A DNA stretch of 64,000 nucleotides from Brumimicrobium mesophilum (GTDB lineage: Bacteria; Bacteroidota; Bacteroidia; Flavobacteriales_D; Crocinitomicaceae), in contig NZ_PVSS01000001.1 of the NCBI RefSeq assembly GCF_003025005.1, positions 186,001 to 250,000 on the forward strand. Direction: 5' to 3'. Position 1 is the first letter of the stretch. Every line of letters begins with the position of its first letter. Of the stretch, positions 1 to 64,000 are shown in pieces. Under the pieces are notes generated by a model. The model had not been told where the DNA came from. It made no database searches and was given only the letters and a program-made list of their open reading frames with translations. Position numbers and translations under genes: made by a program.

Positions 1-884
1 CCTCGAGTTGCAGCTACAATACCACCAACGTGAGTTCCGTGCAATGCATCAGGACCTTCAACATCGTTGTTACCATAATCAGTATCAGTAATATCATAAA
101 TATCATCTCCTATTAAATCTCTTTCATTTAAATCTGGATTGTAATGACCATCAATCATTCCTTGAATTTGATCAATTTGTCCTTGAAGTGCTTCTTCATT
201 CAAGTCTCCTGATAATAAAGCTAATCCCATAGTCTTCATTTGGGCTTGTTGAGGACCTTCTGTCTTCCATTTTTTCAATGATTTCTCATCGTACTCTTCA
301 ACACCCATCATGTTAGAAATCATACCTGGAAGGTTTGGTAACATTTGGTCTTTGAATTGGTTGATTTGTCCAATAGTAGCGGTTAATCTTTCACGATTGC
401 TTTCCACTTCTTCCTTTGTTTCAATATAAAGAGCATATTCTTTAGCATCCTCACTTTTCACATCAGCAGAATCAACATTTTCGTATTTAGGCTTTAATTC
501 AGCATAAATTCTTGTAACATTTAAACGAGCAGTATTAATATTTTCACCTTTCTTGTTACCCAAAAAGTTCCAACCGTTAACGTCATCAATGTAACCATTG
601 TTATCATCATCTATTCCGTTTCCAGCAATTTCGCCTTTATTCACCCAAATTCTACCTTGCAAGTCTTCATGCTCAATATCAATTCCTGAATCAATGATTG
701 CAACAATAACTGTGTCTGGTGTAATTTTTTTAAGCTTCTTGTAAGCTTTTTCTGTAGACATTCCTGTCTTACTAGTGTTGTACCAATTTAATACTTTTTT
801 ATCTACCTGCGCTGTAGCTGTAGAAAAGTAAGCTCCTAAAAGAGCAGGAAGCATTATTCTTAAAAATATTTTTCTCATATTCAT
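1..884 (-). CDS. S8 subtilisin-like serine peptidase, N-terminal part (runs off the window)
   Basis: Translating the minus strand from ATG at 884 (or the in-frame ATG at 878) gives a signal-peptide-like start, then a subtilase catalytic Asp motif VAIIDSGIDIEHEDL (Asp about residue 65) and, at the very edge of the window, the catalytic His motif HGTHVGGIVAATR. The catalytic Ser lies outside the window. About 175 residues separate Asp and His, far more than in subtilisin; the insert is charged and helical-looking and follows a NGIDDDNNGYIDDVNGW calcium-binding-like stretch. This insert architecture is common in Bacteroidota secreted S8 peptidases. It is divergent from the S8 gene at 996, with a 111-bp shared intergenic region. 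Probably an exported protease; C-terminal sorting signal cannot be judged. Confidence 0.85.
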   Translation of the reverse strand, partial: MNMRKIFLRIMLPALLGAYFSTATAQVDKKVLNWYNTSKTGMSTEKAYKKLKKITPDTVIVAIIDSGIDIEHEDLQGRIWVNKGEIAGNGIDDDNNGYIDDVNGWNFLGNKKGENINTARLNVTRIYAELKPKYENVDSADVKSEDAKEYALYIETKEEVESNRERLTATIGQINQFKDQMLPNLPGMISNMMGVEEYDEKSLKKWKTEGPQQAQMKTMGLALLSGDLNEEALQGQIDQIQGMIDGHYNPDLNERDLIGDDIYDITDTDYGNNDVEGPDALHGTHVGGIVAATR

Positions 885-995
885 TTATATTTACACGTTG
901 AAATTAACGCAAAAGTTGAAATTAATCCACAATTTTACGATATTTATTGTTTGTAAGTCGAATTTCGTACATTAATAGGTCAAATACATAAACAA

Positions 996-3542
996 ATGGT
1001 ATTCCAAAAATCAATTTTCTGCCTTCTTTTACTGTTTATTCCTTTTTCAATACTCTCTCAAAAGTTAGGTTTCAAAGATATTTTGAATGAAAACCCAGAA
1101 GTAAAATTCCCATTAACCCTTCAAAATAACGAAGTAAATAGAACTTTTTTAGAAAATGAAGGAGTGATTATTAAACGTTCTACAAAAAACTTTCTTTATA
1201 TCACAGCTTCTCCACAATGGATTGCTAAAAACCTAAAGGAAACTAAAATTAAAGATTTTTATTTTGAGTATGCACCTCCAACATTATTGGATGATTCTGT
1301 GCGCGTCATGCATGATGTGAATCAAGTTCACGATGGCAGCGCTCCGTTAAAGGACTCCTATACTGGAAAAGGTGTAATTATTGGATTAGTTGATGCCGGT
1401 TTAGACCATAATCATCCAGATTTTATTGATGCTTTTGGAAATAAACGTGTGATCCGCTATTGGGATCATTCTATTAATAATCCTACTCAAACTCCAGCTC
1501 CTTATAATTACGGGCAAATTTGGTATGCCAATCAAATTCAAAATGGAACCATTACAAGTAATGAAGAATCTGTTGGACATGGATCCTCTGTAACCGGGAT
1601 ATGCGCTGGGAATGGTTTGGCCAATGGACTTAACAAGGGAATGGCACCAGATGCGCAAATTATTTTTGTAGAAACAAATTTTAATCTTCCGAATTGGACA
1701 CTTACAGTAGCAGATGCCTGCGATTATATTTTTATGGTTGCAGATAGTTTGAACAAACCTGCTGTGATTAATTTGAGCGTTGGTAGTTATTTAGGAAGTC
1801 ATGACGGTAAAGATCCTGCAGGAGAGCTTATGGAAATGTTGGTGAATGAAAAAAATGGAAGAATTATAATTGGTGCCGCAGGAAACTCAGGAAACCAAGA
1901 ACCTTATCATGCACAACAAACAATGAATCCTGTAGACACAAATTTCATTTGGTTTGAAAATAATCCAAATGGATCTTTAGGTATCAATACTGTTTTTTTC
2001 GATTTATGGTCTGATGTTAGTGACGCACAGTTTCAATATTCATTTGGAGCTAATAAACCAGGCCCATCCTACGAAAATGTAGCAGAAACTCAATACCGAT
2101 TTGCTCAATTGAATGTTGGAACACCAATTTTTGACACTATTTATAACGCTAATGGAGACAGAATTGCTACACTTGAAGTTTACACTGAATATGTTGCTGG
2201 AAACTACCACCTTCAAGGGCTATTCTCAAATGTAGATTCTACGAATTACCGTATGCGATTTAGCACGACTGGATTTGGTAAATATGATCTTTGGAGTGGC
2301 TCATGGATAGGATTAAACAAAATAATACATGATATCCCCACAGCAGCAGAGTATCCACCTATTATCCACTATGTTATGCCTGACAGTGCTCAAAGTATAG
2401 TCTCATCGTGGAATTGTTCTCCTGACATCATTTCTGTAGCAAACCTTAGAGGACGACTTGGACACATAACTCATGCTGGAGGTCAATATTACCCAGGAAG
2501 TGATATGACTCCTCCAGGAAAAATATCTAACGGTTCAAGTCGAGGCCCTTCACGAGACGGAGTAACTAAGCCAGACATAAGTGCTGCGGGCGATGTTACA
2601 TTAGGAAGCGCTCCCTTATTTATGGTTGGAAACCCCTCTTTTGCTACGCAATTAGGAATTGGAGGTTATCATTTAAGAAATGGTGGAACATCAATGGCAT
2701 CACCAGTTGTAGCAGGAATTGCAGCCCTATATTTGGAAAGATGTGGGAATAGCTCTTCTGCTGAATTTATGGCCGACTTGTTTGGAAGTGCAGAATCAGA
2801 TGTGTTTACGGGTTCAACTCCAAATAACAGATATGGTTATGGAAAAGTAAACGCTTTTGATTTATTGAATAGCAAAAATGGAAACTTAACCATCTTAGGA
2901 GACACGGCAATTTGTCAAATGCCAGTTGAGCTTTCAACTAATATTCCTTTAATAGAATACGAATGGTCAACTGGAGACTTCTCTCCTGACATAATTGTGC
3001 CGCAGCCAGCTACAATTTCACTATTTGGTTTCGACATCCAAGGTTGTAAAGTTTATTCGGATACTGTGTCTGTTGTTCAAGGCAGTCCTTTACAAAACCC
3101 TATTGTTCAAGTTTCGGGTAGTTTTTTAATTTCTAGCAGTGCTCCAAATTATCAATGGTATTTGAATGACACTCCAATTCCAGGAGCTACTCAACAAACT
3201 TATAGTCCGCAAGGAATTGGTTTTTACAGCGTCGCAATTCAAGGACCTGACAATTGTAAGAGTTTCTCAAATGCTGTTCAATGGACCTTAAATTTAGAAG
3301 ATGAAATAAAGTCTAACATCAATTTATATCCAAATCCAGCTCACAATTCATTAAATATAGAAGTTGAAGGAACTTTTATAAAACGTTATGAAATTACTTC
3401 AACCACAGGACAATTAATAATGGAAAAGCAAACAAATGACGCTAAAGTCCTTGTTAATATTGATAAATTATCAAGTGGTGCTTATTTAATAAAAATAGAA
3501 ACAGTAAGTGGAAACAAAATGTTACCATTTTTTAAACAATAG
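996..3542 (+). CDS. Secreted S8 subtilisin-like peptidase with T9SS type A sorting domain
   Basis: 848 residues. Signal peptide at residues 1-21 (ends ILSQK). Catalytic triad visible: Asp133 in IIGLVDAGLDHNHPDF, His195 in GHGSSVTGICAGNG, Ser566 in GGTSMASPVVAGIAA. Asp-Ser distance is large because about 250 residues (roughly 310-560) are inserted between the oxyanion-hole Asn region (GAAGNSGN) and the Ser, probably a beta-sandwich or PA-like insert. After the protease there are Ig/PKD-like segments (about 630-760) and a C-terminal type A T9SS sorting domain starting INLYPNPAHNSLNIEVEG, so it is expected to be exported through the outer membrane and anchored or released. Divergent from another S8 gene upstream. 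Confidence 0.93.
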   Translation: MVFQKSIFCLLLLFIPFSILSQKLGFKDILNENPEVKFPLTLQNNEVNRTFLENEGVIIKRSTKNFLYITASPQWIAKNLKETKIKDFYFEYAPPTLLDDSVRVMHDVNQVHDGSAPLKDSYTGKGVIIGLVDAGLDHNHPDFIDAFGNKRVIRYWDHSINNPTQTPAPYNYGQIWYANQIQNGTITSNEESVGHGSSVTGICAGNGLANGLNKGMAPDAQIIFVETNFNLPNWTLTVADACDYIFMVADSLNKPAVINLSVGSYLGSHDGKDPAGELMEMLVNEKNGRIIIGAAGNSGNQEPYHAQQTMNPVDTNFIWFENNPNGSLGINTVFFDLWSDVSDAQFQYSFGANKPGPSYENVAETQYRFAQLNVGTPIFDTIYNANGDRIATLEVYTEYVAGNYHLQGLFSNVDSTNYRMRFSTTGFGKYDLWSGSWIGLNKIIHDIPTAAEYPPIIHYVMPDSAQSIVSSWNCSPDIISVANLRGRLGHITHAGGQYYPGSDMTPPGKISNGSSRGPSRDGVTKPDISAAGDVTLGSAPLFMVGNPSFATQLGIGGYHLRNGGTSMASPVVAGIAALYLERCGNSSSAEFMADLFGSAESDVFTGSTPNNRYGYGKVNAFDLLNSKNGNLTILGDTAICQMPVELSTNIPLIEYEWSTGDFSPDIIVPQPATISLFGFDIQGCKVYSDTVSVVQGSPLQNPIVQVSGSFLISSSAPNYQWYLNDTPIPGATQQTYSPQGIGFYSVAIQGPDNCKSFSNAVQWTLNLEDEIKSNINLYPNPAHNSLNIEVEGTFIKRYEITSTTGQLIMEKQTNDAKVLVNIDKLSSGAYLIKIETVSGNKMLPFFKQ

Positions 3543-3603
3543 TAATGCTACTTGTTAGTATAATCTTTCTATTTTTGAGGTTCTAAAAAACAATAAATTA
3601 TAT

Positions 3604-4038
3604 ATGGATTTATCAGGAGTAATTTCGATTTCAGGGAAACCTGGATTATTTAAAGTAGTAGCACAATCTAAAAACAACATAATTGTTGAATCGCTAATCG
3701 ACAACAAACGCATACCTGCTTATTCTACTGACCGTATTTCGGCTTTAGAAGATATCAGTATTTATACTTACGAAGAAGATGTTCCGTTGAAACAAGTTTA
3801 CACAAGCTTGGCAAAAAAAGAGGATTGTAAAGCAGGACCTTCTCACAAAGAAAGCTTGAATAAATTGACAAGTTATTTAGAAGAAATTCTTCCAGATTAC
3901 GACCAAGATCGTGTCTACCCTTCTGACATTAAAAAGTTATTCCAATGGTATAATATTCTTCAAAAAGCAGGTTTAATTACCCTAGAAGAAGAGAAAGAAG
4001 AAGAAAATAAGGAAGAGGGAGAGAAAGCAGAAAAATAA
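3604..4038 (+). CDS. DUF5606-family protein
   Basis: 144 residues, no signal peptide. The N-terminus MDLSGVISISGKPGLFKVV followed by IIVESLIDNKRIPAYS is the recognisable signature of the Bacteroidota-specific DUF5606 family (small SH3-like barrel at residues 1-60 then a helical part with PDYDQDRVYPSDIKKLFQWYN). The last 20 residues are almost purely Glu/Lys. Function is unknown. It begins 61 bp after the S8 gene on the same strand; whether they share a transcript is unclear. Confidence 0.8.
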   Translation: MDLSGVISISGKPGLFKVVAQSKNNIIVESLIDNKRIPAYSTDRISALEDISIYTYEEDVPLKQVYTSLAKKEDCKAGPSHKESLNKLTSYLEEILPDYDQDRVYPSDIKKLFQWYNILQKAGLITLEEEKEEENKEEGEKAEK

Positions 4039-4059
4039 AAAGTTCAACGATACAATGTA

Positions 4060-4080
4060 GGGGCGATTTGCGAATCGTCC
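4060..4080. repeat. Short palindromic REP-like hairpin
   Basis: A GC-rich stem (gggcgatt at 4061-4068, loop tgcg, aatcgtcc at 4073-4080, one G-T pair) preceded by GTAGG in an otherwise AT-rich intergenic region between the DUF5606 gene and the M3 peptidase. GTAGGGGCGAnTTGCnAATCGnCC-like words are dispersed in several bacterial genomes (from memory); only one copy was noticed here. It has no T-tract directly after it on the plus strand, so a terminator role is weak. Confidence 0.45.
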
Positions 4081-4129
4081 TTACTATCATTTTTACATCC
4101 CACCCATCACCTTCTAAAACAACATCACA

Positions 4130-5842
4130 ATGAAAGTTACACGTCCAGAAAGAACATTTTTACCAGATAATTTCACAGTAGATAAATGGGAAAATGTAGA
4201 ACAATATTTTATAGATTTAGAAAATCGTTCTATTGAAACGAAAACTGAATTCGAAAAATGGATTAGTGATCAAAGTGAGTTGGAAGCTGTAATTTCTGAA
4301 AATTTAGCGTGGCGTTACATCAAAATGACAATCGATACAAAGGACAAGGATTTAGCAGATGCATACGGATTTTTCGTAAAGGAAATTCAACCAAACTTGG
4401 AACCATACTCTTTTCGCTTAAATAAAAAACTATCAGCTTCTCCATTCAAATCTGAATTTAAGGACGAAGCATACAAAATCTATTTTAGAGGAATAGATAC
4501 TGCAATTAAATTATTTCGCGAAGAAAACATCGCTTTGAATGCTGAATTAGCGGAAAAAAGTCAAATTCATGGTGCTGTAAGTGGTGCACAATCGATCGAA
4601 CACGATGGAGAGAAAATCACGATGCAAAAAGCAGGTTCTTTATTGAAAGAAAATGATGAAGCATTGCGTAAGTCTGTATTCGAAAAAATGGCTTCTAGAA
4701 GAGCAGAAGACACTGAACAATTAGATGATTTATTTTCTGAATTGATTCAATTGCGTCACAAAGTAGCGACCAACGCAGGATATGATAGTTTCCGTGACTA
4801 CATGTTCGATGAATTAGGTCGTTTTGATTATACAAAAGAAGATTGTTTTGATTTCCATCAATCAATAAAAGATGAAATTGTTCCTTTGGTGAAGCAAATT
4901 AGTCAGAAAAAGTCCGAATTGATGGGTAAAGAGAAGCTTAAACCATGGGACAGTCAAGTTGATCCATTGGGGAGAAAACCTTTAAAACCATTTAAAGATG
5001 GAGAAGAATTATTGAAGAAAACGATTGTGATTTTCGATAAAATTGACTCCTATTTTGGCGATTGTTTAAGAACAATGGACGCTATGGGATATTTGGATTT
5101 AGATTCAAAAGATGGAAAATCTCCAGGAGGATACAACTATCCATTATATGAAATCGGAGTTCCATTTATCTTTATGAATTCTGTAGGTTCTCAAAGAGAT
5201 TTAATCACAATGATTCACGAAGGTGGACATGCGATTCAATCATTTTTGACAAGAGATTTGGAATTGACATCTTTCAAAAGTTTCCCTTCCGAGATCGCAG
5301 AATTAGCATCGATGAGTATGGAGCTTTTAACAATGGATTATTGGGATGAATTTTACGATAACCAAGAAGATTTAACAAGAGCTAAAATTGAACAACTGGA
5401 GACAGTACTTGAAGTTCTTCCTTGGGTTGCAACAATTGATGAATTCCAACATTGGATTTATGAAAACCCAACCCACTCGAAGGAGGAACGTAAAGAAAAA
5501 TGGATTTCGCTATTGGATGAATACGGAACAGGAACGACTGACTGGACAGGATATGAAGATGTAAGAGCATACTCTTGGCAAAGACAATTGCATTTATTCG
5601 AAGTACCATTTTACTATATCGAATACGGAATGGCACAATTAGGTGCATTAGCAATCTGGAAAAACAGCAAAGAAGATTTCGATAAAACAATTAAAGATTA
5701 TAAAAAAGCAATGGCTTTAGGCTACACTAAATCTATTCCTGGAGTTTACGAAGCAGCAAACATAACTTTTGACTTTTCGAAGAAGAATATTAAAGAATTG
5801 GCGGAATTTGTAGGGGAGGAACTTAGTGGAATCGCCAAATAG
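4130..5842 (+). CDS. M3 family metallo-oligopeptidase (PepF-like)
   Basis: 570 residues, no signal peptide, so cytoplasmic. Zinc-binding HEXXH motif HEGGH at His363-His367, with the third ligand expected at Glu391 in FPSEIAELASMSMELL, the typical M3/PepF spacing and context. The C-terminus (about residues 525-570) has the family signature TKSIPGVYEAANITFDF. The length is usual for short oligoendopeptidase F-type enzymes of the M3B branch. It presumably degrades short peptides from protein turnover or import. Monocistronic as far as visible. A decayed copy of the C-terminus of a related gene is present at 7801-7945. Confidence 0.93.
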   Translation: MKVTRPERTFLPDNFTVDKWENVEQYFIDLENRSIETKTEFEKWISDQSELEAVISENLAWRYIKMTIDTKDKDLADAYGFFVKEIQPNLEPYSFRLNKKLSASPFKSEFKDEAYKIYFRGIDTAIKLFREENIALNAELAEKSQIHGAVSGAQSIEHDGEKITMQKAGSLLKENDEALRKSVFEKMASRRAEDTEQLDDLFSELIQLRHKVATNAGYDSFRDYMFDELGRFDYTKEDCFDFHQSIKDEIVPLVKQISQKKSELMGKEKLKPWDSQVDPLGRKPLKPFKDGEELLKKTIVIFDKIDSYFGDCLRTMDAMGYLDLDSKDGKSPGGYNYPLYEIGVPFIFMNSVGSQRDLITMIHEGGHAIQSFLTRDLELTSFKSFPSEIAELASMSMELLTMDYWDEFYDNQEDLTRAKIEQLETVLEVLPWVATIDEFQHWIYENPTHSKEERKEKWISLLDEYGTGTTDWTGYEDVRAYSWQRQLHLFEVPFYYIEYGMAQLGALAIWKNSKEDFDKTIKDYKKAMALGYTKSIPGVYEAANITFDFSKKNIKELAEFVGEELSGIAK

Positions 5843-5932
5843 CAAAAATTTTAATGATAGCACGAACACGATGAAATCGCGCATGAGCTAATTGATAATT
5901 TTGTATGGCTGAAATGACTTCAAGAAATACAT

Positions 5933-6426
5933 TCAATCTTTAATAACAGTTAATTCTGTTCTTCTGTTACATCCATACATTTCTTCCTGTCTTACCTTAT
6001 TTGATTCATTTTTATACGTTCAAGTGAGATTATTGGTGTGCTTTCCCCGTATCCTTTTGACAAAAGACGAATTGAATCAATTTTATATTCTTGGATTAAA
6101 AATTCTTTTATTGCCTTAGCTCTTTTCTCAGATAAAAATAGGTTACTTTTTTCACTTCCTCTTTGATCTGTATGTGAGCCAATTTCAAATCTCAAATTTT
6201 CATTCTTTTTAATAAAATTAGCGATTACATTTAGTGAATTATCTGATTGATCCGTCAAGATTCTAAATCCATCATTGTAAACTATTACAGGGCTCAGAAT
6301 CTTGTCATTATTTTCGAATATGGTGTCTTCGAAAACTTTACATTCCTTAGGAGAACACTGAGAATATGCCACATTTAGATTCAGAACTAGAAGAAACCAA
6401 ACTACTTTTTTAATGGAAAATATCAT
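5933..6426 (-). pseudogene. OmpA C-terminal-domain secreted protein, frameshifted near its 3' end
   Basis: The uninterrupted frame (5992-6426, 144 aa) starts with a signal peptide (ends VAYSQ) and contains an OmpA/MotB peptidoglycan-binding domain: RFEIGSHTDQRGSEKSN...LSEKRAKAIKEFL, then LLSKGYGESTPI. It stops at LERIKMNQIR without the final conserved segment. Reading on in the next frame from the T5 run at 6009-6013 (A5 on the coding strand) gives NESNKVRQEEMYGCNRRTEL and then TVIKD, stop at 5933-5935, which is exactly the missing NRRTE/V-F end of the domain. One extra A in the run restores a 164-residue protein. This is a homopolymer slip: real mutation, phase-variable tract, or sequencing error. 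The start lies 1 bp after the stop of the gene at 6428, so the two form an operon. Confidence 0.8.
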
Positions 6427-6427
6427 T

Positions 6428-6856
6428 TCAACTCTTATTTAAACAGTTTTTGTATCGTATGTATATTTGTTGGTAATCAATAAATTCCATTTCACTAGCT
6501 TTTACCCTCTCATCAACATACAATTCTGTTAATCTTAATTTTTTAGAGCAATCATCAAGGATTCCATAGCACCGTCCTAAATCCCATAAACAATTTCTAT
6601 CTTGATAATTTTTCCAACCTTGAGTAAAGTAATCTATACTCTTTATTATGTCAGTATGATTCTTCCATTTTAAATATTTCGCGTAATAAACTATTCCAAT
6701 ATCATGTAACAGCTTTTGTTTTCCATTGGTAATCTCTAATTGAATCACAGAATCCAAAAAAGTTTGATTACTTAAAACTGTAACTGAATCAATTGCTCCA
6801 CAAGTCAATCGAATTTCGTCTCTAACTTTCAAATAATCTACTTGAGAGAACGCCAA
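6428..6856 (-). CDS. Hypothetical secreted protein, start damaged or misplaced
   Basis: 142 residues with a putative TTG start; I do not recognise the family. The protein begins with LAFSQVDYLKV, which looks like the last residues of a signal peptide (LAFSQ) plus the mature N-terminus, but the upstream codons in this frame soon reach a stop (TAA 15 bp before the TTG). An ATG in another frame (MNNLIQI, about 20 bp upstream) would join it after a single-base insertion. The rest is helical with Tyr-rich YYAKYLKWKNHTD and two Cys pairs, reminiscent of TPR-like periplasmic proteins that often accompany OmpA-domain proteins. The stop is followed after 1 bp by the OmpA-domain gene. Possibly a decaying operon. 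Confidence 0.5.
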   Translation of the reverse strand: MAFSQVDYLKVRDEIRLTCGAIDSVTVLSNQTFLDSVIQLEITNGKQKLLHDIGIVYYAKYLKWKNHTDIIKSIDYFTQGWKNYQDRNCLWDLGRCYGILDDCSKKLRLTELYVDERVKASEMEFIDYQQIYIRYKNCLNKS

Positions 6857-7011
6857 ATTTGAATAAGATTATTCATAATTGATAGTGTTGGAAATTTCTA
6901 TTTCAGCTCGTCTAATAAATATTTACGAAAAATAAGGATTTATTATTTAGTAGAAAGTGAAATAAAAATGTGGTTCTATAATCGAAAACTTAAGTACACT
7001 CATAATTAAAA

Positions 7012-7040
7012 AAAGCCTCAAGAAATAATCTTGAGGCTTT
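7012..7040 (-). terminator. Rho-independent terminator
   Basis: Perfect 12-bp stem AAAGCCTCAAGA / TCTTGAGGCTTT with a 5-nt loop (7024-7028). On the minus strand the stem is followed by a T-rich tract, and it lies 36 bp after the stop of the lipoprotein gene at 7076-7741. Confidence 0.9.
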
Positions 7041-7075
7041 CTGTACATTAGAATTAGTAAAAATGTGTTTCTTCT

Positions 7076-7741
7076 TTATTTAGAGAAATTACCTACGTAA
7101 TCTCCATCTGTAACCACTTTTACATCAGTGCCATTGTATACTTTGCAATTAAATTTCACATGAACTCTTACGTCTATGGTTGAACCCACTAGAACCTGTT
7201 TTCTCGATACGATCTCAAAAGTACTTCCAGTTTGATCTCCTTCCATAGATGAATACATTATCCCTCCTGGCATTCCGATTGTGATTGAAACACCTTGCTC
7301 CGACAAATCAGAAAAAGGGTATAATCCTGGCTCAAAATAATCATAAAAATCATCATCATTAAGATATCCACCATAGAAATTAACACCTTTTTTGACATCA
7401 ATTAAAGTGTACATTTCGGCTTCATAAAGCAAATATGAAGCGTAAACTGCCTCAGTAGCTGATCCAGAAATTTCTTTATCTACAGTAGTTCCTGCCCACA
7501 AACTCATACTTTCTTCTTCGCTTATGGTATTTCCATCGATAGTAAAAGTTGCAAATCTATTTCCGTCAATCAAATTTCCCGCGGGTGGGTTTTGCGCATA
7601 TACACAAGAACCATCGTCTTTTTCAGCGTCACTTGAATAATTTGTAGCAGTTGCATCTGTACATCCTTCTTTTTTACAAGAAGAAATTGTTAATCCTAAG
7701 CATAGCAACGAAGTTAGCGTAATCAATTTTGTAGTGTTCAT
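7076..7741 (-). CDS. Hypothetical lipoprotein with GCTDATATNY motif
   Basis: 221 residues. SPII lipobox LTISSC at about residues 18-23, so a lipoprotein. Directly after it comes GCTDATATNYSSDAEKDDGSC, the Cys-flanked calcium-loop-like motif seen repeatedly in marine Bacteroidota surface proteins (family knowledge). The remaining 160 residues look beta-rich with acidic loops (LNDDDFYDYFEPG) and resemble a single beta-sandwich; I do not recognise a named family. Single gene with its own terminator at 7012-7040. Confidence 0.8.
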   Translation of the reverse strand: MNTTKLITLTSLLCLGLTISSCKKEGCTDATATNYSSDAEKDDGSCVYAQNPPAGNLIDGNRFATFTIDGNTISEEESMSLWAGTTVDKEISGSATEAVYASYLLYEAEMYTLIDVKKGVNFYGGYLNDDDFYDYFEPGLYPFSDLSEQGVSITIGMPGGIMYSSMEGDQTGSTFEIVSRKQVLVGSTIDVRVHVKFNCKVYNGTDVKVVTDGDYVGNFSK

Positions 7742-7800
7742 TCTCTTATATTTTTATTTTTGTGCAATATAATTAAATAAAAGACTAAACTGAGAACTGC

Positions 7801-7945
7801 TGAAAAATTTAAAGATTGTCTACTTAGAGGGAGCAAAATCTATTCCTGAGTTTACTAATAAGCGGGCATCAAATTTGGCTTCTCAAAGAAAAACATAAAG
7901 GAATTGACTGAATTTATTGGGAAAGAATTGGAGTATTTTAATTAA
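7801..7945 (+). pseudogene. Fossil C-terminal fragment of an M3 peptidase gene
   Basis: In the plus strand, one frame reads YLEGAKSIPEFTNKRASN and the next reads AGIKFGFSKKNIKELTEF followed by IGKELEYFN and TAA at 7943-7945. Together they match the end of the intact M3 peptidase of this window (TKSIPGVYEAANITFDFSKK, then NIKELAEFVGEELSG). A frameshift separates the two pieces and no upstream coding region remains. It is therefore the tail of a deleted paralogue or a duplicated 3' end, sitting alone between two convergent-looking minus-strand genes. Confidence 0.75.
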
Positions 7946-8015
7946 TGTGATCGACTAATTTTCAGTAGGTTTTTTAGTGAATAACGAAACCTCATAATCG
8001 AATATTTCAAAAAAA

Positions 8016-8047
8016 ATAAGACCAATAGAAAATTCTACCGGTCTTAT
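8016..8047 (-). terminator. Rho-independent terminator
   Basis: Stem ATAAGACC / GGTCTTAT with an inner TAGAA/TTCTA stem; on the minus strand it is followed by eight T. It lies about 50 bp after the stop of the T9SS protein gene at 8098-9156. Confidence 0.88.
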
Positions 8048-8097
8048 ATCTTGAACTATTAGTTCACCTGAAAAATCAAGTTATAACAAAGAATATT

Positions 8098-9156
8098 TTA
8101 CTTCTTTACGATTTTTTTTGATGAAGACATTCCATTAGCATTAACAATTACAAAATACAATCCTGCAGGTTGTTCAGAAATATCAACTTTTACAATTGAG
8201 GAAGAACTAGATTCATAAACACTTTGTCCTAGAGAATTCAATACCTTAACATCTTTAGTCACTCCCTCCATTCCATCGAAATCAACTGAGAAAATTCCGT
8301 CTGAAGTTGGGTTTGGGTAAATGGATACATTGTTAATTTCCTCTTCTTCTAACGAAGCAGTAGCTCCAATAATAGAGAATGTAACTGGATTATTAGAATA
8401 GGCATTTGTCCATTCTACAAAGTACGTTGTACCTCCATTCAATATTAAAGAAACAGTTTCATTAACTCCACATTCGTCATCATTATCTGCTATATTATTT
8501 AATGCAGCACATGAACCATCAAACACATACAATTTACTATCTCCTCCTGAACCACAAGATGAAATAGTGTAAGTATCTGTGATATTAGGAGTAAAAGAGT
8601 ACCAGTCTGAATGTTGATCTCCTGAATAAGCACTAGCTCCATTTCCCGTAATTGGACCATCTGAGATAATGACTCCTCCTTCAGAAATCGCAGTTGCATC
8701 TGCGCAATTTTCTCCAGCTGGAGTTATAACTGCTGAATTAAATGATACAGCAAACGCTACTGGACTATCATCATAAGAATCTGACCATTCAAAATAAAGT
8801 GTTGTTCCAGAACTTATAGGATAAGTTGCAAACTCATTGCTGCCACAATCGTCATCGCTATCAATTACATTAACTAAGTTAGAGCAGGTACCAATAAAAC
8901 CTAAGAGCCAAGAATCGCCTCCTGACCCACAAGAAGAAATGGTTACAAGACCATCAGATTGAGCAGTATAGCTATACCAATCGGAATTAACACCACCCGA
9001 ATAAACACTTGCCCCGTTTCCAGATGTAGGACCATTCGATGTATAGATACCCGCTACTACAGGAATAGCAGTTGCACAAGTTTCTCCTTGTGCAGAAGCA
9101 TTATTCACAAATAATAAGATTGAGAAAATGCTTAAAGAAGTAAAGATTTTTTTCAT
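8098..9156 (-). CDS. T9SS secreted protein with two tandem pre-peptidase-like domains
   Basis: 352 residues. Signal peptide (ends NNASAQ) at 1-22. Two copies of a roughly 115-residue domain follow (about 24-140 and 146-262), each with GE(T/N)CA(T/D)A.., SGNGAS.YSG, (S)DWYS(Y/F), ISSCGSGGDS and DDxCGxNE. They resemble bacterial pre-peptidase C-terminal (PPC) beta-sandwich domains found in secreted proteins. The C-terminus (about 275-352) is a type A T9SS sorting domain starting VSIYPNPTSDGIFSVDFDG. No catalytic domain is visible, so it is probably a surface or released binding protein. Own terminator downstream. Confidence 0.88.
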   Translation of the reverse strand: MKKIFTSLSIFSILLFVNNASAQGETCATAIPVVAGIYTSNGPTSGNGASVYSGGVNSDWYSYTAQSDGLVTISSCGSGGDSWLLGFIGTCSNLVNVIDSDDDCGSNEFATYPISSGTTLYFEWSDSYDDSPVAFAVSFNSAVITPAGENCADATAISEGGVIISDGPITGNGASAYSGDQHSDWYSFTPNITDTYTISSCGSGGDSKLYVFDGSCAALNNIADNDDECGVNETVSLILNGGTTYFVEWTNAYSNNPVTFSIIGATASLEEEEINNVSIYPNPTSDGIFSVDFDGMEGVTKDVKVLNSLGQSVYESSSSSIVKVDISEQPAGLYFVIVNANGMSSSKKIVKK

Positions 9157-9310
9157 AATAAAATAGTTTAATTTTAGTAAACCTAATAAAAGAATTTTAC
9201 ACTTTGGTATCCTGGTTTAAAATAAATTAAACAAGAGAGCCTAATAGCTAACATTTTGAACGCATGCCACTTAAAGGTTTATATAAAAATAAATGCCTAT
9301 CAGATACTTT

Positions 9311-9427
9311 ACCGGTAAATATCTCTAATCCATTAAGGATGTGATTTAGATTAAGCTGTCAACTAGCAAGATCCTTCACAAATTTCTATTTTTAACAAGT
9401 TCAAGAAGTATTTTACTTCAAGATAAC
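9311..9427. repeat. Dispersed intergenic repeat, copy A
   Basis: This stretch matches 44081-44192 in the same orientation: taaatatctctaatcca, caagatccttc, caaatttctatt and aacaagtt are shared, with about 80% identity in the aligned blocks and short gaps. It occupies much of the 376-bp gene-free region 9157-9532. On the minus strand it reads partly like protein (copy B is open: KDLVSELLNYMLGGLDIF), so it may be a remnant of a lost coding sequence rather than a regulatory repeat. Confidence 0.6.
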
Positions 9428-9520
9428 TTTCTATAAACAGTATTTGAAGCCCTCCTGTTTAAAAATGCGAAGTTCTGAACTGAACTAAAAAATTTAAATA
9501 AATAAATGTGCTTTTTTTGG

Positions 9521-9528
9521 TATATTTG
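9521..9528 (+). promoter_or_regulatory. Bacteroidota -7 element (TATATTTG)
   Basis: TATATTTG matches TAnnTTTG and ends 4 bp before ATG 9533. No clear TTTG -33 box lies 19 bp upstream. If used, transcription starts at or within the first codons after 9533, or translation starts later still; it argues against the upstream ATG at 9506. Confidence 0.4.
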
Positions 9529-9532
9529 GCTC

Positions 9533-10666
9533 ATGCATAATTACTTGGAGTCAATTGAGGAACTTTCGAATAGCACGCATTTACAAAGGGGTGAAATAAA
9601 TGATTTTACGAGAAAGGTTTTACTAATTGCAACAAAAACATTGAATTGTAACAACTGTGGTGTATGGATTTTTGAAGAGAACCAAACAAAGATTGTATCA
9701 ATGATTTACTATGATCGTTCTGAAGATACTTTCTTAAATCAACCTACATTAAATGTTTCTCAATTTCCTAATTACTTCAAGATCCTAAAAAAGAATAAAA
9801 TTGTTATCACCAATAATACAAAGAATGAACCTTTGATTTCGGAAATAATGAACAACTATATCATTCCCAACAGAATCACATCTATGTTTGATGTACCTCT
9901 GCGCTCAGAAGGTAAAATGATAGGACTGATTTCAGTTGAACACGTCGAAGTTGAGCATGTTTGGACGAATGATGAAAAAATATTCACTCAATCATTGGCT
10001 CAACTTCTGTCATTGGCATTAGAAACTAAAAAGAAAAGGGAATACCAAATTGCACTTGAAAAAATAATTATTCAAAAAGAAGTATTGATTTCAGAAGTTA
10101 ACCATAGGGTTAAAAATAACATGGCAGTCATCATCAGTTTAATCAACTTACAAAAGCATAAAGCTACAGACTCTCATCATTCCCAATTATTTGAAGAAAT
10201 CAACAACAAAGTATATTCAATGTCGATGATTCAAGATCAATTAAATGCAAATGAAAATGTCGATAGTATAGATTTAGGTTCTTTTCTAAAAAGATTAATC
10301 TTTAGCTTAAACACTTCATATGGATTGGATAAATCTATTGAAATCAACTTAGAAATGGAGGAAATTTGCGTCAACATTTCAAATGCAATACCCTGTGGAT
10401 TAATTGCAAATGAAGTGTTAACTAATTCATTTAAGTATGCTTTTGGCGATCAAAATAGGTTTCCGAAATTAGAATCCCGACTTAAACAAACGGACAATAT
10501 GGTTGAGCTTACTTTTTATGACAACGGTCCTGGTTTCGATATAAATTCACCCAAAATTGGAATGGGCATGGAATTAATTAAAGATTTAGCTGAACAAATA
10601 GATGCTGAAATAAATATCAAAACGGACAATGGAGTTACAATTCAAATGAAATTTCCTATTTCTTAA
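9533..10666 (+). CDS. Sensor histidine kinase, GAF + HisKA_2 + HATPase_c
   Basis: 377 residues from ATG 9533 (an earlier in-frame ATG at 9506 adds MCFFWYIWL but lies upstream of a promoter-like box). Residues about 10-165 form a GAF domain. The HisKA_2 phosphoacceptor motif is EVNHRVKNNMAVIISLI with His191. The ATPase domain shows the N box (NEVLTNSFKYAF), G1 (DNGPGFD) and G2 (GMGMELI). No transmembrane segment or signal peptide, so it is a soluble sensor of the HWE/HisKA_2 type. No response regulator gene is adjacent, making it an orphan kinase. Its 3' end overlaps the convergent gene at 10656 by 11 bp. Confidence 0.88.
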   Translation: MHNYLESIEELSNSTHLQRGEINDFTRKVLLIATKTLNCNNCGVWIFEENQTKIVSMIYYDRSEDTFLNQPTLNVSQFPNYFKILKKNKIVITNNTKNEPLISEIMNNYIIPNRITSMFDVPLRSEGKMIGLISVEHVEVEHVWTNDEKIFTQSLAQLLSLALETKKKREYQIALEKIIIQKEVLISEVNHRVKNNMAVIISLINLQKHKATDSHHSQLFEEINNKVYSMSMIQDQLNANENVDSIDLGSFLKRLIFSLNTSYGLDKSIEINLEMEEICVNISNAIPCGLIANEVLTNSFKYAFGDQNRFPKLESRLKQTDNMVELTFYDNGPGFDINSPKIGMGMELIKDLAEQIDAEINIKTDNGVTIQMKFPIS

Positions 10667-11336
10667 AATCACCATGTTTCTCTTCAAAAAATACAATCTC
10701 TACTTCATAATCGATATTTCCAAAATCTTCTTTTTCAATCCATTTTTTTGAAGTAACAATTTCCATCGTTTTCTCACTCGTTTTCTTGAAATTCCAAATT
10801 ACTTTTTCAGCATCTGTGAAAGCTTTCTCTCCTTTTACTTGTGCTTCAAAAAGTCTATGGATTAAATTTCCGTCATCAAGACCACCGCATAATGATTTTA
10901 TCAAAATCTCTTTTGTCATTTCGGAATCTAAATCTATTCCGTCAAAACTTGCAGTAATTACAGAAGCTTCGGTGTCTGGAAATTTACCATTATATGCTTT
11001 TCTTAAAAACTGATTTATATTGAAAAGATCAAAATGCAAAGCTGGCTCTGCATACTGCTCTGCAACTTTTTCATTCAACATATCGTGTGCTAGATTTTGA
11101 ATTTGACCTTCGTTTAGTTTATCACTCATTTTATAAGTCAAAACAATCTCAGCTGCTTCCGCTGGTTCATAATCGGAAATGGCTAACTTGAGAAAATCTA
11201 TAACTTCAGCGTCTTTTAGTTTATCGGCATCGGGATAATCAAATTCTTTCAGTAGGTTTTTATAGTCTTCTTTTTCCCAATAAAAATCTAATTCATTTAC
11301 AGTTTTAAAATCGTCTATCTTTACTCCTAATTTCAT
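10656..11336 (-). CDS. Conserved hypothetical cytoplasmic protein
   Basis: 226 residues, no signal peptide or membrane segment, acidic. I do not recognise a named domain. The sequence is helical in the first half (DAEVIDFLKLAISDYEPAEAAEIVLTYKM) and ends with a strand-like IDYEVEIVFFEEKHGDF. Codon use and composition look native. Its 3' end overlaps the convergent histidine kinase gene by 11 bp; this is probably coincidental rather than functional. Confidence 0.7.
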   Translation of the reverse strand: MKLGVKIDDFKTVNELDFYWEKEDYKNLLKEFDYPDADKLKDAEVIDFLKLAISDYEPAEAAEIVLTYKMSDKLNEGQIQNLAHDMLNEKVAEQYAEPALHFDLFNINQFLRKAYNGKFPDTEASVITASFDGIDLDSEMTKEILIKSLCGGLDDGNLIHRLFEAQVKGEKAFTDAEKVIWNFKKTSEKTMEIVTSKKWIEKEDFGNIDYEVEIVFFEEKHGDFKK

Positions 11337-11484
11337 TTGTCTCTTTTTTTAATTTTAAGCAAGTCAGCTTAGAAATTAATATTCCTATTTAATTACTTGA
11401 CTTACACCCCAAATTAGTAATTGTATAAGAGTTTGAGAAATAAGAGGTGCTAAAAGATGTTATAATCAAATGAAAATTATCCTA

Positions 11485-13872
11485 TTAAAAAACAAAAGTT
11501 GCAGTGATTTTATAAGTCAAATTCTTTTCTACATATGGTGTTGCATAGTTTCCGTATCTATAAAAAACACCTATTCCAAGTCCTGAAAATCCACTCACCA
11601 ATAAACTATTCACAAGTAATCCAGATTCGGTATAACCCTTTGAATAGTCTTTAAACTCAATATTCTTGTGGTCATTTCTATTATTCATGACTCCTGTTCC
11701 TATGGCTGTGTGAATTCCAAATTGAGGTTTTGTCCAATCTTTATTCGTTTTTATTGGCAAGAAGTTGAAACGCACAAATAAGTTAGAATGTGAAGAGCTG
11801 TAAAACTCTGCTGGCAACATCGTTTCAAAAGAATTGTCGATGGATAAATTCCAATTTCCACCAGTTCCTCTGGAAGCTTGTTGATAAGATAAAGGCGTAT
11901 TTGCAGTAGTTGTTCCAGATGAAGATAAGATTCTTAAAAACCCAACACCTCGGATAGAAACATCTTGGTAGACTTCTAAATTAAAGCGATAATAATCATA
12001 TTCGCTTTCAAATAATCCTTTAATTCCTCTAGTTGCTTTCAACCTAATTCTTGGGAATTTTGTCCCTCTAGAAATTCTTAAATCACCCAACTGCATCACT
12101 TTTTCTCTAATGTTCCAAACAAGTTCTACCGCTGTTTCAGCTTGATCAAAAACAGTAGAATTAGATAAAATAGAAGGGTCTGATGACAAGAAATTATATT
12201 CATCCGTAAACCATCTGCGTTGATAGTTTGCAATCAATTTCACCTGAATATTCGACTTTAATCTTCCGGATAAAATGACTTCTCCCAAACGTTCTCTGTC
12301 CATTTGATTCACATAAAAACCAGAGTAAATTTCCGATTGTGTGAGATCAAAATTGTCATCATGAAAAGTAGTACCTCCTCTTTCGGTAACATCTTCTTGG
12401 TATCTGAATTTTAGGTTTATTCCCAATGGTTTGTAAATATTTATAGTAGAATATCCACCCCACTTCCAATCTTCATCTCTCAATCCGTAAGCAAAATAAC
12501 CACCAACATTGAATGCCTTACTTACCTTTTTACTCGTTTCAAGTCCCAGCCCAAGTCTTAACCCCTCATATACATTGAAACCCATAACTCTTTGAAGTGG
12601 AATATTAAATCTTCCTAAAGGAATTCTACCGTTGAGTAATTCTGCAGCTAACTCTAATCTATATTCCAATTTATTGGCAACAGAAACAGAATCCACAATT
12701 GAATATGTAGTTGAATCTTTTTGATCAAAATCTACTGCTCTGGATGATATTAATTCATCTTGATTTTTTAATGCATCTTCATCTACAGATATTTCGATAT
12801 TGTTAAACTTCTTTTTCACATCAACATCAAATTTTACATTTTTGATGTACATGTTATTCTTAAAAATAAAAGGTGTTCCTGTATCATCAAAAGTTAATTC
12901 GTCTGTTGATATTGTGGCACTTAATTTCGATGGAAACCACTTTCGATTATTTATGAATGTGTATTCCTGCACAATTCTAGGAATTAAACTCGATGCTTTG
13001 GATGGTTCTGCGATAACTTTCTCAATTGCCCAATTATTAGTATTGATATGTAAAAATCCTTTCAAGCCTTTGAAAGTTTTATTCATTCTCGGTTGAAATC
13101 GAATAATAAAAGTAGAGTCACCTCCAGAAACAATGGTGTCTTGTAAAATGAATAAATAACGTCTCAAACTCCCTTGAGCAATGGGATTAATGTACTCTTC
13201 TCCTAATATTTTAAATTGACTATCATAGAAAGAAAAACTTTGCATTTGATTTCCGAAAGTTGCAAATATTGGATTTTCAAATCCAGAAGTTCTGTAACTT
13301 GTAATGAGATCTTCATCATAAGCAGGTGGACCAAAAACCTTCTTTCCCGCCGTTTCAGACAGGAAAATATGTTGTTTTTCCATAACTTCCCTAACTTCTT
13401 TTCCATCCTCGGAGAGTTTTGAAGTGTCCATAGCTAGAATTTCATCATTTGTGACAATAAACTTATTATAATAATCACTAGAGAAGGATAGGTTTTTCTT
13501 TGGGTGATTTTCCTTACGATGATCAATTGCGTTTCCTATAATTCGATGCGCTGGATTTATTCCAGGAAGAATGACCACCTCATCTAATGATTGAACATCC
13601 GCTATAATTATAAGCTCATCGTTTGTCTTCAAATAGGAAGTAGTGTAAGAAGTATCCTTATATCCATAAAAACGAAGTTCGATAAATTCTATTTTTGCTA
13701 AGTCAAGAGTAATTAAACCATCAATATCTGACAAAGAGACTTCTCCATTATTGTCAATGACTTTCACAAAGGGAAGTTCTGATTGCGTATCAAAATCAAC
13801 GATTTTGAATTGTTTTTGTGCAAATAAAATTTGAGCAGAGAAAACAATTATTAGTAGTAAGGTTATTTTCAT
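11485..13872 (-). CDS. DUF5686 / carboxypeptidase-regulatory-like outer-membrane protein
   Basis: 795 residues from ATG 13872; a longer open frame to 13962 exists but the internal Met starts an obvious signal peptide (MKITLLLIIVFSAQILFAQ). Residues about 20-105 look like the CarboxypepD_reg-like beta domain (SELPFVKVIDNNGEVSLSD). The rest matches the DUF5686 family: a linker with YYNKFIVTND..., then a long series of alternating amphipathic strands ending in Phe (TYKITATFVF), typical of an outer-membrane beta-barrel terminus. Function is unknown; these proteins are widespread in Bacteroidota envelopes. No partner gene adjacent. Confidence 0.85.
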   Translation of the reverse strand: MKITLLLIIVFSAQILFAQKQFKIVDFDTQSELPFVKVIDNNGEVSLSDIDGLITLDLAKIEFIELRFYGYKDTSYTTSYLKTNDELIIIADVQSLDEVVILPGINPAHRIIGNAIDHRKENHPKKNLSFSSDYYNKFIVTNDEILAMDTSKLSEDGKEVREVMEKQHIFLSETAGKKVFGPPAYDEDLITSYRTSGFENPIFATFGNQMQSFSFYDSQFKILGEEYINPIAQGSLRRYLFILQDTIVSGGDSTFIIRFQPRMNKTFKGLKGFLHINTNNWAIEKVIAEPSKASSLIPRIVQEYTFINNRKWFPSKLSATISTDELTFDDTGTPFIFKNNMYIKNVKFDVDVKKKFNNIEISVDEDALKNQDELISSRAVDFDQKDSTTYSIVDSVSVANKLEYRLELAAELLNGRIPLGRFNIPLQRVMGFNVYEGLRLGLGLETSKKVSKAFNVGGYFAYGLRDEDWKWGGYSTINIYKPLGINLKFRYQEDVTERGGTTFHDDNFDLTQSEIYSGFYVNQMDRERLGEVILSGRLKSNIQVKLIANYQRRWFTDEYNFLSSDPSILSNSTVFDQAETAVELVWNIREKVMQLGDLRISRGTKFPRIRLKATRGIKGLFESEYDYYRFNLEVYQDVSIRGVGFLRILSSSGTTTANTPLSYQQASRGTGGNWNLSIDNSFETMLPAEFYSSSHSNLFVRFNFLPIKTNKDWTKPQFGIHTAIGTGVMNNRNDHKNIEFKDYSKGYTESGLLVNSLLVSGFSGLGIGVFYRYGNYATPYVEKNLTYKITATFVF

Positions 13873-14065
13873 AATAGCATAAAGATAATAGGTAAAAGAT
13901 AGTTTACAATTGAAAATTAAACAAAAATGATGCCTAATGAATCCGAAGAAAATTGATGGCATACTTCCGTGGATTTCAGCGCGCAGAGTTCTTGATCAAT
14001 TTAGGTTTTAACTTTGAGCAATGATTATTTTCAATTATAAAATCAATGATGGCTAACATCATTTC

Positions 14066-14467
14066 CTATCCACAATTAAAACCTTTTGGTTTTGTATATT
14101 CTATTATTATTGGTGTTTTAAACTTTAATAAATCATCAATTATAAATCTAGGAACAAATGAAATTCGTTCACTTTCCACAATAACATCAGTAACAGTGAT
14201 TGTAGGAATATTGGACGTTATAATCTCAATTTTATAAACCCCCACAGGTAATATTTCTGAAGGAGTGAAAGATTTAGAATCTGTGTAAGCCGTATCAAGA
14301 TGTAATTCATCAGATTCTTGATCATAATATTTAACAAAAACGGTATCCTTTATTTTTAGTAATTCTCCATTACGCTCAAAACCAAACCTAATCGTTCCGA
14401 AATTATCTATTTGCCCCTGTGCATAATTCAAGGTTAAAAATGCTAAAAGCGAAAGTAAAATTTTCAT
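14066..14467 (-). CDS. Hypothetical periplasmic or secreted protein
   Basis: 133 residues from ATG 14467, chosen because it begins a signal peptide (MKILLSLLAFLTLNYAQGQ); the longer frame to 14563 has no such feature. The mature part is one beta-rich domain with FVKYYDQESDELHLDTAYTD and PVGVYKIEIITSNIPTITVTD, resembling carboxypeptidase-regulatory or transthyretin-like folds, but I cannot assign a family. It lies 102 bp after the HD hydrolase gene on the same strand. Confidence 0.65.
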   Translation of the reverse strand: MKILLSLLAFLTLNYAQGQIDNFGTIRFGFERNGELLKIKDTVFVKYYDQESDELHLDTAYTDSKSFTPSEILPVGVYKIEIITSNIPTITVTDVIVESERISFVPRFIIDDLLKFKTPIIIEYTKPKGFNCG

Positions 14468-14569
14468 TATGATTTTGAAATGTTGCGAATAGTTACAAAT
14501 TAGAAAGTTCTTGGCGTTTTTATTAACTCCTAATATACAAATATTGTATTGCAAAGAACTCATTCATCA

Positions 14570-15181
14570 TTAATTTAGTAGATTTAATTCAAATAATAAA
14601 TTCCTCTTCGCTTGGGTTTCATATTCTTTTCTAAAAAGATCTGTTTTATATATAAAATCAAATTCATACATACTTTTTAGCACTTTAGTTCGACCTTTTT
14701 CATACATAAAATCGGGATAAATAGAATATTCCTTTCTGATGGCCTTGCTATATTTTATATATTCTTCTTGACTTTTCCCAAGAACAGAAAGATCTAAATC
14801 CAAAAGTATATTCGTATCATTATCGCTGGACATTTTGTGATCTTTAGTTGCCTGAATCTGAGACATGCATTCTTCTATTTTATCAAAAGACGTTTTGGAA
14901 ATTCTTTTTTCAAAAACAAGCGCACTCTGATGCTCATTATCACTTTTAGTAGAAATATAAATGATATCGTGATAGAAAATAGCAAACAGTAAACAGTCTA
15001 AATTGTCGACTTTAGATTCTATTTTATTCAGTTCTTCAAGCATATTTTCTATATGTTCAAGATTATGGTAATGTCGTGATTTGGAAGAATATTTTTTCTC
15101 AATTTCGTCCCAACATTCCAAATTATATACTTTGTCTTCGGAGTATTTTCCAATTAAAGTTAGAAATTTTTCTTTTAACAT
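14570..15181 (-). CDS. HD-superfamily metal-dependent phosphohydrolase (COG4339-like)
   Basis: 203 residues from ATG 15181; ATGs at 15187 and 15235 are alternatives. The motif SRHYHNLEHIENMLEEL followed by FAIFYHDIIYISTKSDNE is the signature of the COG4339 group of predicted HD-domain hydrolases (His and His-Asp metal ligands visible). A further conserved segment LLDLDLSVLGKSQEEY follows, and YPDFMYEKGRTKVL near the C-terminus is also family-typical. Cytoplasmic; substrate is unknown for this family. Divergent from the GNAT-nitrilase gene. Confidence 0.82.
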   Translation of the reverse strand: MLKEKFLTLIGKYSEDKVYNLECWDEIEKKYSSKSRHYHNLEHIENMLEELNKIESKVDNLDCLLFAIFYHDIIYISTKSDNEHQSALVFEKRISKTSFDKIEECMSQIQATKDHKMSSDNDTNILLDLDLSVLGKSQEEYIKYSKAIRKEYSIYPDFMYEKGRTKVLKSMYEFDFIYKTDLFRKEYETQAKRNLLFELNLLN

Positions 15182-15360
15182 AATCATCCTTTTGACTTTA
15201 CAAAATACAAATTTTAGGATTATATCAAAATACAAATCGGTAGCTGAAATCTATTCCACAATGAAAAAACCAATTCATCCCGCTCAGTTAAAAATTAACA
15301 ATTACAACGACCAATTTCAAAGATTAATCCTATTTTTATTCTCTTATTCTAAACTAGAAA

Positions 15361-16899
15361 ATGAAAATAGAAGACATAGATAACATTAGCCTTAAATATC
15401 TGGACATTAATGATTATCAAGAGTTAAAAGAAGTGATGGTTTCCTCCTATCCTAACATGGACATGTACTGGAGGGAAAGTCATATTGAGAAATTATTAAC
15501 TCTATTCCCTGAGGGTCAAGTTGTGGTGAAAATTAATGGTGAAATGGCAGGCTGTGCACTGTCAATCATTGTAGATTATGATAAATATGATGACGATCAC
15601 ACTTATAAGGACATTACGGCAAACGAAACTTTTACGTCTCACAATCCTGATGGAGATGTTTTATATGGAATTGATGTTTTTATTAAACCAGAATTTCGCG
15701 GGTTAAGATTGGGTCGTCGTTTATACGATTACAGAAAAGAATTAACTGAGAAATTGAACTTAAAAGGGATTGCATTCGGAGGTAGAATACCAAATTATCA
15801 TAAATTCCAAGATGAGTTAACTCCGAAAGAATACATTGCAAAAGTAAGAAACAAGGAAATCCATGATTCCGTATTGAATTTTCAAATTTCTAATGACTTT
15901 TTCCCTACGAAAGTTTTAAAAAACTATCTGAAAGGAGATGTCGCCTCAAATGATTATGCAGTTCTGTTGGAATGGAGAAACATCTATTATGTGAAACCGT
16001 CGAAAAAGGCAGCTACAAAGAAAACTGTTGTACGTTTGGGTTTGGTTCAATGGCAAATGCGACCATACAAAGACACGCAAACCTTCTTTGAACAATGTGA
16101 GTTTTTTATCAGCTCATTGTCAGGTTATCGTTCAGATTTCGCACTTTTCCCAGAGCTTTTTAACGCTCCTTTGATGGGAAATGACAATCATTTATCTGAG
16201 GCAGATGCAATTCGTGCTTTGGCTGAATTCACACAAGAAATCGTTGATCGATTCTCTAGTTTTGCCATTTCTTACAACATCAATATCATCACAGGAAGTA
16301 TGCCGGAAAGAATTGATGGAGATTTGTACAATGTTGGATACTTGTGTCGCAGAGATGGGACATTAGAGCGTTATGAAAAAATCCATATCACCCCAAATGA
16401 AGTGAAATACTGGGGTATGAAAGGTGGAGATAAAATCAAGGTATTTGACACAGATTGTGGTAAAATAGGAGTTTTGATTTGTTATGATTCTGAATTCCCG
16501 GAATTGAGTAGACTACTGGCAGATCAAGGAATGGAAATTCTTTTCGTACCATTCCTAACAGATACACAAAACGGGTATTCACGTGTTAGACATTGTTCTC
16601 AGGCTAGAGCAATCGAAAACGAATGTTATGTAGCCATAGCTGGAAGCGTAGGAAACCTGCCGAATGTTCACAACATGGATATTCAATATGCACAATCCAT
16701 GGTTTTCACACCTTGTGATTTCGCATTTCCAACCAATGGAGTAAAAGCCGAAGCCACACCAAACTCAGAAATGATTTTGATTGCTGACGTAGATTTAGAT
16801 TTATTGCGAGAATTGAATGAGTTTGGAAGTGTTAGAAATTTAAAAGACAGAAGAACAGACCTGTTTGAACTTAAATTATCCCAAAAGAAAAAAGATTAA
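15361..16899 (+). CDS. Bifunctional GNAT acetyltransferase / carbon-nitrogen hydrolase
   Basis: 512 residues. Residues about 1-215 form a GNAT N-acetyltransferase domain (DVFIKPEFRGLRLGRRLYDY carries the acetyl-CoA-binding R/Q-x-x-G-x-G/A-like loop). Residues about 222-500 are a nitrilase-superfamily domain with a complete Glu-Lys-Cys triad: Glu265 (ALFPELFNAPL), Lys340 (RYEKIHITPNE) and Cys374 (GVLICYDSEFPE). This domain fusion is known across bacteria but its substrate is not established. The downstream mscS gene starts 12 bp after the stop, so they are likely cotranscribed. Confidence 0.92.
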   Translation: MKIEDIDNISLKYLDINDYQELKEVMVSSYPNMDMYWRESHIEKLLTLFPEGQVVVKINGEMAGCALSIIVDYDKYDDDHTYKDITANETFTSHNPDGDVLYGIDVFIKPEFRGLRLGRRLYDYRKELTEKLNLKGIAFGGRIPNYHKFQDELTPKEYIAKVRNKEIHDSVLNFQISNDFFPTKVLKNYLKGDVASNDYAVLLEWRNIYYVKPSKKAATKKTVVRLGLVQWQMRPYKDTQTFFEQCEFFISSLSGYRSDFALFPELFNAPLMGNDNHLSEADAIRALAEFTQEIVDRFSSFAISYNINIITGSMPERIDGDLYNVGYLCRRDGTLERYEKIHITPNEVKYWGMKGGDKIKVFDTDCGKIGVLICYDSEFPELSRLLADQGMEILFVPFLTDTQNGYSRVRHCSQARAIENECYVAIAGSVGNLPNVHNMDIQYAQSMVFTPCDFAFPTNGVKAEATPNSEMILIADVDLDLLRELNEFGSVRNLKDRRTDLFELKLSQKKKD

Positions 16900-16911
16900 A
16901 ATTATTAGAAT

Positions 16912-18006
16912 ATGCTGACATTTTTTAAAGACTATCAATATGAGATAATTTATATTATCGTTACCATAGTAACGGTCTTTTTGTTGCGATTTATAACAAC
17001 TTTCATTCAAAAGCGTGCAATCAAAAAAAGTATCGAGAAATTAGGCTTTCAGTCTGACGGAACGGCAAGATTAGTTAGAAAGATTCTAAACATTCTTTGG
17101 TTAATATTAGGAGTCATTGCTATTGTTCTTCTATTTGTTTCTGGTGAAGTACATGAGAAATTAATGGAAAACTCAAAATTCATAATTTATTCAACTGTAG
17201 TTGTGATTGGAACAATAATCTTTGCCTCAACAACCAATAAATGGTTTACATGGAAAGTTTCAAGGAAAACCATTTTAAAAGACGACCCAACGAGTCTTAA
17301 ATTTTTAAGATACATCGCGTTAGGAGCAATTTATGTTTTTGGACTCTTACTTATTTTATTGGTTTTACCTGGGTTTAAAGGTGTAGTGCAAACAATTCTT
17401 GGAGGAGCTGGAGTAATTGCAGTAATTGCTGGAATTGCGTCTCAAGAAGCACTTGGAAATATTGTGAGTGGACTTTTCATTGTCTCTTTTAAACCATTTA
17501 GAATTGGTGACATTGTGAAAATAGAAGGAGAAATGACCGGTAAAGTAATCGATATCACCTTAAGACATACCGTTCTTCAAAATTTCGAAAACAGAATGAT
17601 TGTCGTTCCAAATTCTATAATCAACAAGGAGAAATTAATCAATTTTGATTCAATAGACCAACGTGTTTGTGAACGCTTAGAAATGGGGATTTCTTATGAT
17701 AGCGACATTGATTTAGCAAAAAAGATCATGCGAGAAGAATGTGAAAATCATCCGTTATTATTGGACATAAGAACACCAAAGGAAATAGAAGAAGGTATTC
17801 AAAAAGTAAGAGTGGCAGTTGTCCAACTGGCAGCCTCTTCTGTTGTAATTCGAGCATGGGCATGGACTTCCAATTCAGACAACAGTTACACTTTTAGATT
17901 TGATTTATTGGAAACCCTCAAGAAAAGATTTGATCAAGAAGGCATCGAAATTCCATTTCCTCATCAAACAGTTTACTTTAAAAATCCATTAAAAACAGAA
18001 GAATGA
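16912..18006 (+). CDS. MscS-family small-conductance mechanosensitive channel
   Basis: 364 residues. Hydrophobic segments at about 10-28, 58-77, 90-107 and 130-155 precede the pore helix region GVVQTILGGAGVIAVIAGIASQEALGNI, which has the Gly/Ala-rich TM3 and the conserved GNIVSGLF turn of MscS. The soluble beta domain follows (FRIGDIVKIEGEMTGKVIDI). It would gate in the inner membrane under hypo-osmotic tension. It follows the GNAT-nitrilase gene by 12 bp and overlaps the next gene by 4 bp (ATGA), consistent with a three-gene operon. Confidence 0.93.
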   Translation: MLTFFKDYQYEIIYIIVTIVTVFLLRFITTFIQKRAIKKSIEKLGFQSDGTARLVRKILNILWLILGVIAIVLLFVSGEVHEKLMENSKFIIYSTVVVIGTIIFASTTNKWFTWKVSRKTILKDDPTSLKFLRYIALGAIYVFGLLLILLVLPGFKGVVQTILGGAGVIAVIAGIASQEALGNIVSGLFIVSFKPFRIGDIVKIEGEMTGKVIDITLRHTVLQNFENRMIVVPNSIINKEKLINFDSIDQRVCERLEMGISYDSDIDLAKKIMREECENHPLLLDIRTPKEIEEGIQKVRVAVVQLAASSVVIRAWAWTSNSDNSYTFRFDLLETLKKRFDQEGIEIPFPHQTVYFKNPLKTEE

Positions 18007-19100
18007 AATTATTTCGTTTAAGTATTATTGTTGTTCTTATATTGAGTTTTACATCTTGTAAAGTTGGTAGATTTTTCGTTTACAATACTGCTGGGATAAC
18101 CGATTTTAAAATCTTCCCAAAGAACGAAATTCAAAAAAGTGATTCAAGTTTCTATTTTATAAATGGAATTGAGAAGAAACCGAAATCAATAAAAATTGAC
18201 TCCGAAGAAATTGGGTTTGATGAATTTCTGAAGGATCAAAAAACCGTTGCATTTTTGGTCATTAGAAATGACTCTTTACTTTACGAGCGGTATTTTAGAA
18301 ATTACGATGAGGAATCTGTCGTTGCCTCATTTTCAATGGCTAAATCTGTAACTTCAATTCTTATTGGAATTGCAATTGATGAAGGATTAATTCTTTCAGT
18401 TGACGAGCCAGTAACGAAATACATTCCAGAATTAAGTACAAATGGCTTCGATAAAGTAACTATTAAACATTTACTTCAAATGACCTCCGGATTGGATTAT
18501 GATGAAGGTTATTTCAATCCTTTTGGAGACGTAGCGAGCTTCTATTATGGAACTAAGTTGCGTCAGGAGATCTTTCAAATGGAGTTAAAACATGAACCAG
18601 GAACAAAGTTCGAATACCTCAGTGGAAACACACAAATTCTAGGATTGATTTTGGAACGTGTACTAAAAGACAGATCTATTTCTGATTATTTGCAAGAAAA
18701 AATATGGATTCCTCTGGAAATGGAATATGACGCAAGTTGGAGCATAGACCGAAAAGAAAACGGAATTGAAAAAACTTTCTGTTGTATCAATGCTAGAGCA
18801 CGAGATTTCGCCAAAATCGGTCGCTTGTACCTGAATAAAGGAAATTGGAATGGTAAACAAATCGTTTCTAAAAAATGGGTTGAAGAATCTACAAAGGTAG
18901 ATAGGACAGCAGGTAGCGAACGTTATTACCAGTATCAATGGTGGCTTCCATCTGAAGATGGGGATTTTATGGCCCAAGGAATTTTAGGTCAATACATCTA
19001 TGTTCATCCAGATAAAAACCTAATTATTGTAAGACTTGGTAAAAAACAAGGAAAGGTAAGCTGGTGGAATGTATTACCGTCTTTAGGAAAAGCCTATTAA
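18003..19100 (+). CDS. Serine hydrolase, class C beta-lactamase-like lipoprotein
   Basis: 365 residues. SPII lipobox LSFTSC at about 15-20. The SxxK motif SMAK gives Ser111 and Lys114 as nucleophile and general base; the Tyr motif is FEYLSGNTQILG. The family (Pfam Beta-lactamase) includes penicillin-binding-protein-like esterases and peptidases as well as AmpC, and nothing here points to antibiotic resistance specifically. The KTG-like third motif is not obvious: the C-terminal region has AQGILGQYIYVHPDKN. Translationally coupled to mscS by a 4-bp overlap. Confidence 0.88.
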   Translation: MKLFRLSIIVVLILSFTSCKVGRFFVYNTAGITDFKIFPKNEIQKSDSSFYFINGIEKKPKSIKIDSEEIGFDEFLKDQKTVAFLVIRNDSLLYERYFRNYDEESVVASFSMAKSVTSILIGIAIDEGLILSVDEPVTKYIPELSTNGFDKVTIKHLLQMTSGLDYDEGYFNPFGDVASFYYGTKLRQEIFQMELKHEPGTKFEYLSGNTQILGLILERVLKDRSISDYLQEKIWIPLEMEYDASWSIDRKENGIEKTFCCINARARDFAKIGRLYLNKGNWNGKQIVSKKWVEESTKVDRTAGSERYYQYQWWLPSEDGDFMAQGILGQYIYVHPDKNLIIVRLGKKQGKVSWWNVLPSLGKAY

Positions 19101-19190
19101 TTACATGCTACCAAAAGATAAAATCTCGCGCTAGCATGGGTAATTCTGCAAGGCGTTTTCTAATTTCGTTTACTCTTTCCAATATTACAC

Positions 19191-19198
19191 TAACTTTG
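19191..19198 (+). promoter_or_regulatory. Bacteroidota -7 element (TAACTTTG)
   Basis: TAACTTTG matches TAnnTTTG exactly and lies 21 bp before ATG 19220. It supports starting the PhnA-like protein at 19220 and not at the upstream in-frame codon at 19064 that overlaps the preceding gene. Confidence 0.5.
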
Positions 19199-19219
19199 CA
19201 CTTTTTTAATACCAAAACA

Positions 19220-19795
19220 ATGATTCAGGAAAAACTTCAAGAGAGAAGCAACAATCAATGCGAATTGTGCTCATCAACAAACAATTTATCAGTTTATACA
19301 GTTCCACCGAGAGATTCAGAAAGTGAAGAGAATTCAATTCTAATTTGTGAGACTTGCAACACTCAATTAAACGATGAAAGTAAAGTTGAACCAAATCATT
19401 GGAGATGTTTAAACGATAGTATGTGGAGTGAAGTTGCAGCAGTAAAAGTTGTGGCTTGGAGAATGTTAAATCAACTACGTGGTGAAGGTTGGCCTGCTGA
19501 TTTAATCGACATGATGTATCTTGAAGATGAAACTTTAGCTTGGGCAAAAGAAGGTTCGGCAACAGAAGATGAGGAAGAAAAAATCATTCACAAGGATAGC
19601 AATGGAGTGGTTTTAGAATCAGGAGACACTGTTGTTTTAATTAAAGATCTTCCTGTAAAAGGTTCTAGTATGGTTGCTAAACGCGGAACTGCAGTAAGAA
19701 GAATTTCTTTGGATCATGAAAACGCCAATCATATTGAAGGAAAAGTTGATGGTCAGCAGATTGTTATCTTGACCCAATTTGTGAAAAAATCTTGA
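19220..19795 (+). CDS. PhnA-domain protein (YjdM-like)
   Basis: 191 residues from ATG 19220. The N-terminal zinc-ribbon has two CxxC pairs, CELC and CETC, as in the PhnA N-terminal domain. The C-terminal SH3-like PhnA domain contains KDSNGVVLESGDTVVLIKDLPVKG and the typical KRGTAVRRI segment. PhnA family proteins are small cytoplasmic proteins of uncertain role; the name comes from proximity to phosphonate genes in E. coli, while no phosphonate genes occur here. The middle part (MWSEVAAVKVVAWRMLNQLRGEGWP) is usual for the longer Bacteroidota version. Confidence 0.88.
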   Translation: MIQEKLQERSNNQCELCSSTNNLSVYTVPPRDSESEENSILICETCNTQLNDESKVEPNHWRCLNDSMWSEVAAVKVVAWRMLNQLRGEGWPADLIDMMYLEDETLAWAKEGSATEDEEEKIIHKDSNGVVLESGDTVVLIKDLPVKGSSMVAKRGTAVRRISLDHENANHIEGKVDGQQIVILTQFVKKS

Positions 19796-19846
19796 TAATT
19801 AAGATAGGATAAAACTCTTTTTTTGAAATAATCAATAAACGAAAAA

Positions 19847-20230
19847 TTATTTCTTCTTCAGTAAAGAAAATCCCCAAACAGGTATAAAACAAAGGGCGGC
19901 TGTTGTTCCTAATGCGCCGCCAAATCCGTCAAAAAACATCGAGGTAAACGAATAAATAAAGGTAAATAATAATCCTGCTAAACCAATTAGATAATAAGAA
20001 GAAAGAATTTTGTTTGAAGCCATTCCTATAAATGCCGCTCCGTAAAATATTACTGGAGCATTTGCTACAAACTCTATCGGTAAGTAGTTTTCTAAACCAA
20101 GCACAAGGAGAGCAAAAACTAAAGAGGGTAAGGAAGATCCAACCACGACTCCCAATTTGAAATTGTTATTTAGAATAAATGCTATGATTGCACCAAAAAA
20201 ACCAACGATATATAAGGAAACAACGATCAT
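19847..20230 (-). CDS. Small integral membrane protein, paralogue of its neighbour
   Basis: 127 residues with about four to five hydrophobic helices and no signal peptide. It aligns with the C-terminal two thirds of the upstream gene product: FYGAAFIGMASNKI corresponds to VYCGSFVGMASTSL, and DGFGGALGTTA corresponds to IGFGGKLGSVAF. I do not recognise a named family. The start codon overlaps the upstream stop by 4 bp, so the two are translationally coupled and probably form a heteromeric membrane complex; that is inference. Confidence 0.7.
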   Translation of the reverse strand: MIVVSLYIVGFFGAIIAFILNNNFKLGVVVGSSLPSLVFALLVLGLENYLPIEFVANAPVIFYGAAFIGMASNKILSSYYLIGLAGLLFTFIYSFTSMFFDGFGGALGTTAALCFIPVWGFSLLKKK

Positions 20231-20772
20231 CTCAGCATAAATAATAAAACCGTTGCTAAAACTCCTGAAAAGGCTACAGAACCTAATTTACCTCCAAATC
20301 CGATAAGTAAACCTCTTGTGTAAATATAAAACAATCCAGAAATAGCACTTGCCATAAAAATATGATGTGTTTCAGTAAATAAAGATGTACTTGCCATTCC
20401 TACAAAAGACCCACAATAAACTGCTAAAGCTACAGATTTCAAAGACTCAGATTTTGGTTTTATAAACGGCAATACACCTCCAACCAGACCAACAGATGCG
20501 GATGCTAAAACCGAACCCCAATTTAAATAATTATTGAGATAGAATGTGAGTAAACTTCCTAGAACTAACACGACAAATTCCTTAAGATTTCCTTTTAAGT
20601 TGAACTTATCTCTCAAAAGTTGAGCATAACTGTAGAATAACAAACCAATAATTAACACAAAAACAATCGTTCCAAAACTCAAAAAAGATGTATCCAAAAA
20701 TGACTTCCCAATAAAGAAAAGATGCAAGAGCAGAAATAATATATATCCAATTACGGAAGAATTTTTAGTCAT
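20227..20772 (-). CDS. Integral membrane protein, first of a paralogous pair
   Basis: 181 residues with about six hydrophobic helices. The GSFVGMAS and IGFGGKLGS motifs recur in the downstream 127-residue protein, indicating an ancient tandem duplication in which the second copy lacks the first one or two helices. No family recognised; small repeated-helix proteins with conserved Gly-rich loops are often transporters or channels, but there is no direct evidence for that here. Starts after the inverted-repeat element at 20810-20866. Confidence 0.7.
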   Translation of the reverse strand: MTKNSSVIGYILFLLLHLFFIGKSFLDTSFLSFGTIVFVLIIGLLFYSYAQLLRDKFNLKGNLKEFVVLVLGSLLTFYLNNYLNWGSVLASASVGLVGGVLPFIKPKSESLKSVALAVYCGSFVGMASTSLFTETHHIFMASAISGLFYIYTRGLLIGFGGKLGSVAFSGVLATVLLFMLR

Positions 20773-20809
20773 GGATTGACAAAGATAATTGGATTTTTAA
20801 AATGAAAAA

Positions 20810-20866
20810 GGGTTGCGGAAAAATGGGGCCTTCGACTACGCTCAATCACCCTTTCTTCTGCAACCC
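20810..20866. repeat. REP-like inverted repeat containing TTCGACTACGCTCA, also a possible terminator
   Basis: Outer arms gggttgcggaa (20810-20820) and ttctgcaaccc (20856-20866) are inverted with one mismatch. They enclose CCTTCGACTACGCTCAATC, a word of the TTGAGCG-n-AGTCGAAGG type dispersed in many bacterial genomes. On the minus strand the structure is followed by T5 and lies just after the dipeptidyl peptidase III stop, so it may also terminate that gene. A diverged relative of the core occurs at 41788-41807. Confidence 0.6.
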
Positions 20867-20890
20867 AGAAATATTATTTCGTTTATAATT

Positions 20891-22939
20891 CTATCTTCTT
20901 AGGTAACTAAAGTTATTTGCATAAGACATCATTTGCTCTTTAAAACTAGAAACGTATTCAACCTTAACATCAATGATGTTATTTTCATCATCCATTTCTG
21001 GAACAAGTACAGGATTTACAAATCCGCTGTAAGGTGGAATATTTAAAGGCTTTACACGAGCTAAAACTTCCTCATGAATTTTTTGATCAACTTTCACTCC
21101 GTAATCTTCAACCAATTTTTTTCCAGCCTTATAGTCACCCTCAGATTTTATACGTTGAATTTCTTTCAATAAATCACCAAACAACCCATTCAATGCTTCA
21201 TAGTCACGAATATTATAGTAGGTTTTTCCATCACGTTTTACCTTCTCAATAACAGTATCTGACATTCCTTTTTCAAAAACCCAAGAGGAAACAAGCTGAC
21301 GATTTCTCATGTGCGTTTGTTCAATATTATCGCCAACCTTAAGCCTTTGTAATTGGGTCATCAAACCATTTCTGATGTAGTTGTCATATGCCGCTTTTCC
21401 AACTTCTGTAGATTCTGCCAAGCCAAGGTCAACCAACTTTTCATCCATAATATAATATAACGAAACTAAATCAGCACGTGCTTCTTCTAAAGTACTTGCA
21501 TAACTTTTCAAGGTTTCTTTTGGCGTTCCAACACCAGGATTCAACTGACCACTCGCATGTCCAACAACTTCATGCAACGCTGTGTGTAATTTCGAACTTA
21601 AATTCCCATATTTCTTAGCACGCTCTGCTTCTTCTTCGTCATTAGCGAACTCATCTATCATCGACCCTCCAGACGCATTTGCGTATGCCTCAACGATATT
21701 CCCCAAACTCACTGATTTTGATCCATATTCAGCACGAATCCAATCTGCATTTGGTAAATTCACTCCAATTGGAGTAGATGGTGACGCATCCCCGGCTTCA
21801 CCTAAAACATTTACAACTTTATAAGTTACACCTTTAACGTTCTTCTTTTTATGATCATCCATGATTGAAGAATTGTCTTCAAACCACTGTACGTTATTTT
21901 CTAAAACCTTCATCCGTTCTGAAGCATCAAAATCTTTCATTTGAACAATAGATTCATACGTACCTCTATACCCTTTTGAATCTCCATATACCTCAATAAA
22001 CCCATTGATATAGTCAATATCTCCTTCTGTGGCTTGAACCCAAGCAACACTGTAGTCATCCCAATCTCTAAGATCTCCTGTTTTATAATATTTCACTAAT
22101 AATTGTAAAGCCTCTTTTTGAGCATCATTTTCTGCTACTGTTATGGCTTTTTCCAACCATAAAACAACTTTGCTTAAAGCTTCTCCATATAATCCAGAAA
22201 CAACCCAAGGCACCTCCTCAATTTCACCATATCCATTCAAAACCATTTTAGAATTCAAACCATAAGAAATTGGTTTCTTATCATTCTTGATTTTAATCTT
22301 CTTGTAGTATTCTTCCAACATATCTTCGGTAACTCCTTCCCCGTAGAAATTATTAGCACTTCCTCTTAGCAAACCTTTTTTAGTATCAAGATTCACACCC
22401 TTAGCGTCAATTGTTGGGTCAAACATCACTTCCATAGCTCTTGCACTAAGCTCTGCTTTTGCATCCGCTAATAAAGTTTGGAAATAGGACTGACTAAACT
22501 CTGGAACAAATTTATCTTTCGAATAGTGATGATGAATTCCGTTTGCAAACCAAACTTGCTTGGCGTATTGCATGAATTTTTCCCATTCACCTGTACTTTC
22601 ACCTTCGTAGCTTGCAACAATTGCATCTATGGCATTTCGAATTTCAAGATTGTGCCTATAGTTTTGATCATAAATAATGTCTCTTCCACTAAGTCCAGCT
22701 TGAGTTAAATAATAAGCCAACTTTTTTTGATTTAAAGTCAACTTATCAAATCCATTGATTTTATATTTCAATATTCGAATATCAGCAAATCGATCAACTT
22801 CATATTCGAAATCATCTTCAGCTTTTTGTTCAGTTTCAGCTTCAACAATTGGCTCTTTTTTAGTTTCTGCCTTACTTTCTTTTTGGTCACAAGAAAAAAG
22901 AACGGCTATCACGAGTGTACTCAATAAAATCTTCTTCAT
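20891..22939 (-). CDS. M49-family dipeptidyl peptidase III, lipoprotein
   Basis: 682 residues. SPII signal with lipobox LFSC (about residue 17). The M49 hallmark HEXXXH appears as HEVVGH at His456-His461, and the second motif EEARAD (Glu485/Glu486 region) supplies the third zinc ligand, with the short spacing typical of Bacteroidota DPP III. It removes dipeptides from peptide N-termini; the lipobox places it in the envelope, whereas eukaryotic DPP III is cytosolic. A Lys/Glu-rich linker (residues 20-42) precedes the catalytic domain. Likely single-gene transcript. Confidence 0.93.
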   Translation of the reverse strand: MKKILLSTLVIAVLFSCDQKESKAETKKEPIVEAETEQKAEDDFEYEVDRFADIRILKYKINGFDKLTLNQKKLAYYLTQAGLSGRDIIYDQNYRHNLEIRNAIDAIVASYEGESTGEWEKFMQYAKQVWFANGIHHHYSKDKFVPEFSQSYFQTLLADAKAELSARAMEVMFDPTIDAKGVNLDTKKGLLRGSANNFYGEGVTEDMLEEYYKKIKIKNDKKPISYGLNSKMVLNGYGEIEEVPWVVSGLYGEALSKVVLWLEKAITVAENDAQKEALQLLVKYYKTGDLRDWDDYSVAWVQATEGDIDYINGFIEVYGDSKGYRGTYESIVQMKDFDASERMKVLENNVQWFEDNSSIMDDHKKKNVKGVTYKVVNVLGEAGDASPSTPIGVNLPNADWIRAEYGSKSVSLGNIVEAYANASGGSMIDEFANDEEEAERAKKYGNLSSKLHTALHEVVGHASGQLNPGVGTPKETLKSYASTLEEARADLVSLYYIMDEKLVDLGLAESTEVGKAAYDNYIRNGLMTQLQRLKVGDNIEQTHMRNRQLVSSWVFEKGMSDTVIEKVKRDGKTYYNIRDYEALNGLFGDLLKEIQRIKSEGDYKAGKKLVEDYGVKVDQKIHEEVLARVKPLNIPPYSGFVNPVLVPEMDDENNIIDVKVEYVSSFKEQMMSYANNFSYLRR

Positions 22940-23233
22940 ATTCCTTAGTTTGAATTTGTAAAGTAAGAATAAAAATTCACAAAAGAAATTTTATGATAAG
23001 AGTTTTATAGAGTAAGAATAATTTTGATGGTGCAAGAACGTAACAGATCGTATTGCAGATTACAAAATTTTAGAAGAGAACAAAGAAGTATTTTTATTTT
23101 GGAATAAACTTTACAATTATTAATGGTAGAATTCTACAATCGTGTTCTATTAAATATCTAGAACAAGTGAAGTAAGGGACATTCCCTTTCGAAATCGCCT
23201 CAAAATTCAAAAACGCCTACTCAATACTGTAAA

Positions 23234-24112
23234 TCATTTATGATTTAACTCCATAGCCTTCAAAGTATTCATCATCAAAGAAACAATTGTCATTGGTCCT
23301 ACTCCACCAGGTACTGGTGTGATGAACGATGCTTTTTTGGATACACTCTCGAAGTCAACATCACCAACTAAACGATAACCGTTTTTCTTGGATGTATCTT
23401 CAAGACGTGTAATCCCCACATCCATAACAACAACTCCATCTTTTACCATATCTGCAGTAAGGAAATTTGGTTTTCCAATTGCTGAAATAATAATATCTGC
23501 TTGAAGTGTTAATTCTTTCAAGTTTGTGGTTCTTGAATGTGTTAAAGTAACAGTTGAATTTCCAGGATAAGCACTTCTTCCCATTAGAATACTCATTGGT
23601 GAACCAACAATGTGTGAACGTCCAATAACTACACAATGTTTTCCAGAAGTTTCAATGTTGTATCTTTTGAAAAGCTCCAACATTCCCGCCGGAGTAGCTG
23701 GCAAGAATCCAGGAAGATTCAAAACCATATTTCCTAAATTCGTTGGATGAAAACCATCCACATCTTTTTTAGGATCAATTGCTAAAGTAATTTTCTTTTC
23801 GTCGATGTGCTTTGGAAGCGGTAATTGAACGATAAATCCGTCAATTTCATCATCGTTATTCAATTCATGAACCTTTGCCAACAATGCTTCTTCTGAAATG
23901 GAATCTTCAAGATGAAAAAGTGAACTTTCAAAGCCGATTTCTTTACAAGCGCGAACTTTCGCTCCTACGTAAGTTAGTGAACCACCATCATTTCCAACTA
24001 AAACAGCTGCTAAATGTGGAGTTTTTTGACCTTTTTCTTTTCTCGCTTGAACTGCTTCTGCTAATTCTTGACGAATTGCTTTTGAAGTCTCTTTACCATC
24101 TAAAATCTGCAT
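23234..24112 (-). CDS. folD: FolD, methylenetetrahydrofolate dehydrogenase / methenyltetrahydrofolate cyclohydrolase
   Basis: 292 residues from ATG 24112. A longer frame to 24151 exists, but a promoter lies at 24129-24158 and [17 protein letters not shown] is the normal FolD N-terminus. Family signatures: [13 protein letters not shown] (catalytic Lys region), [41 protein letters not shown] (NADP site) and [15 protein letters not shown]. It interconverts 5,10-methylene-THF and 10-formyl-THF in one-carbon metabolism. Cytoplasmic, monocistronic. Confidence 0.97.
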
Positions 24113-24128
24113 CCCAAAAATGTTTTTG

Positions 24129-24158
24129 CAAAAATAAGATTTAAAAGTCAATTACAAA
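24129..24158 (-). promoter_or_regulatory. folD promoter
   Basis: On the minus strand TTTG (plus 24155-24158), an 18-bp spacer, then TATTTTTG (plus 24129-24136), close to the Bacteroidota consensus TTTG-N19-TAnnTTTG. The -7 box is 16 bp before ATG 24112. Confidence 0.65.
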
Positions 24159-24290
24159 TTACGAATTACGGAATTATGAATTGAATGCACTAAAATATCG
24201 AATTGAGTATCACTTAAGCAATTTTCAAATTTACAATTAGCTTCCCTAAAAGTTACAGCCATTCATAATTGCCAATCCGTAATTTAGGAT
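24157..24290. repeat. ATTACGAATT-type intergenic inverted repeat
   Basis: Between folD and the XRE gene, aattacggaattatgaatt and an inverted imperfect copy (plus strand attcataattgccaatccgtaattt at 24261-24285, read in reverse) flank about 75 bp. The same ATTACGAATT word occurs at 34101-34125 and 46692-46755, so it looks like a dispersed element of this genome. Its left end overlaps the folD -33 box. Confidence 0.5.
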
Positions 24291-24309
24291 TTAGATTCTT
24301 TTGGAAAAT

Positions 24310-25050
24310 CTAACTCTCTAAGTCTTCCACTTTCTTGGTCAATTGATTAATCTGTGTCTGCAAATCCGACTGATTTTCCATTTTTCTATATTTTTGAAAA
24401 AGACCCACCAATACCCAGGATTCCTTGATATCAGAAATTGAAATTTCAATGGTTTCAATTGCAGGATGATCGGCAATTAACTCAACCTTCTCCTCTTTCT
24501 TTACTATTCGACATAATTTAATGTCGTCATACACAACGAGAACTGGTAGACTTTGATCAATATTTTCAAAACTGATTTTTTCCAACAACACAATATCTTT
24601 AGGGTACAATCCTCCTTGACTATCGCTCATTTCCAAATCAAAAACCTCATAAAATAGATATGTTTTATCTCCAACATCAATTGGCCATTTTATAAAAGGC
24701 ATATTATTTAAAAAACTTTCTTTCTGATGATGAATAATGTATTCCTCCTGATTTACTTTCGTTAGAAGCGGAATACGTGGGAAGGCCTTTCTTAATTGAC
24801 TTTCGTTGGTTGTAAGTTCAGTATTGAATTTCAATAATTCATTTATAGTCAATTCTCGCTTTAGCAAGTCGTCAATCGGTATGCTAAAATAATTAGCAAC
24901 ATTTATAATTGTTTCTATCTTAGGCTCACTCCTTCCTTCTTCATAAGCTCCTAAAGTCCCTCTTTTCAAATCAAACAAGTCTGCAAAGTTCATCTGAGAG
25001 AGAGACTTCAACTTTCTAATCTTCTTTATATTTGTTCCAAAAAATGACAT
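24310..25050 (-). CDS. XRE-family transcriptional regulator with S24-like domain, probable repressor of the divergent operon
   Basis: 246 residues. N-terminal HTH_3 domain at about 7-61 (IKKIRKLKSLSQMNFADLFD...GAYEEGRSEPKIET). The middle part, YLFYEVFDLEMSDSQGGLYPKDIVLLE followed by LPVLVVYDDIKLCRIVKK, resembles the LexA/CI S24 fold as used in Bacteroidota phage-like regulators; I cannot confirm an active Ser-Lys dyad. The last 20 residues form a short coiled coil (TQINQLTKKVEDLES). It is transcribed divergently from the PspA-flotillin operon across a 145-bp region with a palindrome, so control of that operon and itself is likely. Confidence 0.82.
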   Translation of the reverse strand: MSFFGTNIKKIRKLKSLSQMNFADLFDLKRGTLGAYEEGRSEPKIETIINVANYFSIPIDDLLKRELTINELLKFNTELTTNESQLRKAFPRIPLLTKVNQEEYIIHHQKESFLNNMPFIKWPIDVGDKTYLFYEVFDLEMSDSQGGLYPKDIVLLEKISFENIDQSLPVLVVYDDIKLCRIVKKEEKVELIADHPAIETIEISISDIKESWVLVGLFQKYRKMENQSDLQTQINQLTKKVEDLES

Positions 25051-25063
25051 TATGCTAATAAAA

Positions 25064-25094
25064 TTTGCAGATTAATAAAGATTATATATATTTG
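25064..25094 (+). promoter_or_regulatory. Promoter of the PspA-flotillin operon
   Basis: TTTG at 25064-25067, exactly 19 bp spacer, TATATTTG at 25087-25094: a perfect match to the Bacteroidota TTTG-N19-TAnnTTTG promoter. Predicted start near 25100, giving about a 95-nt leader before ATG 25196. Confidence 0.75.
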
Positions 25095-25097
25095 TAC

Positions 25098-25120
25098 TAT
25101 TAATTTTAGCTAAACTAATA
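25098..25120. promoter_or_regulatory. Candidate operator palindrome
   Basis: Core TTTAGCTAAA (25105-25114) is a perfect palindrome flanked by TATTA and TAATA arms at 25098-25102 and 25116-25120. It overlaps the predicted transcription start of the operon. Extra TAATA half-sites occur at 25056-25060 and 25073-25077. It is a natural binding site for the divergent XRE regulator, which is inference. Confidence 0.5.
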
Positions 25121-25195
25121 AAAAAACAAACACATGACATTAATAATTATTTATATTTTGACCAGCATCAAGGATATATTTTTTAAATTTAGCCT

Positions 25196-25588
25196 ATGAA
25201 TTACACAGAAACTATCAAACAATATTTGGTGGAGTTAGACTACACCATTACACACGAAAAAGAAGACGAAGGTATTTTAATAATTGAAAAGGAAGAATAT
25301 GGTGTAAAGAACCTAGTTTTAGGAATTACTCCACCTGTTTTAATCTTAGAACAATACATATTTAAAATAGACCAACCTTCAGCTGAAATTTTTCAAAGTC
25401 TACTTATAAAAAACAGAGAAATTATTCACGGCGCTTTTGTACTTGATGATTCTGGAAAGAAAGTAATTTTTAGAGACACTCTTCAAATTGAAACTTTAGA
25501 CATTGAAGAACTCGAAGCATCACTTAATTCACTCAGTTTATTAATGAGTGAATATGCAAATGAGATAATAAAATTCTCAAAATATTAA
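25196..25588 (+). CDS. YbjN-like / secretion-chaperone-like small protein, first gene of PspA operon
   Basis: 130 residues, acidic, no signal peptide. The order of elements (amphipathic helix MNYTETIKQYLVELDYTI, strand-rich middle GILIIEKEEYGVKNLVLGI, helix with IFQSLLIKNREIIHGAFVLD, final long helix) matches the YbjN/Tir-chaperone fold, but I assign it by pattern only. Homologues of this type often precede pspA genes in such operons (family knowledge, not checked). 11 bp separate it from the PspA gene. Confidence 0.6.
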   Translation: MNYTETIKQYLVELDYTITHEKEDEGILIIEKEEYGVKNLVLGITPPVLILEQYIFKIDQPSAEIFQSLLIKNREIIHGAFVLDDSGKKVIFRDTLQIETLDIEELEASLNSLSLLMSEYANEIIKFSKY

Positions 25589-25599
25589 AACGAAAAACA

Positions 25600-26295
25600 A
25601 TGAATATTTTTAAAAGATTATTTAGAATAGGAGAAGCAGAGGCAAACTCTGTTGTCGACAACATGGAAGATCCAATTAAATTAACTGAGCAAGGAATCAG
25701 AGATCTTAAAAATGACTTGACAAAAAGTCTTGAGGCTTTAGCACAAGTAAAGGCTTCTAGCATCATGTCAAGAAATGACGAAAAGAAACATTTAAACCAG
25801 GCTACAATTTTTGAAGAAAAAGCAATTGCAATTCTCAAAAACAAGGATTTAGATGATGCTGCAAAAGACAATTTAGCACAACAAGCTTTGATTAAGAAAG
25901 GCGAATTGGAAAAAATGGCTCAAAACGCTAATGAAGAACATGAGCGCACAAGTAAAGCCGTTGTAGAAATTGAAACTAATATTGCCAAATTAAAAAGCAA
26001 TATCTCTAAATGGGAAAGTGAACTTCGTACATTAAAATCGCGTGTCAAAGTAAGCAAGGCTCAATCCAGCTTGAATAAGCAAATGGCAGGAATGGACAGT
26101 AACGGAACGGTAGAAATGCTCAAAAGAATGCAGCAAAAAGTAGAGGAAGAAGAGGCAAAAGCTGAAGCCTACGGCGACATTGCTAATAACTCAACTTCAG
26201 TAGAAGATGAAATTGATAAAGCAGCAGACCTAACTTCATCCAAAGCGGAAAGTGAATTAGAAGCATTGAAGAAAAAAATCGCGAATAACTCCTAA
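25600..26295 (+). CDS. PspA/IM30 (Vipp1) family protein
   Basis: 231 residues, almost entirely long heptad-patterned helices (about residues 25-190). The N-terminus MNIFKRLFRIGEAEANSVVDNMEDPIKLTEQGIRDL matches PspA helix alpha0 plus the conserved DP and E-x-x-I-R-D start of the PspA/IM30 domain. PspA and Vipp1 belong to the ESCRT-III superfamily and polymerise on stressed or curved membranes. Here it lies between a YbjN-like protein and an OB-fold membrane protein, in one operon with flotillin and an AAA+ ATPase that could remodel the polymer. No pspB, pspC or pspF is present. Confidence 0.9.
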   Translation: MNIFKRLFRIGEAEANSVVDNMEDPIKLTEQGIRDLKNDLTKSLEALAQVKASSIMSRNDEKKHLNQATIFEEKAIAILKNKDLDDAAKDNLAQQALIKKGELEKMAQNANEEHERTSKAVVEIETNIAKLKSNISKWESELRTLKSRVKVSKAQSSLNKQMAGMDSNGTVEMLKRMQQKVEEEEAKAEAYGDIANNSTSVEDEIDKAADLTSSKAESELEALKKKIANNS

Positions 26296-26301
26296 AATTA
26301 A

Positions 26302-27003
26302 ATGATAGAAATTTTATTTTCACCTGTCAATTTTGCACTTACTTTACTTGTTTTGGTGCTGGTTGCATATTGGTTAATTTCTATTATTGGAGGATTAGAT
26401 TTCGAAATAGATTTTGATGTAGATGTAGATATTGACGCAGATATTGATATTAGTTCTGGCTTAGATGCAACATCCATTGAAGACATCGCTAATATCGAAG
26501 TCAACAAAGAAGATGTAGTTAACAAAAGAAGACAGCCTCTAAAATGGTGGCAAATCTTCCTAATCTACTTCAACTTTGTGGGATTGCCGTTTATGTTCAC
26601 ATTAACTTCATTCATTTTCATCTGGTGGATTATTTCTGTTGTTTCAACTTCATTCTTTAATCTCTACGAGACCAATTTAGGATTTGTGATAATGGTTCTG
26701 AGTTTTATACCAGCTCTTTTTATCACAAAGATTTTTACAAGTCCTTTCAAATCATTTTTCAGCAAATTCAACAAAGACGGAGATGCTCCAGTTGATTTCA
26801 TAGGAAGAGAAGGAACTAGTTTATCGAGTATTTCAGCCGATAAAATGGGAAATGCAGAGGTCATTATTGATGGAAATCCTTATTCTATCTATATTAAATC
26901 AGAAAATGGAGAACCCATTGCTTACAATGAGAATTTTCTAATTATCAGAAATTCACCAACAAAAAGCTATTATTACGTTCAATCATATAAAAACAATTAT
27001 TAA
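26302..27003 (+). CDS. YqiJ/NfeD-like OB-fold membrane protein
   Basis: 233 residues. Membrane segments at about 10-30, 88-118 and 126-146. Between the first two is a strongly acidic alternating stretch FEIDFDVDVDIDADIDI (residues 34-50). The C-terminal part (about 163-233, DFIGREGTSLSSIS... AEVIIDGNPYSIYIKSENGEPI) is an OB-fold as in NfeD and E. coli YqiJ. NfeD/YqiJ proteins are encoded next to flotillin/SPFH proteins and act with them in membrane microdomains. Here it is 6 bp after pspA and 17 bp before flotillin, supporting the same role. Confidence 0.82.
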   Translation: MIEILFSPVNFALTLLVLVLVAYWLISIIGGLDFEIDFDVDVDIDADIDISSGLDATSIEDIANIEVNKEDVVNKRRQPLKWWQIFLIYFNFVGLPFMFTLTSFIFIWWIISVVSTSFFNLYETNLGFVIMVLSFIPALFITKIFTSPFKSFFSKFNKDGDAPVDFIGREGTSLSSISADKMGNAEVIIDGNPYSIYIKSENGEPIAYNENFLIIRNSPTKSYYYVQSYKNNY

Positions 27004-27020
27004 ACACATCACTAAAAATT

Positions 27021-29084
27021 ATGGATCTATTACAATTATCACTTTTTATAGTCGGGGCGGTTGTCTTCCTTGCCCTGGTGTACATGGCTATTATTGCCAT
27101 GTTCTACAAAAAAATCCCTCAAGGTCAAGCCTTAGTTAGAACGGGACTTGGAGGAACTAAAATTGCGACAGACAAAGGAATGTACGTAATTCCAGTATTC
27201 CACAAAATTGAAATCATGGATATTTCGGTTAAGAAAATCGAAATTGAAAGAATGGAAACTGAAGGTCTGATTTGTAAAGACAATATGCGTGCAGATATCA
27301 AAGTTGCATTTTTCGTAAGGGTGAACAACGATATAAACGCTATAAAGAAAGTTGCTCAAACTATTGGCTGTGAGAGAGCATCTAGAATTCAAACCTTAGA
27401 AGAACTTTTTGAAGCGAAATTTTCTGAAGCCTTAAAATCTGTAGGTAAGAAGTTTGAATTTATAGAACTATACGAAGCTCGAAGAGAATTCAGAGATGAA
27501 ATCGTGAACATCATCGGAACAGACTTAAATGGCTACACACTAGAAGATTGTGCGATAGATTATTTAGAACAAACACCAGTAGGTTTCTTAAAATCAAACA
27601 ACATTCTTGATGCGGAAGGGATTAAGAAAATTACTGAATTAACAGCTGAACAAAACAAGAAAGCCAATCTTATTAAACGCGATGAAGAGAAGGTAATTCG
27701 CAAGCAAGATGTTGAAGCAAGAGAAGCTATCTTAGAATTAGATAGGCAATTAGCTGAAAAGGAAGAATCTCAAAAAAGAGAAATTGCTAACATTAAATCT
27801 CGTGAAGAAGCACAAGTATCAAAAGTTAGAGAAGAAGAACGCTTAAAATCTGAAAATGCGCGCATTTTAACAGAAGAAAAAGTAAAAGTTGCAGAAGAAA
27901 ACATGCAACGTCAGATAATCGTTGCGCTTAAGAACAAAGAAAGAACTGAAGCTGTAGAGACCGAACGTGTCGAAAAAGACCGTGCTTTAGAACAAACCGA
28001 GAGAGAGCGTATTGTAACACTTGCACAAATTGAAAAAGAAAAGGTTGTTGAGGTAGAAAAGAAAAACATTCAAGATGTTATTCGTGATCGCGTAACTTTA
28101 GAAAAAGGAGTTGTTGAAGAGCAAGAAAACATGAAAGATATTCAAGCTTTCAAAACTGCAGACAGAGAGAAACAAGTTGCTATTACTAGAGCGGAGTCTC
28201 AAGCGCAAGATCTTCTAATCAAAACGATAAAAGAAGCTGAAGGTAAGAAAGAAGCCATGAAGCAAAAGGCGGAAGAAATTAATATTGAAGCTCTAGCTAA
28301 GAAAGAAGCAAGTTCTAAGGAAGCCGAAGCGCGTAAAATAATTGCAGACGCCAAAGCAAAAGAAGAAGCTATTTTAGGTATTTCTGAAGCACAAGTAATG
28401 CACGCAAAAGCAGATGCCAACGAAAGACAAGGAATTGTAGATGCTTTAATAACAGAAAAACAAGCAATTGCTGAAGCCAAAGGAATTGAAGTTAAAGCAG
28501 ATGCAAAACGCAAAGATGGATTGGCAGAAGCAGAAGTAATGAAAGAAAAAGCTATGGCTGAAGCTCGCGGAATCGAAGAGAAGGCCGAAGCAATGAAGAA
28601 ACTGGATGGTGTTGGAAAAGACCACGAGGAATTCAAGCTGAGATTAGATAAAGAATTACAAATTGATCTTGCTGGAATAAATATTCAGAAGGATATTGCG
28701 GATGCTCAAGCTTCCGTTATCGCGGAAGCACTTAAAGCTGCCAACATTGATATCGTAGGTGGAGAAACAATGTTCTTTGATCAAATTATCGGCCAAATCA
28801 CACGTTCTAAAGGAATAGATAGATTAGTAAATCACAGTGAGAACATCACAGAAGTGAAAGACGCAATTTTATCAAATGATGATGTTCAAGGTAATTTAAT
28901 CGACAAGATCAAAAACATGGCAGACCGTTATGGAATTGGTTCAGAAGACATCAAAAACTTGAGCATAGCTAATTTATTGTTGAAAATGAACAATAAAGCA
29001 GACAATGAAGAAGACAATAACATGTTGACCAATTTAATGAACATGGCAAAAGGTATGGGAATTGGCGACAAGAAATTGAACTAA
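27021..29084 (+). CDS. Flotillin-family SPFH/Band 7 protein (YqiK-like)
   Basis: 687 residues. N-terminal membrane anchor at about 5-28, then the SPFH/Band 7 domain (about 30-200; IPQGQALVRTGLGGTKIATDKGMYVIPVFHKIEIMDIS is the usual flotillin start). Residues about 205-560 form a very long Glu/Lys/Ala-rich coiled coil (repeated AEAKGIEVKADAKRK-like segments), and the last 100 residues form a flotillin C-terminal region. Flotillins oligomerise into membrane platforms. At 687 residues it is longer than FloT (about 510) and similar to the YqiK branch. It partners with the OB-fold protein encoded immediately upstream. Confidence 0.93.
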   Translation: MDLLQLSLFIVGAVVFLALVYMAIIAMFYKKIPQGQALVRTGLGGTKIATDKGMYVIPVFHKIEIMDISVKKIEIERMETEGLICKDNMRADIKVAFFVRVNNDINAIKKVAQTIGCERASRIQTLEELFEAKFSEALKSVGKKFEFIELYEARREFRDEIVNIIGTDLNGYTLEDCAIDYLEQTPVGFLKSNNILDAEGIKKITELTAEQNKKANLIKRDEEKVIRKQDVEAREAILELDRQLAEKEESQKREIANIKSREEAQVSKVREEERLKSENARILTEEKVKVAEENMQRQIIVALKNKERTEAVETERVEKDRALEQTERERIVTLAQIEKEKVVEVEKKNIQDVIRDRVTLEKGVVEEQENMKDIQAFKTADREKQVAITRAESQAQDLLIKTIKEAEGKKEAMKQKAEEINIEALAKKEASSKEAEARKIIADAKAKEEAILGISEAQVMHAKADANERQGIVDALITEKQAIAEAKGIEVKADAKRKDGLAEAEVMKEKAMAEARGIEEKAEAMKKLDGVGKDHEEFKLRLDKELQIDLAGINIQKDIADAQASVIAEALKAANIDIVGGETMFFDQIIGQITRSKGIDRLVNHSENITEVKDAILSNDDVQGNLIDKIKNMADRYGIGSEDIKNLSIANLLLKMNNKADNEEDNNMLTNLMNMAKGMGIGDKKLN

Positions 29085-29106
29085 TTCTTTAAAATAAAAC
29101 CTTAAG

Positions 29107-29153
29107 ATTTGTGGAATATTCTAGTAAAGCACTTTATTAGGTATTCCACAAAT
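29107..29153 (+). terminator. Strong intercistronic hairpin (partial terminator or attenuator)
   Basis: Perfect 12-bp outer stem ATTTGTGGAATA (29107-29118) / TATTCCACAAAT (29142-29153) with an inner CTAGTAAAG / CTTTATTAG stem. It lies 22 bp after the flotillin stop. There is no T-run beyond AATTAATT, so it could trim, stabilise or attenuate expression before the ATPase gene. Confidence 0.6.
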
Positions 29154-29261
29154 TAATTCTGAGAAAATAAAGAATTCAAGAAATAACATTTTTCATAATA
29201 CGCTATAATTCCTTTGTTTCATTTAGTTTAAGCTAATCAGTCAAGAAAACATTTCCAATAA

Positions 29262-32200
29262 ATGGCAGAAAACAAAAATTCAGATCAGTTAAATAAAGAC
29301 ACTTACGAAATTATTCGTGGGAGGTTAAAAACACATTCCAATGAGCTTCAAGTTCGAATTTCGAAATTGAATGAATCTCGAAAAGATGTCTTTGGTGCGT
29401 TGGAAACAAAATTGATTGACAACAATCGAATTCTAACCGAAAACAATTGTATTCCTCGAGATATAATCTCCTTTGACAACACATGTATTTTCGGTTATAA
29501 TGTAAATTTTGGTTTACGTTCGGAAATTAAATTGTCTGATGTTTTTAGCATTTATGAATTTAAAGACAACAACTTTGAACCAGCTTCTTATGATTTTATT
29601 AGCGATGAGCAGTTTGAAACTGACTTCGTAAACCTTTACAAATATTATAGAAATACTTTTTTTACACGCTTTGGACACATAGAGAATTTCCTATTTATGG
29701 TTTTCCAAATAAGTGAAAACCCTGATGACATAAAAACTTTCAAATGGCTAATTAAAGACAATCAACTCACCTATATTGACGCCAGAAGTGAGCATGAATA
29801 CAATTTACCACCTCAACATGAGTTTCAATGGCAAGAAATTGACAGAGACATGCACCGCTATGGTGAACATCCTCACGTTTCAGTTTTAGATAAAGTTTTT
29901 GTGGAAAGTGTTGGTGGAGATTTGACCATAAAAATTGAAGACAATACCGCAGATGGAGATGGAATCTACTCAGAAAGTGTAGAATACCGTGACCAAACCT
30001 TGGATGATGGAAAGGTAAGATTTTCAGAATTTGGCAACTTGATCCCAATAGAAATAACTCCATTTCAAGAAGAACCTCGATACTTCTTGTACAACCATAA
30101 AATGCGTGAAGTTCAGCGTATCGACAGCATACAACGGACCGCTGTGTTCTTACCAGACAATCAAGGATTAATTTTCCCAACTGGTTATTATCTTCAAACT
30201 GGCGAATATCACCTATTTGATAATTCCATCGAAGGAATCGAATTCGTTAAAAAAGTGGCTTCACCAAATGGGGAAGACTATTTGTATGTTTTCTATTCTA
30301 ACATACTTGGTTTATACAACCTAATGCATTACAATGTCATTTCTCAAAAGGTAAAAACCCCAATTGTTTGTAATGGTTACACCATTTTTAAAGAAGGTCA
30401 GCTCTGCTATTTTAGAAATGAGAATGAGCAAACCAAGCACCATATTATTCAGATATGGCAAACACCGTTTACAAAAGAAGCAATTGCTCCTGCAGAGCAC
30501 ACGGAGTCACTGATTTACAAAATTGGAAATAAAGACATCGTTAAAGCCATGGCTGAAGCCCATGGAATTATCAATCTGCTCAATAAAGGCGATAATTACG
30601 CTGATTTATATGTTGATATTGCCAAGAACGCAAAAGACATTCTAGATGCTTATTATTGGTTAAATGAGGAAGAGACAATGCGCCTCGACGAACCCATTAA
30701 AGAAATTAGAAAAACTGCTCATTCCGCAATAGATGAATTTGAAAGAGTTGTTGAATTAAGGAAAAATGCGAAAGAAGAAAGCCATAAAATAGCGACTGTT
30801 GCCAATGAGGTTTTTAGCAAAATTAAAAGCACTTCCTTCAAAAATATAGATGAATTCGTTAAACTATTAACTTCTTTAAGACAAATCCGAGGTGAGGTAA
30901 TCACGTTAAGAGATGTTCGATATATCGATGAAGAAATCTTAAACAAAATTGAAGAGGAAGTTGAAGAATATCAAGATAAAATCTCCAAACGATGTGTAGA
31001 ATTCTTATTGGACGAGAAAGCTTTAAAGCCATATGACGACAAGCTAATTGATAAAGAAAAAGCCTTAGTAGAAAGTAAAAAAGTATTTGAAATTAAAGCG
31101 TTAGAAACTGAAATTTCCAATATAGGTATCGAACTCGAAATGCTTATTGAAATCGTTAGTAATCTAGAAATTGAAGATACCACACATACGATTAAAATAA
31201 TTGACGCTATTTCTTTAATTTATTCTCGACTCAATCAATTAAAAGCTGCAGCAAAAAACAAGAAGCAAAACTTAGGTGGTGCAGAAGCAAAAGCAGCATT
31301 CGCAACGCAAATAAAGTTAATTGAACAGAGTGTTTTTAATTACTTCGATATGGCCGACACTCCAGAAAAGTGTGACGAATATCAAAACAAAGTAGCAGTA
31401 CAACTTGAAGATTTAGAAGCCAAATTTATAGATTACGATCATTTCGCATTAGAAATTGCTGAAAAAAGAGAAGAGATTTTTGCATCTTTCGACACTAGGA
31501 AAAGTGAGCTAATTGAAAAGAAAAATCGCCGAACAGTTGCTATAAAAACAACTTCTGAACGCATCATTAATGGGATTGTAAACAAGCTTAAAAATCTAGA
31601 ATCAGAGCAAGAAATAAATGCACATTTCGCTTCTGATTTGATGGTCAATAAAGTTAGAGACAACATAAACGAGCTTCTAGCGCTAGAAGATCAAGGAAAA
31701 GCAGAATCTCTGGAAACAGCTTTAAAAGTTGCGAAAGAAGATTCCTTTAGACAGCTTAAAGACCGTAAAGATTTATATGAGGATGGGAATTCAGTAATCA
31801 AATTTGGTCAGCATAGGTTTGGTGTTAACCAACAGAAACTTGACATAACGCTCGTTCTTAAAAACGAAGAATTATTTTATCATTTAACCGGAACAGATTT
31901 TTATCAACCCTTGACGAATCCGCTATTGGAAAGTGGAAGGAGATTCTGGTCGCAAGATTACGCTTCTGAAAATAAAGAGGTTTACAGAAGTGAATATTTA
32001 GCTTACAAAGTTTTCAAAAAGGAAAACAAATTGGGCGAGCTAACACCAGAAATGTGGGAAGAAAAAGTGAAAGCAGAAAGTAGTATAAACTACTCTGAAG
32101 GATACACTAAAGGAGTGCATGACGAAGATGCTTTACTGATTTTAAACATTTTAGTAGAAAAACATAAAAGCCTTGGCCTATTAACTTTCACTTCTAAAAC

Positions 32201-34100
32201 AAGAGCACATGCCCAATATTTTTGGCATGCTTTAGCGAAAGAAAAACAAGTGCGTTTGTTGAGATTAATCAAGACAACAGGTGAAGTTTTCAAAACTTTT
32301 CCTAATGCTCAAAATGAAAGTTTCGTTGAACTAGAATTACAAGAGGAAATTTCACAATTTGCTGAGAACTCTAAACTTTTTGAAATAGCTGAAAAAAAGC
32401 AAATCGCACAATATTTAGTAAAAGAGTTACAATCTGATGACATATTTGCTATTTCGATTGAGGCTTTTGACCTAAATGAAGAATTTCAACAATCTTTAAA
32501 AGAAAAAAAACAAGACAAACGTTATCAACTTACGTTAGAAGAAACTGACAATTTAAAAGAGAAAATTCAAACCGCAAAGCAATGGTTTATGGCTTTTTCT
32601 CAATCAAAAACAGAGAATAACACCGTGTTTTTAGAAGAAGCTGTCTGTTTATCTCTATTCTCAGAATCTTTTTCCCAGCCAGAAACACATCTATCTGCTA
32701 AAGAAACAATCATAGGGTTCAAAGGAAATCACAAGGTTTTAGAAGATGAAAAATACATTTTTGATTACCATAATTTCATCCAAAAATTAGAAGCATTTTC
32801 GGAAATAGAAGTCCCAGCTTATCATGCGTTTAGAGAAACACGTCATCAAGTACTTGAAGAACTCAAAGAGCAACTTAAACTCAGTGAATTTATGCCTGTT
32901 GTTTTGTCTTCATTCGTGCGAAATAAATTGATTGACGAAGTTTATTTACCTCTTTTCGGAAGTAATCTCGCCAAACAAATGGGAACAGTTGGTGAAAATA
33001 AGCGTGTGGACAGAATGGGTCTACTCCTACTGATTTCTCCACCTGGTTATGGTAAAACCACGCTTATGGAATACATCTGTAACAGGTTAGGATTGGTTTT
33101 TATGAAAATAAATGGACCTGCCATTGGACACGAAGTAACATCTGTTGACCCAGAAGCTGCAACTAACAGTGCTAGTAGAGAAGAATTAAAAAAGTTGAAT
33201 CTTGCTTTCGAAATGGGGAATAATGTGATGCTTTATCTGGACGATATTCAACATTGTAATCCAGAATTCTTACAGAAATTTATTTCACTTTCTGATGGAA
33301 CAAGACGTATTGAAGGTGTTTACAATGGAAAACCTAAAACGTATGATTTAAGAAGTAAAAAATTCAGTGTGATCATGGCTGGAAATCCGTATACCGAAAG
33401 TGGTGAACGTTTTAGAATCCCAGATATGTTAGCGAATAGAGCTGACATTTATAATCTCGGTGATATTATCGGTGACACAAAAGACTTCTTCGAACTCAGT
33501 TTAATCGAGAATTCCTTAACGGCGAATTCTACATTAAGTCAATTAAGAAATAAATCGATGGAAGATTTGTATGCTTTAATTAGACAAGTGCAAACAGGTC
33601 AACAAGCCGAACTTGAAGCTACACATAGTCAACAAGACTTGCAAGATTACGTTTCTGTGCTCGAAAAAGTAATTAAAGTTCGAGATACGGTTTTAAAAGT
33701 AAACGAAACCTACATCAAGAGTGCTGCAATGGAAGATTCCTACAGAACAGAGCCAGCATTTAAACTCCAGGGATCTTACCGAGACATGAACAAGCTTGTG
33801 GAGAAAATCGTTTCTATTATGAACAATGATGAACTACAAACTTTGCTCAACACGCATTATGAAAGTGAATCACAAACATTAACTGGACAAGCAGAAGCAA
33901 ATTTATTGAAATTTAAAGAATTGAGTCAAACATTGACAGAAGTAGAAGCTCAACGTTGGGAATCAATAAAAGAAACTTTCTTAAAAAACAACAAGTTGAA
34001 AGGATTATCCGACACCAATGAAATGGGTCAAATCATATCTCAATTGATGGATTTCAATGCAAATTTAGGAGGGATTCAAAAAGCGATAAAAAAGGATTAA
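29262..34100 (+). CDS. Giant MoxR-like AAA+ ATPase with long coiled coil (DUF3686-type)
   Basis: 1612 residues, no signal peptide or membrane helix. The N-terminal part (about 60-430) is a beta-rich domain matching the DUF3686 family, whose members are annotated as ATPases involved in DNA repair without direct evidence. Residues about 440-800 are long helices and coiled coil. The AAA+ module is C-terminal: Walker A ISPPGYGKTTLMEYI with Lys1265, Walker B VMLYLDDIQHCN with Asp1327-Asp1328, sensor 1 VIMAGNPY and RADIYNLGDI afterwards. Last gene of the PspA-flotillin operon, separated by a 177-bp gap with a hairpin. A remodelling partner for PspA or flotillin assemblies is my inference. Confidence 0.85.
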   Translation: MAENKNSDQLNKDTYEIIRGRLKTHSNELQVRISKLNESRKDVFGALETKLIDNNRILTENNCIPRDIISFDNTCIFGYNVNFGLRSEIKLSDVFSIYEFKDNNFEPASYDFISDEQFETDFVNLYKYYRNTFFTRFGHIENFLFMVFQISENPDDIKTFKWLIKDNQLTYIDARSEHEYNLPPQHEFQWQEIDRDMHRYGEHPHVSVLDKVFVESVGGDLTIKIEDNTADGDGIYSESVEYRDQTLDDGKVRFSEFGNLIPIEITPFQEEPRYFLYNHKMREVQRIDSIQRTAVFLPDNQGLIFPTGYYLQTGEYHLFDNSIEGIEFVKKVASPNGEDYLYVFYSNILGLYNLMHYNVISQKVKTPIVCNGYTIFKEGQLCYFRNENEQTKHHIIQIWQTPFTKEAIAPAEHTESLIYKIGNKDIVKAMAEAHGIINLLNKGDNYADLYVDIAKNAKDILDAYYWLNEEETMRLDEPIKEIRKTAHSAIDEFERVVELRKNAKEESHKIATVANEVFSKIKSTSFKNIDEFVKLLTSLRQIRGEVITLRDVRYIDEEILNKIEEEVEEYQDKISKRCVEFLLDEKALKPYDDKLIDKEKALVESKKVFEIKALETEISNIGIELEMLIEIVSNLEIEDTTHTIKIIDAISLIYSRLNQLKAAAKNKKQNLGGAEAKAAFATQIKLIEQSVFNYFDMADTPEKCDEYQNKVAVQLEDLEAKFIDYDHFALEIAEKREEIFASFDTRKSELIEKKNRRTVAIKTTSERIINGIVNKLKNLESEQEINAHFASDLMVNKVRDNINELLALEDQGKAESLETALKVAKEDSFRQLKDRKDLYEDGNSVIKFGQHRFGVNQQKLDITLVLKNEELFYHLTGTDFYQPLTNPLLESGRRFWSQDYASENKEVYRSEYLAYKVFKKENKLGELTPEMWEEKVKAESSINYSEGYTKGVHDEDALLILNILVEKHKSLGLLTFTSKTRAHAQYFWHALAKEKQVRLLRLIKTTGEVFKTFPNAQNESFVELELQEEISQFAENSKLFEIAEKKQIAQYLVKELQSDDIFAISIEAFDLNEEFQQSLKEKKQDKRYQLTLEETDNLKEKIQTAKQWFMAFSQSKTENNTVFLEEAVCLSLFSESFSQPETHLSAKETIIGFKGNHKVLEDEKYIFDYHNFIQKLEAFSEIEVPAYHAFRETRHQVLEELKEQLKLSEFMPVVLSSFVRNKLIDEVYLPLFGSNLAKQMGTVGENKRVDRMGLLLLISPPGYGKTTLMEYICNRLGLVFMKINGPAIGHEVTSVDPEAATNSASREELKKLNLAFEMGNNVMLYLDDIQHCNPEFLQKFISLSDGTRRIEGVYNGKPKTYDLRSKKFSVIMAGNPYTESGERFRIPDMLANRADIYNLGDIIGDTKDFFELSLIENSLTANSTLSQLRNKSMEDLYALIRQVQTGQQAELEATHSQQDLQDYVSVLEKVIKVRDTVLKVNETYIKSAAMEDSYRTEPAFKLQGSYRDMNKLVEKIVSIMNNDELQTLLNTHYESESQTLTGQAEANLLKFKELSQTLTEVEAQRWESIKETFLKNNKLKGLSDTNEMGQIISQLMDFNANLGGIQKAIKKD

Positions 34101-34347
34101 TTACGAATAGGGGAATTACGAATTTGAGGTTAGCGGATTTTGGAAAATTTAAGTCCATATTAAAGTTAGGTACGTATTGTTGCATAGTTGATATTCTCAA
34201 ATAGCAACTTTTACTTTATAAGAATGAAGTAGATCAACTCTATAACCTACTAATTATTAATTGACTTTGTGATTTATTAACTAAATACTAAGTTATTTCA
34301 TAAGATCCTTTTTTCTAATATTGCGCTCTAATAATAAATTCAAAATT
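34101..34347. other. Gene-free region with ATTACGAAT words
   Basis: Begins with attacgaat twice (34103-34111 and 34117-34125 region), the same word family as at 24157-24290 and 46692-46755, followed by AT-rich sequence. No other structure was recognised. Confidence 0.4.
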
Positions 34348-34545
34348 ATGAAAAAGTTACTATTTGGTGCAGTGCTTGTTGGTTGTTTGGGTTTAACTTC
34401 GTGTAAAAAAGATTACACTTGTACTTACTCTGGAAATGGTGGTATTGCTTCAGGATCAACTGACTTTTCAACAAAAGATAAATCGGAAGCTGAAGATTTT
34501 GAAAAGGAGTGTAAAGCTGCTGGAGGAACTTGGAGAACTAACTAA
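34348..34545 (+). CDS. Small lipoprotein
   Basis: 65 residues from ATG 34348 (an upstream in-frame TTG at 34321 is not credible). Signal MKKLLFGAVLVGCLGLTSC with lipobox LTSC at residues 16-19, then KKDYTCTYSGNGGIASGS and EKECKAAGGTWRTN. Three further Cys may form disulphides. Tiny lipoproteins of this pattern (KKDYTCTC..., E-C-x-A-x-G-G-x-W) are frequent in Bacteroidota; function unknown. Confidence 0.75.
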   Translation: MKKLLFGAVLVGCLGLTSCKKDYTCTYSGNGGIASGSTDFSTKDKSEAEDFEKECKAAGGTWRTN

Positions 34546-34727
34546 AAATTACTTTTAATTGAAATTTTAATTTCTTTGAGAAAACGAATTTCCAACAGAT
34601 ATTTAATCGATTTTTCTGAAGTGAAAATTTCAATATTCAATTGTTTTACGCCAAGGAATTAATTTCTTGGCATAAAAAACCTCCATCAAAGGAGAAATTT
34701 TAAAACAAGTAGAAAGTAACGCAAAAA

Positions 34728-34757
34728 AATAGTGATTCCAATTCAGAAATCACTATT
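34728..34757 (-). terminator. Rho-independent terminator
   Basis: 10-bp stem AATAGTGATT / AATCACTATT with a 10-nt loop, followed on the minus strand by T7. It lies 29 bp after the stop of the lipoprotein gene at 34786-35268. Confidence 0.85.
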
Positions 34758-34785
34758 CAATTTTAGTTAGATAATATTGCAAAAA

Positions 34786-35268
34786 CTATTTAAAAAACTT
34801 GTGATATTCACCATAAGACTCCTGCAATAAACCCACGAGATAATTAGCTTGATCATCTGTATTAGTTATGGTAAGTTCTTTTGTTAACTCTAAGTGTGGG
34901 TGCAACCACTTGTGCAATTCATTATGACTTTCTCCATTCATTGTACAACTAGAAATAAGTTGTTTATTTTGAATAGAAACTTTCTCTGCTAAATCAATGT
35001 AATCACTATTCCCCGAATTGATATATTCATTAACAAGTTGCTCCCCCTTCATAACGTAAGGCTTCATTTCTTCATTAACCTCCCATTTCTCTCCATTATT
35101 TAAGTAGATATCACTATGTCCATGAGAATGTTCGTCAGTAAATTGATTATCATCTTCGTTTGTTATTTCTTGCTCAACTGGCTCATTAGAATCCATTTTA
35201 GATTCATTTTCGCAGCTCATTAAAAACCCTATTCCAAAAAGGCCTAAGGCTAAAAGTATATGTTTCAT
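34786..35268 (-). CDS. Hypothetical His/Glu-rich lipoprotein
   Basis: 160 residues. SPII signal with lipobox FLMSC at 15-19. An acidic linker with DEHSHGHSDIYLNNGEKW follows, and then a helical domain (about 65-160) with CTMNGESHNELHKWLHPHLELTKEL. The His cluster and the Cys/His-rich CTMxGxxHxxLHxWLHPH segment suggest a metal- or haem-binding four-helix domain, but I do not recognise a named family. Single gene with terminator. Confidence 0.65.
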   Translation of the reverse strand: MKHILLALGLFGIGFLMSCENESKMDSNEPVEQEITNEDDNQFTDEHSHGHSDIYLNNGEKWEVNEEMKPYVMKGEQLVNEYINSGNSDYIDLAEKVSIQNKQLISSCTMNGESHNELHKWLHPHLELTKELTITNTDDQANYLVGLLQESYGEYHKFFK

Positions 35269-35349
35269 GTTCTTCTATTTTTTATCGAATGAATTTACAA
35301 GTAGTAAATATAAAAAAAGAATTAAAGTGCAGAATTGTTAGCATAAAAA

Positions 35350-35371
35350 AAAGGGACAAAACTGTCCCTTT
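35350..35371 (-). terminator. Rho-independent terminator
   Basis: Perfect 9-bp stem AAAGGGACA / TGTCCCTTT with loop AAAC (GTTT on the minus strand), followed on the minus strand by an uninterrupted T-run of about eight. It lies 46 bp after the stop of the gene at 35417. Confidence 0.9.
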
Positions 35372-35416
35372 CTCTATAAAATCTCTTGAATTCTTGAATT
35401 CAATATTCAAAATTAC

Positions 35417-35947
35417 TTATATCTTCATTCCTTTAACAACTCTGTCTTTACGTTGGTTTTTCTTCCAATTTTTCAATTTCACCATAAGGTATGCAGAAGC
35501 ACTTTGACGAACTGCATAATAAACAGATCCACCGTAATCCAACTCCCCTTTACCGTTAGCCCATTGTGCTACAAGGTAAAATCTTCCATTAGAAATATTT
35601 TGACGTTCTGCGAACCTTAAAACTCGACCATCACCCATTTCAAATCTAATTTGTACTGTTCCATCTTCTTCCATTTCTTCGAAAACACAAGGGCGATTTG
35701 CTGGAATAACGATTCTTTCTGATGTTGAACGTTCAGATGTAACTAACTCTCCAGATTGACCAGTAGTCGCAACTTTTGATTGTTCATCGCTTCTTTCAAG
35801 AATAATAATCTCAGAGGTATAAAACTGAACCTTCTTTAATTTCTCTGGAGTCAATTCAAATTCAGAGCGAATTTTTGTAGTGTAAGGTACTTTCGTTGCA
35901 CAACTTCCTAAAATAACAACAGTTAAAAGGGCTAATATAATTTTCAT
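35417..35947 (-). CDS. Conserved hypothetical lipoprotein
   Basis: 176 residues. SPII signal, lipobox LGSC at 13-16. The mature protein has ELTPEKLKKVQFYTSEIIILERSD, a Bacteroidota-restricted pattern, then a beta-rich domain ending in SVYYAVRQSASAYLMVKLKNWKK and a basic tail. No family with known function recognised. Clear terminator downstream. Confidence 0.75.
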   Translation of the reverse strand: MKIILALLTVVILGSCATKVPYTTKIRSEFELTPEKLKKVQFYTSEIIILERSDEQSKVATTGQSGELVTSERSTSERIVIPANRPCVFEEMEEDGTVQIRFEMGDGRVLRFAERQNISNGRFYLVAQWANGKGELDYGGSVYYAVRQSASAYLMVKLKNWKKNQRKDRVVKGMKI

Positions 35948-36009
35948 TCTACTTGATTTTTTTATTCATTTGATATTACGAAAATAGTAACAAAAAACGT
36001 TCCGAAACG

Positions 36010-36996
36010 TTAATTTACCAATAAATTACATCCACGTATATCACTTTGATCAAAACGACCAAGAATTTTAAAACGATTTCCTTCTTGGATACCCAAATCA
36101 TCTGTACCTATAAAAGAACAGCTGTAGTAATTCGCCAAATCAATTACATTTACACCACCTGTTTTTCCTTCATTTCGAATATTCAGTGGGTCATCAACAT
36201 CACGAATCAAAACTTTCATCCACTTTGGAGCAGTAAAATACTCTGTTCCGTTAGTATAAGCTTGTGATAAAAGTTCTGTCATTCCATATTCAGAATATAT
36301 GTGCTGTACTTTTAATCCTTCACACAATATTTCATGCAATTCTTCCTTGATCATTTCTTTCCTACGGCCTTTCATACCACCCGTTTCCAAAATAATGACA
36401 CCTGATAAATCTATTTTTTTCTCAGCTAAATCCAACAAAGCATAAGACACTCCAAATAAAATGATCTTCTTGTCTTCCTTTCTAGCATTTTCAATTGCAT
36501 TTATTAGCAAGTCCAAATCATTCAAATAAAAACCAGACAAGTAATGATTTGATTCCTTCACCAAATAATCAACCATATAAACTAAAGAAGATTCTCCTTG
36601 CTCTACATAATTTGGCAATAATGCCATGATGATAGCATCCTTTGGATTTACGATTTGCTTAGTGAAAGTATTTAGAAATGAATCAACATAAATTTTGGGA
36701 TCAGCCAAGTAATGTTGACTTCTTATACTTTGTGTAGTTCCAGAACTTTTGAAAACCTGTAAACTTGCGCTGTCTATTTCATCTGAAAGAATTTTGTGGG
36801 TCTTAAAAAATGAAATAGGCAAAAATGGAATTTCTTTAAAATGAGTTGGTGTTTTTCTCCCTAAAGCATCACAAAAATTTCGATAAATAGAAACGTGTTT
36901 ATATTGGTAATGATATACTTTTAAAGCAACTTCATTAAAATCTTTATCCGAATTAATTTCAAAAATGGAATTTATTAAAGAGTTATGAATTGACAC
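36010..36996 (-). CDS. LuxE/PaaK-like acyl-protein synthetase (ANL superfamily)
   Basis: 328 residues from GTG 36996. An ATG at 37044 is in frame, but a TATTTTTG promoter box (plus 37027-37034) lies inside that extension and homologues start near SLINSIFEINSDKDF. LuxE-type signatures: FLPISFFKTHKI, the P-loop-like FKSSGTTQSIRSQHYL, GVIILETGGMKGRRKEM and HIYSEYGMTELLSQAY. LuxE activates fatty acid and forms an acyl-thioester. No luxC or luxD is near, so this is one of the stand-alone Bacteroidota acyl-protein-synthetase-like enzymes with unknown substrate. Preceded by a small RNA candidate. Confidence 0.78.
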   Translation of the reverse strand: MSIHNSLINSIFEINSDKDFNEVALKVYHYQYKHVSIYRNFCDALGRKTPTHFKEIPFLPISFFKTHKILSDEIDSASLQVFKSSGTTQSIRSQHYLADPKIYVDSFLNTFTKQIVNPKDAIIMALLPNYVEQGESSLVYMVDYLVKESNHYLSGFYLNDLDLLINAIENARKEDKKIILFGVSYALLDLAEKKIDLSGVIILETGGMKGRRKEMIKEELHEILCEGLKVQHIYSEYGMTELLSQAYTNGTEYFTAPKWMKVLIRDVDDPLNIRNEGKTGGVNVIDLANYYSCSFIGTDDLGIQEGNRFKILGRFDQSDIRGCNLLVN

Positions 36997-37026
36997 TTGA
37001 GTTATTGAATTATTAAAAGTTATACG

Positions 37027-37034
37027 CAAAAATA
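37027..37034 (-). promoter_or_regulatory. Bacteroidota -7 element (TATTTTTG)
   Basis: TATTTTTG on the minus strand matches TAnnTTTG and lies just beyond the terminator at 37060-37093, so the LuxE-like gene appears to have its own promoter. No good -33 box. Confidence 0.35.
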
Positions 37035-37049
37035 GACAATTCAATTCTT

Positions 37050-37121
37050 CTTAAAAAGAATAGGAGCTCAAAACTGGCGTTTTGAACTCCTATCACACTA
37101 ATCAACCTAACCTACTACTAC
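37050..37121 (-). ncRNA. Candidate small RNA of about 70 nt ending in a strong terminator
   Basis: On the minus strand a -7 box TAAATTTG (plus 37127-37134) is followed by a roughly 30-nt single-stranded segment rich in GTAGTAGTAGG and AGGTTAGGTTGATTAG, then a hairpin: ATAGGAG...CTCCTAT (37060-37066 with 37087-37093), one mismatch, TCAAAAC / GTTTTGA, loop of 4, and TCTTTTT. No ORF fits. The LuxE-like gene has a separate promoter box after this terminator, favouring an independent RNA over a leader. No -33 box is obvious. Confidence 0.5.
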
Positions 37122-37134
37122 TTATACAAATTTA

Positions 37135-37693
37135 ACTCAAAAAATTAGAAATAAAATGATTTAACTGATTTATTTTCAGCGCTTAGCTTTACAATAAAAG
37201 CCAAAAAAGATCAGAAACTAATCACTAATTAGATTTACTTAGAAGTCAAATATATTCATAACTTGCTATATCTAATTGGTCGAAGAATAACGCCTATTCG
37301 TCTAAAAACACCTTATTACAACACAGAATAGCTTTCCAATAATAGCAGAAATAAAACAAAGATACACTACTAATAATTAGTTCAATATGTAGATTTCCGA
37401 ATAAAAACAGAATTCAATTGAGCAAAAAATAAATATTTTTGAAAATCCTCTAAACGAAAAATTGAATAGATTATAAGATTACTGATAACGATTGATTAGA
37501 AAAGTTTTTTTGAAAGCTGGAAACAAATAATATTCGCTTTCATCATAAAAATAATTAATCTACTTATATACTTTGGAAAAGGTTATTTTTGAAGTAATCG
37601 AGAGTAATGGACTTTTTTTAGGGGAAAAGGTTAATTCCATACTATCCGTTTTTAAAAGGCTTACTTTTTGTATTGCCATAAATCAAAATTCAA
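37135..37693. other. Gene-free AT-rich region
   Basis: About 560 bp between the small RNA promoter and the lipoprotein gene at 37694. I see no convincing ORF, repeat or hairpin; a short open frame at 37573-37761 overlaps the start of the lipoprotein gene and is probably spurious. Confidence 0.5.
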
Positions 37694-38377
37694 ATGAAAA
37701 GAGCACTTATTACTTTAGCATTGACAACTGGTTTACTTTTTGGGTTGTCCGGATGCTTTGAGCTTATCGAAGACACCACTTTAAATAGTGATGGAACAGG
37801 AACTTATAAACTGACTGTTAACCTTAGTGCCAGCACCACAAAAGTAAATTCTATGATGGCGATGGATAGCATTAAGGGCTCTAAGGTGCCATCCCGATCA
37901 GAACTTAAACACAATCTTCAAACATATTTATCCCAACTCGAAAAAAAGGAAGGTATTTCCAATGTTACAGGAACTTTAAATACAGAAACTTGGATTGTCA
38001 ATTTAAGTCTTGATTTTGAATCTTTAACCGATCTCAAAAAAGGACTTATTTCAATGTCGGAAGACATCACAAAAAAACCTTCACCTTCAGAAGTTAATGA
38101 TATTGTCTTGAATTTCTCTAAAAATGTTTACGAGAGAAAAATTGGAAGTCTAATTCCAGAAAATTGGCAAAAACAAGCCCGAGAAAGTGAAGATTTCTCT
38201 AAGTTAAATGAAGGAAAATGTGTTTTTATTCAACGATTTGACAAAGAGATAGAAAATGTAAACTCAGACATCGTAAGGATTGCTAAGAGCAAAAAAGCTA
38301 CTATGCTTCAACTTTCTCCACTTGTGTTAGTTAATGCTCCAGAAAAGTTAGATTATATTATTACAATAAAGCAATAA
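37694..38377 (+). CDS. Hypothetical lipoprotein
   Basis: 227 residues from ATG 37694. SPII signal with lipobox LSGC at 18-21. The mature protein begins FELIEDTTLNSDGTGTYKLTVNLS, a pattern common in Bacteroidota lipoproteins of unknown function that show one alpha/beta domain with DGTG turns. No catalytic motif. It starts a same-strand cluster with the DUF4836-like gene (68 bp gap) and the membrane-anchored protein after it (10 bp gap), suggesting that all three act together at the envelope. Confidence 0.75.
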   Translation: MKRALITLALTTGLLFGLSGCFELIEDTTLNSDGTGTYKLTVNLSASTTKVNSMMAMDSIKGSKVPSRSELKHNLQTYLSQLEKKEGISNVTGTLNTETWIVNLSLDFESLTDLKKGLISMSEDITKKPSPSEVNDIVLNFSKNVYERKIGSLIPENWQKQARESEDFSKLNEGKCVFIQRFDKEIENVNSDIVRIAKSKKATMLQLSPLVLVNAPEKLDYIITIKQ

Positions 38378-38416
38378 AGACTAAAATATTAATCTTATTC
38401 TGACTCTTTTTTTACT

Positions 38417-38424
38417 TAATTTTG
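38417..38424 (+). promoter_or_regulatory. Bacteroidota -7 element (TAATTTTG)
   Basis: TAATTTTG matches TAnnTTTG, 21 bp before ATG 38446. It could give the DUF4836-like gene a second promoter inside the cluster. No clear -33 TTTG. Confidence 0.4.
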
Positions 38425-38445
38425 TCGAATAAATAAAATTTCACA

Positions 38446-40377
38446 ATGAATAAATTTTTCACTTTACTTCTGATAATTGCCAGCACTTTTTCCGTAAAAA
38501 GTCAAGTTAACCAGATGATTTCCGACTCAGCCTACTTCGTTATGGAAGTAGATTTAGGAAAGGTGGTTAAATCAGTGCCATTAGAAGAAATCAACAAATT
38601 AGAATTTGTAAGGTTTTTAATGAAGGAATTCGAAAATAAATCAAGCTCCATCAATAACCTGTCAGATTTGGGAATCGATTTTTCATCTAAATTAATCGTA
38701 TTCAACCTTGAAAAGGATGCGTATTCATCAGTTTCAGCTATTATTCCATTAAAAGACAAACAAAAATTTCTAACGCTTTTATCTCTTGAAGAGCAGCGTA
38801 TGCTAGCAGAGAAAGGTTCAATTGAACATCAAGGAAAAGTAATTTCTGTAACAAATCAAACTTGCATCATCAATGTGATTGATTGGAAAATGAGTTATTT
38901 CCGTGAAAAAACAAGAATCTTTTTTGAAGATAACGACTGGGAACTTCCAGATAACTATTATTGGTTTAGCAACTATGATTACATCGAAGACGATATTTAT
39001 GATGTTGAAGAAGCTGCCGACGCTGTAGAAGAATATGAAGACTACGAAGAGATAACTATCGATGAAGGTGAAGAAACCATCGAAGTAGAAGTTTATGATG
39101 ATGAAGCAGAAGAGTATTATGCCGAGGAGGAAATCATCTCTAGTGAAGAAATTAAGGAACGTGAATTGGAAAATAAATTCAGACGTATTATGGATTCATT
39201 GACTGTTCTTGAAAAAGAAAGGGTAGTCACTTATCATTCGAATTTCATTAAGCAACCTGGACAAAACCTTTATGCGAAAGATGACCTTTATAAAAAAGTA
39301 AGTAATGAAGCGGCCGATGCAAAAATATATTTGAATCCATTGATGAATAACAGCATGATGAACGATTTAATGTATTACCCTTTACAAAACTACTTGGAAT
39401 ATGAATTGGAAAACTTAAGACAATTCGCCTTTTTTAACTTTACTTCTGATGGAATAAATATGGATTGGAAAATTCAAGTTTCCGATGATCTAGCAGAGGT
39501 AATGAAAGAAGCTTCATCTCAAAAAATTGACAAGAAATTATTAAAATATATTCCAGATTATGCCCAAGGAATAGCTTTATACAATGTAAATGCATTTGGT
39601 GCTTACACAAAGTTTAAGGAAATCTATATGCCAAAACTAGATGAATCAGAAGATCCGTACATGCTTATGGCCTCTGCGGTTTGGTCTACAATCGATGAAT
39701 TTGTGGATGTAGAAGCAGTATCATCAGTTTATCCTCCAAAAGTCTTAGCTTCTTATGCTGGCTTTAAAGAAGTTGAAATGACTCGTGTTTCTTATGAATA
39801 CGACGAAGAAACTTTTGAGTACACTGAAATGGACACCACATACATGGAAAAAATTCCAATGATTACTTTGGCCCTTTCAAATGAACGTGCTTATTTGATA
39901 GAGAAATACATGAAAGCAATAATGAAATTGGAAGAAGACATGGTTATCAAAAAAGATAAATATTATACAATTCTTGAAGGTCCTTGGGAATTAGGAATTG
40001 CATATCACTTGGCTGTTATTGACGATGTAATTATTTTAACAAATGATGAATCAGTTGTAAAAGATCACTTAAATGGATTCTCAGGAAAAGCATTTGATCG
40101 AAAGATTAACAAGAAAGTCAAAAAAGCGAAAATGTTTTACGCCCACATGGATTTCAATCAAGTTTCTAAAGATTTAATTGATTTAGGATTTATCAATAAC
40201 ACTGAAAATTTCATGAAATTGTTTAGTGATAAAACTGGAACAGTCGATATTGAAATGGCTGGAATTTCTAAAAACCAAGCCCATTACAAAATGAAAGTGA
40301 ACACGAATGACAACTATGAGAATGGTGGTTATTTCTTGTTTGAATTGATGAATGCCGTTTATTTATTCAACAAATAA
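38446..40377 (+). CDS. DUF4836-like exported protein with acidic insert
   Basis: 643 residues. Signal peptide at 1-19 (ends VKSQ). The body is made of repeating segments in which lipid-anchored or exported DUF4836-type proteins evaluate as several similar alpha/beta units (SAYFVMEVDLGKVVK... VSAIIPLKDKQKF...). Assignment to DUF4836 is by overall resemblance. Residues about 182-235 are an extremely acidic Glu/Asp/Tyr stretch (for example EEYEDYEEITIDEGEETIEV). No enzymatic motif. The downstream gene starts 10 bp after its stop. Confidence 0.7.
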   Translation: MNKFFTLLLIIASTFSVKSQVNQMISDSAYFVMEVDLGKVVKSVPLEEINKLEFVRFLMKEFENKSSSINNLSDLGIDFSSKLIVFNLEKDAYSSVSAIIPLKDKQKFLTLLSLEEQRMLAEKGSIEHQGKVISVTNQTCIINVIDWKMSYFREKTRIFFEDNDWELPDNYYWFSNYDYIEDDIYDVEEAADAVEEYEDYEEITIDEGEETIEVEVYDDEAEEYYAEEEIISSEEIKERELENKFRRIMDSLTVLEKERVVTYHSNFIKQPGQNLYAKDDLYKKVSNEAADAKIYLNPLMNNSMMNDLMYYPLQNYLEYELENLRQFAFFNFTSDGINMDWKIQVSDDLAEVMKEASSQKIDKKLLKYIPDYAQGIALYNVNAFGAYTKFKEIYMPKLDESEDPYMLMASAVWSTIDEFVDVEAVSSVYPPKVLASYAGFKEVEMTRVSYEYDEETFEYTEMDTTYMEKIPMITLALSNERAYLIEKYMKAIMKLEEDMVIKKDKYYTILEGPWELGIAYHLAVIDDVIILTNDESVVKDHLNGFSGKAFDRKINKKVKKAKMFYAHMDFNQVSKDLIDLGFINNTENFMKLFSDKTGTVDIEMAGISKNQAHYKMKVNTNDNYENGGYFLFELMNAVYLFNK

Positions 40378-40387
40378 CAAGGTTTAA

Positions 40388-41713
40388 ATGAACAAAAAAC
40401 TTAAAGTCACCATTGCGATTCTTATTCTTCTTTTTGGAGTGGTGACTTTAATATTGTTCCTTAGAAGTCAGCCAACAAAAGAAAAATTTCATCTTATAAA
40501 CCAGGTTTCTGAAGCTGACATTGCTTACCACGCAGATTTAGATGAAGTACTTGACGATATTATCCAATACAATTCTGAAGTTAAAAGAAGCCTAACCAAC
40601 AAAGTGGCTTTAAACAAACTGAAAAATCAACTAAATAACTCAGGCCTGGATAATAAGCATATATTTATCACCCATTCATTCAAAGATAAAGGAACCACCT
40701 CAATCTATGCAGAAATCCTAGATTCAACCGCTTTCAATTCAACTTTTAATCAATTAAGGACTTTGCTCTCCCTCAAATCACTAAAATATTCAATTGGATA
40801 TTTTATCTCAGAGAATAAAAGAACGAGCATTGAAAAACATGAACAATATGTAAAATTTAATTTTGGAAAAGGAGCAGAAAATGCCTTAACAGTGCAAGAA
40901 ACAAAGCCGAGTGTTTTTTTTACTCAACAACTGGAAAAGGTAAATGATGGAATAATCAACACGACTGGAACTCCAAAATTAGATTCAACAGATTATGCCA
41001 CTTTCACCTATTCTTATGGCAATGAATTTAATCTAACAATTGATTGGAATGTTTCTGAAAACCCTCCTTTGCAGTTGAAGAATAATCAATCGGTACAACT
41101 TTATCCAACCAGTTTAAAAATGATAAGAGCAATTACCAATGTTGATATTGAGCATGCTAAAAAACACCTCAATCAAAATCTAAAAGACTTAATTCTAATT
41201 CAATTCAAGAAACTTCCAGTATCTGCTCAGGAATTATTAAAAATTTGGACAGGTCAATCCTCAATTCAAATGGGTGGAAAAATCGCTCAAGAAACTGTCC
41301 AAATCACCACAGAATTTGATGATGATTTCAATCAAGTAGAAAAGAGAATTGTAAAAGTAGACAGTATTCTAAACATCGGATTGTATTGGGCAACATCACA
41401 ACCTTCACAAACATTGGAATTGCTTAATAAATTACCAAATGTTAATTTCGAAAAAGACAAATTACAAATTGCATTATTACCTTCTTTAAATACAATAACT
41501 GAGGAAAAAAGTGTAAAATCAACCAGTCAAAACGTTGATTTCGAAGGAAACAAAGAAAATAAATTACTTTATTTAAATATTGACATTAAAGGACTGAAAG
41601 GAAATTTAAGCATCGAAAACATATCAAAAGAGACCATTCAACTTCAGTTAAAGTTAGAAGATTGGAAAGGATTAAGCAATCCTAAAGAATTGGATATATC
41701 CAGTTTTTGGTAG
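40388..41713 (+). CDS. Hypothetical membrane-anchored protein
   Basis: 441 residues with a single N-terminal membrane anchor at about 7-26 (VTIAILILLFGVVTLILFL); the rest is extracytoplasmic and helical/strand mixed. The order of elements (HADLDEVLDDIIQYN..., later SLKMIRAITNVDIEHAKKHL) faintly parallels the preceding DUF4836-like protein, so it may be a distant member. No known motif. Probably cotranscribed with the two genes upstream. Confidence 0.65.
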   Translation: MNKKLKVTIAILILLFGVVTLILFLRSQPTKEKFHLINQVSEADIAYHADLDEVLDDIIQYNSEVKRSLTNKVALNKLKNQLNNSGLDNKHIFITHSFKDKGTTSIYAEILDSTAFNSTFNQLRTLLSLKSLKYSIGYFISENKRTSIEKHEQYVKFNFGKGAENALTVQETKPSVFFTQQLEKVNDGIINTTGTPKLDSTDYATFTYSYGNEFNLTIDWNVSENPPLQLKNNQSVQLYPTSLKMIRAITNVDIEHAKKHLNQNLKDLILIQFKKLPVSAQELLKIWTGQSSIQMGGKIAQETVQITTEFDDDFNQVEKRIVKVDSILNIGLYWATSQPSQTLELLNKLPNVNFEKDKLQIALLPSLNTITEEKSVKSTSQNVDFEGNKENKLLYLNIDIKGLKGNLSIENISKETIQLQLKLEDWKGLSNPKELDISSFW

Positions 41714-41734
41714 ACGAAATTATCATTTCGAAAT

Positions 41735-41835
41735 AAGATATCCGTGCTGCTGCAGTTCAGCTTTCCTTGACGATGTATCCTGTTTGCGGTGACTGCGCTT
41801 ATCGAAGGCACCGAAGCCATCGGAGGCCCGAGTTA
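41735..41835. repeat. GC-rich intergenic segment with REP-like word
   Basis: About 54% GC by hand count against about one third in the surroundings. It contains ggtgactgcgcttatcgaag (41788-41807), whose reverse complement resembles the CTTCGACTACGCTCAATCACC core at 20830-20850. It ends directly at the thioesterase stop codon. An open frame through it (41767-41949) runs antisense into the thioesterase and is not credible. Confidence 0.5.
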
Positions 41836-41837
41836 CA

Positions 41838-42362
41838 TTATACCTCTTCTTCAGGCAAGAACAACCTTTTCAACTCAGTCGCTTCTTCTGGATTCATTTT
41901 CCCTGCTAAAATTAAACTCAATTGTTTTCTTCGTAAAGCTCCTTCGTAACGGTCTTTTTCCTCTTCTGTTTCTGGTTGAATTTTAGGTACACTGATAGGA
42001 CCTCCATTCTGATCTACTGCAACAAAAGTATAGATGGCTTCATTTATTTTTGTACGTACTCCTGAAACTTGATTCTCAATAAAAACATCAATGAATACCT
42101 CCATTGAACTTGTAAAAGCACGAGAAACTTTTGCTTCTAAGGTCACAACATCTGATTCTTTAATAGGTGATCCAAATGATACATTATTTACAGAAGCCGT
42201 TACTACAACTCTCCTACTGTGACGTTGCGCAGAAATTGCACTTGTAACATCCATCCAGCCCAAAAGTTGACCTCCAAATAAATTCCCGTGTGGATTTGTA
42301 TCGTTAGGTAAAACAATTTTTGTAGTAACTGTCAATGATTCTTTTGGAGATTTTGCTTTCAT
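41838..42362 (-). CDS. Acyl-CoA thioesterase (YciA/BFIT-like hotdog protein)
   Basis: 174 residues, cytoplasmic. Hotdog-fold signature: VLPNDTNPHGNLFGGQLLGWMD (catalytic Asn/Asp region) then AAR/Q-like SAQRHSRRVVVTASVNNVSFGSPIKESDVV and VFIDVFIENQVSG. It hydrolyses acyl-CoA thioesters; the chain-length range cannot be read from sequence. A promoter box is present at 42379-42386. Single gene. Confidence 0.9.
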   Translation of the reverse strand: MKAKSPKESLTVTTKIVLPNDTNPHGNLFGGQLLGWMDVTSAISAQRHSRRVVVTASVNNVSFGSPIKESDVVTLEAKVSRAFTSSMEVFIDVFIENQVSGVRTKINEAIYTFVAVDQNGGPISVPKIQPETEEEKDRYEGALRRKQLSLILAGKMNPEEATELKRLFLPEEEV

Positions 42363-42378
42363 CTGATATTATTTTCTG

Positions 42379-42386
42379 CAAAATTA
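42379..42386 (-). promoter_or_regulatory. Bacteroidota -7 element (TAATTTTG)
   Basis: Minus-strand TAATTTTG, 16 bp upstream of the thioesterase ATG at 42362; matches TAnnTTTG. No strong -33 box. Confidence 0.45.
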
Positions 42387-42545
42387 ATACAAGCTAGAGA
42401 CATTTAGGCTTAAAGAAAGATAAATAATGAGTTATATTTTAAATTTCTTTTGGGAATCATGCCAATAAAGATGACTTTAAGCTTCCGCACAAATCACCAA
42501 TCAAGTATAACTAGGATAAAGTAAAGGTTTTCTATAATCAATCTT

Positions 42546-43922
42546 CTAGGTGAAAATCCATCCATTAGAAATATATGTATTGAACAAGTAGGCTGTCCAA
42601 ACAACATTGACAAAAACAGTTGAATACAATCCAACTTTATAAATTTTCGATTGAGATAGATCTTGAAATAGCCAAAAGAAAAATAAAGCAATAGTTAAAA
42701 ACATTCCAGTATCTGAAAAATTCCATTGTGTTGAATAATCAATCAAACCGAGAGAAAAAACACTAAATAAAGAAAGTGTTATGAAAAAGAAAAAACGATA
42801 GGAAGCATCTATTTTACTAATATAATTAAATGAAAAGAATAGCAAACTGAAGAAAAACGGTGTACACAGTACATAGCGAGACAATCCGTTTAAACTTCCA
42901 CCTTGAAACAAAAGAATAAATAAAAATATTCCAACGATATAAAAAATAGATAAAACTTGAATATAGTTATTTGGTGTATTATCGAAAATCCTAACCATAC
43001 TCTTTTTAATCGACCCCACTAATTGATTATAAAAAAGCAACAATAATATAGCGAATAAGGGAATCGCAATTATGAAAATAATTCCAAGACTCATTCCAAA
43101 TCCTTCATGAGACCAATCTCTTATACCGTGCGGAATAGAAAGCACATGGTCCCAATATTTTTGAACTTCAACAAATTTAAAAAATCCTCCACCACTATAA
43201 CTTTTATGTACAATGGAAACTGTCAAGGTCCCTAATCCAAGAGGTAACAACTTAAAAAATGTGCTTTTTATTGTACTTAGTATTTGCTTATGACCGAGAA
43301 GAAAAAATACCTCCGCACCAATTAAAGACAGCATTAAAAAAGTATAAGTTGGTCTTGTAAGAGCGCACAAGAAAAAACCAACAAAGTATATCCAATACTT
43401 TTTCTTGGTTAAACCGTACAAGCCAATCGCTCCAGCCAGCAAAAAAGTAGATTCAGTATAAGGAATCAAAAACACAACAAGTGTTGGAATAGAAAAAGCA
43501 ATCAATAAAGGAGTGTTTCTAAGTAAGGATTTATTGGTTCCAAAGATCTTATAGAGAATTAGTAATGCAATACCAAACAATAGATAATTTATAAAAATCA
43601 TTCCAATTGGAGGCAAACCCGAGATATTCCAAATTAGAGGGTAAAGCGGAAAAAATGCAAATATGTAATCACCGTTTGCTTTCTCAATATCATAACCAGT
43701 ATTTTTTATTGTGTGATAATGAACTCCATCCCATTGAACATAATTTTCATTGGTTAATTTCTTAAACGGCGCGTTAACTAATTTCTTGCCGTCAACACTA
43801 TCTACCCAAGTATCAGATATTTTTCCAAATGTAATCTTGTGAATAGTCTCATTCTGAAGCAATAAAAAAATAAGCCAAAAAGCAGCAAAAAATGAGGCGA
43901 TAGTTAAAATATTCTTAGGCAT
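42546..43922 (-). CDS. PIG-V/Gpi18-like polytopic mannosyltransferase
   Basis: 458 residues with about 11 membrane segments. The first large periplasmic loop holds YVQWDGVHYHTIKNTGYDI...FAFFPLYPLI, which matches the WD-x-x-HY-x-x-I...GY...AFFPLYP signature of GPI mannosyltransferase 2-like (PIG-V) GT-C enzymes. It would transfer a sugar from a polyprenyl-phosphate donor on the outer face of the inner membrane; the acceptor is unknown. No other glycan genes adjacent. Confidence 0.78.
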   Translation of the reverse strand: MPKNILTIASFFAAFWLIFLLLQNETIHKITFGKISDTWVDSVDGKKLVNAPFKKLTNENYVQWDGVHYHTIKNTGYDIEKANGDYIFAFFPLYPLIWNISGLPPIGMIFINYLLFGIALLILYKIFGTNKSLLRNTPLLIAFSIPTLVVFLIPYTESTFLLAGAIGLYGLTKKKYWIYFVGFFLCALTRPTYTFLMLSLIGAEVFFLLGHKQILSTIKSTFFKLLPLGLGTLTVSIVHKSYSGGGFFKFVEVQKYWDHVLSIPHGIRDWSHEGFGMSLGIIFIIAIPLFAILLLLFYNQLVGSIKKSMVRIFDNTPNNYIQVLSIFYIVGIFLFILLFQGGSLNGLSRYVLCTPFFFSLLFFSFNYISKIDASYRFFFFITLSLFSVFSLGLIDYSTQWNFSDTGMFLTIALFFFWLFQDLSQSKIYKVGLYSTVFVNVVWTAYLFNTYISNGWIFT

Positions 43923-44080
43923 TTATTTCATAAAGTAATAGCAATAGGATAAATCTTGTTGCTAAGATTAATATTTTTAGTGGAATTTAATAGCGTCTCT
44001 AAATTCTCTATTTATTTTAAACTGATAAATTGTAAATATAGTATCTAATCAATTTAAAAAAAATATCTATCCAATAATTT

Positions 44081-44192
44081 AACCGTAAATATATCTAATC
44101 CACCAAGCATGTAATTAAGCAATTCACTGACAAGATCCTTCTCAAATTTCTATTCCCAACAAGTTGAAAAACAAATTTACTTTAGGATGAAA
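44081..44192. repeat. Dispersed intergenic repeat, copy B
   Basis: Partner of 9311-9427 in the same orientation (see copy A). It lies in the 436-bp gene-free region 43923-44358. Its minus strand is open for about 40 codons and reads KDLVSELLNYMLGGLDIFTV, while copy A reads KDLAS, stop, then QLNLNHILNGLEIFTG. This suggests both derive from one protein-coding ancestor. Confidence 0.6.
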
Positions 44193-44344
44193 TTAACATA
44201 GGGGTATATCCAAAACGAGACGAGAAAATCAAGCTAGTTAGAGCGTTAATCTATAAATATACATTTAAAGACATTAATCAGCATCCAAATGTCTTGGTTC
44301 ATCAAATTCATCCATCACTTTCACACAAATATTAAAGAAACCTT

Positions 44345-44352
44345 TAACTTTG
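44345..44352 (+). promoter_or_regulatory. Bacteroidota -7 element (TAACTTTG)
   Basis: TAACTTTG, exact TAnnTTTG match, ends 6 bp before ATG 44359, implying a nearly leaderless mRNA for the hemJ-like operon and ruling out an upstream TTG start at 44350. Confidence 0.5.
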
Positions 44353-44358
44353 TCCATC

Positions 44359-44895
44359 ATGAGTTATACCGTATTTAAAGCTTTACATATTATCTTTATG
44401 GTCAGCTGGTTTGCTGGACTATTTTACATTGTGCGTTTATTTGTATACCACACCGAAGCACAAGAAAAAAGCGATCAAGAAAAGCAAATTTTGAGCAAGC
44501 AATTTAAAGTGATGGAAAAGAAATTGTGGTGGATTATTACCACTCCAGCAATGATTCTTACTGTTGCTTTTGGAATAACTATGTTGGTCCTAAATCCTAT
44601 GCTTTTAAAAATGGACTGGATGCATCTTAAGCTCACTTTTGTTGCTTTATTGCTCGTTTATCACTTCGTTTGCCAGAAAATAATGCGAAAATTAGATAAA
44701 GATATCTTCACTTGGAACTCCAACAAACTACGTTTGTGGAATGAAGTAGCGACTCTTTCTTTAGTTGCCATTGTCTTTTTGGTCATTATGAAGAATAGCT
44801 TGAACTGGATTTACGGAACAGTTGGATTTTTCGCGGTTGCCGTTGCTTTAATGATTGCAATAAAAATTTACAAACGATACAGAAATAAGAAATAA
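44359..44895 (+). CDS. hemJ: HemJ-like protein (CopD family, UPF0093)
   Basis: 178 residues from ATG 44359. Four to five membrane helices. The N-terminus FKALHIIFMVSWFAGLFYIVRLFVYHTEA is the HemJ/UPF0093 signature with the conserved His and Arg, and the C-terminal KLRLWNEVATLSLVAIVFLVIMKN is also typical. HemJ is the oxygen-independent protoporphyrinogen IX oxidase of many bacteria. The gene is followed by tatD with a 1-bp overlap and by ansA, so operon transcription is likely although the functions are unrelated. Confidence 0.82.
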   Translation: MSYTVFKALHIIFMVSWFAGLFYIVRLFVYHTEAQEKSDQEKQILSKQFKVMEKKLWWIITTPAMILTVAFGITMLVLNPMLLKMDWMHLKLTFVALLLVYHFVCQKIMRKLDKDIFTWNSNKLRLWNEVATLSLVAIVFLVIMKNSLNWIYGTVGFFAVAVALMIAIKIYKRYRNKK

Positions 44896-45671
44896 TGACA
44901 TATATAGATACTCACGCACACCTTTACGCTGACCAATTTGATGAGGACAGAGATGAAATGATTAAACGGGCTATCGAAAGTGGTGTTACTAAATTATTTC
45001 TACCAAACATTGATATTTCATCCATCAAAAAAATGGAACAATTGGTTGAGGATTACCCTGGAACTTGCTATTCAATGATGGGAATTCACCCTTGTGATGT
45101 AGCCAAAGATTGGGAAGCTCAACTCGAAGAGGTTAAAACACATTATAAAAAGGGATACCACATTGGAATTGGTGAAATTGGAATTGATTTGTATTGGGAC
45201 AAAACATTACAGAAAGAACAAACAGAATCTTTTCGAGCACAAATAAACTGGGCGAAAGAAGAAGAATTGCCTATTGTGATTCACTGTAGAGATTCATTCG
45301 ATGAAATTTTTGAAGTGCTAGACCAAGAAAATGATGATAGACTTTTTGGAGTATTCCACTGTTTCACAGGAACTGAAGAACAAGCCAATCGCATTCTTAA
45401 TTATGGAGGTTTTAAATTAGGGATTGGTGGAGTAGTTACTTTCAAAAATAGCGGTGTGGATAAAGCAATTCAAAACATTGACTTGAAAAATATCGTTTTG
45501 GAAACTGATGCGCCCTATTTGGCTCCTACTCCATTCCGAGGAAAAAGAAACGAAAGCTCATTCATTCCAATGATTGCAAAGAAACTATCTGACATTCATG
45601 GAATAGACGAAGAAGAAGTGGGCAGAATCACAACTCAAAATGCCTTGGAAGTATTCAAATTAAAAGCGTAA
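44895..45671 (+). CDS. TatD-family metal-dependent hydrolase
   Basis: 258 residues. Signatures: MTYIDTHAHLYADQFDEDRD with His7 and His9 (metal ligands), GIGEIGIDLYWDKT (Glu), FSxx-equivalent GVFHCFTGTEEQA (His) and VLETDAPYLAPTPFRGKRN (Asp). TatD enzymes are Mg-dependent 3'-5' DNA/RNA exonucleases or quality-control hydrolases. The start codon overlaps the hemJ stop (taATG), and ansA follows after 3 bp. Confidence 0.94.
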   Translation: MTYIDTHAHLYADQFDEDRDEMIKRAIESGVTKLFLPNIDISSIKKMEQLVEDYPGTCYSMMGIHPCDVAKDWEAQLEEVKTHYKKGYHIGIGEIGIDLYWDKTLQKEQTESFRAQINWAKEEELPIVIHCRDSFDEIFEVLDQENDDRLFGVFHCFTGTEEQANRILNYGGFKLGIGGVVTFKNSGVDKAIQNIDLKNIVLETDAPYLAPTPFRGKRNESSFIPMIAKKLSDIHGIDEEEVGRITTQNALEVFKLKA

Positions 45672-45674
45672 ATT

Positions 45675-46691
45675 ATGCAACAGTCAAAAGTATTATTGAT
45701 TTATACAGGAGGAACAATCGGGATGATTGAGGACCCAGAAACTGGTGCATTAATGGCATTTGATTTTGATCATTTAAGCGATCAAATTCCAGAACTTTCA
45801 CGAATTAACGCAGAGCTCGAAGTGGCATCACTTGGAGAACCAATTGATTCTTCTGACATGAATCCAAAGATTTGGCAAGATATCGCTCAAAAAGTAGTCG
45901 AAAATTACGAAGAGTTTGACGGATTTGTCGTCCTTCATGGTTCTGACACCATGGCCTTTACTGCAAGTGCTTTGAGCTTTATGTTACAAGGGTTAAAAAA
46001 ACCTGTTATTCTTACAGGTTCTCAATTGCCTATTGGAACAATTCGAACAGATGGAAAAGAAAACTTAATCACTTCCATTGAAATAGCAGCATCCAAAGTT
46101 GAAGAAGAAAGCATTATACAAGAAGTAGCTATTTATTTTGAATATTCTTTATACAGAGGAAATAGAACTACAAAAGTTTCTGCACACGCATTTGAAGCAT
46201 TCATATCTCCTAATTATTTAGATTTAGCATTGGCAGGAGTAGACATCAGATACAATACAGCTGCATTCTATAAAACTAAATTACCAGCATTAGATTACAA
46301 ATATAAAATGGATGACAGGGTTGCCTTGATGAAAATCTTCCCAGGATTCTCAACTTCTGTATACAAAAGCATGTTCGATTTCCAAAAAGTGAAAGCTGTG
46401 GTTATTGAATCTTTTGGCGCCGGAAACGTACCCAACAAACCATCATTTTTCGAAATGATTAAAACATATATTTCAGAAGGTGGAATTGTAATTAACATTA
46501 CCCAATGTTCTTCTGGAAGTGTTTCACAAGGTAAATATGCCAACTCTACAATGCTAAATCAAATTGGAGTAATTAGTGGTGGAGATTTAACCACAGAAGC
46601 TGCAATAACGAAGATTATGTATTTGTTGGGGAATTATTCAGATGTGAAAGAGGTTAAGCGTTTAATGCAAGTTTCTTTGGTGGGAGAGTGA
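45675..46691 (+). CDS. ansA: Type I L-asparaginase
   Basis: 338 residues, no signal peptide, so the cytoplasmic type I enzyme. Catalytic Thr14 in YTGGTIGM and the second motif FVVLHGSDTMAFTASALSFML with the Thr/Asp/Lys triad region (LTGSQLPIGTIRTDGKENL follows). Length is typical. It converts asparagine to aspartate and ammonia. Last gene of the hemJ-tatD-ansA cluster; a repeat-rich hairpin region follows. Confidence 0.94.
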   Translation: MQQSKVLLIYTGGTIGMIEDPETGALMAFDFDHLSDQIPELSRINAELEVASLGEPIDSSDMNPKIWQDIAQKVVENYEEFDGFVVLHGSDTMAFTASALSFMLQGLKKPVILTGSQLPIGTIRTDGKENLITSIEIAASKVEEESIIQEVAIYFEYSLYRGNRTTKVSAHAFEAFISPNYLDLALAGVDIRYNTAAFYKTKLPALDYKYKMDDRVALMKIFPGFSTSVYKSMFDFQKVKAVVIESFGAGNVPNKPSFFEMIKTYISEGGIVINITQCSSGSVSQGKYANSTMLNQIGVISGGDLTTEAAITKIMYLLGNYSDVKEVKRLMQVSLVGE

Positions 46692-46758
46692 TTAATTACG
46701 AATTTTTGAATTACGAATGACAACTCGCAATTGATAATTCACAATTCGTAATTGCTTT
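46692..46758. repeat. ATTACGAATT-type inverted repeat between convergent genes
   Basis: gattaattacgaat, gaattacgaatg and the inverse aattcgtaattgc face each other between two convergent genes; the right arm leads into TTTTTATTTTT on the plus strand. It can act as a bidirectional terminator and belongs to the same word family as 24157-24290 and 34101-34125. Confidence 0.6.
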
Positions 46759-47448
46759 TTATTTTTTAATGAATTTTCGTGTGACTTGTTTCTCTCCATT
46801 TGAAAATTTACAGAAATACAAGCCCTTCTTTAATTCTGAAATATCAATAGAATTTTTAAATCCTCCGTTTTCTTGATTTAAAAAACGCTCAGCTTTTACT
46901 CGATTCCCTGTAACATCAAAAATGTCAAGTTGGATAGAATTTGAATAGTCATTTAGCGTGAAGTTGAGTTGGTTAGTTGCTGGATTTGGGAATAAGCTAA
47001 TGTCATTCTCTAAATTATTCTCCAGAATACTGAGTGAACCCATTATTAAAGTATCAGTTTGGACTTTAAAATGCAGTGAGTCATTCTCGGTTGCACCATA
47101 CCTTATAAGATTTGTATTAACCAAAACTGCAGTCAAATTAGCATCAAAATTTATAAAATTTACTGAAGTCGTATCATAAGCATTGCACCCATGTTGTGTC
47201 CAAAAAGCTCTCGTATCAAAATATAAATCTATTGATATAACATTATTGATTTCAGAGACTATGACTGTGTCTATTCTTGGGCAAGAACCACCAGACCCAT
47301 AAGAAAACGCTACCTCAGAAAATAATTGAAGATTACTGCCTTGAATTAGATAAGTATAATTAGCTCCTAAAAAACCAAATTGACCAAAAGAACTAGTTGA
47401 AATAGTAAGGAGTAATGATATGATGGTATATTTTATTATACTTTTCAT
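46759..47448 (-). CDS. T9SS-targeted secreted protein, hypothetical
   Basis: 229 residues. Signal peptide ends SSFGQ at about 23. The mature domain (about 24-145) is beta-rich with one Cys pair (SCPRIDTVIV..., HGCNAYDTT) and not recognised. The C-terminal type A sorting domain starts DISLFPNPATNQLNFTLND and ends with ISELKKGLYFCKFSNGEKQ then a basic tail. Secreted through T9SS. Convergent with ansA. Confidence 0.8.
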   Translation of the reverse strand: MKSIIKYTIISLLLTISTSSFGQFGFLGANYTYLIQGSNLQLFSEVAFSYGSGGSCPRIDTVIVSEINNVISIDLYFDTRAFWTQHGCNAYDTTSVNFINFDANLTAVLVNTNLIRYGATENDSLHFKVQTDTLIMGSLSILENNLENDISLFPNPATNQLNFTLNDYSNSIQLDIFDVTGNRVKAERFLNQENGGFKNSIDISELKKGLYFCKFSNGEKQVTRKFIKK

Positions 47449-47509
47449 GATATCGTATTTAAAATTAATATTTATGCAGAGGACCTAAACCCTCTAAGTT
47501 AAACCCTTT

Positions 47510-47971
47510 TTATTGAACTACTAACGTGCTTGCATCTACAATTTCTCCTTCAACAACCAATGCAGTTGTATAAACTCCTGTTGGGTAATTTGATACATCA
47601 ATACTGGTTTGTGTCTAGCTACAATTTAGCAGATAATTATTTGATGTCGAAAAATTACTTGTACCCACTACCATTAAATAAGCTGAATTCGCGCCATCTG
47701 TATCATAATCTATTGTTAAATCTGTACTTACTGGATTTGGACTTAAGTTAATTATTTTAAATCTATTTACTTTAACCTCTACCTCGTCATAATCCTTAAA
47801 TCCATCAGCATCCGCCACTACTTCCAATTTGTATATTTTGGTAATTTCAGGCGACAAAGTCAAACTGATACCTGTATAAATTAAATTGCCATCCGAGTCG
47901 TACCATTTGTATTCTGCTGCTTCATTAATTTGTTCAGCCGTAAGAGTTACATTTTCACTTTTATCAATTTG
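47510..47971 (-). pseudogene. Decayed T9SS-secreted protein gene, C-terminal remnant with in-frame TAG
   Basis: On the minus strand, codons read KSENVTLTAEQINEAAEYKW, then YDSDGNLIYTGISLTLSPEI, then a T9SS type A start INLSPNPVSTDLTIDYD. At 47615-47617 an in-frame TAG interrupts; the same frame continues TQTSIDVSNYPTGVYTTALV and VEGEIVDASTLVVQ to TAA at 47510-47512, the normal end of a sorting domain. The 5' side stops at TAA 47972-47974 with no ATG. Only the last about 150 codons of a larger protein remain. Confidence 0.8.
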
Positions 47972-48288
47972 TTAATACCACCTATAATTCTTGATAAAAC
48001 ACCCGTATTTGAGGGGATTAAAAACCTACAGAAATCACTTGGATGTTTCAAAAATTTCAACCAGCGAATGTCTGTCCAAAATTTTCCGCGTAGAAAATAG
48101 TCTTTTAGCAAGCACTTAGGAGAAACTTTAAAACGAGATAAAACCTCGAAATAACAGTTTATAAAGAGGTTTAAGAATCAAAAATCCGTCACCAAAAGAT
48201 TTGATTTTGTGATTTGACTTTGTTCATCTATCATTTTACTTTCTAAAATCCCAGATTCATCATTCACGAATAAAAAATTCCCAAAAAC
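47972..48288. other. Gene-free region with an unexplained 76-codon open frame (minus strand)
   Basis: Minus-strand frame open from 48177 down to the stop at 47947-47949, without ATG, reading CLLKDYFLRGKFWTDIRWLK then FLKHPSDFCRFLIPSNTG. It abuts the T9SS remnant. A 7-bp inverted repeat AAACCTC / GAGGTTT lies at about 48141-48172. Origin not recognised. Confidence 0.35.
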
Positions 48289-48324
48289 AAAAAAACCGTT
48301 TCGACCTAAGTCCAAACGGTTTTT
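48289..48324 (-). terminator. Rho-independent terminator
   Basis: 12-bp stem AAAAAACCGTTT / AAACGGTTTTTT with a 12-nt loop, 20 bp after the stop of the PpiD-like gene. The A/T ends make it usable in both directions. Confidence 0.88.
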
Positions 48325-48343
48325 TATGTCTAAGAATTAGAGC

Positions 48344-50545
48344 TTATCTAATCCCGTATCTTCTTAATTTTCTATTGTCAATAACATCAGATGATTGAAT
48401 CAATGCCGAACGGAATTGATTTTCAATAGTTGATATATTTTGAGCCTTGATTTGCTCAATTTCAGCAGAGAAGTCAGTAGTTTCTTCATCCGCAGCTGTT
48501 GTTTGATCTACTCTCAAAACAAATACTCCATTTGTCCCTTTCACAGGAACTGATGTTTCACCATCAACTAATCCTGAAAATGCTGTTCCAATAATTTGTG
48601 GCTCTCGTCCAACTGCAACGTTACTTGCAGAGAATGTTAATCCTTCTGATTCAAGTTTCGCACCAGTTTTAGTAGACAAAGCTTGAAGATCTTTCTCACC
48701 TAACATTTGATCGATTAAGTAATTTGCTTGTTTTTCTTTACGTAACTCGGCACGCATTACATCTTCTACAGTTTCCAATCTTGGAACTCCCTTTTCAATA
48801 ATATCAGAAACAAGAGCTACAATGATACGGTTCTTATCACGAATTGGTGAAGAACTAAGTGTTCCAGCTTTAGCTTCGTTTTCATAAGCTAAACGTAAAA
48901 TACGCCCCTCAGCAATTTCATTGAAACCAGCAACAGTTGGCTCTTCATCTTGAATCGTTGCAAAACGAACAGTGTATCCTTGCTCTACAGCATATTTTTC
49001 AAAAGCCTCTGCTTTCTCTTTGTTTGATTTCCCACTAAATTGGTCATCTAAATCATAAATATAATTTGAAGCTTCACTGTTCACTTGGTCTGCAGTTGTT
49101 TTCGTTGCTTCTATGCTTTTTATTACATCTGCAAGAATAGGACGTTTTGTTGCTTCACGGTCTAAAACTTCAACAATATGAATTCCATAAGTTGTTTTCA
49201 CAGTTCCAATTGTTCCGATTGGCTTGAAGAAAGAGAAATCGTTAAATTCAGGAACCATTTGTCCTTGAGGAAACTTCTCATACTTACCTCCATTATTTAC
49301 AGACCCTGGATCTTCACTGAATTCAGTTACCATTGCCTCAAAGTTATTCTTTGAACGTATTACTTTAATGATACTATCAGCTTGAATCTGTGCAGCATCA
49401 AATTCCTCTGTCGAACTTGCATTCAACAAAATGTGACGAACAGATGCTGTTTTTTCTTCACCAAATCCTAAAACTTTAGAAATTTTAGCTCCATTTTGAC
49501 CAATATATGGTCCAATAACATCACCTTTATTAGCGTTCTCCATTTGAGCTGCAACAGATGCAGGATAAGTTGGTCCTTGCGTTGGAACTCCTTCTGGTTT
49601 GGCCATAGAAGTTGAATCATTAGCATATCTTTTAAGATCACTATAACGCATTACAAAAAGTGAATCATTTTTAGATGAAGCAAATTTCGGCTTCATCTTA
49701 TTTAACAATTCAAATGATTTTGTTGAATCCTCTTTACTTGGATTAACTGGAATCACGAAATAAGATATCTTACGACTTGCTTTTTGAGCATACTTCTTAT
49801 CGTTTTTGTGATCGTTGAAGTATTTTTTCAATTCTTCATCAGTAGGCTCAGCAACTGCGTCATTAGGAACTGTTGTATAGTTTTGATATACATACGTTAC
49901 ATTTTTGACAGTTTTCTTAGCAGTGAATTCATGCTTTCCTTCCAAAGAAGTAGTATGCACTCCTGAAGTAATTAAAGCATTGTATTTCTCCTCCATTCGA
50001 ACTTGAGCTACATAATCCATCAAATCTTTATACTGTTGAGCACTTCCAGGTTCTGGAGACTCTCTCAATTGATCTAATGCTTGACGCAATTGGTCCGGAG
50101 CAAATTCTCCTGTAACAGAGTCTTTGAACTGAGTTGAAATTGCAGATGGTTTGTAACCATTTTGCCCATAAAGAATGTTTTCCAACTCATACTCATCTAC
50201 GATCAATCCGATTTCCTCGTATTCTTTTCTCATCAATCCATCAATGATTGAAGTTTGCCAAGCCTGACTAGTTGCATTTTTGTCATCTTCCTCAGTAAAT
50301 CTTACTTGTTGAGTAGGATTTTGCTGTTGCTTGTTTTGCATAATGTTATTACGCGCATTATTAAGGAATTGATTGTACCTATCTTCGTTAACTTTTTCAC
50401 CGTCAACTGTACCTATTCCGTATACATCTTCTTGTGGTCCATCTCCTCCTAAGTTGAAGTCACCAATGATGAATGCTAACATTGCAATACCAATTACTGC
50501 AATCAAAAGCCACGATTTCTCACGTATTTTACCAATTAAAGCCAT
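48344..50545 (-). CDS. PpiD/SurA-like membrane-anchored peptidyl-prolyl isomerase
   Basis: 733 residues. A single N-terminal membrane anchor (KSWLLIAVIGIAMLAFIIGDF, about 10-30) and SurA_N-like helical region (to about 250) precede a PPIC/parvulin domain at about 365-465 (ASVRHILLNASS..., FSEDPGSVNNGGKYEKFPQG, TTYGIHIVEVLDRE). A second, degenerate parvulin-like part follows. This is the Bacteroidota PpiD-type foldase for exported proteins, exposed to the periplasm. Monocistronic with terminator; the next gene upstream on the strand is the CorC-like gene after 80 bp. Confidence 0.92.
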   Translation of the reverse strand: MALIGKIREKSWLLIAVIGIAMLAFIIGDFNLGGDGPQEDVYGIGTVDGEKVNEDRYNQFLNNARNNIMQNKQQQNPTQQVRFTEEDDKNATSQAWQTSIIDGLMRKEYEEIGLIVDEYELENILYGQNGYKPSAISTQFKDSVTGEFAPDQLRQALDQLRESPEPGSAQQYKDLMDYVAQVRMEEKYNALITSGVHTTSLEGKHEFTAKKTVKNVTYVYQNYTTVPNDAVAEPTDEELKKYFNDHKNDKKYAQKASRKISYFVIPVNPSKEDSTKSFELLNKMKPKFASSKNDSLFVMRYSDLKRYANDSTSMAKPEGVPTQGPTYPASVAAQMENANKGDVIGPYIGQNGAKISKVLGFGEEKTASVRHILLNASSTEEFDAAQIQADSIIKVIRSKNNFEAMVTEFSEDPGSVNNGGKYEKFPQGQMVPEFNDFSFFKPIGTIGTVKTTYGIHIVEVLDREATKRPILADVIKSIEATKTTADQVNSEASNYIYDLDDQFSGKSNKEKAEAFEKYAVEQGYTVRFATIQDEEPTVAGFNEIAEGRILRLAYENEAKAGTLSSSPIRDKNRIIVALVSDIIEKGVPRLETVEDVMRAELRKEKQANYLIDQMLGEKDLQALSTKTGAKLESEGLTFSASNVAVGREPQIIGTAFSGLVDGETSVPVKGTNGVFVLRVDQTTAADEETTDFSAEIEQIKAQNISTIENQFRSALIQSSDVIDNRKLRRYGIR

Positions 50546-50625
50546 TTTTTCTGTTTAATTTAAGGTTGCGAATATAATATATTGATTCAAACTATGAAAG
50601 GATAAATGTTTATAAAAATTCTTTC

Positions 50626-51891
50626 TTATTGATTTGTAAGAATCTTTAGTCGAATAACTTCAATTCTACGGTCGGTTACAGCTTCAATCCTCATGCTGTA
50701 ATTTTCTAATTCTAAGATGGTTCCTTCTTCTGGAATTGACTCCAAATAGTGCAACACAAGACCTCCTAATGTTTCGTATTCTGATGATTCATCTAAATTT
50801 AAATCATAATTTTCATTCAAGTAGTCGATATCTTGACGTGCTGAAAACAAATATGTAGTTTCATCAACTTGCTGCTCCAACAATCCATCTTTATCATGTT
50901 CATCTTCAATATCACCAAAAATTTCTTCAACTACATCCTCAATCGTAATTAACCCGGATGTTCCACCATACTCATCTACAACAATTGCAATATTTCCATG
51001 CTGTTTTGCAAATAACTCCAGCAGGTCTTTCGCTAAAACGGCCTCAGGAACGAAAGCAATAGGAATCAATACTTCCTTTATGCGGTTTGGCTTTTTAAAC
51101 AACTCAAAACTATGTACATAACCAATGATATTATCAATCGTGTCTCTATAAATCAAAATCTTAGAAAGTCCGGTATCTATAAACCTATTCAGCAATTCAT
51201 CAATACTCGATTCAATATCTAAGGCAACAATATCTGTTCTTGGTATCATGCAATCTCTTGCTTTCAATTCGGAAAAACCGATTGCATTTTGAAGAATTTG
51301 CATCTCATTATCCAAATCGTTCTCATCTTCCATCCGTTCGTTCAAGTCACGAACATAATCATCCAAATCAATTTTAGAAAAGACCATTTCATCCTTACTC
51401 ACGTCCATACCAAACATTCGCAACAAGCCGTTACTAATTGTCATTGTGAAAATAGTTAGCGGATAAAGTACAGTATAAATCAAAACCAAAGGAAATGAAA
51501 GAAATTGAAGCACCCTATTCGGATTAATTTGAAAAGTAGCTTTTGGCAAAAACTCTGCAGTTACCAAAATTAAAAGTGTTGACAAAATCGTCTGAATCAA
51601 CAAAACAGCAGCTTCACTTCCACCAACAAGAGGTGCAATCCAAGGCTCCATGATTTGAGCCATCCAAATACCATAAACAACAAGAGCAATATTGTTCCCT
51701 AAAAGCATTGTCGCAATAAAACGACTATCATTTTTAACAAAGTTGGCTAGGATCTTTCCTGAAAACGCACCTTTTTTATTATCCAATTCTATTTTCAAAC
51801 GATTGGCTGTAATAAAGGCTATTTCAATTCCCGAGAAGAACGCAGAAGCGGTTAGTGCTATTACAATAATAATTATACTCGAGGGATCCAT
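50626..51891 (-). CDS. Hemolysin C / CNNM-type membrane protein (DUF21-CBS-CorC)
   Basis: 421 residues. DUF21 membrane domain at about 1-190 with four hydrophobic segments; CBS pair at about 205-330 (SELKARDCMIPRTDIVALDIESS... IAIVVDEYGGTSGLITIEDVVEEIFGDIEDE is the classic second CBS signature); C-terminal CorC_HlyC domain (about 345-421). The family includes Mg/Co efflux-associated proteins and the gliding protein GldE; no gldD lies nearby, so a gliding assignment is not supported here. Confidence 0.9.
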   Translation of the reverse strand: MDPSSIIIIVIALTASAFFSGIEIAFITANRLKIELDNKKGAFSGKILANFVKNDSRFIATMLLGNNIALVVYGIWMAQIMEPWIAPLVGGSEAAVLLIQTILSTLLILVTAEFLPKATFQINPNRVLQFLSFPLVLIYTVLYPLTIFTMTISNGLLRMFGMDVSKDEMVFSKIDLDDYVRDLNERMEDENDLDNEMQILQNAIGFSELKARDCMIPRTDIVALDIESSIDELLNRFIDTGLSKILIYRDTIDNIIGYVHSFELFKKPNRIKEVLIPIAFVPEAVLAKDLLELFAKQHGNIAIVVDEYGGTSGLITIEDVVEEIFGDIEDEHDKDGLLEQQVDETTYLFSARQDIDYLNENYDLNLDESSEYETLGGLVLHYLESIPEEGTILELENYSMRIEAVTDRRIEVIRLKILTNQ

Positions 51892-51928
51892 ATATTTAAT
51901 TAGATACTAAAATTAAATCTTTTTTTAG

Positions 51929-53203
51929 CTATAACAAGTCTTGTCCAATATCTTTTCGGTAGTATGCTCCTTCAAATTCAATATTTTTAATTGTTTCGTA
52001 AGAAGTTTCAATTGCTGATTCTATATCTTTTCCAAAAGAAGTTACGGCTAAAACTCTACCTCCTGCTGTTGCAACTGCTGGTCCATCAGATGAAGTTCCT
52101 GCATGAAAAATCAAACTGTTACTCGCTGCATTTAATCCATAAATCATTTTACCTTTTTTATACTTTTCAGGATACCCACCAGAAACCATCATTACAGAAA
52201 CAGCCGAACGAGGATCAAATTCTATATCTCTTTCAGACAAGGTTTTTGTAGCCACCCCTTCAAACAAATCAACTAAATCAGATTTCAAACGAGGTAAAAT
52301 CACCTCAGTCTCAGGATCTCCCAATCTACAATTGTATTCAATAACGAAAGGCTCTCCAGAAACATTTATTATTCCGATAAAAATAAATCCATTGTATTCT
52401 AATCCATCAGCTTTTAATCCTTTCACTGTAGGAACAACAATCTGATTGTATACTTTATCTGAAAACTTTCCATCGGCAAAAGGCACAGGAGAAACAGCTC
52501 CCATTCCACCAGTATTTAATCCCGTATCTCCTTCTCCAATTCTTTTGTAATCTTTGGCTTCTGGAAATACTTTAAATCCATCACCATCCGTTAAAACAAA
52601 CGTAGACATTTCCATTCCTTTGAGAAACTCTTCTATCACTACTTTCGCTCCTGCCCCACCGAATTTATTATCTAACAACATAGAAGAAAACTCTTTTTTT
52701 GCTTCATGCAAATCTTCAAGAATTAAAACTCCTTTTCCTGCTGCTAAACCGTCTGCTTTTAAAACGTATGGTGCTTTTAAACTATCTAAGAAAGCAAAAC
52801 CTGCTTTAATTGTGTCTTTTGTAAAAGTTTTATGTTTTGCTGTTGGAATATTATGGCGATTCATAAAGTCTTTTGCAAAATCTTTACTCCCCTCCAATTG
52901 AGAAGCTTCCTTATTGGGACCAATAACTGAAACGTGAGCTATTTCCTGGTCTGCTTTAAAAAAGTCAGCTATTCCGGCTACCAATGGAGCTTCTGGCCCA
53001 ACTACTACCATATTGATTTTTTTTTCTAAAACGATTTTCTTCACCGCTTCAAAATCACATGGATCTATTGAAATATTTTCTCCGTATTCTCTAGTACCCG
53101 CATTTCCCGGGGCTATAAACAAAGAATCTAAGGTACTGCTTCTTGATAATTTCCACGCCAAAGCATGCTCTCTTCCTCCTGAACCTAAAAGTAATATTTT
53201 CAT
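51929..53203 (-). CDS. purD: PurD, phosphoribosylamine-glycine ligase
   Basis: 424 residues. Full-length GARS: N-terminal MKILLLGSGGREHALAWKL, ATP-grasp region with VLKADGLAAGKGVLIL and FLKGMEMSTFVLTDG, EAKDYKRIGEGDTGLNTGGMGAVSP, and EYNCRLGDPETEVILPRL. It catalyses the second step of de novo purine synthesis. No other pur gene is adjacent. A TAACTTTG promoter box is 18 bp upstream of the ATG. Confidence 0.97.
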   Translation of the reverse strand: MKILLLGSGGREHALAWKLSRSSTLDSLFIAPGNAGTREYGENISIDPCDFEAVKKIVLEKKINMVVVGPEAPLVAGIADFFKADQEIAHVSVIGPNKEASQLEGSKDFAKDFMNRHNIPTAKHKTFTKDTIKAGFAFLDSLKAPYVLKADGLAAGKGVLILEDLHEAKKEFSSMLLDNKFGGAGAKVVIEEFLKGMEMSTFVLTDGDGFKVFPEAKDYKRIGEGDTGLNTGGMGAVSPVPFADGKFSDKVYNQIVVPTVKGLKADGLEYNGFIFIGIINVSGEPFVIEYNCRLGDPETEVILPRLKSDLVDLFEGVATKTLSERDIEFDPRSAVSVMMVSGGYPEKYKKGKMIYGLNAASNSLIFHAGTSSDGPAVATAGGRVLAVTSFGKDIESAIETSYETIKNIEFEGAYYRKDIGQDLL

Positions 53204-53221
53204 TGTTTTTTATTTGGTGTG

Positions 53222-53229
53222 CAAAGTTA
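53222..53229 (-). promoter_or_regulatory. purD -7 element (TAACTTTG)
   Basis: Minus-strand TAACTTTG ends 18 bp before ATG 53203; exact TAnnTTTG match without a clear -33 TTTG. Confidence 0.5.
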
Positions 53230-53403
53230 ATATTTCAAGACAATACAAAAGAATAAGTTGAAAGTTTTAGCGTTAATTATTTCATAAACATTATAAAGAC
53301 ATTAAATTTGCTTTCGAAAAATTGTATTTTTACGCCTTGCTAAACGTTTTATGTTATTTACACTAAATAAAACGACTGTTAAAAACAAGAACCCCATGTT
53401 ATT

Positions 53404-54702
53404 ATGAAAAGTTTTTATACTTTGTTATTGCTTATTATTGCAACACTTTTTGCAACCTCATGTAGCCAATCAAAAAAAGTTAAAGTTGAAGATTTATCTA
53501 TTGTAGACACTACAATTATTGAGAAAGATTTACTTTTTGGTTTTGACCTAGCCAAATACGATGTAGAATTTGATACTGTTCAAAAAGGTTGGACTTGGAA
53601 TAATCTTTTTGAATCTTTTGAAGTGGATCAATATACCATTAATACGACTGCCGAAAGATTAAAAGACAGTTTGATTGGCATGAAATACATCTTAGCCGGC
53701 AAACCATTTATGGTTTTCAGACCAAAAGATAAAGAAAGCGCTACACCAACTTATTTGGTATATGAACCAGACGTATTTTCATATATTACTTTTGATTTCA
53801 ATATAGATACTGTAGGAATTCGTAAAGAAATTCGCCCTGTTGAAATACATGAAAGAATGGTGAGTGGACAAATCTCTAAGAATTCCAGTCTTTCAGTGGA
53901 ATTAGGTGAAAACTTTGATAATTATCAAATGACAGCGGCTATTTCTGACGCAATTGAAGGTGTTTATGCTTGGAGTGTTGACTTTTTCAAACTTCAAGTT
54001 GGTGATAAATTCGTTGTATATTATGATGAAAAAAGCGTGGATGGTGTTCCTTATTCAGTTGACAAAATCAAATATGTATGGTTTGAACATGCTGAAAAAG
54101 GTCTTTACGCATTCAATTTCACGGATTCAACCGGTGAAGTTTCAGGTTATTATGATGAAATGGCCAATGAAATGAAACGTCCATTCTTGATGTCGCCTCT
54201 TCAGTTTTCTAGAATCAGTTCTGCATTTAATATGAACAGACTTCACCCAATTTATAAAACAAGAAGACCACATTTAGGGACAGATTATGCTGCACCAACA
54301 GGAACTCCAATTCTTGCAACAGCTGACGGAACAGTATCTAAAGCTTCAAGAAGTCGTGGGAATGGGATTTACGTTAAATTGCGTCATAACAAAACTTACG
54401 ATACACAATATTTACACATGAGTAAAATTGCCAATGGAATTCGTGAAGGTAAACGTGTTAGGCAAGGAGATGTTATTGGTTATGTTGGATCAACGGGAGC
54501 TGCAACAGGTCCTCATGTTTGTTACCGTTTTTGGAAAAATGGTCAACAAATTAATCACCGAGCAGAAAAATTCCCAAAATCAGAACCAATGAAGGACGAA
54601 GTGAAACCAGAATATTTTGACCATATTTCACCGTTAAAAGAAAAGTTAGATGTTGAAATATTAAAACTAGCTGTGACTCCTGAATTAGAACCTGAGGTAT
54701 AA
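53404..54702 (+). CDS. M23 family peptidase, lipoprotein
   Basis: 432 residues. SPII signal, lipobox FATSC at about 16-20. C-terminal LytM/M23 domain with zinc ligands His290 and Asp294 (HLGTDYAAPTG), catalytic His338 (LHMSKI) and His371 (GPHVCYRFW). The upstream region (about 40-260) contains the OapA/LysM-like helper domain usual in this group (FKLQVGDKFVVYYDEKSVDG). It probably cleaves peptidoglycan cross-bridges in the periplasm. The DAO gene begins 12 bp later with GTG. Confidence 0.92.
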   Translation: MKSFYTLLLLIIATLFATSCSQSKKVKVEDLSIVDTTIIEKDLLFGFDLAKYDVEFDTVQKGWTWNNLFESFEVDQYTINTTAERLKDSLIGMKYILAGKPFMVFRPKDKESATPTYLVYEPDVFSYITFDFNIDTVGIRKEIRPVEIHERMVSGQISKNSSLSVELGENFDNYQMTAAISDAIEGVYAWSVDFFKLQVGDKFVVYYDEKSVDGVPYSVDKIKYVWFEHAEKGLYAFNFTDSTGEVSGYYDEMANEMKRPFLMSPLQFSRISSAFNMNRLHPIYKTRRPHLGTDYAAPTGTPILATADGTVSKASRSRGNGIYVKLRHNKTYDTQYLHMSKIANGIREGKRVRQGDVIGYVGSTGAATGPHVCYRFWKNGQQINHRAEKFPKSEPMKDEVKPEYFDHISPLKEKLDVEILKLAVTPELEPEV

Positions 54703-54714
54703 TAAAATCAAATA

Positions 54715-55773
54715 GTGAAAGTAATAATCGTTGGAGGTGGCTTATCAGGAATTTGCTTGGCTCACCAGTTCGAGAAATCAAATATTTCTTTTCGAATTAT
54801 TGATGAAGGTATAAATCACAGTTCTAAAGTAGCTGCTGGAATGATTAACCCTATGACTTTCCGTAGGATGATCAAAACATGGAAAGGCGATGATTTGATT
54901 CCTACATTATTAGAATTTTATCCAGAAATTGAAGAAAAGATTCAAAATCGCTTCTTTTTTTCCCGGGAATTACGACGTGCATACAATTCTCAGCATGAAA
55001 GAGATTTATGGATGAAGCGATTAGAAGATGAAGAATATAAAAATTACATCAATCCTCCAGAAAAATCAGAAAACACTCCAACTCATTTAAACGCACCTTT
55101 CGGAAATGGGTTTATTGACACTCCAGGCTATGTTGATGCCAAAAGATTCATGAAACACAATCATGATTACTTCATTGAAAATGGCGCTCTCGAATATTCG
55201 AAATTTGATTTTGATGCTTTAGATCACGAAGCAAAAACATACAAAAACAAAGCTTATACTCACCTCATCTTTTGTGAAGGTTATCGCGGAGAAGACAATC
55301 CATATTTTGGCTATTTACCTTTTAAAAATGCCAAAGGTGAAACACTGACTATAAAATCAGAGGTATTTAAAAAAGATGAAATCCTCAATAAAAAATGCTT
55401 CGTCTTGCCAACGGAGGACAATGATTTTAAATTGGGAGCAACTTATGCTTGGAACACAAAAGACCCTTCACCAACAGAAGAAGGCAAGCAAGAACTTTTA
55501 GAAAATTACAAGTTATTGAGTACTGCTGAATTCGAAATTATAGATCACGAAGCTGGAATTCGTCCCGCTGTTGCCGACCGTAGACCATTAATCGGCGAAC
55601 ATCCCACTAAAAAAGGATTATATATTTTTAATGGGCTCGGCGCAAAAGGATATATGATTGCACCTCATTTCGCCATTGAATTTGTAGATTTCTTGAAAGG
55701 AGAAGCGACAATTGATAAAGAAGCAGATATTCAACGATTTTATAAAAAGCACTTTAAATACAAGAAATCTTAA
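54715..55773 (+). CDS. FAD-dependent DAO-family oxidoreductase
   Basis: 352 residues from GTG 54715. Rossmann FAD motif VIIVGGGLSGICLAHQFEKS at the start, then KVAAGMINPMTFRRM, and C-terminal GIRPAVADRRPLIGEHPTKKGLYIFNGLGAKG, the FAD-binding tail of DAO proteins. Substrate not identifiable. Starts 12 bp after the M23 peptidase gene, so likely cotranscribed although not functionally linked by sequence. Confidence 0.88.
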   Translation: MKVIIVGGGLSGICLAHQFEKSNISFRIIDEGINHSSKVAAGMINPMTFRRMIKTWKGDDLIPTLLEFYPEIEEKIQNRFFFSRELRRAYNSQHERDLWMKRLEDEEYKNYINPPEKSENTPTHLNAPFGNGFIDTPGYVDAKRFMKHNHDYFIENGALEYSKFDFDALDHEAKTYKNKAYTHLIFCEGYRGEDNPYFGYLPFKNAKGETLTIKSEVFKKDEILNKKCFVLPTEDNDFKLGATYAWNTKDPSPTEEGKQELLENYKLLSTAEFEIIDHEAGIRPAVADRRPLIGEHPTKKGLYIFNGLGAKGYMIAPHFAIEFVDFLKGEATIDKEADIQRFYKKHFKYKKS

Positions 55774-55821
55774 TTTATCGAAATTAAAAATTAATTAAGG
55801 TATTATTCAATCTTAGCTTCT

Positions 55822-55829
55822 TACATTTG
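55822..55829 (+). promoter_or_regulatory. Bacteroidota -7 element (TACATTTG)
   Basis: TACATTTG matches TAnnTTTG, 28 bp before the bacilliredoxin ATG; no clear -33 TTTG. Confidence 0.4.
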
Positions 55830-55857
55830 TAAAACGAATTTTAAAAAACAAAAATAT

Positions 55858-56271
55858 ATGTATCCACCAGAATTGGTTGCTCCGATGAAGGAAGATTTAA
55901 CTTCAGTAGGATTCAAAGATTTAACATCTCCAGAAGATGTTGACAACATGATTAAAAACACAAAAGGAACTTTATTAATGGTTGTGAACAGCGTTTGTGG
56001 TTGTGCAGCTGGAAATATGCGTCCGGGAGTAAAGCATTCTTTAAAGGGGGAAGTAAAACCTGATGCAATGGCAACTGTTTTTGCTGGTGTTGATGGCGAA
56101 GCAACAAATCAAGCAAGAAATTACTTTTTACCTTATCCTCCATCATCTCCATCAGTAGCGGTTTTTAAAGATGGAAAATTAGTTCATTTCTTAGAGCGTC
56201 ACCATATTGAAGGTGTTACAGCTCAAATGATTTCGGATAATTTACAAGAAGCTTACAAAGAGTTCGCATAA
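55858..56271 (+). CDS. BrxA/BrxB-family bacilliredoxin (YphP/YqiW-like)
   Basis: 137 residues. The CGC motif NSVCGCAAGNMRPG (Cys47-Gly-Cys49) is the redox-active site of bacilliredoxins. In Bacillus these proteins remove bacillithiol from mixed disulphides; whether this organism makes bacillithiol is not visible in the window, though several Bacteroidota do. Thioredoxin-like fold, cytoplasmic. Terminator at 56341. Confidence 0.9.
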   Translation: MYPPELVAPMKEDLTSVGFKDLTSPEDVDNMIKNTKGTLLMVVNSVCGCAAGNMRPGVKHSLKGEVKPDAMATVFAGVDGEATNQARNYFLPYPPSSPSVAVFKDGKLVHFLERHHIEGVTAQMISDNLQEAYKEFA

Positions 56272-56340
56272 TTATCCTCGTTATGCTTGTTTTAAAACTA
56301 CACAAGCCGCAATAGGGCAAACTCTAATTCAAAATTACTA

Positions 56341-56374
56341 AAAAAGCAATAGGAGAAATCTTATTGCTTTTTTT
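56341..56374 (+). terminator. Rho-independent terminator
   Basis: 11-bp stem AAAAAGCAATA / TATTGCTTTTT with a 10-nt loop and further T on the plus strand, after the bacilliredoxin gene. The rest of the gap to 56652 shows no credible gene; a 61-codon minus frame there looks random. Confidence 0.88.
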
Positions 56375-56652
56375 GGTTATTCGCTTTTTGCATTTGTACG
56401 CAAAGAAAAATCAACCAGATTTAAGACAACCTAATTCCCAAAAGAGATTCCTCATAAAAATTTTATTCATCAAGTTGTATTAAAATTTTTACAAGGGATG
56501 ACAATCTAAAGGGGAGAATAATTGAAAAAAGTGAGTAAAAATAAGGAGGGCTTAGCTCATTCCATTCAGGGTTATTCATATTAGCAAGGATGTACACTAA
56601 ATATGTTTTAGAAGTTATCATGATTCTTAAATTATCTTTAATCTTCATTCTT

Positions 56653-57762
56653 CTACAAACAACTCAAAGCATACTTCTTGCCTGGCAATGACATCACAAC
56701 ACCGCGCAATTCTAGCCCCAATAAAATCCCACTCAGTATATGACCTGGTTTTTTCAACCTCACTGACAAAACATCTAAGGAGATTTTTTCAAACTCTTTA
56801 ATCGCTTTTACAATAATGGTTTCATCGCCATTTAAATCTTCAAATAAATTGGTTTGCACTATTTTATTTCTGTCTTCTTTTTCCCATTCCATCAGCCGCA
56901 CTAAATCCTTACCGCTAGAAATTAAATGTGCTTTGCTGTCTGAAATGAGATTATTGCAACCTTTCGAAAATGGACGATCAACGTTTCCCGGATAGGCGAA
57001 AACATCTCTCGCGTAATCATTGGCCAATAAAGCCGTGATTAATGAACCTCCTCGCTCCCCACTTTCAATTACTACAGTTGCATCGGTCATTCCGGCTACG
57101 ATTCTATTGCGTTGAGGAAAGTTTTCTCTATCCGGCTTTGTGTTGTGTGGAAATTCTGTGATAACCCCACAACCTTTCGTCTCCACCATTTTTTTCGCCA
57201 GTTTTGAGTGTTGATTTGGGTAAATTCTATCCAAACCATGACCTAAAACGCCAATTGTAGGAATATTATTCTCTAGGCATTTTGTATGTACATATCCATC
57301 AACTCCATAAGCCAATCCTGAAATAACTTGAACATTGTAAGGTGCAATTTCTTTAATTAATTCGTTGATCAACTGCTTCCCGTAACTTGTCATGTTTCTA
57401 GTTCCCACAATCGCAATTGTTTTCCTTGGATTAAAATCAAAATCTCCACGCTGATAAAGCAACATTGGGCTATCCGAACATTCTTTTAATCGTCTAGGAT
57501 AGTTGTTTTCTGTAAAAAAGGTGGTTTCAATAGAATTCTTCTCCACAAAATCGATAATTGATTTTGCTTCATGTAATGCTTTAGATCTATTCAAATTACG
57601 AAAACGCTCCTTTGCAAATCCAGGAATGGTAGTTTTTAAGTCAAATGAATCTTCGAATAATTTATCTTCACTGCCCAAATAGGCAAGCAAGACTTTTGCG
57701 GTTCGTGCACCAACTCCATCCAATCGGGTTAGTGCCACTTTGTGAATAAGGTGGTCTTTCAA
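56653..57762 (-). CDS. dprA: DprA, DNA-processing protein
   Basis: 369 residues. N-terminal helix-hairpin-helix-like region (LTRLDGVGARTAKVLLAYLG), the Rossmann-like DprA core with IAIVGTRNMTSYGKQL, VISGLAYGVDGYVH, FPQRNRIVAGMTDATVV and GSLITALLANDYARDVFAYPG, and a C-terminal winged-helix (DVLSVRLKKPGHILSGILLGLELRG). DprA loads RecA on single-stranded DNA in natural transformation. Complete, with no internal lesion. Confidence 0.95.
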   Translation of the reverse strand: MKDHLIHKVALTRLDGVGARTAKVLLAYLGSEDKLFEDSFDLKTTIPGFAKERFRNLNRSKALHEAKSIIDFVEKNSIETTFFTENNYPRRLKECSDSPMLLYQRGDFDFNPRKTIAIVGTRNMTSYGKQLINELIKEIAPYNVQVISGLAYGVDGYVHTKCLENNIPTIGVLGHGLDRIYPNQHSKLAKKMVETKGCGVITEFPHNTKPDRENFPQRNRIVAGMTDATVVIESGERGGSLITALLANDYARDVFAYPGNVDRPFSKGCNNLISDSKAHLISSGKDLVRLMEWEKEDRNKIVQTNLFEDLNGDETIIVKAIKEFEKISLDVLSVRLKKPGHILSGILLGLELRGVVMSLPGKKYALSCL

Positions 57763-57940
57763 ATCTTATGTTTTTAATTTAGGTATTAACTAAGATAGTG
57801 GAATTTATTCCATTAAGGAAAGTCTTTTTCAATTTTATTTGAGAATTATTCATTTTTATTACATTTAATTCCAACCCCAAATTCTATTTCACTTTATTAT
57901 TAATAATATCTTTAACCACAAAATCAAGACAAACATCCAG

Positions 57941-58660
57941 ATGAAAAAACTCGCAATTATTCCAGCAAGATATGCTTCTACAAGATTCCCAGGAAAGCCA
58001 TTAATCGATTTAGATGGAAAAACAATGATTCAACGGGTACTTGAAGGAGTTACAAACGCTAATCATTTTGACGAAGTTGTAGTTGCTACAGATCATGAAA
58101 AAATCGCGAATCACATCAAAGAAATTGGAGGAAAAGTAGTGCTTACAAAATCTTCTCATGAAAGCGGAACAGATCGCTGTGGTGAAGTAATTGAAAGTTA
58201 TCATGATTATGACATAGTAGTCAACATCCAAGGAGACGAACCATTGGTTGACGCGGAGCAATTAAGATTATTACTCGCAGCATTCGAAGATGAAAAAGTT
58301 GAAATTGCGACTTTAGGTTCTCCAAAAATTTCCAATGAAGATATCCATGATTCAAATCGTATTAAAGTCGTTATAAATCACCTTTCTGATGCTTTGTATT
58401 TCTCGAGAAGCCCAATTCCTCTTGAGCGAAATATAGAAGGATATCCCTTTCTAAAACACATCGGATTATATGGTTTTCGAACTGAAACACTTAAAAAATT
58501 AGTACAACTTCCTCCTACTTTGCTCGAAAAAACAGAAAGTTTGGAACAACTTAGGTGGATGTTTTATGGTTACAACATTAGGGTTGTTGAAACAGATATT
58601 GAAACGCCAAATATTGATACACCGGAAGATGTTGAGGTGGTGTTGAAGAGATTGAAATAA
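57941..58660 (+). CDS. kdsB: KdsB, 3-deoxy-manno-octulosonate cytidylyltransferase
   Basis: 239 residues. MKKLAIIPARYASTRFPGKPLIDLDGKTMIQRV is the CMP-Kdo synthetase N-terminus; HESGTDRCGEV, VNIQGDEPLVDAEQLR and YFSRSPIPLER are further family motifs. It activates Kdo for lipopolysaccharide inner core, so the organism makes Kdo-containing LPS. No other LPS genes adjacent. Confidence 0.96.
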   Translation: MKKLAIIPARYASTRFPGKPLIDLDGKTMIQRVLEGVTNANHFDEVVVATDHEKIANHIKEIGGKVVLTKSSHESGTDRCGEVIESYHDYDIVVNIQGDEPLVDAEQLRLLLAAFEDEKVEIATLGSPKISNEDIHDSNRIKVVINHLSDALYFSRSPIPLERNIEGYPFLKHIGLYGFRTETLKKLVQLPPTLLEKTESLEQLRWMFYGYNIRVVETDIETPNIDTPEDVEVVLKRLK

Positions 58661-58729
58661 ATTTTGTTTTTCCTTTCGATTTTTGTAACTTTTAAAATCA
58701 TATTCGGTATACACAAAATTATTAATTAG

Positions 58730-58737
58730 TATCTTTG
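58730..58737 (+). promoter_or_regulatory. Bacteroidota -7 element (TATCTTTG)
   Basis: TATCTTTG matches TAnnTTTG and ends 5 bp before ATG 58743, implying a nearly leaderless mRNA for the HU/SPOR gene. No good -33 box. Confidence 0.45.
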
Positions 58738-58742
58738 CTATT

Positions 58743-59909
58743 ATGACACATCTTGATGCCCTTCTTGGAACTTTACTTTTGCGCAATAATTGCGTTGTAA
58801 TACCTGCTTTTGGTGGGTTTGTAGCCAATCACATATCGGCAAAAGTTGATGTTAAAAATGGTTTAATTACTCCACCTAGTAAAGCTTTAAGTTTCAATAA
58901 AAACTTAAACAACAACGACGGATTAATTATCAATCATTTAGCGAATGAAAAGAAGATTTCTTTTGACGTTGCTCAAAGCATTATTTCTTTAGAGGTTCAG
59001 CAAATCAAGGCACAACTAAATGACGGAAAGCGCATTCATTTCCATAATGTTGGTTTTCTATACACAAATACCGCTGGAAAAATTGCTTTCGAGCAAGATA
59101 GATTCTTTAATCTATTGCTTTCTTCATACGGTTTAGGAAATGTTCAATTCATTAGTGAAGAGGAAGAGATTGAAGCCGTTATTCAAACACCAAGGGCTGT
59201 TAATACACAAAAGGAGCTTGCTTTTGACACACCGAATATCGTTTTAGATAAGGAAGAAGTTGAAACAGCAAAAACTGAAGAAACCAAAGAAATAGAACAT
59301 CCTGCTGTGGCTAAAAAATCTTCAGGTGGAATTCTTTTAAAAATTGTCAAATATGCAGCAGTTGCTGCTTTGGTTCCATTGGCTTTTTATAGTTTCTGGA
59401 TTCCAATGAAAACTGATGTTTTGAAATCCGGAATTATTTATAAAGACGATTTCAATCCTTTCAAAAGCAGTGAGGACATCAAATATCAAGCTACTGTAAA
59501 AAAGGAGGTCTTAACTATTGATTCTGTTCAACCACTAGCAACATTGTCATCAATTACCGATAATTTAAACTCAGCCGCTCCAGTTTTCGCTTACCCACTA
59601 GATGAAGATTTATTTATTCCTGTTTGGAGAAAGAAACAGGAGGTAAATAGCATTGAAAATTCGGAAGTAAATGAAGTTGTTACGGCCAAAAACAGTTACC
59701 ACGCTATCGTAGGTTGTTTTGGCGACCCAACAAATGCAAGCGATTTAATTTCTGATTTAAAATCAAAAGGTTTCAATGCTTACGAAGTAGATGTGAGAGG
59801 TGGATTGCACAGAATTTCTGCGGGAAACACTACCAATCGCTCTGAAATCTCATCTTTACGCGAAAAGTTAGCATCAACTAACTTGAATGTTTGGATTCTT
59901 AAAAAATAA
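58743..59909 (+). CDS. HU-CCDC81-like and SPOR domain membrane protein
   Basis: 388 residues. Residues about 5-130 match the bacterial HU-CCDC81-type domain pair (TLLLRNNCVVIPAFGGFVAN...ISFDVAQSIISLEVQQIKAQL, then GKRIHFHNVGFLYTNTAGKI). An acidic linker (about 140-190), one membrane helix (about 200-220) and a C-terminal SPOR domain (about 317-388, YHAIVGCFGDPTNASDLISDL) follow. The N-terminus is cytoplasmic and the SPOR domain periplasmic, where it binds denuded peptidoglycan at division sites. The next gene starts 23 bp later. Confidence 0.85.
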   Translation: MTHLDALLGTLLLRNNCVVIPAFGGFVANHISAKVDVKNGLITPPSKALSFNKNLNNNDGLIINHLANEKKISFDVAQSIISLEVQQIKAQLNDGKRIHFHNVGFLYTNTAGKIAFEQDRFFNLLLSSYGLGNVQFISEEEEIEAVIQTPRAVNTQKELAFDTPNIVLDKEEVETAKTEETKEIEHPAVAKKSSGGILLKIVKYAAVAALVPLAFYSFWIPMKTDVLKSGIIYKDDFNPFKSSEDIKYQATVKKEVLTIDSVQPLATLSSITDNLNSAAPVFAYPLDEDLFIPVWRKKQEVNSIENSEVNEVVTAKNSYHAIVGCFGDPTNASDLISDLKSKGFNAYEVDVRGGLHRISAGNTTNRSEISSLREKLASTNLNVWILKK

Positions 59910-59932
59910 AACCCAGTAAAATTTATATTTCT

Positions 59933-61135
59933 ATGAAAAAAATAATTCTTTCTCTTGTAGCAATTTCTGCAGGATTAATTGGCTATGCCCAAGATATTAC
60001 GAACGTTGATGGTTCATCTTACAAATTCACAGCAGTTTCTCATTTAGATGCAACTCCAGTTTTATCTCAAGGATCTACTGGAACATGTTGGAGTTTTTCG
60101 GCTTTGTCATTTTTCGAATCAGAAATGATTAGAAAAGGAGTTGAGAATCCACCAATTTTATCTCAAATGTACATTGCGCGTAAAGCATACGAAGCTAAAG
60201 CTGAAAACTACATTAGAATGGGAGGGAAAAGTAATTTTTCTCAAGGTGGTGCATTTCACGACATTCCTTATGTTTTTAAAAGATATGGAATTGTTCCAAA
60301 TGAAGCTTATGGTGGATTAAATTATGGAACAGACAGACACAATCACAGAGAAGTTTTTAGTGTTTTAAACGGTTACATGGGGGGAGTATTAGATTTTGTT
60401 AATGGTAAAGGAACAGCCCCGTTATCGAAAAACTGGAAAGCTGGTTTGAATGGGATTCTTGATGCTTATTTAGGTGAAGATCCAACAAAATTCACCTTCG
60501 AAGGAAAAGAATATACTCCAAAATCTTTTGCTGAATCGACAAAATTAAACATGGATGACTATGTTTCATTGACTTCATTCACACATTTCCCAATGCATCA
60601 AGAAGTTCAGTTAATGATTCAAGACAACTGGGCATGGGGAAAAAGCTACAACGTTTCTATGGATGAATTATTGGAGGCAACTGTTAAAGCAGTAGAAAAT
60701 GGATTTACTGTTGCATGGGCAGCTGACGTTTCTGAAAAAGGTTTCAATTTTGGGAAAGGTTTAGCAATCGTTCCTGAAGACGAAAGCACAATAAAAGTAA
60801 GAGGAAGAGATAATTCAAATTTCTCCGATGCTGGTGCAGATAAAGAATCAAATGCATTCATGACTCCGGTTAAAGAAATCACTGTTACTCCTGAAATGCG
60901 TCAAGAGGGTTATGACAATAAAACAACTACTGACGATCACGGAATGCACATAACGGGATTGTATACCGAAGCAAATGGAACACGTTATTTCTTAGTAAAG
61001 AATTCTTGGGGAACAGGAAATTATCCAGAAGGATATCTTTATGTATCTGAAAACTACTTTAAGTTGAAAACAATTAATGTTTATATGCATAAAGACGGGG
61101 TTCCGAAAAACATTTCTAAAAAAATAATGAAATAA
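59933..61135 (+). CDS. C1-family cysteine peptidase (aminopeptidase C / bleomycin-hydrolase-like), exported
   Basis: 400 residues. Signal peptide 1-19 (ends IGYAQ). Papain-fold catalytic residues: Cys52 in TGTCWSFSALSF, His339 in DDHGMHITGLY, Asn357 in VKNSWGTGNYPEGYLYV. Similarity is to bleomycin hydrolase/PepC, but the protein is exported, as in other Bacteroidota. Terminator at 61177. Possibly cotranscribed with the HU-SPOR gene (23-bp gap). Confidence 0.92.
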   Translation: MKKIILSLVAISAGLIGYAQDITNVDGSSYKFTAVSHLDATPVLSQGSTGTCWSFSALSFFESEMIRKGVENPPILSQMYIARKAYEAKAENYIRMGGKSNFSQGGAFHDIPYVFKRYGIVPNEAYGGLNYGTDRHNHREVFSVLNGYMGGVLDFVNGKGTAPLSKNWKAGLNGILDAYLGEDPTKFTFEGKEYTPKSFAESTKLNMDDYVSLTSFTHFPMHQEVQLMIQDNWAWGKSYNVSMDELLEATVKAVENGFTVAWAADVSEKGFNFGKGLAIVPEDESTIKVRGRDNSNFSDAGADKESNAFMTPVKEITVTPEMRQEGYDNKTTTDDHGMHITGLYTEANGTRYFLVKNSWGTGNYPEGYLYVSENYFKLKTINVYMHKDGVPKNISKKIMK

Positions 61136-61176
61136 CATTTTAAGACAGCAAGATTTCTGCTCTTAAAAATGATTAG

Positions 61177-61217
61177 AAAAGGGGTGAGACATTTAATGAT
61201 CTCACCCTTTTTGTTTT
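61177..61217 (+). terminator. Rho-independent terminator
   Basis: Stem GGGTGAGA (61182-61189) / TCTCACCC (61200-61207) extended by AAAAG/TTTTT pairing, followed by TTTTTGTTTTT, 40 bp after the C1 peptidase stop. Confidence 0.9.
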
Positions 61218-61385
61218 TAAGATTTCTATTTTTCTCCTATTCTATAAGAATGATTAAACTCCATATTGATAATTTGGTATTTAATCAACTTGAGATTTCA
61301 TCTTAAATTATAATTGCCACGAAGATAACTACGAGAAAATATTTTAAATTCGCAGGATATTATTTAATAAATTCGAATATTCAAC

Positions 61386-62483
61386 ATGTCAATAGCAAAA
61401 ACATACACAATATTAGCCTTGATTTCATTGGCACTTTTCACTTCATGTGGTAATGGTGAGAAAAGAAATGATGATAAGAAATCTGCCGTTGACAAAGAAG
61501 ATTCTGTTTATCCACATGAACTTTTAAAATCTTTTGAAGACAGACCATTTTTCTTTTATAATGTTGAGAATCTATTCGACACAATCAATGATCCTAAAAC
61601 AAAGGATGAAGATTTCTTACCAGAAAGTGAAAAAAAATGGACAGGAAATAGATACCAAGATAAGCTTGAAAAACTAGCAACCGTTTTAACACATCCGTCC
61701 GAAAACAATCCACTGTTTGTTGGTTTTGCCGAAATCGAAAATCGATTTGTGGTTTTAGACTTGATGAAAACGGGAAGATTGGCTAAAACGAAATACAGAG
61801 TTGTGCACTATGATGCACCGGATGTTCGTGGAATCGATGTTGCTTTTGCTTACGACAACGAAAGATTCAAAGTTTTGTATGAAGAAGCGATTGATTTATC
61901 AATTGCAAGTGAACCAGATTACAAAACACGTGATATTTTATATGTAAAAGGACTGTTGAAAGACAGTTTAGACATTCATGTTTTTGTTAATCATTGGTCA
62001 TCAAGACGAGGAGGTGCTGAAGCAAGCGAATATAAAAGAATCAATGCAGCGAAAGCTTTACTTGCCAAAACGGACTCAATTCGCAATAAAAATACAGATG
62101 CAAAAATCATCATTATGGGAGACTTCAATGATTATCCAAACAACAATTCCATCTTCGAAACTTTAGGCGCTGGATTAGCATCTAACGCAACTAATTTCGT
62201 GAATCTAATGTTGCCCATGCACGAAAATGGTGAAGGAAGTTACAACTACCGAGGAGAATGGGGAATGCTGGATCAATTTATTGTTTCACCAAGCTTAGTT
62301 GCTCCAGAAAAAGGACTGCACATAAAGGAAAGCAAAGCGTACTTGGTAAACGATGATAAATTTATGCACATCTTTGATAATGGTGAAAAAACACCAGGAA
62401 AAACTTATGGCGGACCTCAGTATTATGGAGGGTATTCAGACCATTTGGCGATTTACGGGTACTTGAAGATGATTGGTGAGTAA
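61386..62483 (+). CDS. Endonuclease/exonuclease/phosphatase-family lipoprotein
   Basis: 365 residues. SPII signal, lipobox FTSC at about 18-21, Lys/Asp-rich linker, then the EEP fold: FYNVENLFDTIND, FVGFAEIENR (catalytic Glu), VHYDAPDVRGIDVAF, FVNHWSSRRGG (His), IIIMGDFNDYP and GYSDHLAIYG (final Asp-His). Substrate could be nucleic acid or a phosphoester; family members in Bacteroidota are extracytoplasmic. Monocistronic. Confidence 0.9.
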   Translation: MSIAKTYTILALISLALFTSCGNGEKRNDDKKSAVDKEDSVYPHELLKSFEDRPFFFYNVENLFDTINDPKTKDEDFLPESEKKWTGNRYQDKLEKLATVLTHPSENNPLFVGFAEIENRFVVLDLMKTGRLAKTKYRVVHYDAPDVRGIDVAFAYDNERFKVLYEEAIDLSIASEPDYKTRDILYVKGLLKDSLDIHVFVNHWSSRRGGAEASEYKRINAAKALLAKTDSIRNKNTDAKIIIMGDFNDYPNNNSIFETLGAGLASNATNFVNLMLPMHENGEGSYNYRGEWGMLDQFIVSPSLVAPEKGLHIKESKAYLVNDDKFMHIFDNGEKTPGKTYGGPQYYGGYSDHLAIYGYLKMIGE

Positions 62484-62587
62484 AAGTTTTATGCTCTGAA
62501 TAAAAAAGTAATGAAGGGACGACGTAATTCAAAAGTCATACTTTCATCAAGCAAAGTTATATGCTACATTCAGGCTATTCCCCCTTT

Positions 62588-63409
62588 TCATATAAAATAA
62601 ATAACCAAGGCATAAACAATTATCCAACCGTCAATAATTCCGGAATAATACATTTCGTGTCTGTCGGTTCGGCTCCCAACGATTAGAATTCCCAAACCCA
62701 AATAGCAGAGATAAAACAACCATAAATGGCTAACAATTGGGAAGAAAAGATATAAACTTAAAGCACTAAGTACAGCAAAAATAACAGCCATAAACTTCGC
62801 TCCTTTCACACCAAATATTTGAGGAATTGTAGACTTTTGTTTTCTGTCATACACCAAATCACGGATATCAAAAGGAACGGTTGCAGCTAGAATGAAGAAG
62901 AAAATTGACAATCCCAAACCAATTGGGAAATCCGTTGAATCTGCAATTCTCATATATGGCCAATACACTGAAACAAGCGCCCATTGAGCTGCAATCAAAT
63001 AAATCTTAGCATAAGGAACATCGCGCAGAGCCATAGATTTCGGATGAATTTTCATGGCATAAAGCACTCCGATAATGGCACTAAAAGCAAGAAACCAAAA
63101 ATCAATATTCCAACCTAAAACTGCGAAATAGATTGTTACTGAGCCGATAATTCCAATTCCAGCGAGAATTTTGATTAAAAAAGTATGATTTTCCAACCAA
63201 TGATGACGATCTGAAGATTTTACTTTTATTTCTCCTAAGCGAAGAATGCGTTGAATGTTGTAGATAAAAAGAGTGGCGAAGAAAACGGTGAAGCCAATTC
63301 CAATATAGTGTGGACTTCCTAGTTTAATCGCACAAGAATAGGCTAGTAAACCGGCTGAAAGGCTTACGAGAATGTTACTGTATATTAGATATTGGAGAAA
63401 TCGCATCAT
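62588..63409 (-). CDS. UbiA-like prenyltransferase-family membrane protein
   Basis: 273 residues from ATG 63409 (or 63406); an open frame to 63568 exists but its extra 53 residues are polar and not membrane-like. About nine hydrophobic helices. The segment VPFDIRDLVYDRKQKSTIPQIFG corresponds to the second Asp-rich loop of UbiA enzymes (D-x-x-D...D), while the first N-x-x-x-D-x-x-x-D motif is poorly preserved (NIQRILRLGEIKVKSSDRHHW). It may be a divergent, possibly inactive, member. Confidence 0.7.
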   Translation of the reverse strand: MMRFLQYLIYSNILVSLSAGLLAYSCAIKLGSPHYIGIGFTVFFATLFIYNIQRILRLGEIKVKSSDRHHWLENHTFLIKILAGIGIIGSVTIYFAVLGWNIDFWFLAFSAIIGVLYAMKIHPKSMALRDVPYAKIYLIAAQWALVSVYWPYMRIADSTDFPIGLGLSIFFFILAATVPFDIRDLVYDRKQKSTIPQIFGVKGAKFMAVIFAVLSALSLYLFFPIVSHLWLFYLCYLGLGILIVGSRTDRHEMYYSGIIDGWIIVYALVIYFI

Positions 63410-63554
63410 GAATCGCAAAATTACGGGAAAATTCATGCTAAATTTGATAAATACAGTAAAATATGAACTTATTGGAAAGCTTTTCAACCGAATAAAAGAA
63501 AGTGCATCGCGTGAATCTACCGCCGTTGATTTACAAAGATTTTTATAGTTAAAA

Positions 63555-63797
63555 CTACACTTTTTCAATGGTTTTCTGCTTACCTTTCAATCTTGCAAGG
63601 GTAAAATTACGATTAACTTCATTTGCCAACTCATAAGGACGATTAAATGCTTCTTGTGTAAGTTTGAAAAAGATTGAAAGTTTACGAATTACCTCTTTTG
63701 CTAAACCCTTCTGATAATTAAGGATTTTAGAAGCTATTCCTTTTGATAAATCTATAATGTTTACTAAGTCATTGGCTTTTAAATCGTGGTCCTCCAT
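63555..63797 (-). CDS. HigA-like antitoxin, shortened
   Basis: 80 residues from ATG 63797 (a TTG at 63809 is also in frame). The HTH core DLKANDLVNIIDLSKGIASK followed by ILNYQKGLAKEVIRKLSIFF matches HigA antitoxins (MKQKDLAEIVG...VSEILNKKRxLTLEMIRKL pattern). In-frame codons upstream read ELNPIELLKYLM, typical of the HigA linker before the HTH, but they run directly into the tail of the HigB remnant and reach a stop, so the normal N-terminal 40-60 residues are missing. The C-terminus is Lys-rich. Confidence 0.65.
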   Translation of the reverse strand: MEDHDLKANDLVNIIDLSKGIASKILNYQKGLAKEVIRKLSIFFKLTQEAFNRPYELANEVNRNFTLARLKGKQKTIEKV

Positions 63798-63828
63798 CAA
63801 ATATTTCAAGAGTTCAATTGGATTTAAT

Positions 63829-64000
63829 TCAAGAAATGTAGTGTGTTCCCATCCACTTTACAAATAAATGAGCTTTGGTTCAACCAAAATTATACTTACA
63901 AATAACACGATACTTATTTCCTCCAATATTGAAGATCACTCTTTGTGAACTTTTACCTAAAATATCTGCGGTATTAAAAGTGAAAAACATATCAATCGGA
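63829..64000 (-). pseudogene. HigB-like toxin remnant (TGA-interrupted, cut by window edge)
   Basis: Minus-strand frame: FNTADILGKSSQRVIFNIGG then NKYRVICKYNFG, in-frame TGA at 63880-63882, then TKAHLFVKWMGTHY and a stop at 63829-63831. RVVFNIxGNxYRLIxKxNF...V-x-x-WIGTHAEYDK is the HigB signature, so the toxin is broken by a stop and lacks its AEYDKL end. Gene order toxin-antitoxin agrees with higBA. Confidence 0.7.

What the first reader, a model, noticed from the sequence alone, without database searches (positions are those of the whole stretch)
24310..34100. XRE-controlled PspA / OB-fold / flotillin / giant AAA+ ATPase operon: a candidate bacterial membrane-remodelling machine
Seen: five same-strand genes with gaps of 11, 6, 17 and 177 bp encode YbjN-like, PspA/IM30, YqiJ/NfeD-like OB-fold membrane, 687-aa flotillin and 1612-aa AAA+ proteins; a regulator sits divergently. 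Known: PspA/Vipp1 belong to the ESCRT-III superfamily, flotillin and NfeD/YqiJ-type proteins act together, and ESCRT-III filaments in eukaryotes are disassembled by an AAA ATPase (Vps4). Inferred: the giant ATPase, usually labelled only as DNA-repair ATPase, may remodel PspA or flotillin assemblies, giving a functional analogue of ESCRT-III plus Vps4 on flotillin platforms. pspB, pspC and pspF are absent.
Basis: partly seen in the sequence, partly recalled or inferred. Interest (0 to 1): 0.75.

Follow-up and report, generated by a model that had tools for sequence, protein, structure and literature searches.

The report
Flotillin-coupled giant ATPase stress operon
This is a bacterial membrane-stress operon whose gene set was already described in print; comparing relatives suggests that its giant ATPase is tied to the flotillin scaffold rather than to the ESCRT-like protein PspA, which looks like an optional add-on.

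Summary
The operon is real and at the stated coordinates: a divergent XRE regulator, then CesT/Tir-type chaperone, PspA, YqiJ-like membrane protein, 687-aa flotillin and 1612-aa AAA+ ATPase. It is not new: Ravi et al. 2024 (PMC11237479, sections 18-19 read) describe this gene set and already suggest ESCRT-like roles. Of 74 loci with at least 8 kb upstream, 73 carry YqiJ and flotillin beside the ATPase but 51 carry PspA. Of 38 genomes with the ATPase and no operon-type PspA seen beside it, 14 have no PspA match at all. The modelled AAA+ domain has a hairpin before sensor 1, its listed structural matches are MCM, RuvB, MoxR, Lon and dynein, and no MIT domain is found, so it looks unlike Vps4, though Pfam's classic AAA model also matches. 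XRE-CesT-PspA behaves as a separable module with a conserved operator. Best reading: a flotillin/YqiJ-docked AAA+ remodeller for envelope stress, to which PspA repair modules were attached more than once. No interaction was tested.

The parts
24310..25050 (-). XRE regulator, 246 aa, N-terminal HTH_3; C-terminal part related to S24/LexA-like domains in several homologues
   Evidence: Peptidase_S24 at E<=0.1 in 8 of 14 family members, not in the window protein
25053..25069 (+). Predicted operator dyad TGCTAATAAAATTTGCA
   Evidence: exact in 28 of 50 XRE-CesT intergenic regions (window included); composition-only shuffles gave 0 exact and 0.1 per 50 at one mismatch; 1 exact match in the window. 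The motif was found in the same sequences it was counted in
25064..25094 (+). Predicted Bacteroidota-type promoter TTTG-19 bp-TATATTTG overlapping the operator
   Evidence: 26 of 28 exact-dyad loci carry TTTG-17..22-TAnnTTT(G/A). The promoter consensus is recalled, not from a call
25106..25113 (+). Second half-site TTAGCTAA just downstream of the predicted promoter
   Evidence: position; similar CTAACAATATTAGC visible in many homologues, not counted
25196..25588 (+). CesT/Tir-type chaperone-like protein, 130 aa
   Evidence: PF22550 E 1.9e-54
25600..26295 (+). PspA/IM30 (ESCRT-III superfamily), 231 aa
   Evidence: PF04012 E 3.5e-40; one match in the genome
26302..27003 (+). YqiJ/NfeD-like membrane protein, 233 aa, N-terminal hydrophobic segment and a further hydrophobic block at about 85-148
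   Evidence: YqiJ_N in 9 of 21 family members, not in the window protein; hydropathy; alignment A5. OB fold not tested
27021..29084 (+). Flotillin/SPFH protein, 687 aa, one N-terminal hydrophobic segment, Band_7 at 30-175, long charged region
29262..34100 (+). DUF3686 giant AAA+ ATPase, 1612 aa: beta-propeller (about 50-400), helical stalk (about 417-831), second mixed domain, AAA+ domain (about 1240-1540), C-terminal helices
   Evidence: Pfam; AlphaFold models of two overlapping halves; K1265, D1327, D1328, N1375, R1393 and R1507 invariant in 109 of 109 aligned ATPases

Best explanation
The locus is a two-module envelope-stress operon. Core module: YqiJ-like membrane protein + flotillin + DUF3686 AAA+ ATPase. 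YqiJ and flotillin most likely form a membrane scaffold on the inner membrane (inferred from known NfeD-flotillin pairs). The soluble ATPase most likely docks on it through its beta-propeller and helical stalk and uses its AAA+ ring to remodel flotillin, or membrane proteins held by it (inferred). Add-on module: XRE regulator + CesT chaperone + PspA. The regulator probably represses the operon promoter by binding a dyad over the -33 box. On membrane stress it would release, and PspA, kept in check by CesT, would coat and mend damaged membrane next to the scaffold. Shown: gene content, order, co-occurrence pattern, modelled fold, intact active site, operator conservation. Inferred: every physical contact, ring formation, the substrate, the inducing signal.
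For: Flot+YqiJ beside the ATPase in 73 of 74 loci with >=8 kb upstream; the exception (L089) has the flotillin elsewhere in its genome. Flot in 11 of 11 and YqiJ in 10 of 11 plasmid-collection records fetched, from 4 phyla, and both in 13 of 13 further Planctomycetota. The long flotillin at 54% identity or more is in 6 of 198 sampled Bacteroidota genomes, the same 6 that have the ATPase; 10 more genomes have only flotillins at 29-37% and no ATPase (one search scored 5 candidates a genome). PspA module separable: its presence needs 6 changes on the ATPase tree, 5 of them forced by starred branches, though it is also strongly clustered by lineage (shuffled mean 31.7). XRE, CesT and PspA stand together in the Aureivirga marina genome without YqiJ or flotillin in the stretch held (L096), apart from its ATPase locus (L055). 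Active site invariant in 109 of 109. No hydrophobic window in the window ATPase. Operator/promoter overlap. In P. aeruginosa a related six-gene operon is co-transcribed by RT-PCR, loss of the CesT-like BacA raises the other products, and a BacA-BacB (PspA-like) interaction is mentioned as unpublished (PMC10948618 passages); PA3728-PA3732 are reported up in all phage-infected samples (PMC12041424 passage). That PA3728 is the DUF3686 protein is my inference from gene order and its label 'ATPase'.
Against: No interaction, localisation or activity was tested. Constant neighbourhood could mean shared regulation rather than contact. Walker B reads D-D, not the usual D-E (recalled), so hydrolysis could be slow, though this is invariant. 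In Bacteroidota most ATPase loci do have PspA, so PspA may matter there. 5 of 109 ATPases have one hydrophobic window. One locus has flotillin without a YqiJ match (L123). A reported paFlo3 (PA14_16180) deletion has only weak phenotypes (about 20% less biofilm; PMC13086221 passages), and a pa3728 transposon mutant grows well and served as an 'unrelated gene' control (PMC12599236 passages).
Confidence: 0.5

Rival explanations
1. One reading: the ATPase disassembles or remodels PspA filaments, an ESCRT-III + Vps4 analogue on flotillin platforms.
For: PspA is an ESCRT-III homologue and lies in the operon in 51 of 74 loci and in all 6 ATPase-bearing genomes of the Bacteroidota sample. Ravi et al. 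suggest ATP-dependent remodelling for PspA-AAA+ associations in general. Pfam's classic AAA model matches 6 of 6 ATPases and the best sequence matches among solved structures are p97, though only over the P-loop.
Against: ATPase with flotillin in genomes with no PspA match: 14 of 38. Modelled AAA+ domain carries a hairpin before sensor 1 and none of its 50 listed structural matches is Vps4 or p97. No MIT match. 76 of 82 PspA-bearing genomes in the Bacteroidota sample lack the ATPase.
Confidence: 0.2
2. SPFH-caged quality control with hand-over, in the manner of HflKC-FtsH or prohibitin-m-AAA: the ATPase extracts damaged membrane proteins gathered by flotillin and passes them to a separate protease. 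It differs from the best explanation in making degradation the purpose.
For: Constant pairing of SPFH and AAA+ proteins here resembles these systems; an FtsH-HflK/C assembly appears in a search listing, the rest is recalled. CesT is chaperone-like.
Against: No protease domain and no membrane anchor in the ATPase. I saw no protease gene in the core, but neighbours outside the six genes were looked at only in the flotillin-ATPase gap.
Confidence: 0.2
3. DNA repair or anti-phage defence function, as the label 'ATPase involved in DNA repair' implies.
For: Pfam and record labels; structural resemblance of the AAA+ domain to RuvB and MCM; phage-induced expression in P. aeruginosa; patchy spread, 6 of 60 family genomes including the window's own and 0 of 4 other genus members; presence in plasmid records.
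Against: PADLOC gave only general HTH, AAA and coiled-coil similarity; constant membrane-protein neighbours; similarity to RuvB is shared with MoxR and Lon.
Confidence: 0.1

Closest known systems
CesT/Tir-PspA + band-7/flotillin + AAA+ (coiled coil, beta-propeller) + YqiJ/YuaF operon of Ravi et al. 2024 (PMC11237479; sections 18-19 read, other passages)
   Same: Same five genes and domain make-up; that paper also notes abbreviated flotillin/YqiJ/AAA+ operons and suggests ESCRT-like roles.
   Different: The parts I read give no counts; here the ATPase's tie to flotillin/YqiJ and its occurrence without PspA are counted, an XRE operator is predicted and the AAA+ type is examined.
P. aeruginosa bac operon (PA14_16140-16200; PMC10948618 passages)
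   Same: YjfI/CesT-like BacA, PspA-like BacB, and per PMC13086221 (passages) a short NfeD and the flotillin paFlo3, with two more co-transcribed genes.
   Different: BacA is of the DUF2170 type and a sigma-54 site is proposed instead of an XRE repressor; that bacE is DUF3686 is inferred, not tested.
B. subtilis PspA-YdjGHI (PMC8581546 abstract; PMC9239133 passages)
   Same: An SPFH protein is required to bring PspA to the membrane.
   Different: No AAA+ ATPase of this kind in the text seen; different membrane partners.
HflK/C-FtsH and prohibitin-m-AAA (recalled; FtsH-HflK/C in the listing)
   Same: SPFH assembly paired with an AAA+ enzyme.
   Different: FtsH is membrane-anchored with a protease domain; here the enzyme looks soluble, has a beta-propeller and no protease domain.
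ESCRT-III/Vps4
   Same: PspA belongs to the ESCRT-III superfamily.
   Different: No MIT domain found in the ATPase, its modelled AAA+ fold matches other groups, and it exists without PspA.

Membership tests
Ravi et al. CesT/Tir-PspA-flotillin-AAA+-YqiJ operon | CesT/Tir-PspA dyad | tested here: met
   PF22550 and PF04012 in adjacent genes
Ravi et al. [quoted passage not shown]
   Band_7, one N-terminal hydrophobic segment; coiled coil judged by eye only
Ravi et al. [quoted passage not shown]
   AlphaFold model with strands 50-400 then long helices, Foldseek hits mostly to propellers at low TM-score, AAA domain
Ravi et al. CesT/Tir-PspA-flotillin-AAA+-YqiJ operon | YqiJ/YuaF-type 3TM protein | tested here: met
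   YqiJ_N in 9 of 21 aligned family members; the window protein itself has no such hit
ESCRT-III/Vps4 pair | ESCRT-III superfamily filament protein | tested here: met
   PspA_IM30 family; superfamily link from PMC8281802 (search listing). Filaments not tested
ESCRT-III/Vps4 pair | MIT domain in the ATPase | tested here: not met
   No MIT family among Pfam matches up to E 1
ESCRT-III/Vps4 pair | Classic-clade AAA domain | tested here: inconclusive
   Against: hairpin 1349-1362 before the sensor-1 strand 1368-1374 (its clade meaning is recalled); no Vps4 or p97 among the 50 listed of 114 structural matches at E<=0.001; AAA_5 is the best Pfam model. For: Pfam AAA also passes its cut-off; p97 tops the sequence matches, P-loop only
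ESCRT-III/Vps4 pair | ATPase occurs with its ESCRT-III substrate | tested here: not met
   14 of 38 ATPase-bearing genomes examined have no PspA match; other ESCRT-III families (Snf7) were not searched
HflKC-FtsH type SPFH-protease complex | Membrane-anchored AAA+ with M41 protease | tested here: not met
   No M41 family; no hydrophobic window in the window ATPase
Canonical pspFABC system | pspB, pspC, pspF beside pspA | tested here: not met
   None among the six genes; PspC domain once elsewhere in the genome
Functional remodeller of PspA or flotillin | ATP-dependent change of the assembly | not testable with these tools
   needs biochemistry

The most novel reading that the evidence does not exclude
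DUF3686 is a dedicated, PspA-independent flotillin remodeller: a MoxR/RuvB-like AAA+ ring on a beta-propeller stalk that works on YqiJ-flotillin scaffolds in about eight bacterial phyla, to which Bacteroidota and some pseudomonads separately added PspA repair modules.
Probability: 0.4. Interest if true: 0.65.

Novelty: already known. Interest (0 to 1): 0.38.

Why it matters
The operon class is in print, but I found no experimental study of its ATPase (searches; DUF3686 is named in 0 papers), and it is still labelled a DNA-repair enzyme. Showing which neighbours it depends on makes a question testable: does a soluble AAA+ machine drive bacterial flotillin scaffolds? That would fill a gap in how membrane microdomains are turned over, and would steer work away from an assumed Vps4 role.

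Tried and rejected
YbjN as the best name for the first gene: rejected, CesT_Tir_1 scores far higher. Defence system: PADLOC gave only general HTH, AAA and coiled-coil similarity. One-phylum accident: rejected, the core is seen under about eight phylum names. PspA-less loci being contig artefacts: the 12 of 86 loci with under 8 kb upstream were kept out of the main count; in the tree the cut was 6.5 kb and 12 of 108 rows were unlabelled. VIA-align second look: library unavailable. Sequence search of solved structures gave matches at E 0.005 or weaker, mostly p97 and RuvB, over the P-loop. Promoter and terminator scan: sigma-70-like sites 28 against 32.7 expected and terminator-like 5 against 4.5, none of the terminators on the + strand after the ATPase, so no terminator is claimed.

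Against the tidy picture: in one Planctomycete (G249, L142) a divergent PspA-family gene, not found by my operon-PspA profile, lies about 3.3 kb upstream of YqiJ. For another (G258, L150) no sequence upstream of YqiJ was held, so PspA there cannot be judged. L079 and L087, counted among the 25 genomes, have only 4.9 and 5.3 kb upstream. L061 has PspA without CesT or XRE. Streptomyces globosus has flotillin + ATPase without a YqiJ match. Completeness of the 38 genomes is not told. Of the 14 without PspA, four are not marked MAG in their titles (Hyunsoonleella pacifica, two Pontibacter, Rhodopirellula baltica), seven are MAGs and three are unnamed. The 80 loci are the best of 547 and so biased towards close relatives, which favours PspA-bearing loci. 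The samples include their own centre, which has the ATPase. The shuffles keep base composition only, not dinucleotides or relatedness.

Rows left out: A2 and A3 used 58 and 59 sequences, from the window and related-loci loci only; the fetch from genomes and plasmid loci and near-duplicates were left out, as the folding tool admits only some sources. A4 used 39 of 51 PspA rows plus pQBR103's. The tree used 108 of 109 ATPases (L018 is partial); the fragment in L152 was not aligned. One of the 12 plasmid records (H3, Proteus mirabilis, very like H2 in its row) was not fetched. The ten insert ORFs were picked by eye.
Full report
Observation. Pfam names them XRE (HTH_3), CesT_Tir_1, PspA_IM30, unnamed, Band_7, and DUF3686 + DUF7902 + AAA. 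The fourth is YqiJ-like through its family (YqiJ_N in 9 of 21 aligned members). PspA has one match in this 3.88 Mb genome. PspC is not in the locus but is present once elsewhere.

Known already. Sections 18 and 19 of Ravi et al. 2024 (PMC11237479, both read; other passages) describe a CesT/Tir-PspA operon with a TM-band-7-flotillin protein, an AAA+ ATPase with coiled coil and beta-propeller, and a YqiJ/YuaF 3TM protein. They also note shorter operons without PspA and propose ESCRT-like roles. Popp et al. 2022 (PMC9239133, passages) report band-7 genes, and an NfeD gene, beside pspA. A P. aeruginosa relative, bac, is a six-gene operon by RT-PCR (PMC10948618, passages). DUF3686 is named in 0 papers of the library, and 'DNA repair ATPase' together with flotillin in 0.

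Distribution. DUF3686 is patchy: 6 of 198 sampled Bacteroidota, 14 of 99 Planctomycetota and 6 of 60 genomes of the window's family, with 0 of 4 other members of its genus. Each of these samples includes its own centre, which has the gene. It is also in 12 plasmid-collection records, some of them chromosome-sized.

Neighbourhoods. I labelled ORFs in 86 loci (80, 5, and the window) with profiles built from the window proteins and their matches. In the 74 loci with at least 8 kb upstream, flotillin and YqiJ are present in 73, PspA in 51, CesT and XRE in 50. The one exception, L089, has the flotillin elsewhere in its genome. In 11 plasmid-collection loci flotillin is present in 11, YqiJ in 10 and PspA in 2, within 9 kb. 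In 13 further Planctomycetota loci YqiJ and flotillin are in 13 and operon-type PspA in 0; L150 holds nothing upstream of YqiJ, and L142 has a divergent PspA-family gene about 3.3 kb upstream. Five further genomes of the window's family all have PspA, one cut by its contig end. By record titles and taxonomy lines the core is seen in Bacteroidota, Planctomycetota, Calditrichota, Thermodesulfobacteriota, Fibrobacterota (one MAG title only), Pseudomonadota, Actinomycetota and Deinococcota.

PspA independence. Of 25 ATPase-bearing genomes without operon-type PspA beside the ATPase, 11 have no PspA_IM30 match at E<=1e-3, and one more only a match below the curated cut-off. Of the 13 Planctomycetota, 3 have none. 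A profile of operon PspA found 0 of these 15; the same profile found 7 of 7 controls. Conversely 82 of 198 Bacteroidota genomes have PspA and only 6 of these have the ATPase. On the ATPase tree the PspA label needs 6 changes, 5 forced by starred branches; it is also clustered by lineage (shuffled mean 31.7). In Aureivirga marina XRE, CesT and PspA stand together away from the ATPase locus (L096), and in two other genomes CesT sits beside a detached PspA (L095, L107). The PspA of pQBR103 is only 25% identical to the window's and sits with polyamine genes, which suggests a separate attachment. So there are two separable modules.

The ATPase. The AlphaFold model of residues 1-832 (mean pLDDT 87.9) shows strands from 50 to 400 and long helices from 417; Foldseek matches include beta-propellers such as DCAF1 and Vps18, with low TM-scores. 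The model of 800-1612 (pLDDT 85.9) holds an AAA+ domain with a beta-hairpin (1349-1354, 1357-1362) before the sensor-1 strand (1368-1374). Its listed structural matches are MCM, RuvB, the MoxR types CbbQ and NorQ, Lon, Hsp104/ClpA and dynein, with no Vps4 or p97 among the 50 shown of 114. By sequence the best Pfam AAA model is AAA_5, with classic AAA close behind and also over its cut-off in the window protein, and p97 leads the weak P-loop matches among solved structures. The clade is therefore likely, not settled. The superclade meaning of the hairpin is recalled. K1265, D1327, D1328, N1375, R1393 and R1507 are invariant in 109 of 109; their motif names are recalled, and calling R1393 the arginine finger is a guess.

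Control. In 28 of 50 XRE-CesT intergenic regions, the window's included, an exact dyad TGCTAANNNNATTTGCA occurs; composition shuffles gave 0 exact and 0.1 per 50 at one mismatch. In 26 of these 28 it overlaps the TTTG box of a Bacteroidota-type promoter (consensus recalled). This suggests repression by the XRE protein, whose family carries an S24-like domain in 8 of 14 members. The window protein has no S24 hit in Pfam, so an autocleaving sensor is not shown.

Mechanism. The data favour a flotillin/YqiJ-docked AAA+ remodeller with PspA as an attached repair arm. Contacts, substrate and inducer are inferred. Outside support: PA3728-PA3732 rise in all phage-infected P. aeruginosa samples (PMC12041424, passage). 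PA3728 appears, as 'ATPase', in a table of a review of adaptation to the cystic-fibrosis lung, with three references; I saw the row, not the heading (PMC8190622, passage). It is also listed among predictor genes of baseline lung function (PMC10210962, passage). Weak phenotypes of the flotillin deletion and good growth of a pa3728 mutant count against a vital role (PMC13086221 and PMC12599236, passages).

Verdict. The finding is accurate as an observation, known as an operon, and partly misdirected as a mechanism.

Noticed in passing
L008, L016, L022, L031, L045, L062, L063, L084, L090: gap between flotillin and ATPase genes: The flotillin-ATPase gap repeatedly holds small endonuclease-family genes: DUF559 in 7 and GIY-YIG in 2 of 10 insert ORFs that I picked by eye and scanned, as if it were a favoured insertion site.
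   Followed up: partly
L114:977-14181 (plasmid pQBR103): One plasmid locus joins a YjfI-PspA-polyamine gene set (glutathionylspermidine synthase, DUF350, DUF1190, DUF2491) to YqiJ-flotillin-ATPase, two operon classes in one.
   Followed up: no
L142:2128-4644 (G249): A divergent PspA-family gene is followed by a 569-aa ORF that was not identified, about 3.3 kb upstream of YqiJ-flotillin-DUF3686.
   Followed up: no
109 DUF3686 proteins, window residue 1328: Walker B reads D-D rather than D-E in 109 of 109, unusual for an active AAA+ enzyme (recalled).
   Followed up: no
window 24882-24898: A near copy of the operator dyad (TGCTAAAATAATTAGCA, one mismatch) lies inside the XRE gene.
   Followed up: no
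L108:1402-3016 (G205, Calditrichia): A second detached PspA sits beside a YqiJ-like gene, with no flotillin match in the stretch held.
   Followed up: no
L118:18131-18664: A TerD-family gene lies about 4 kb from the flotillin-ATPase pair on a Streptomyces plasmid.
   Followed up: no
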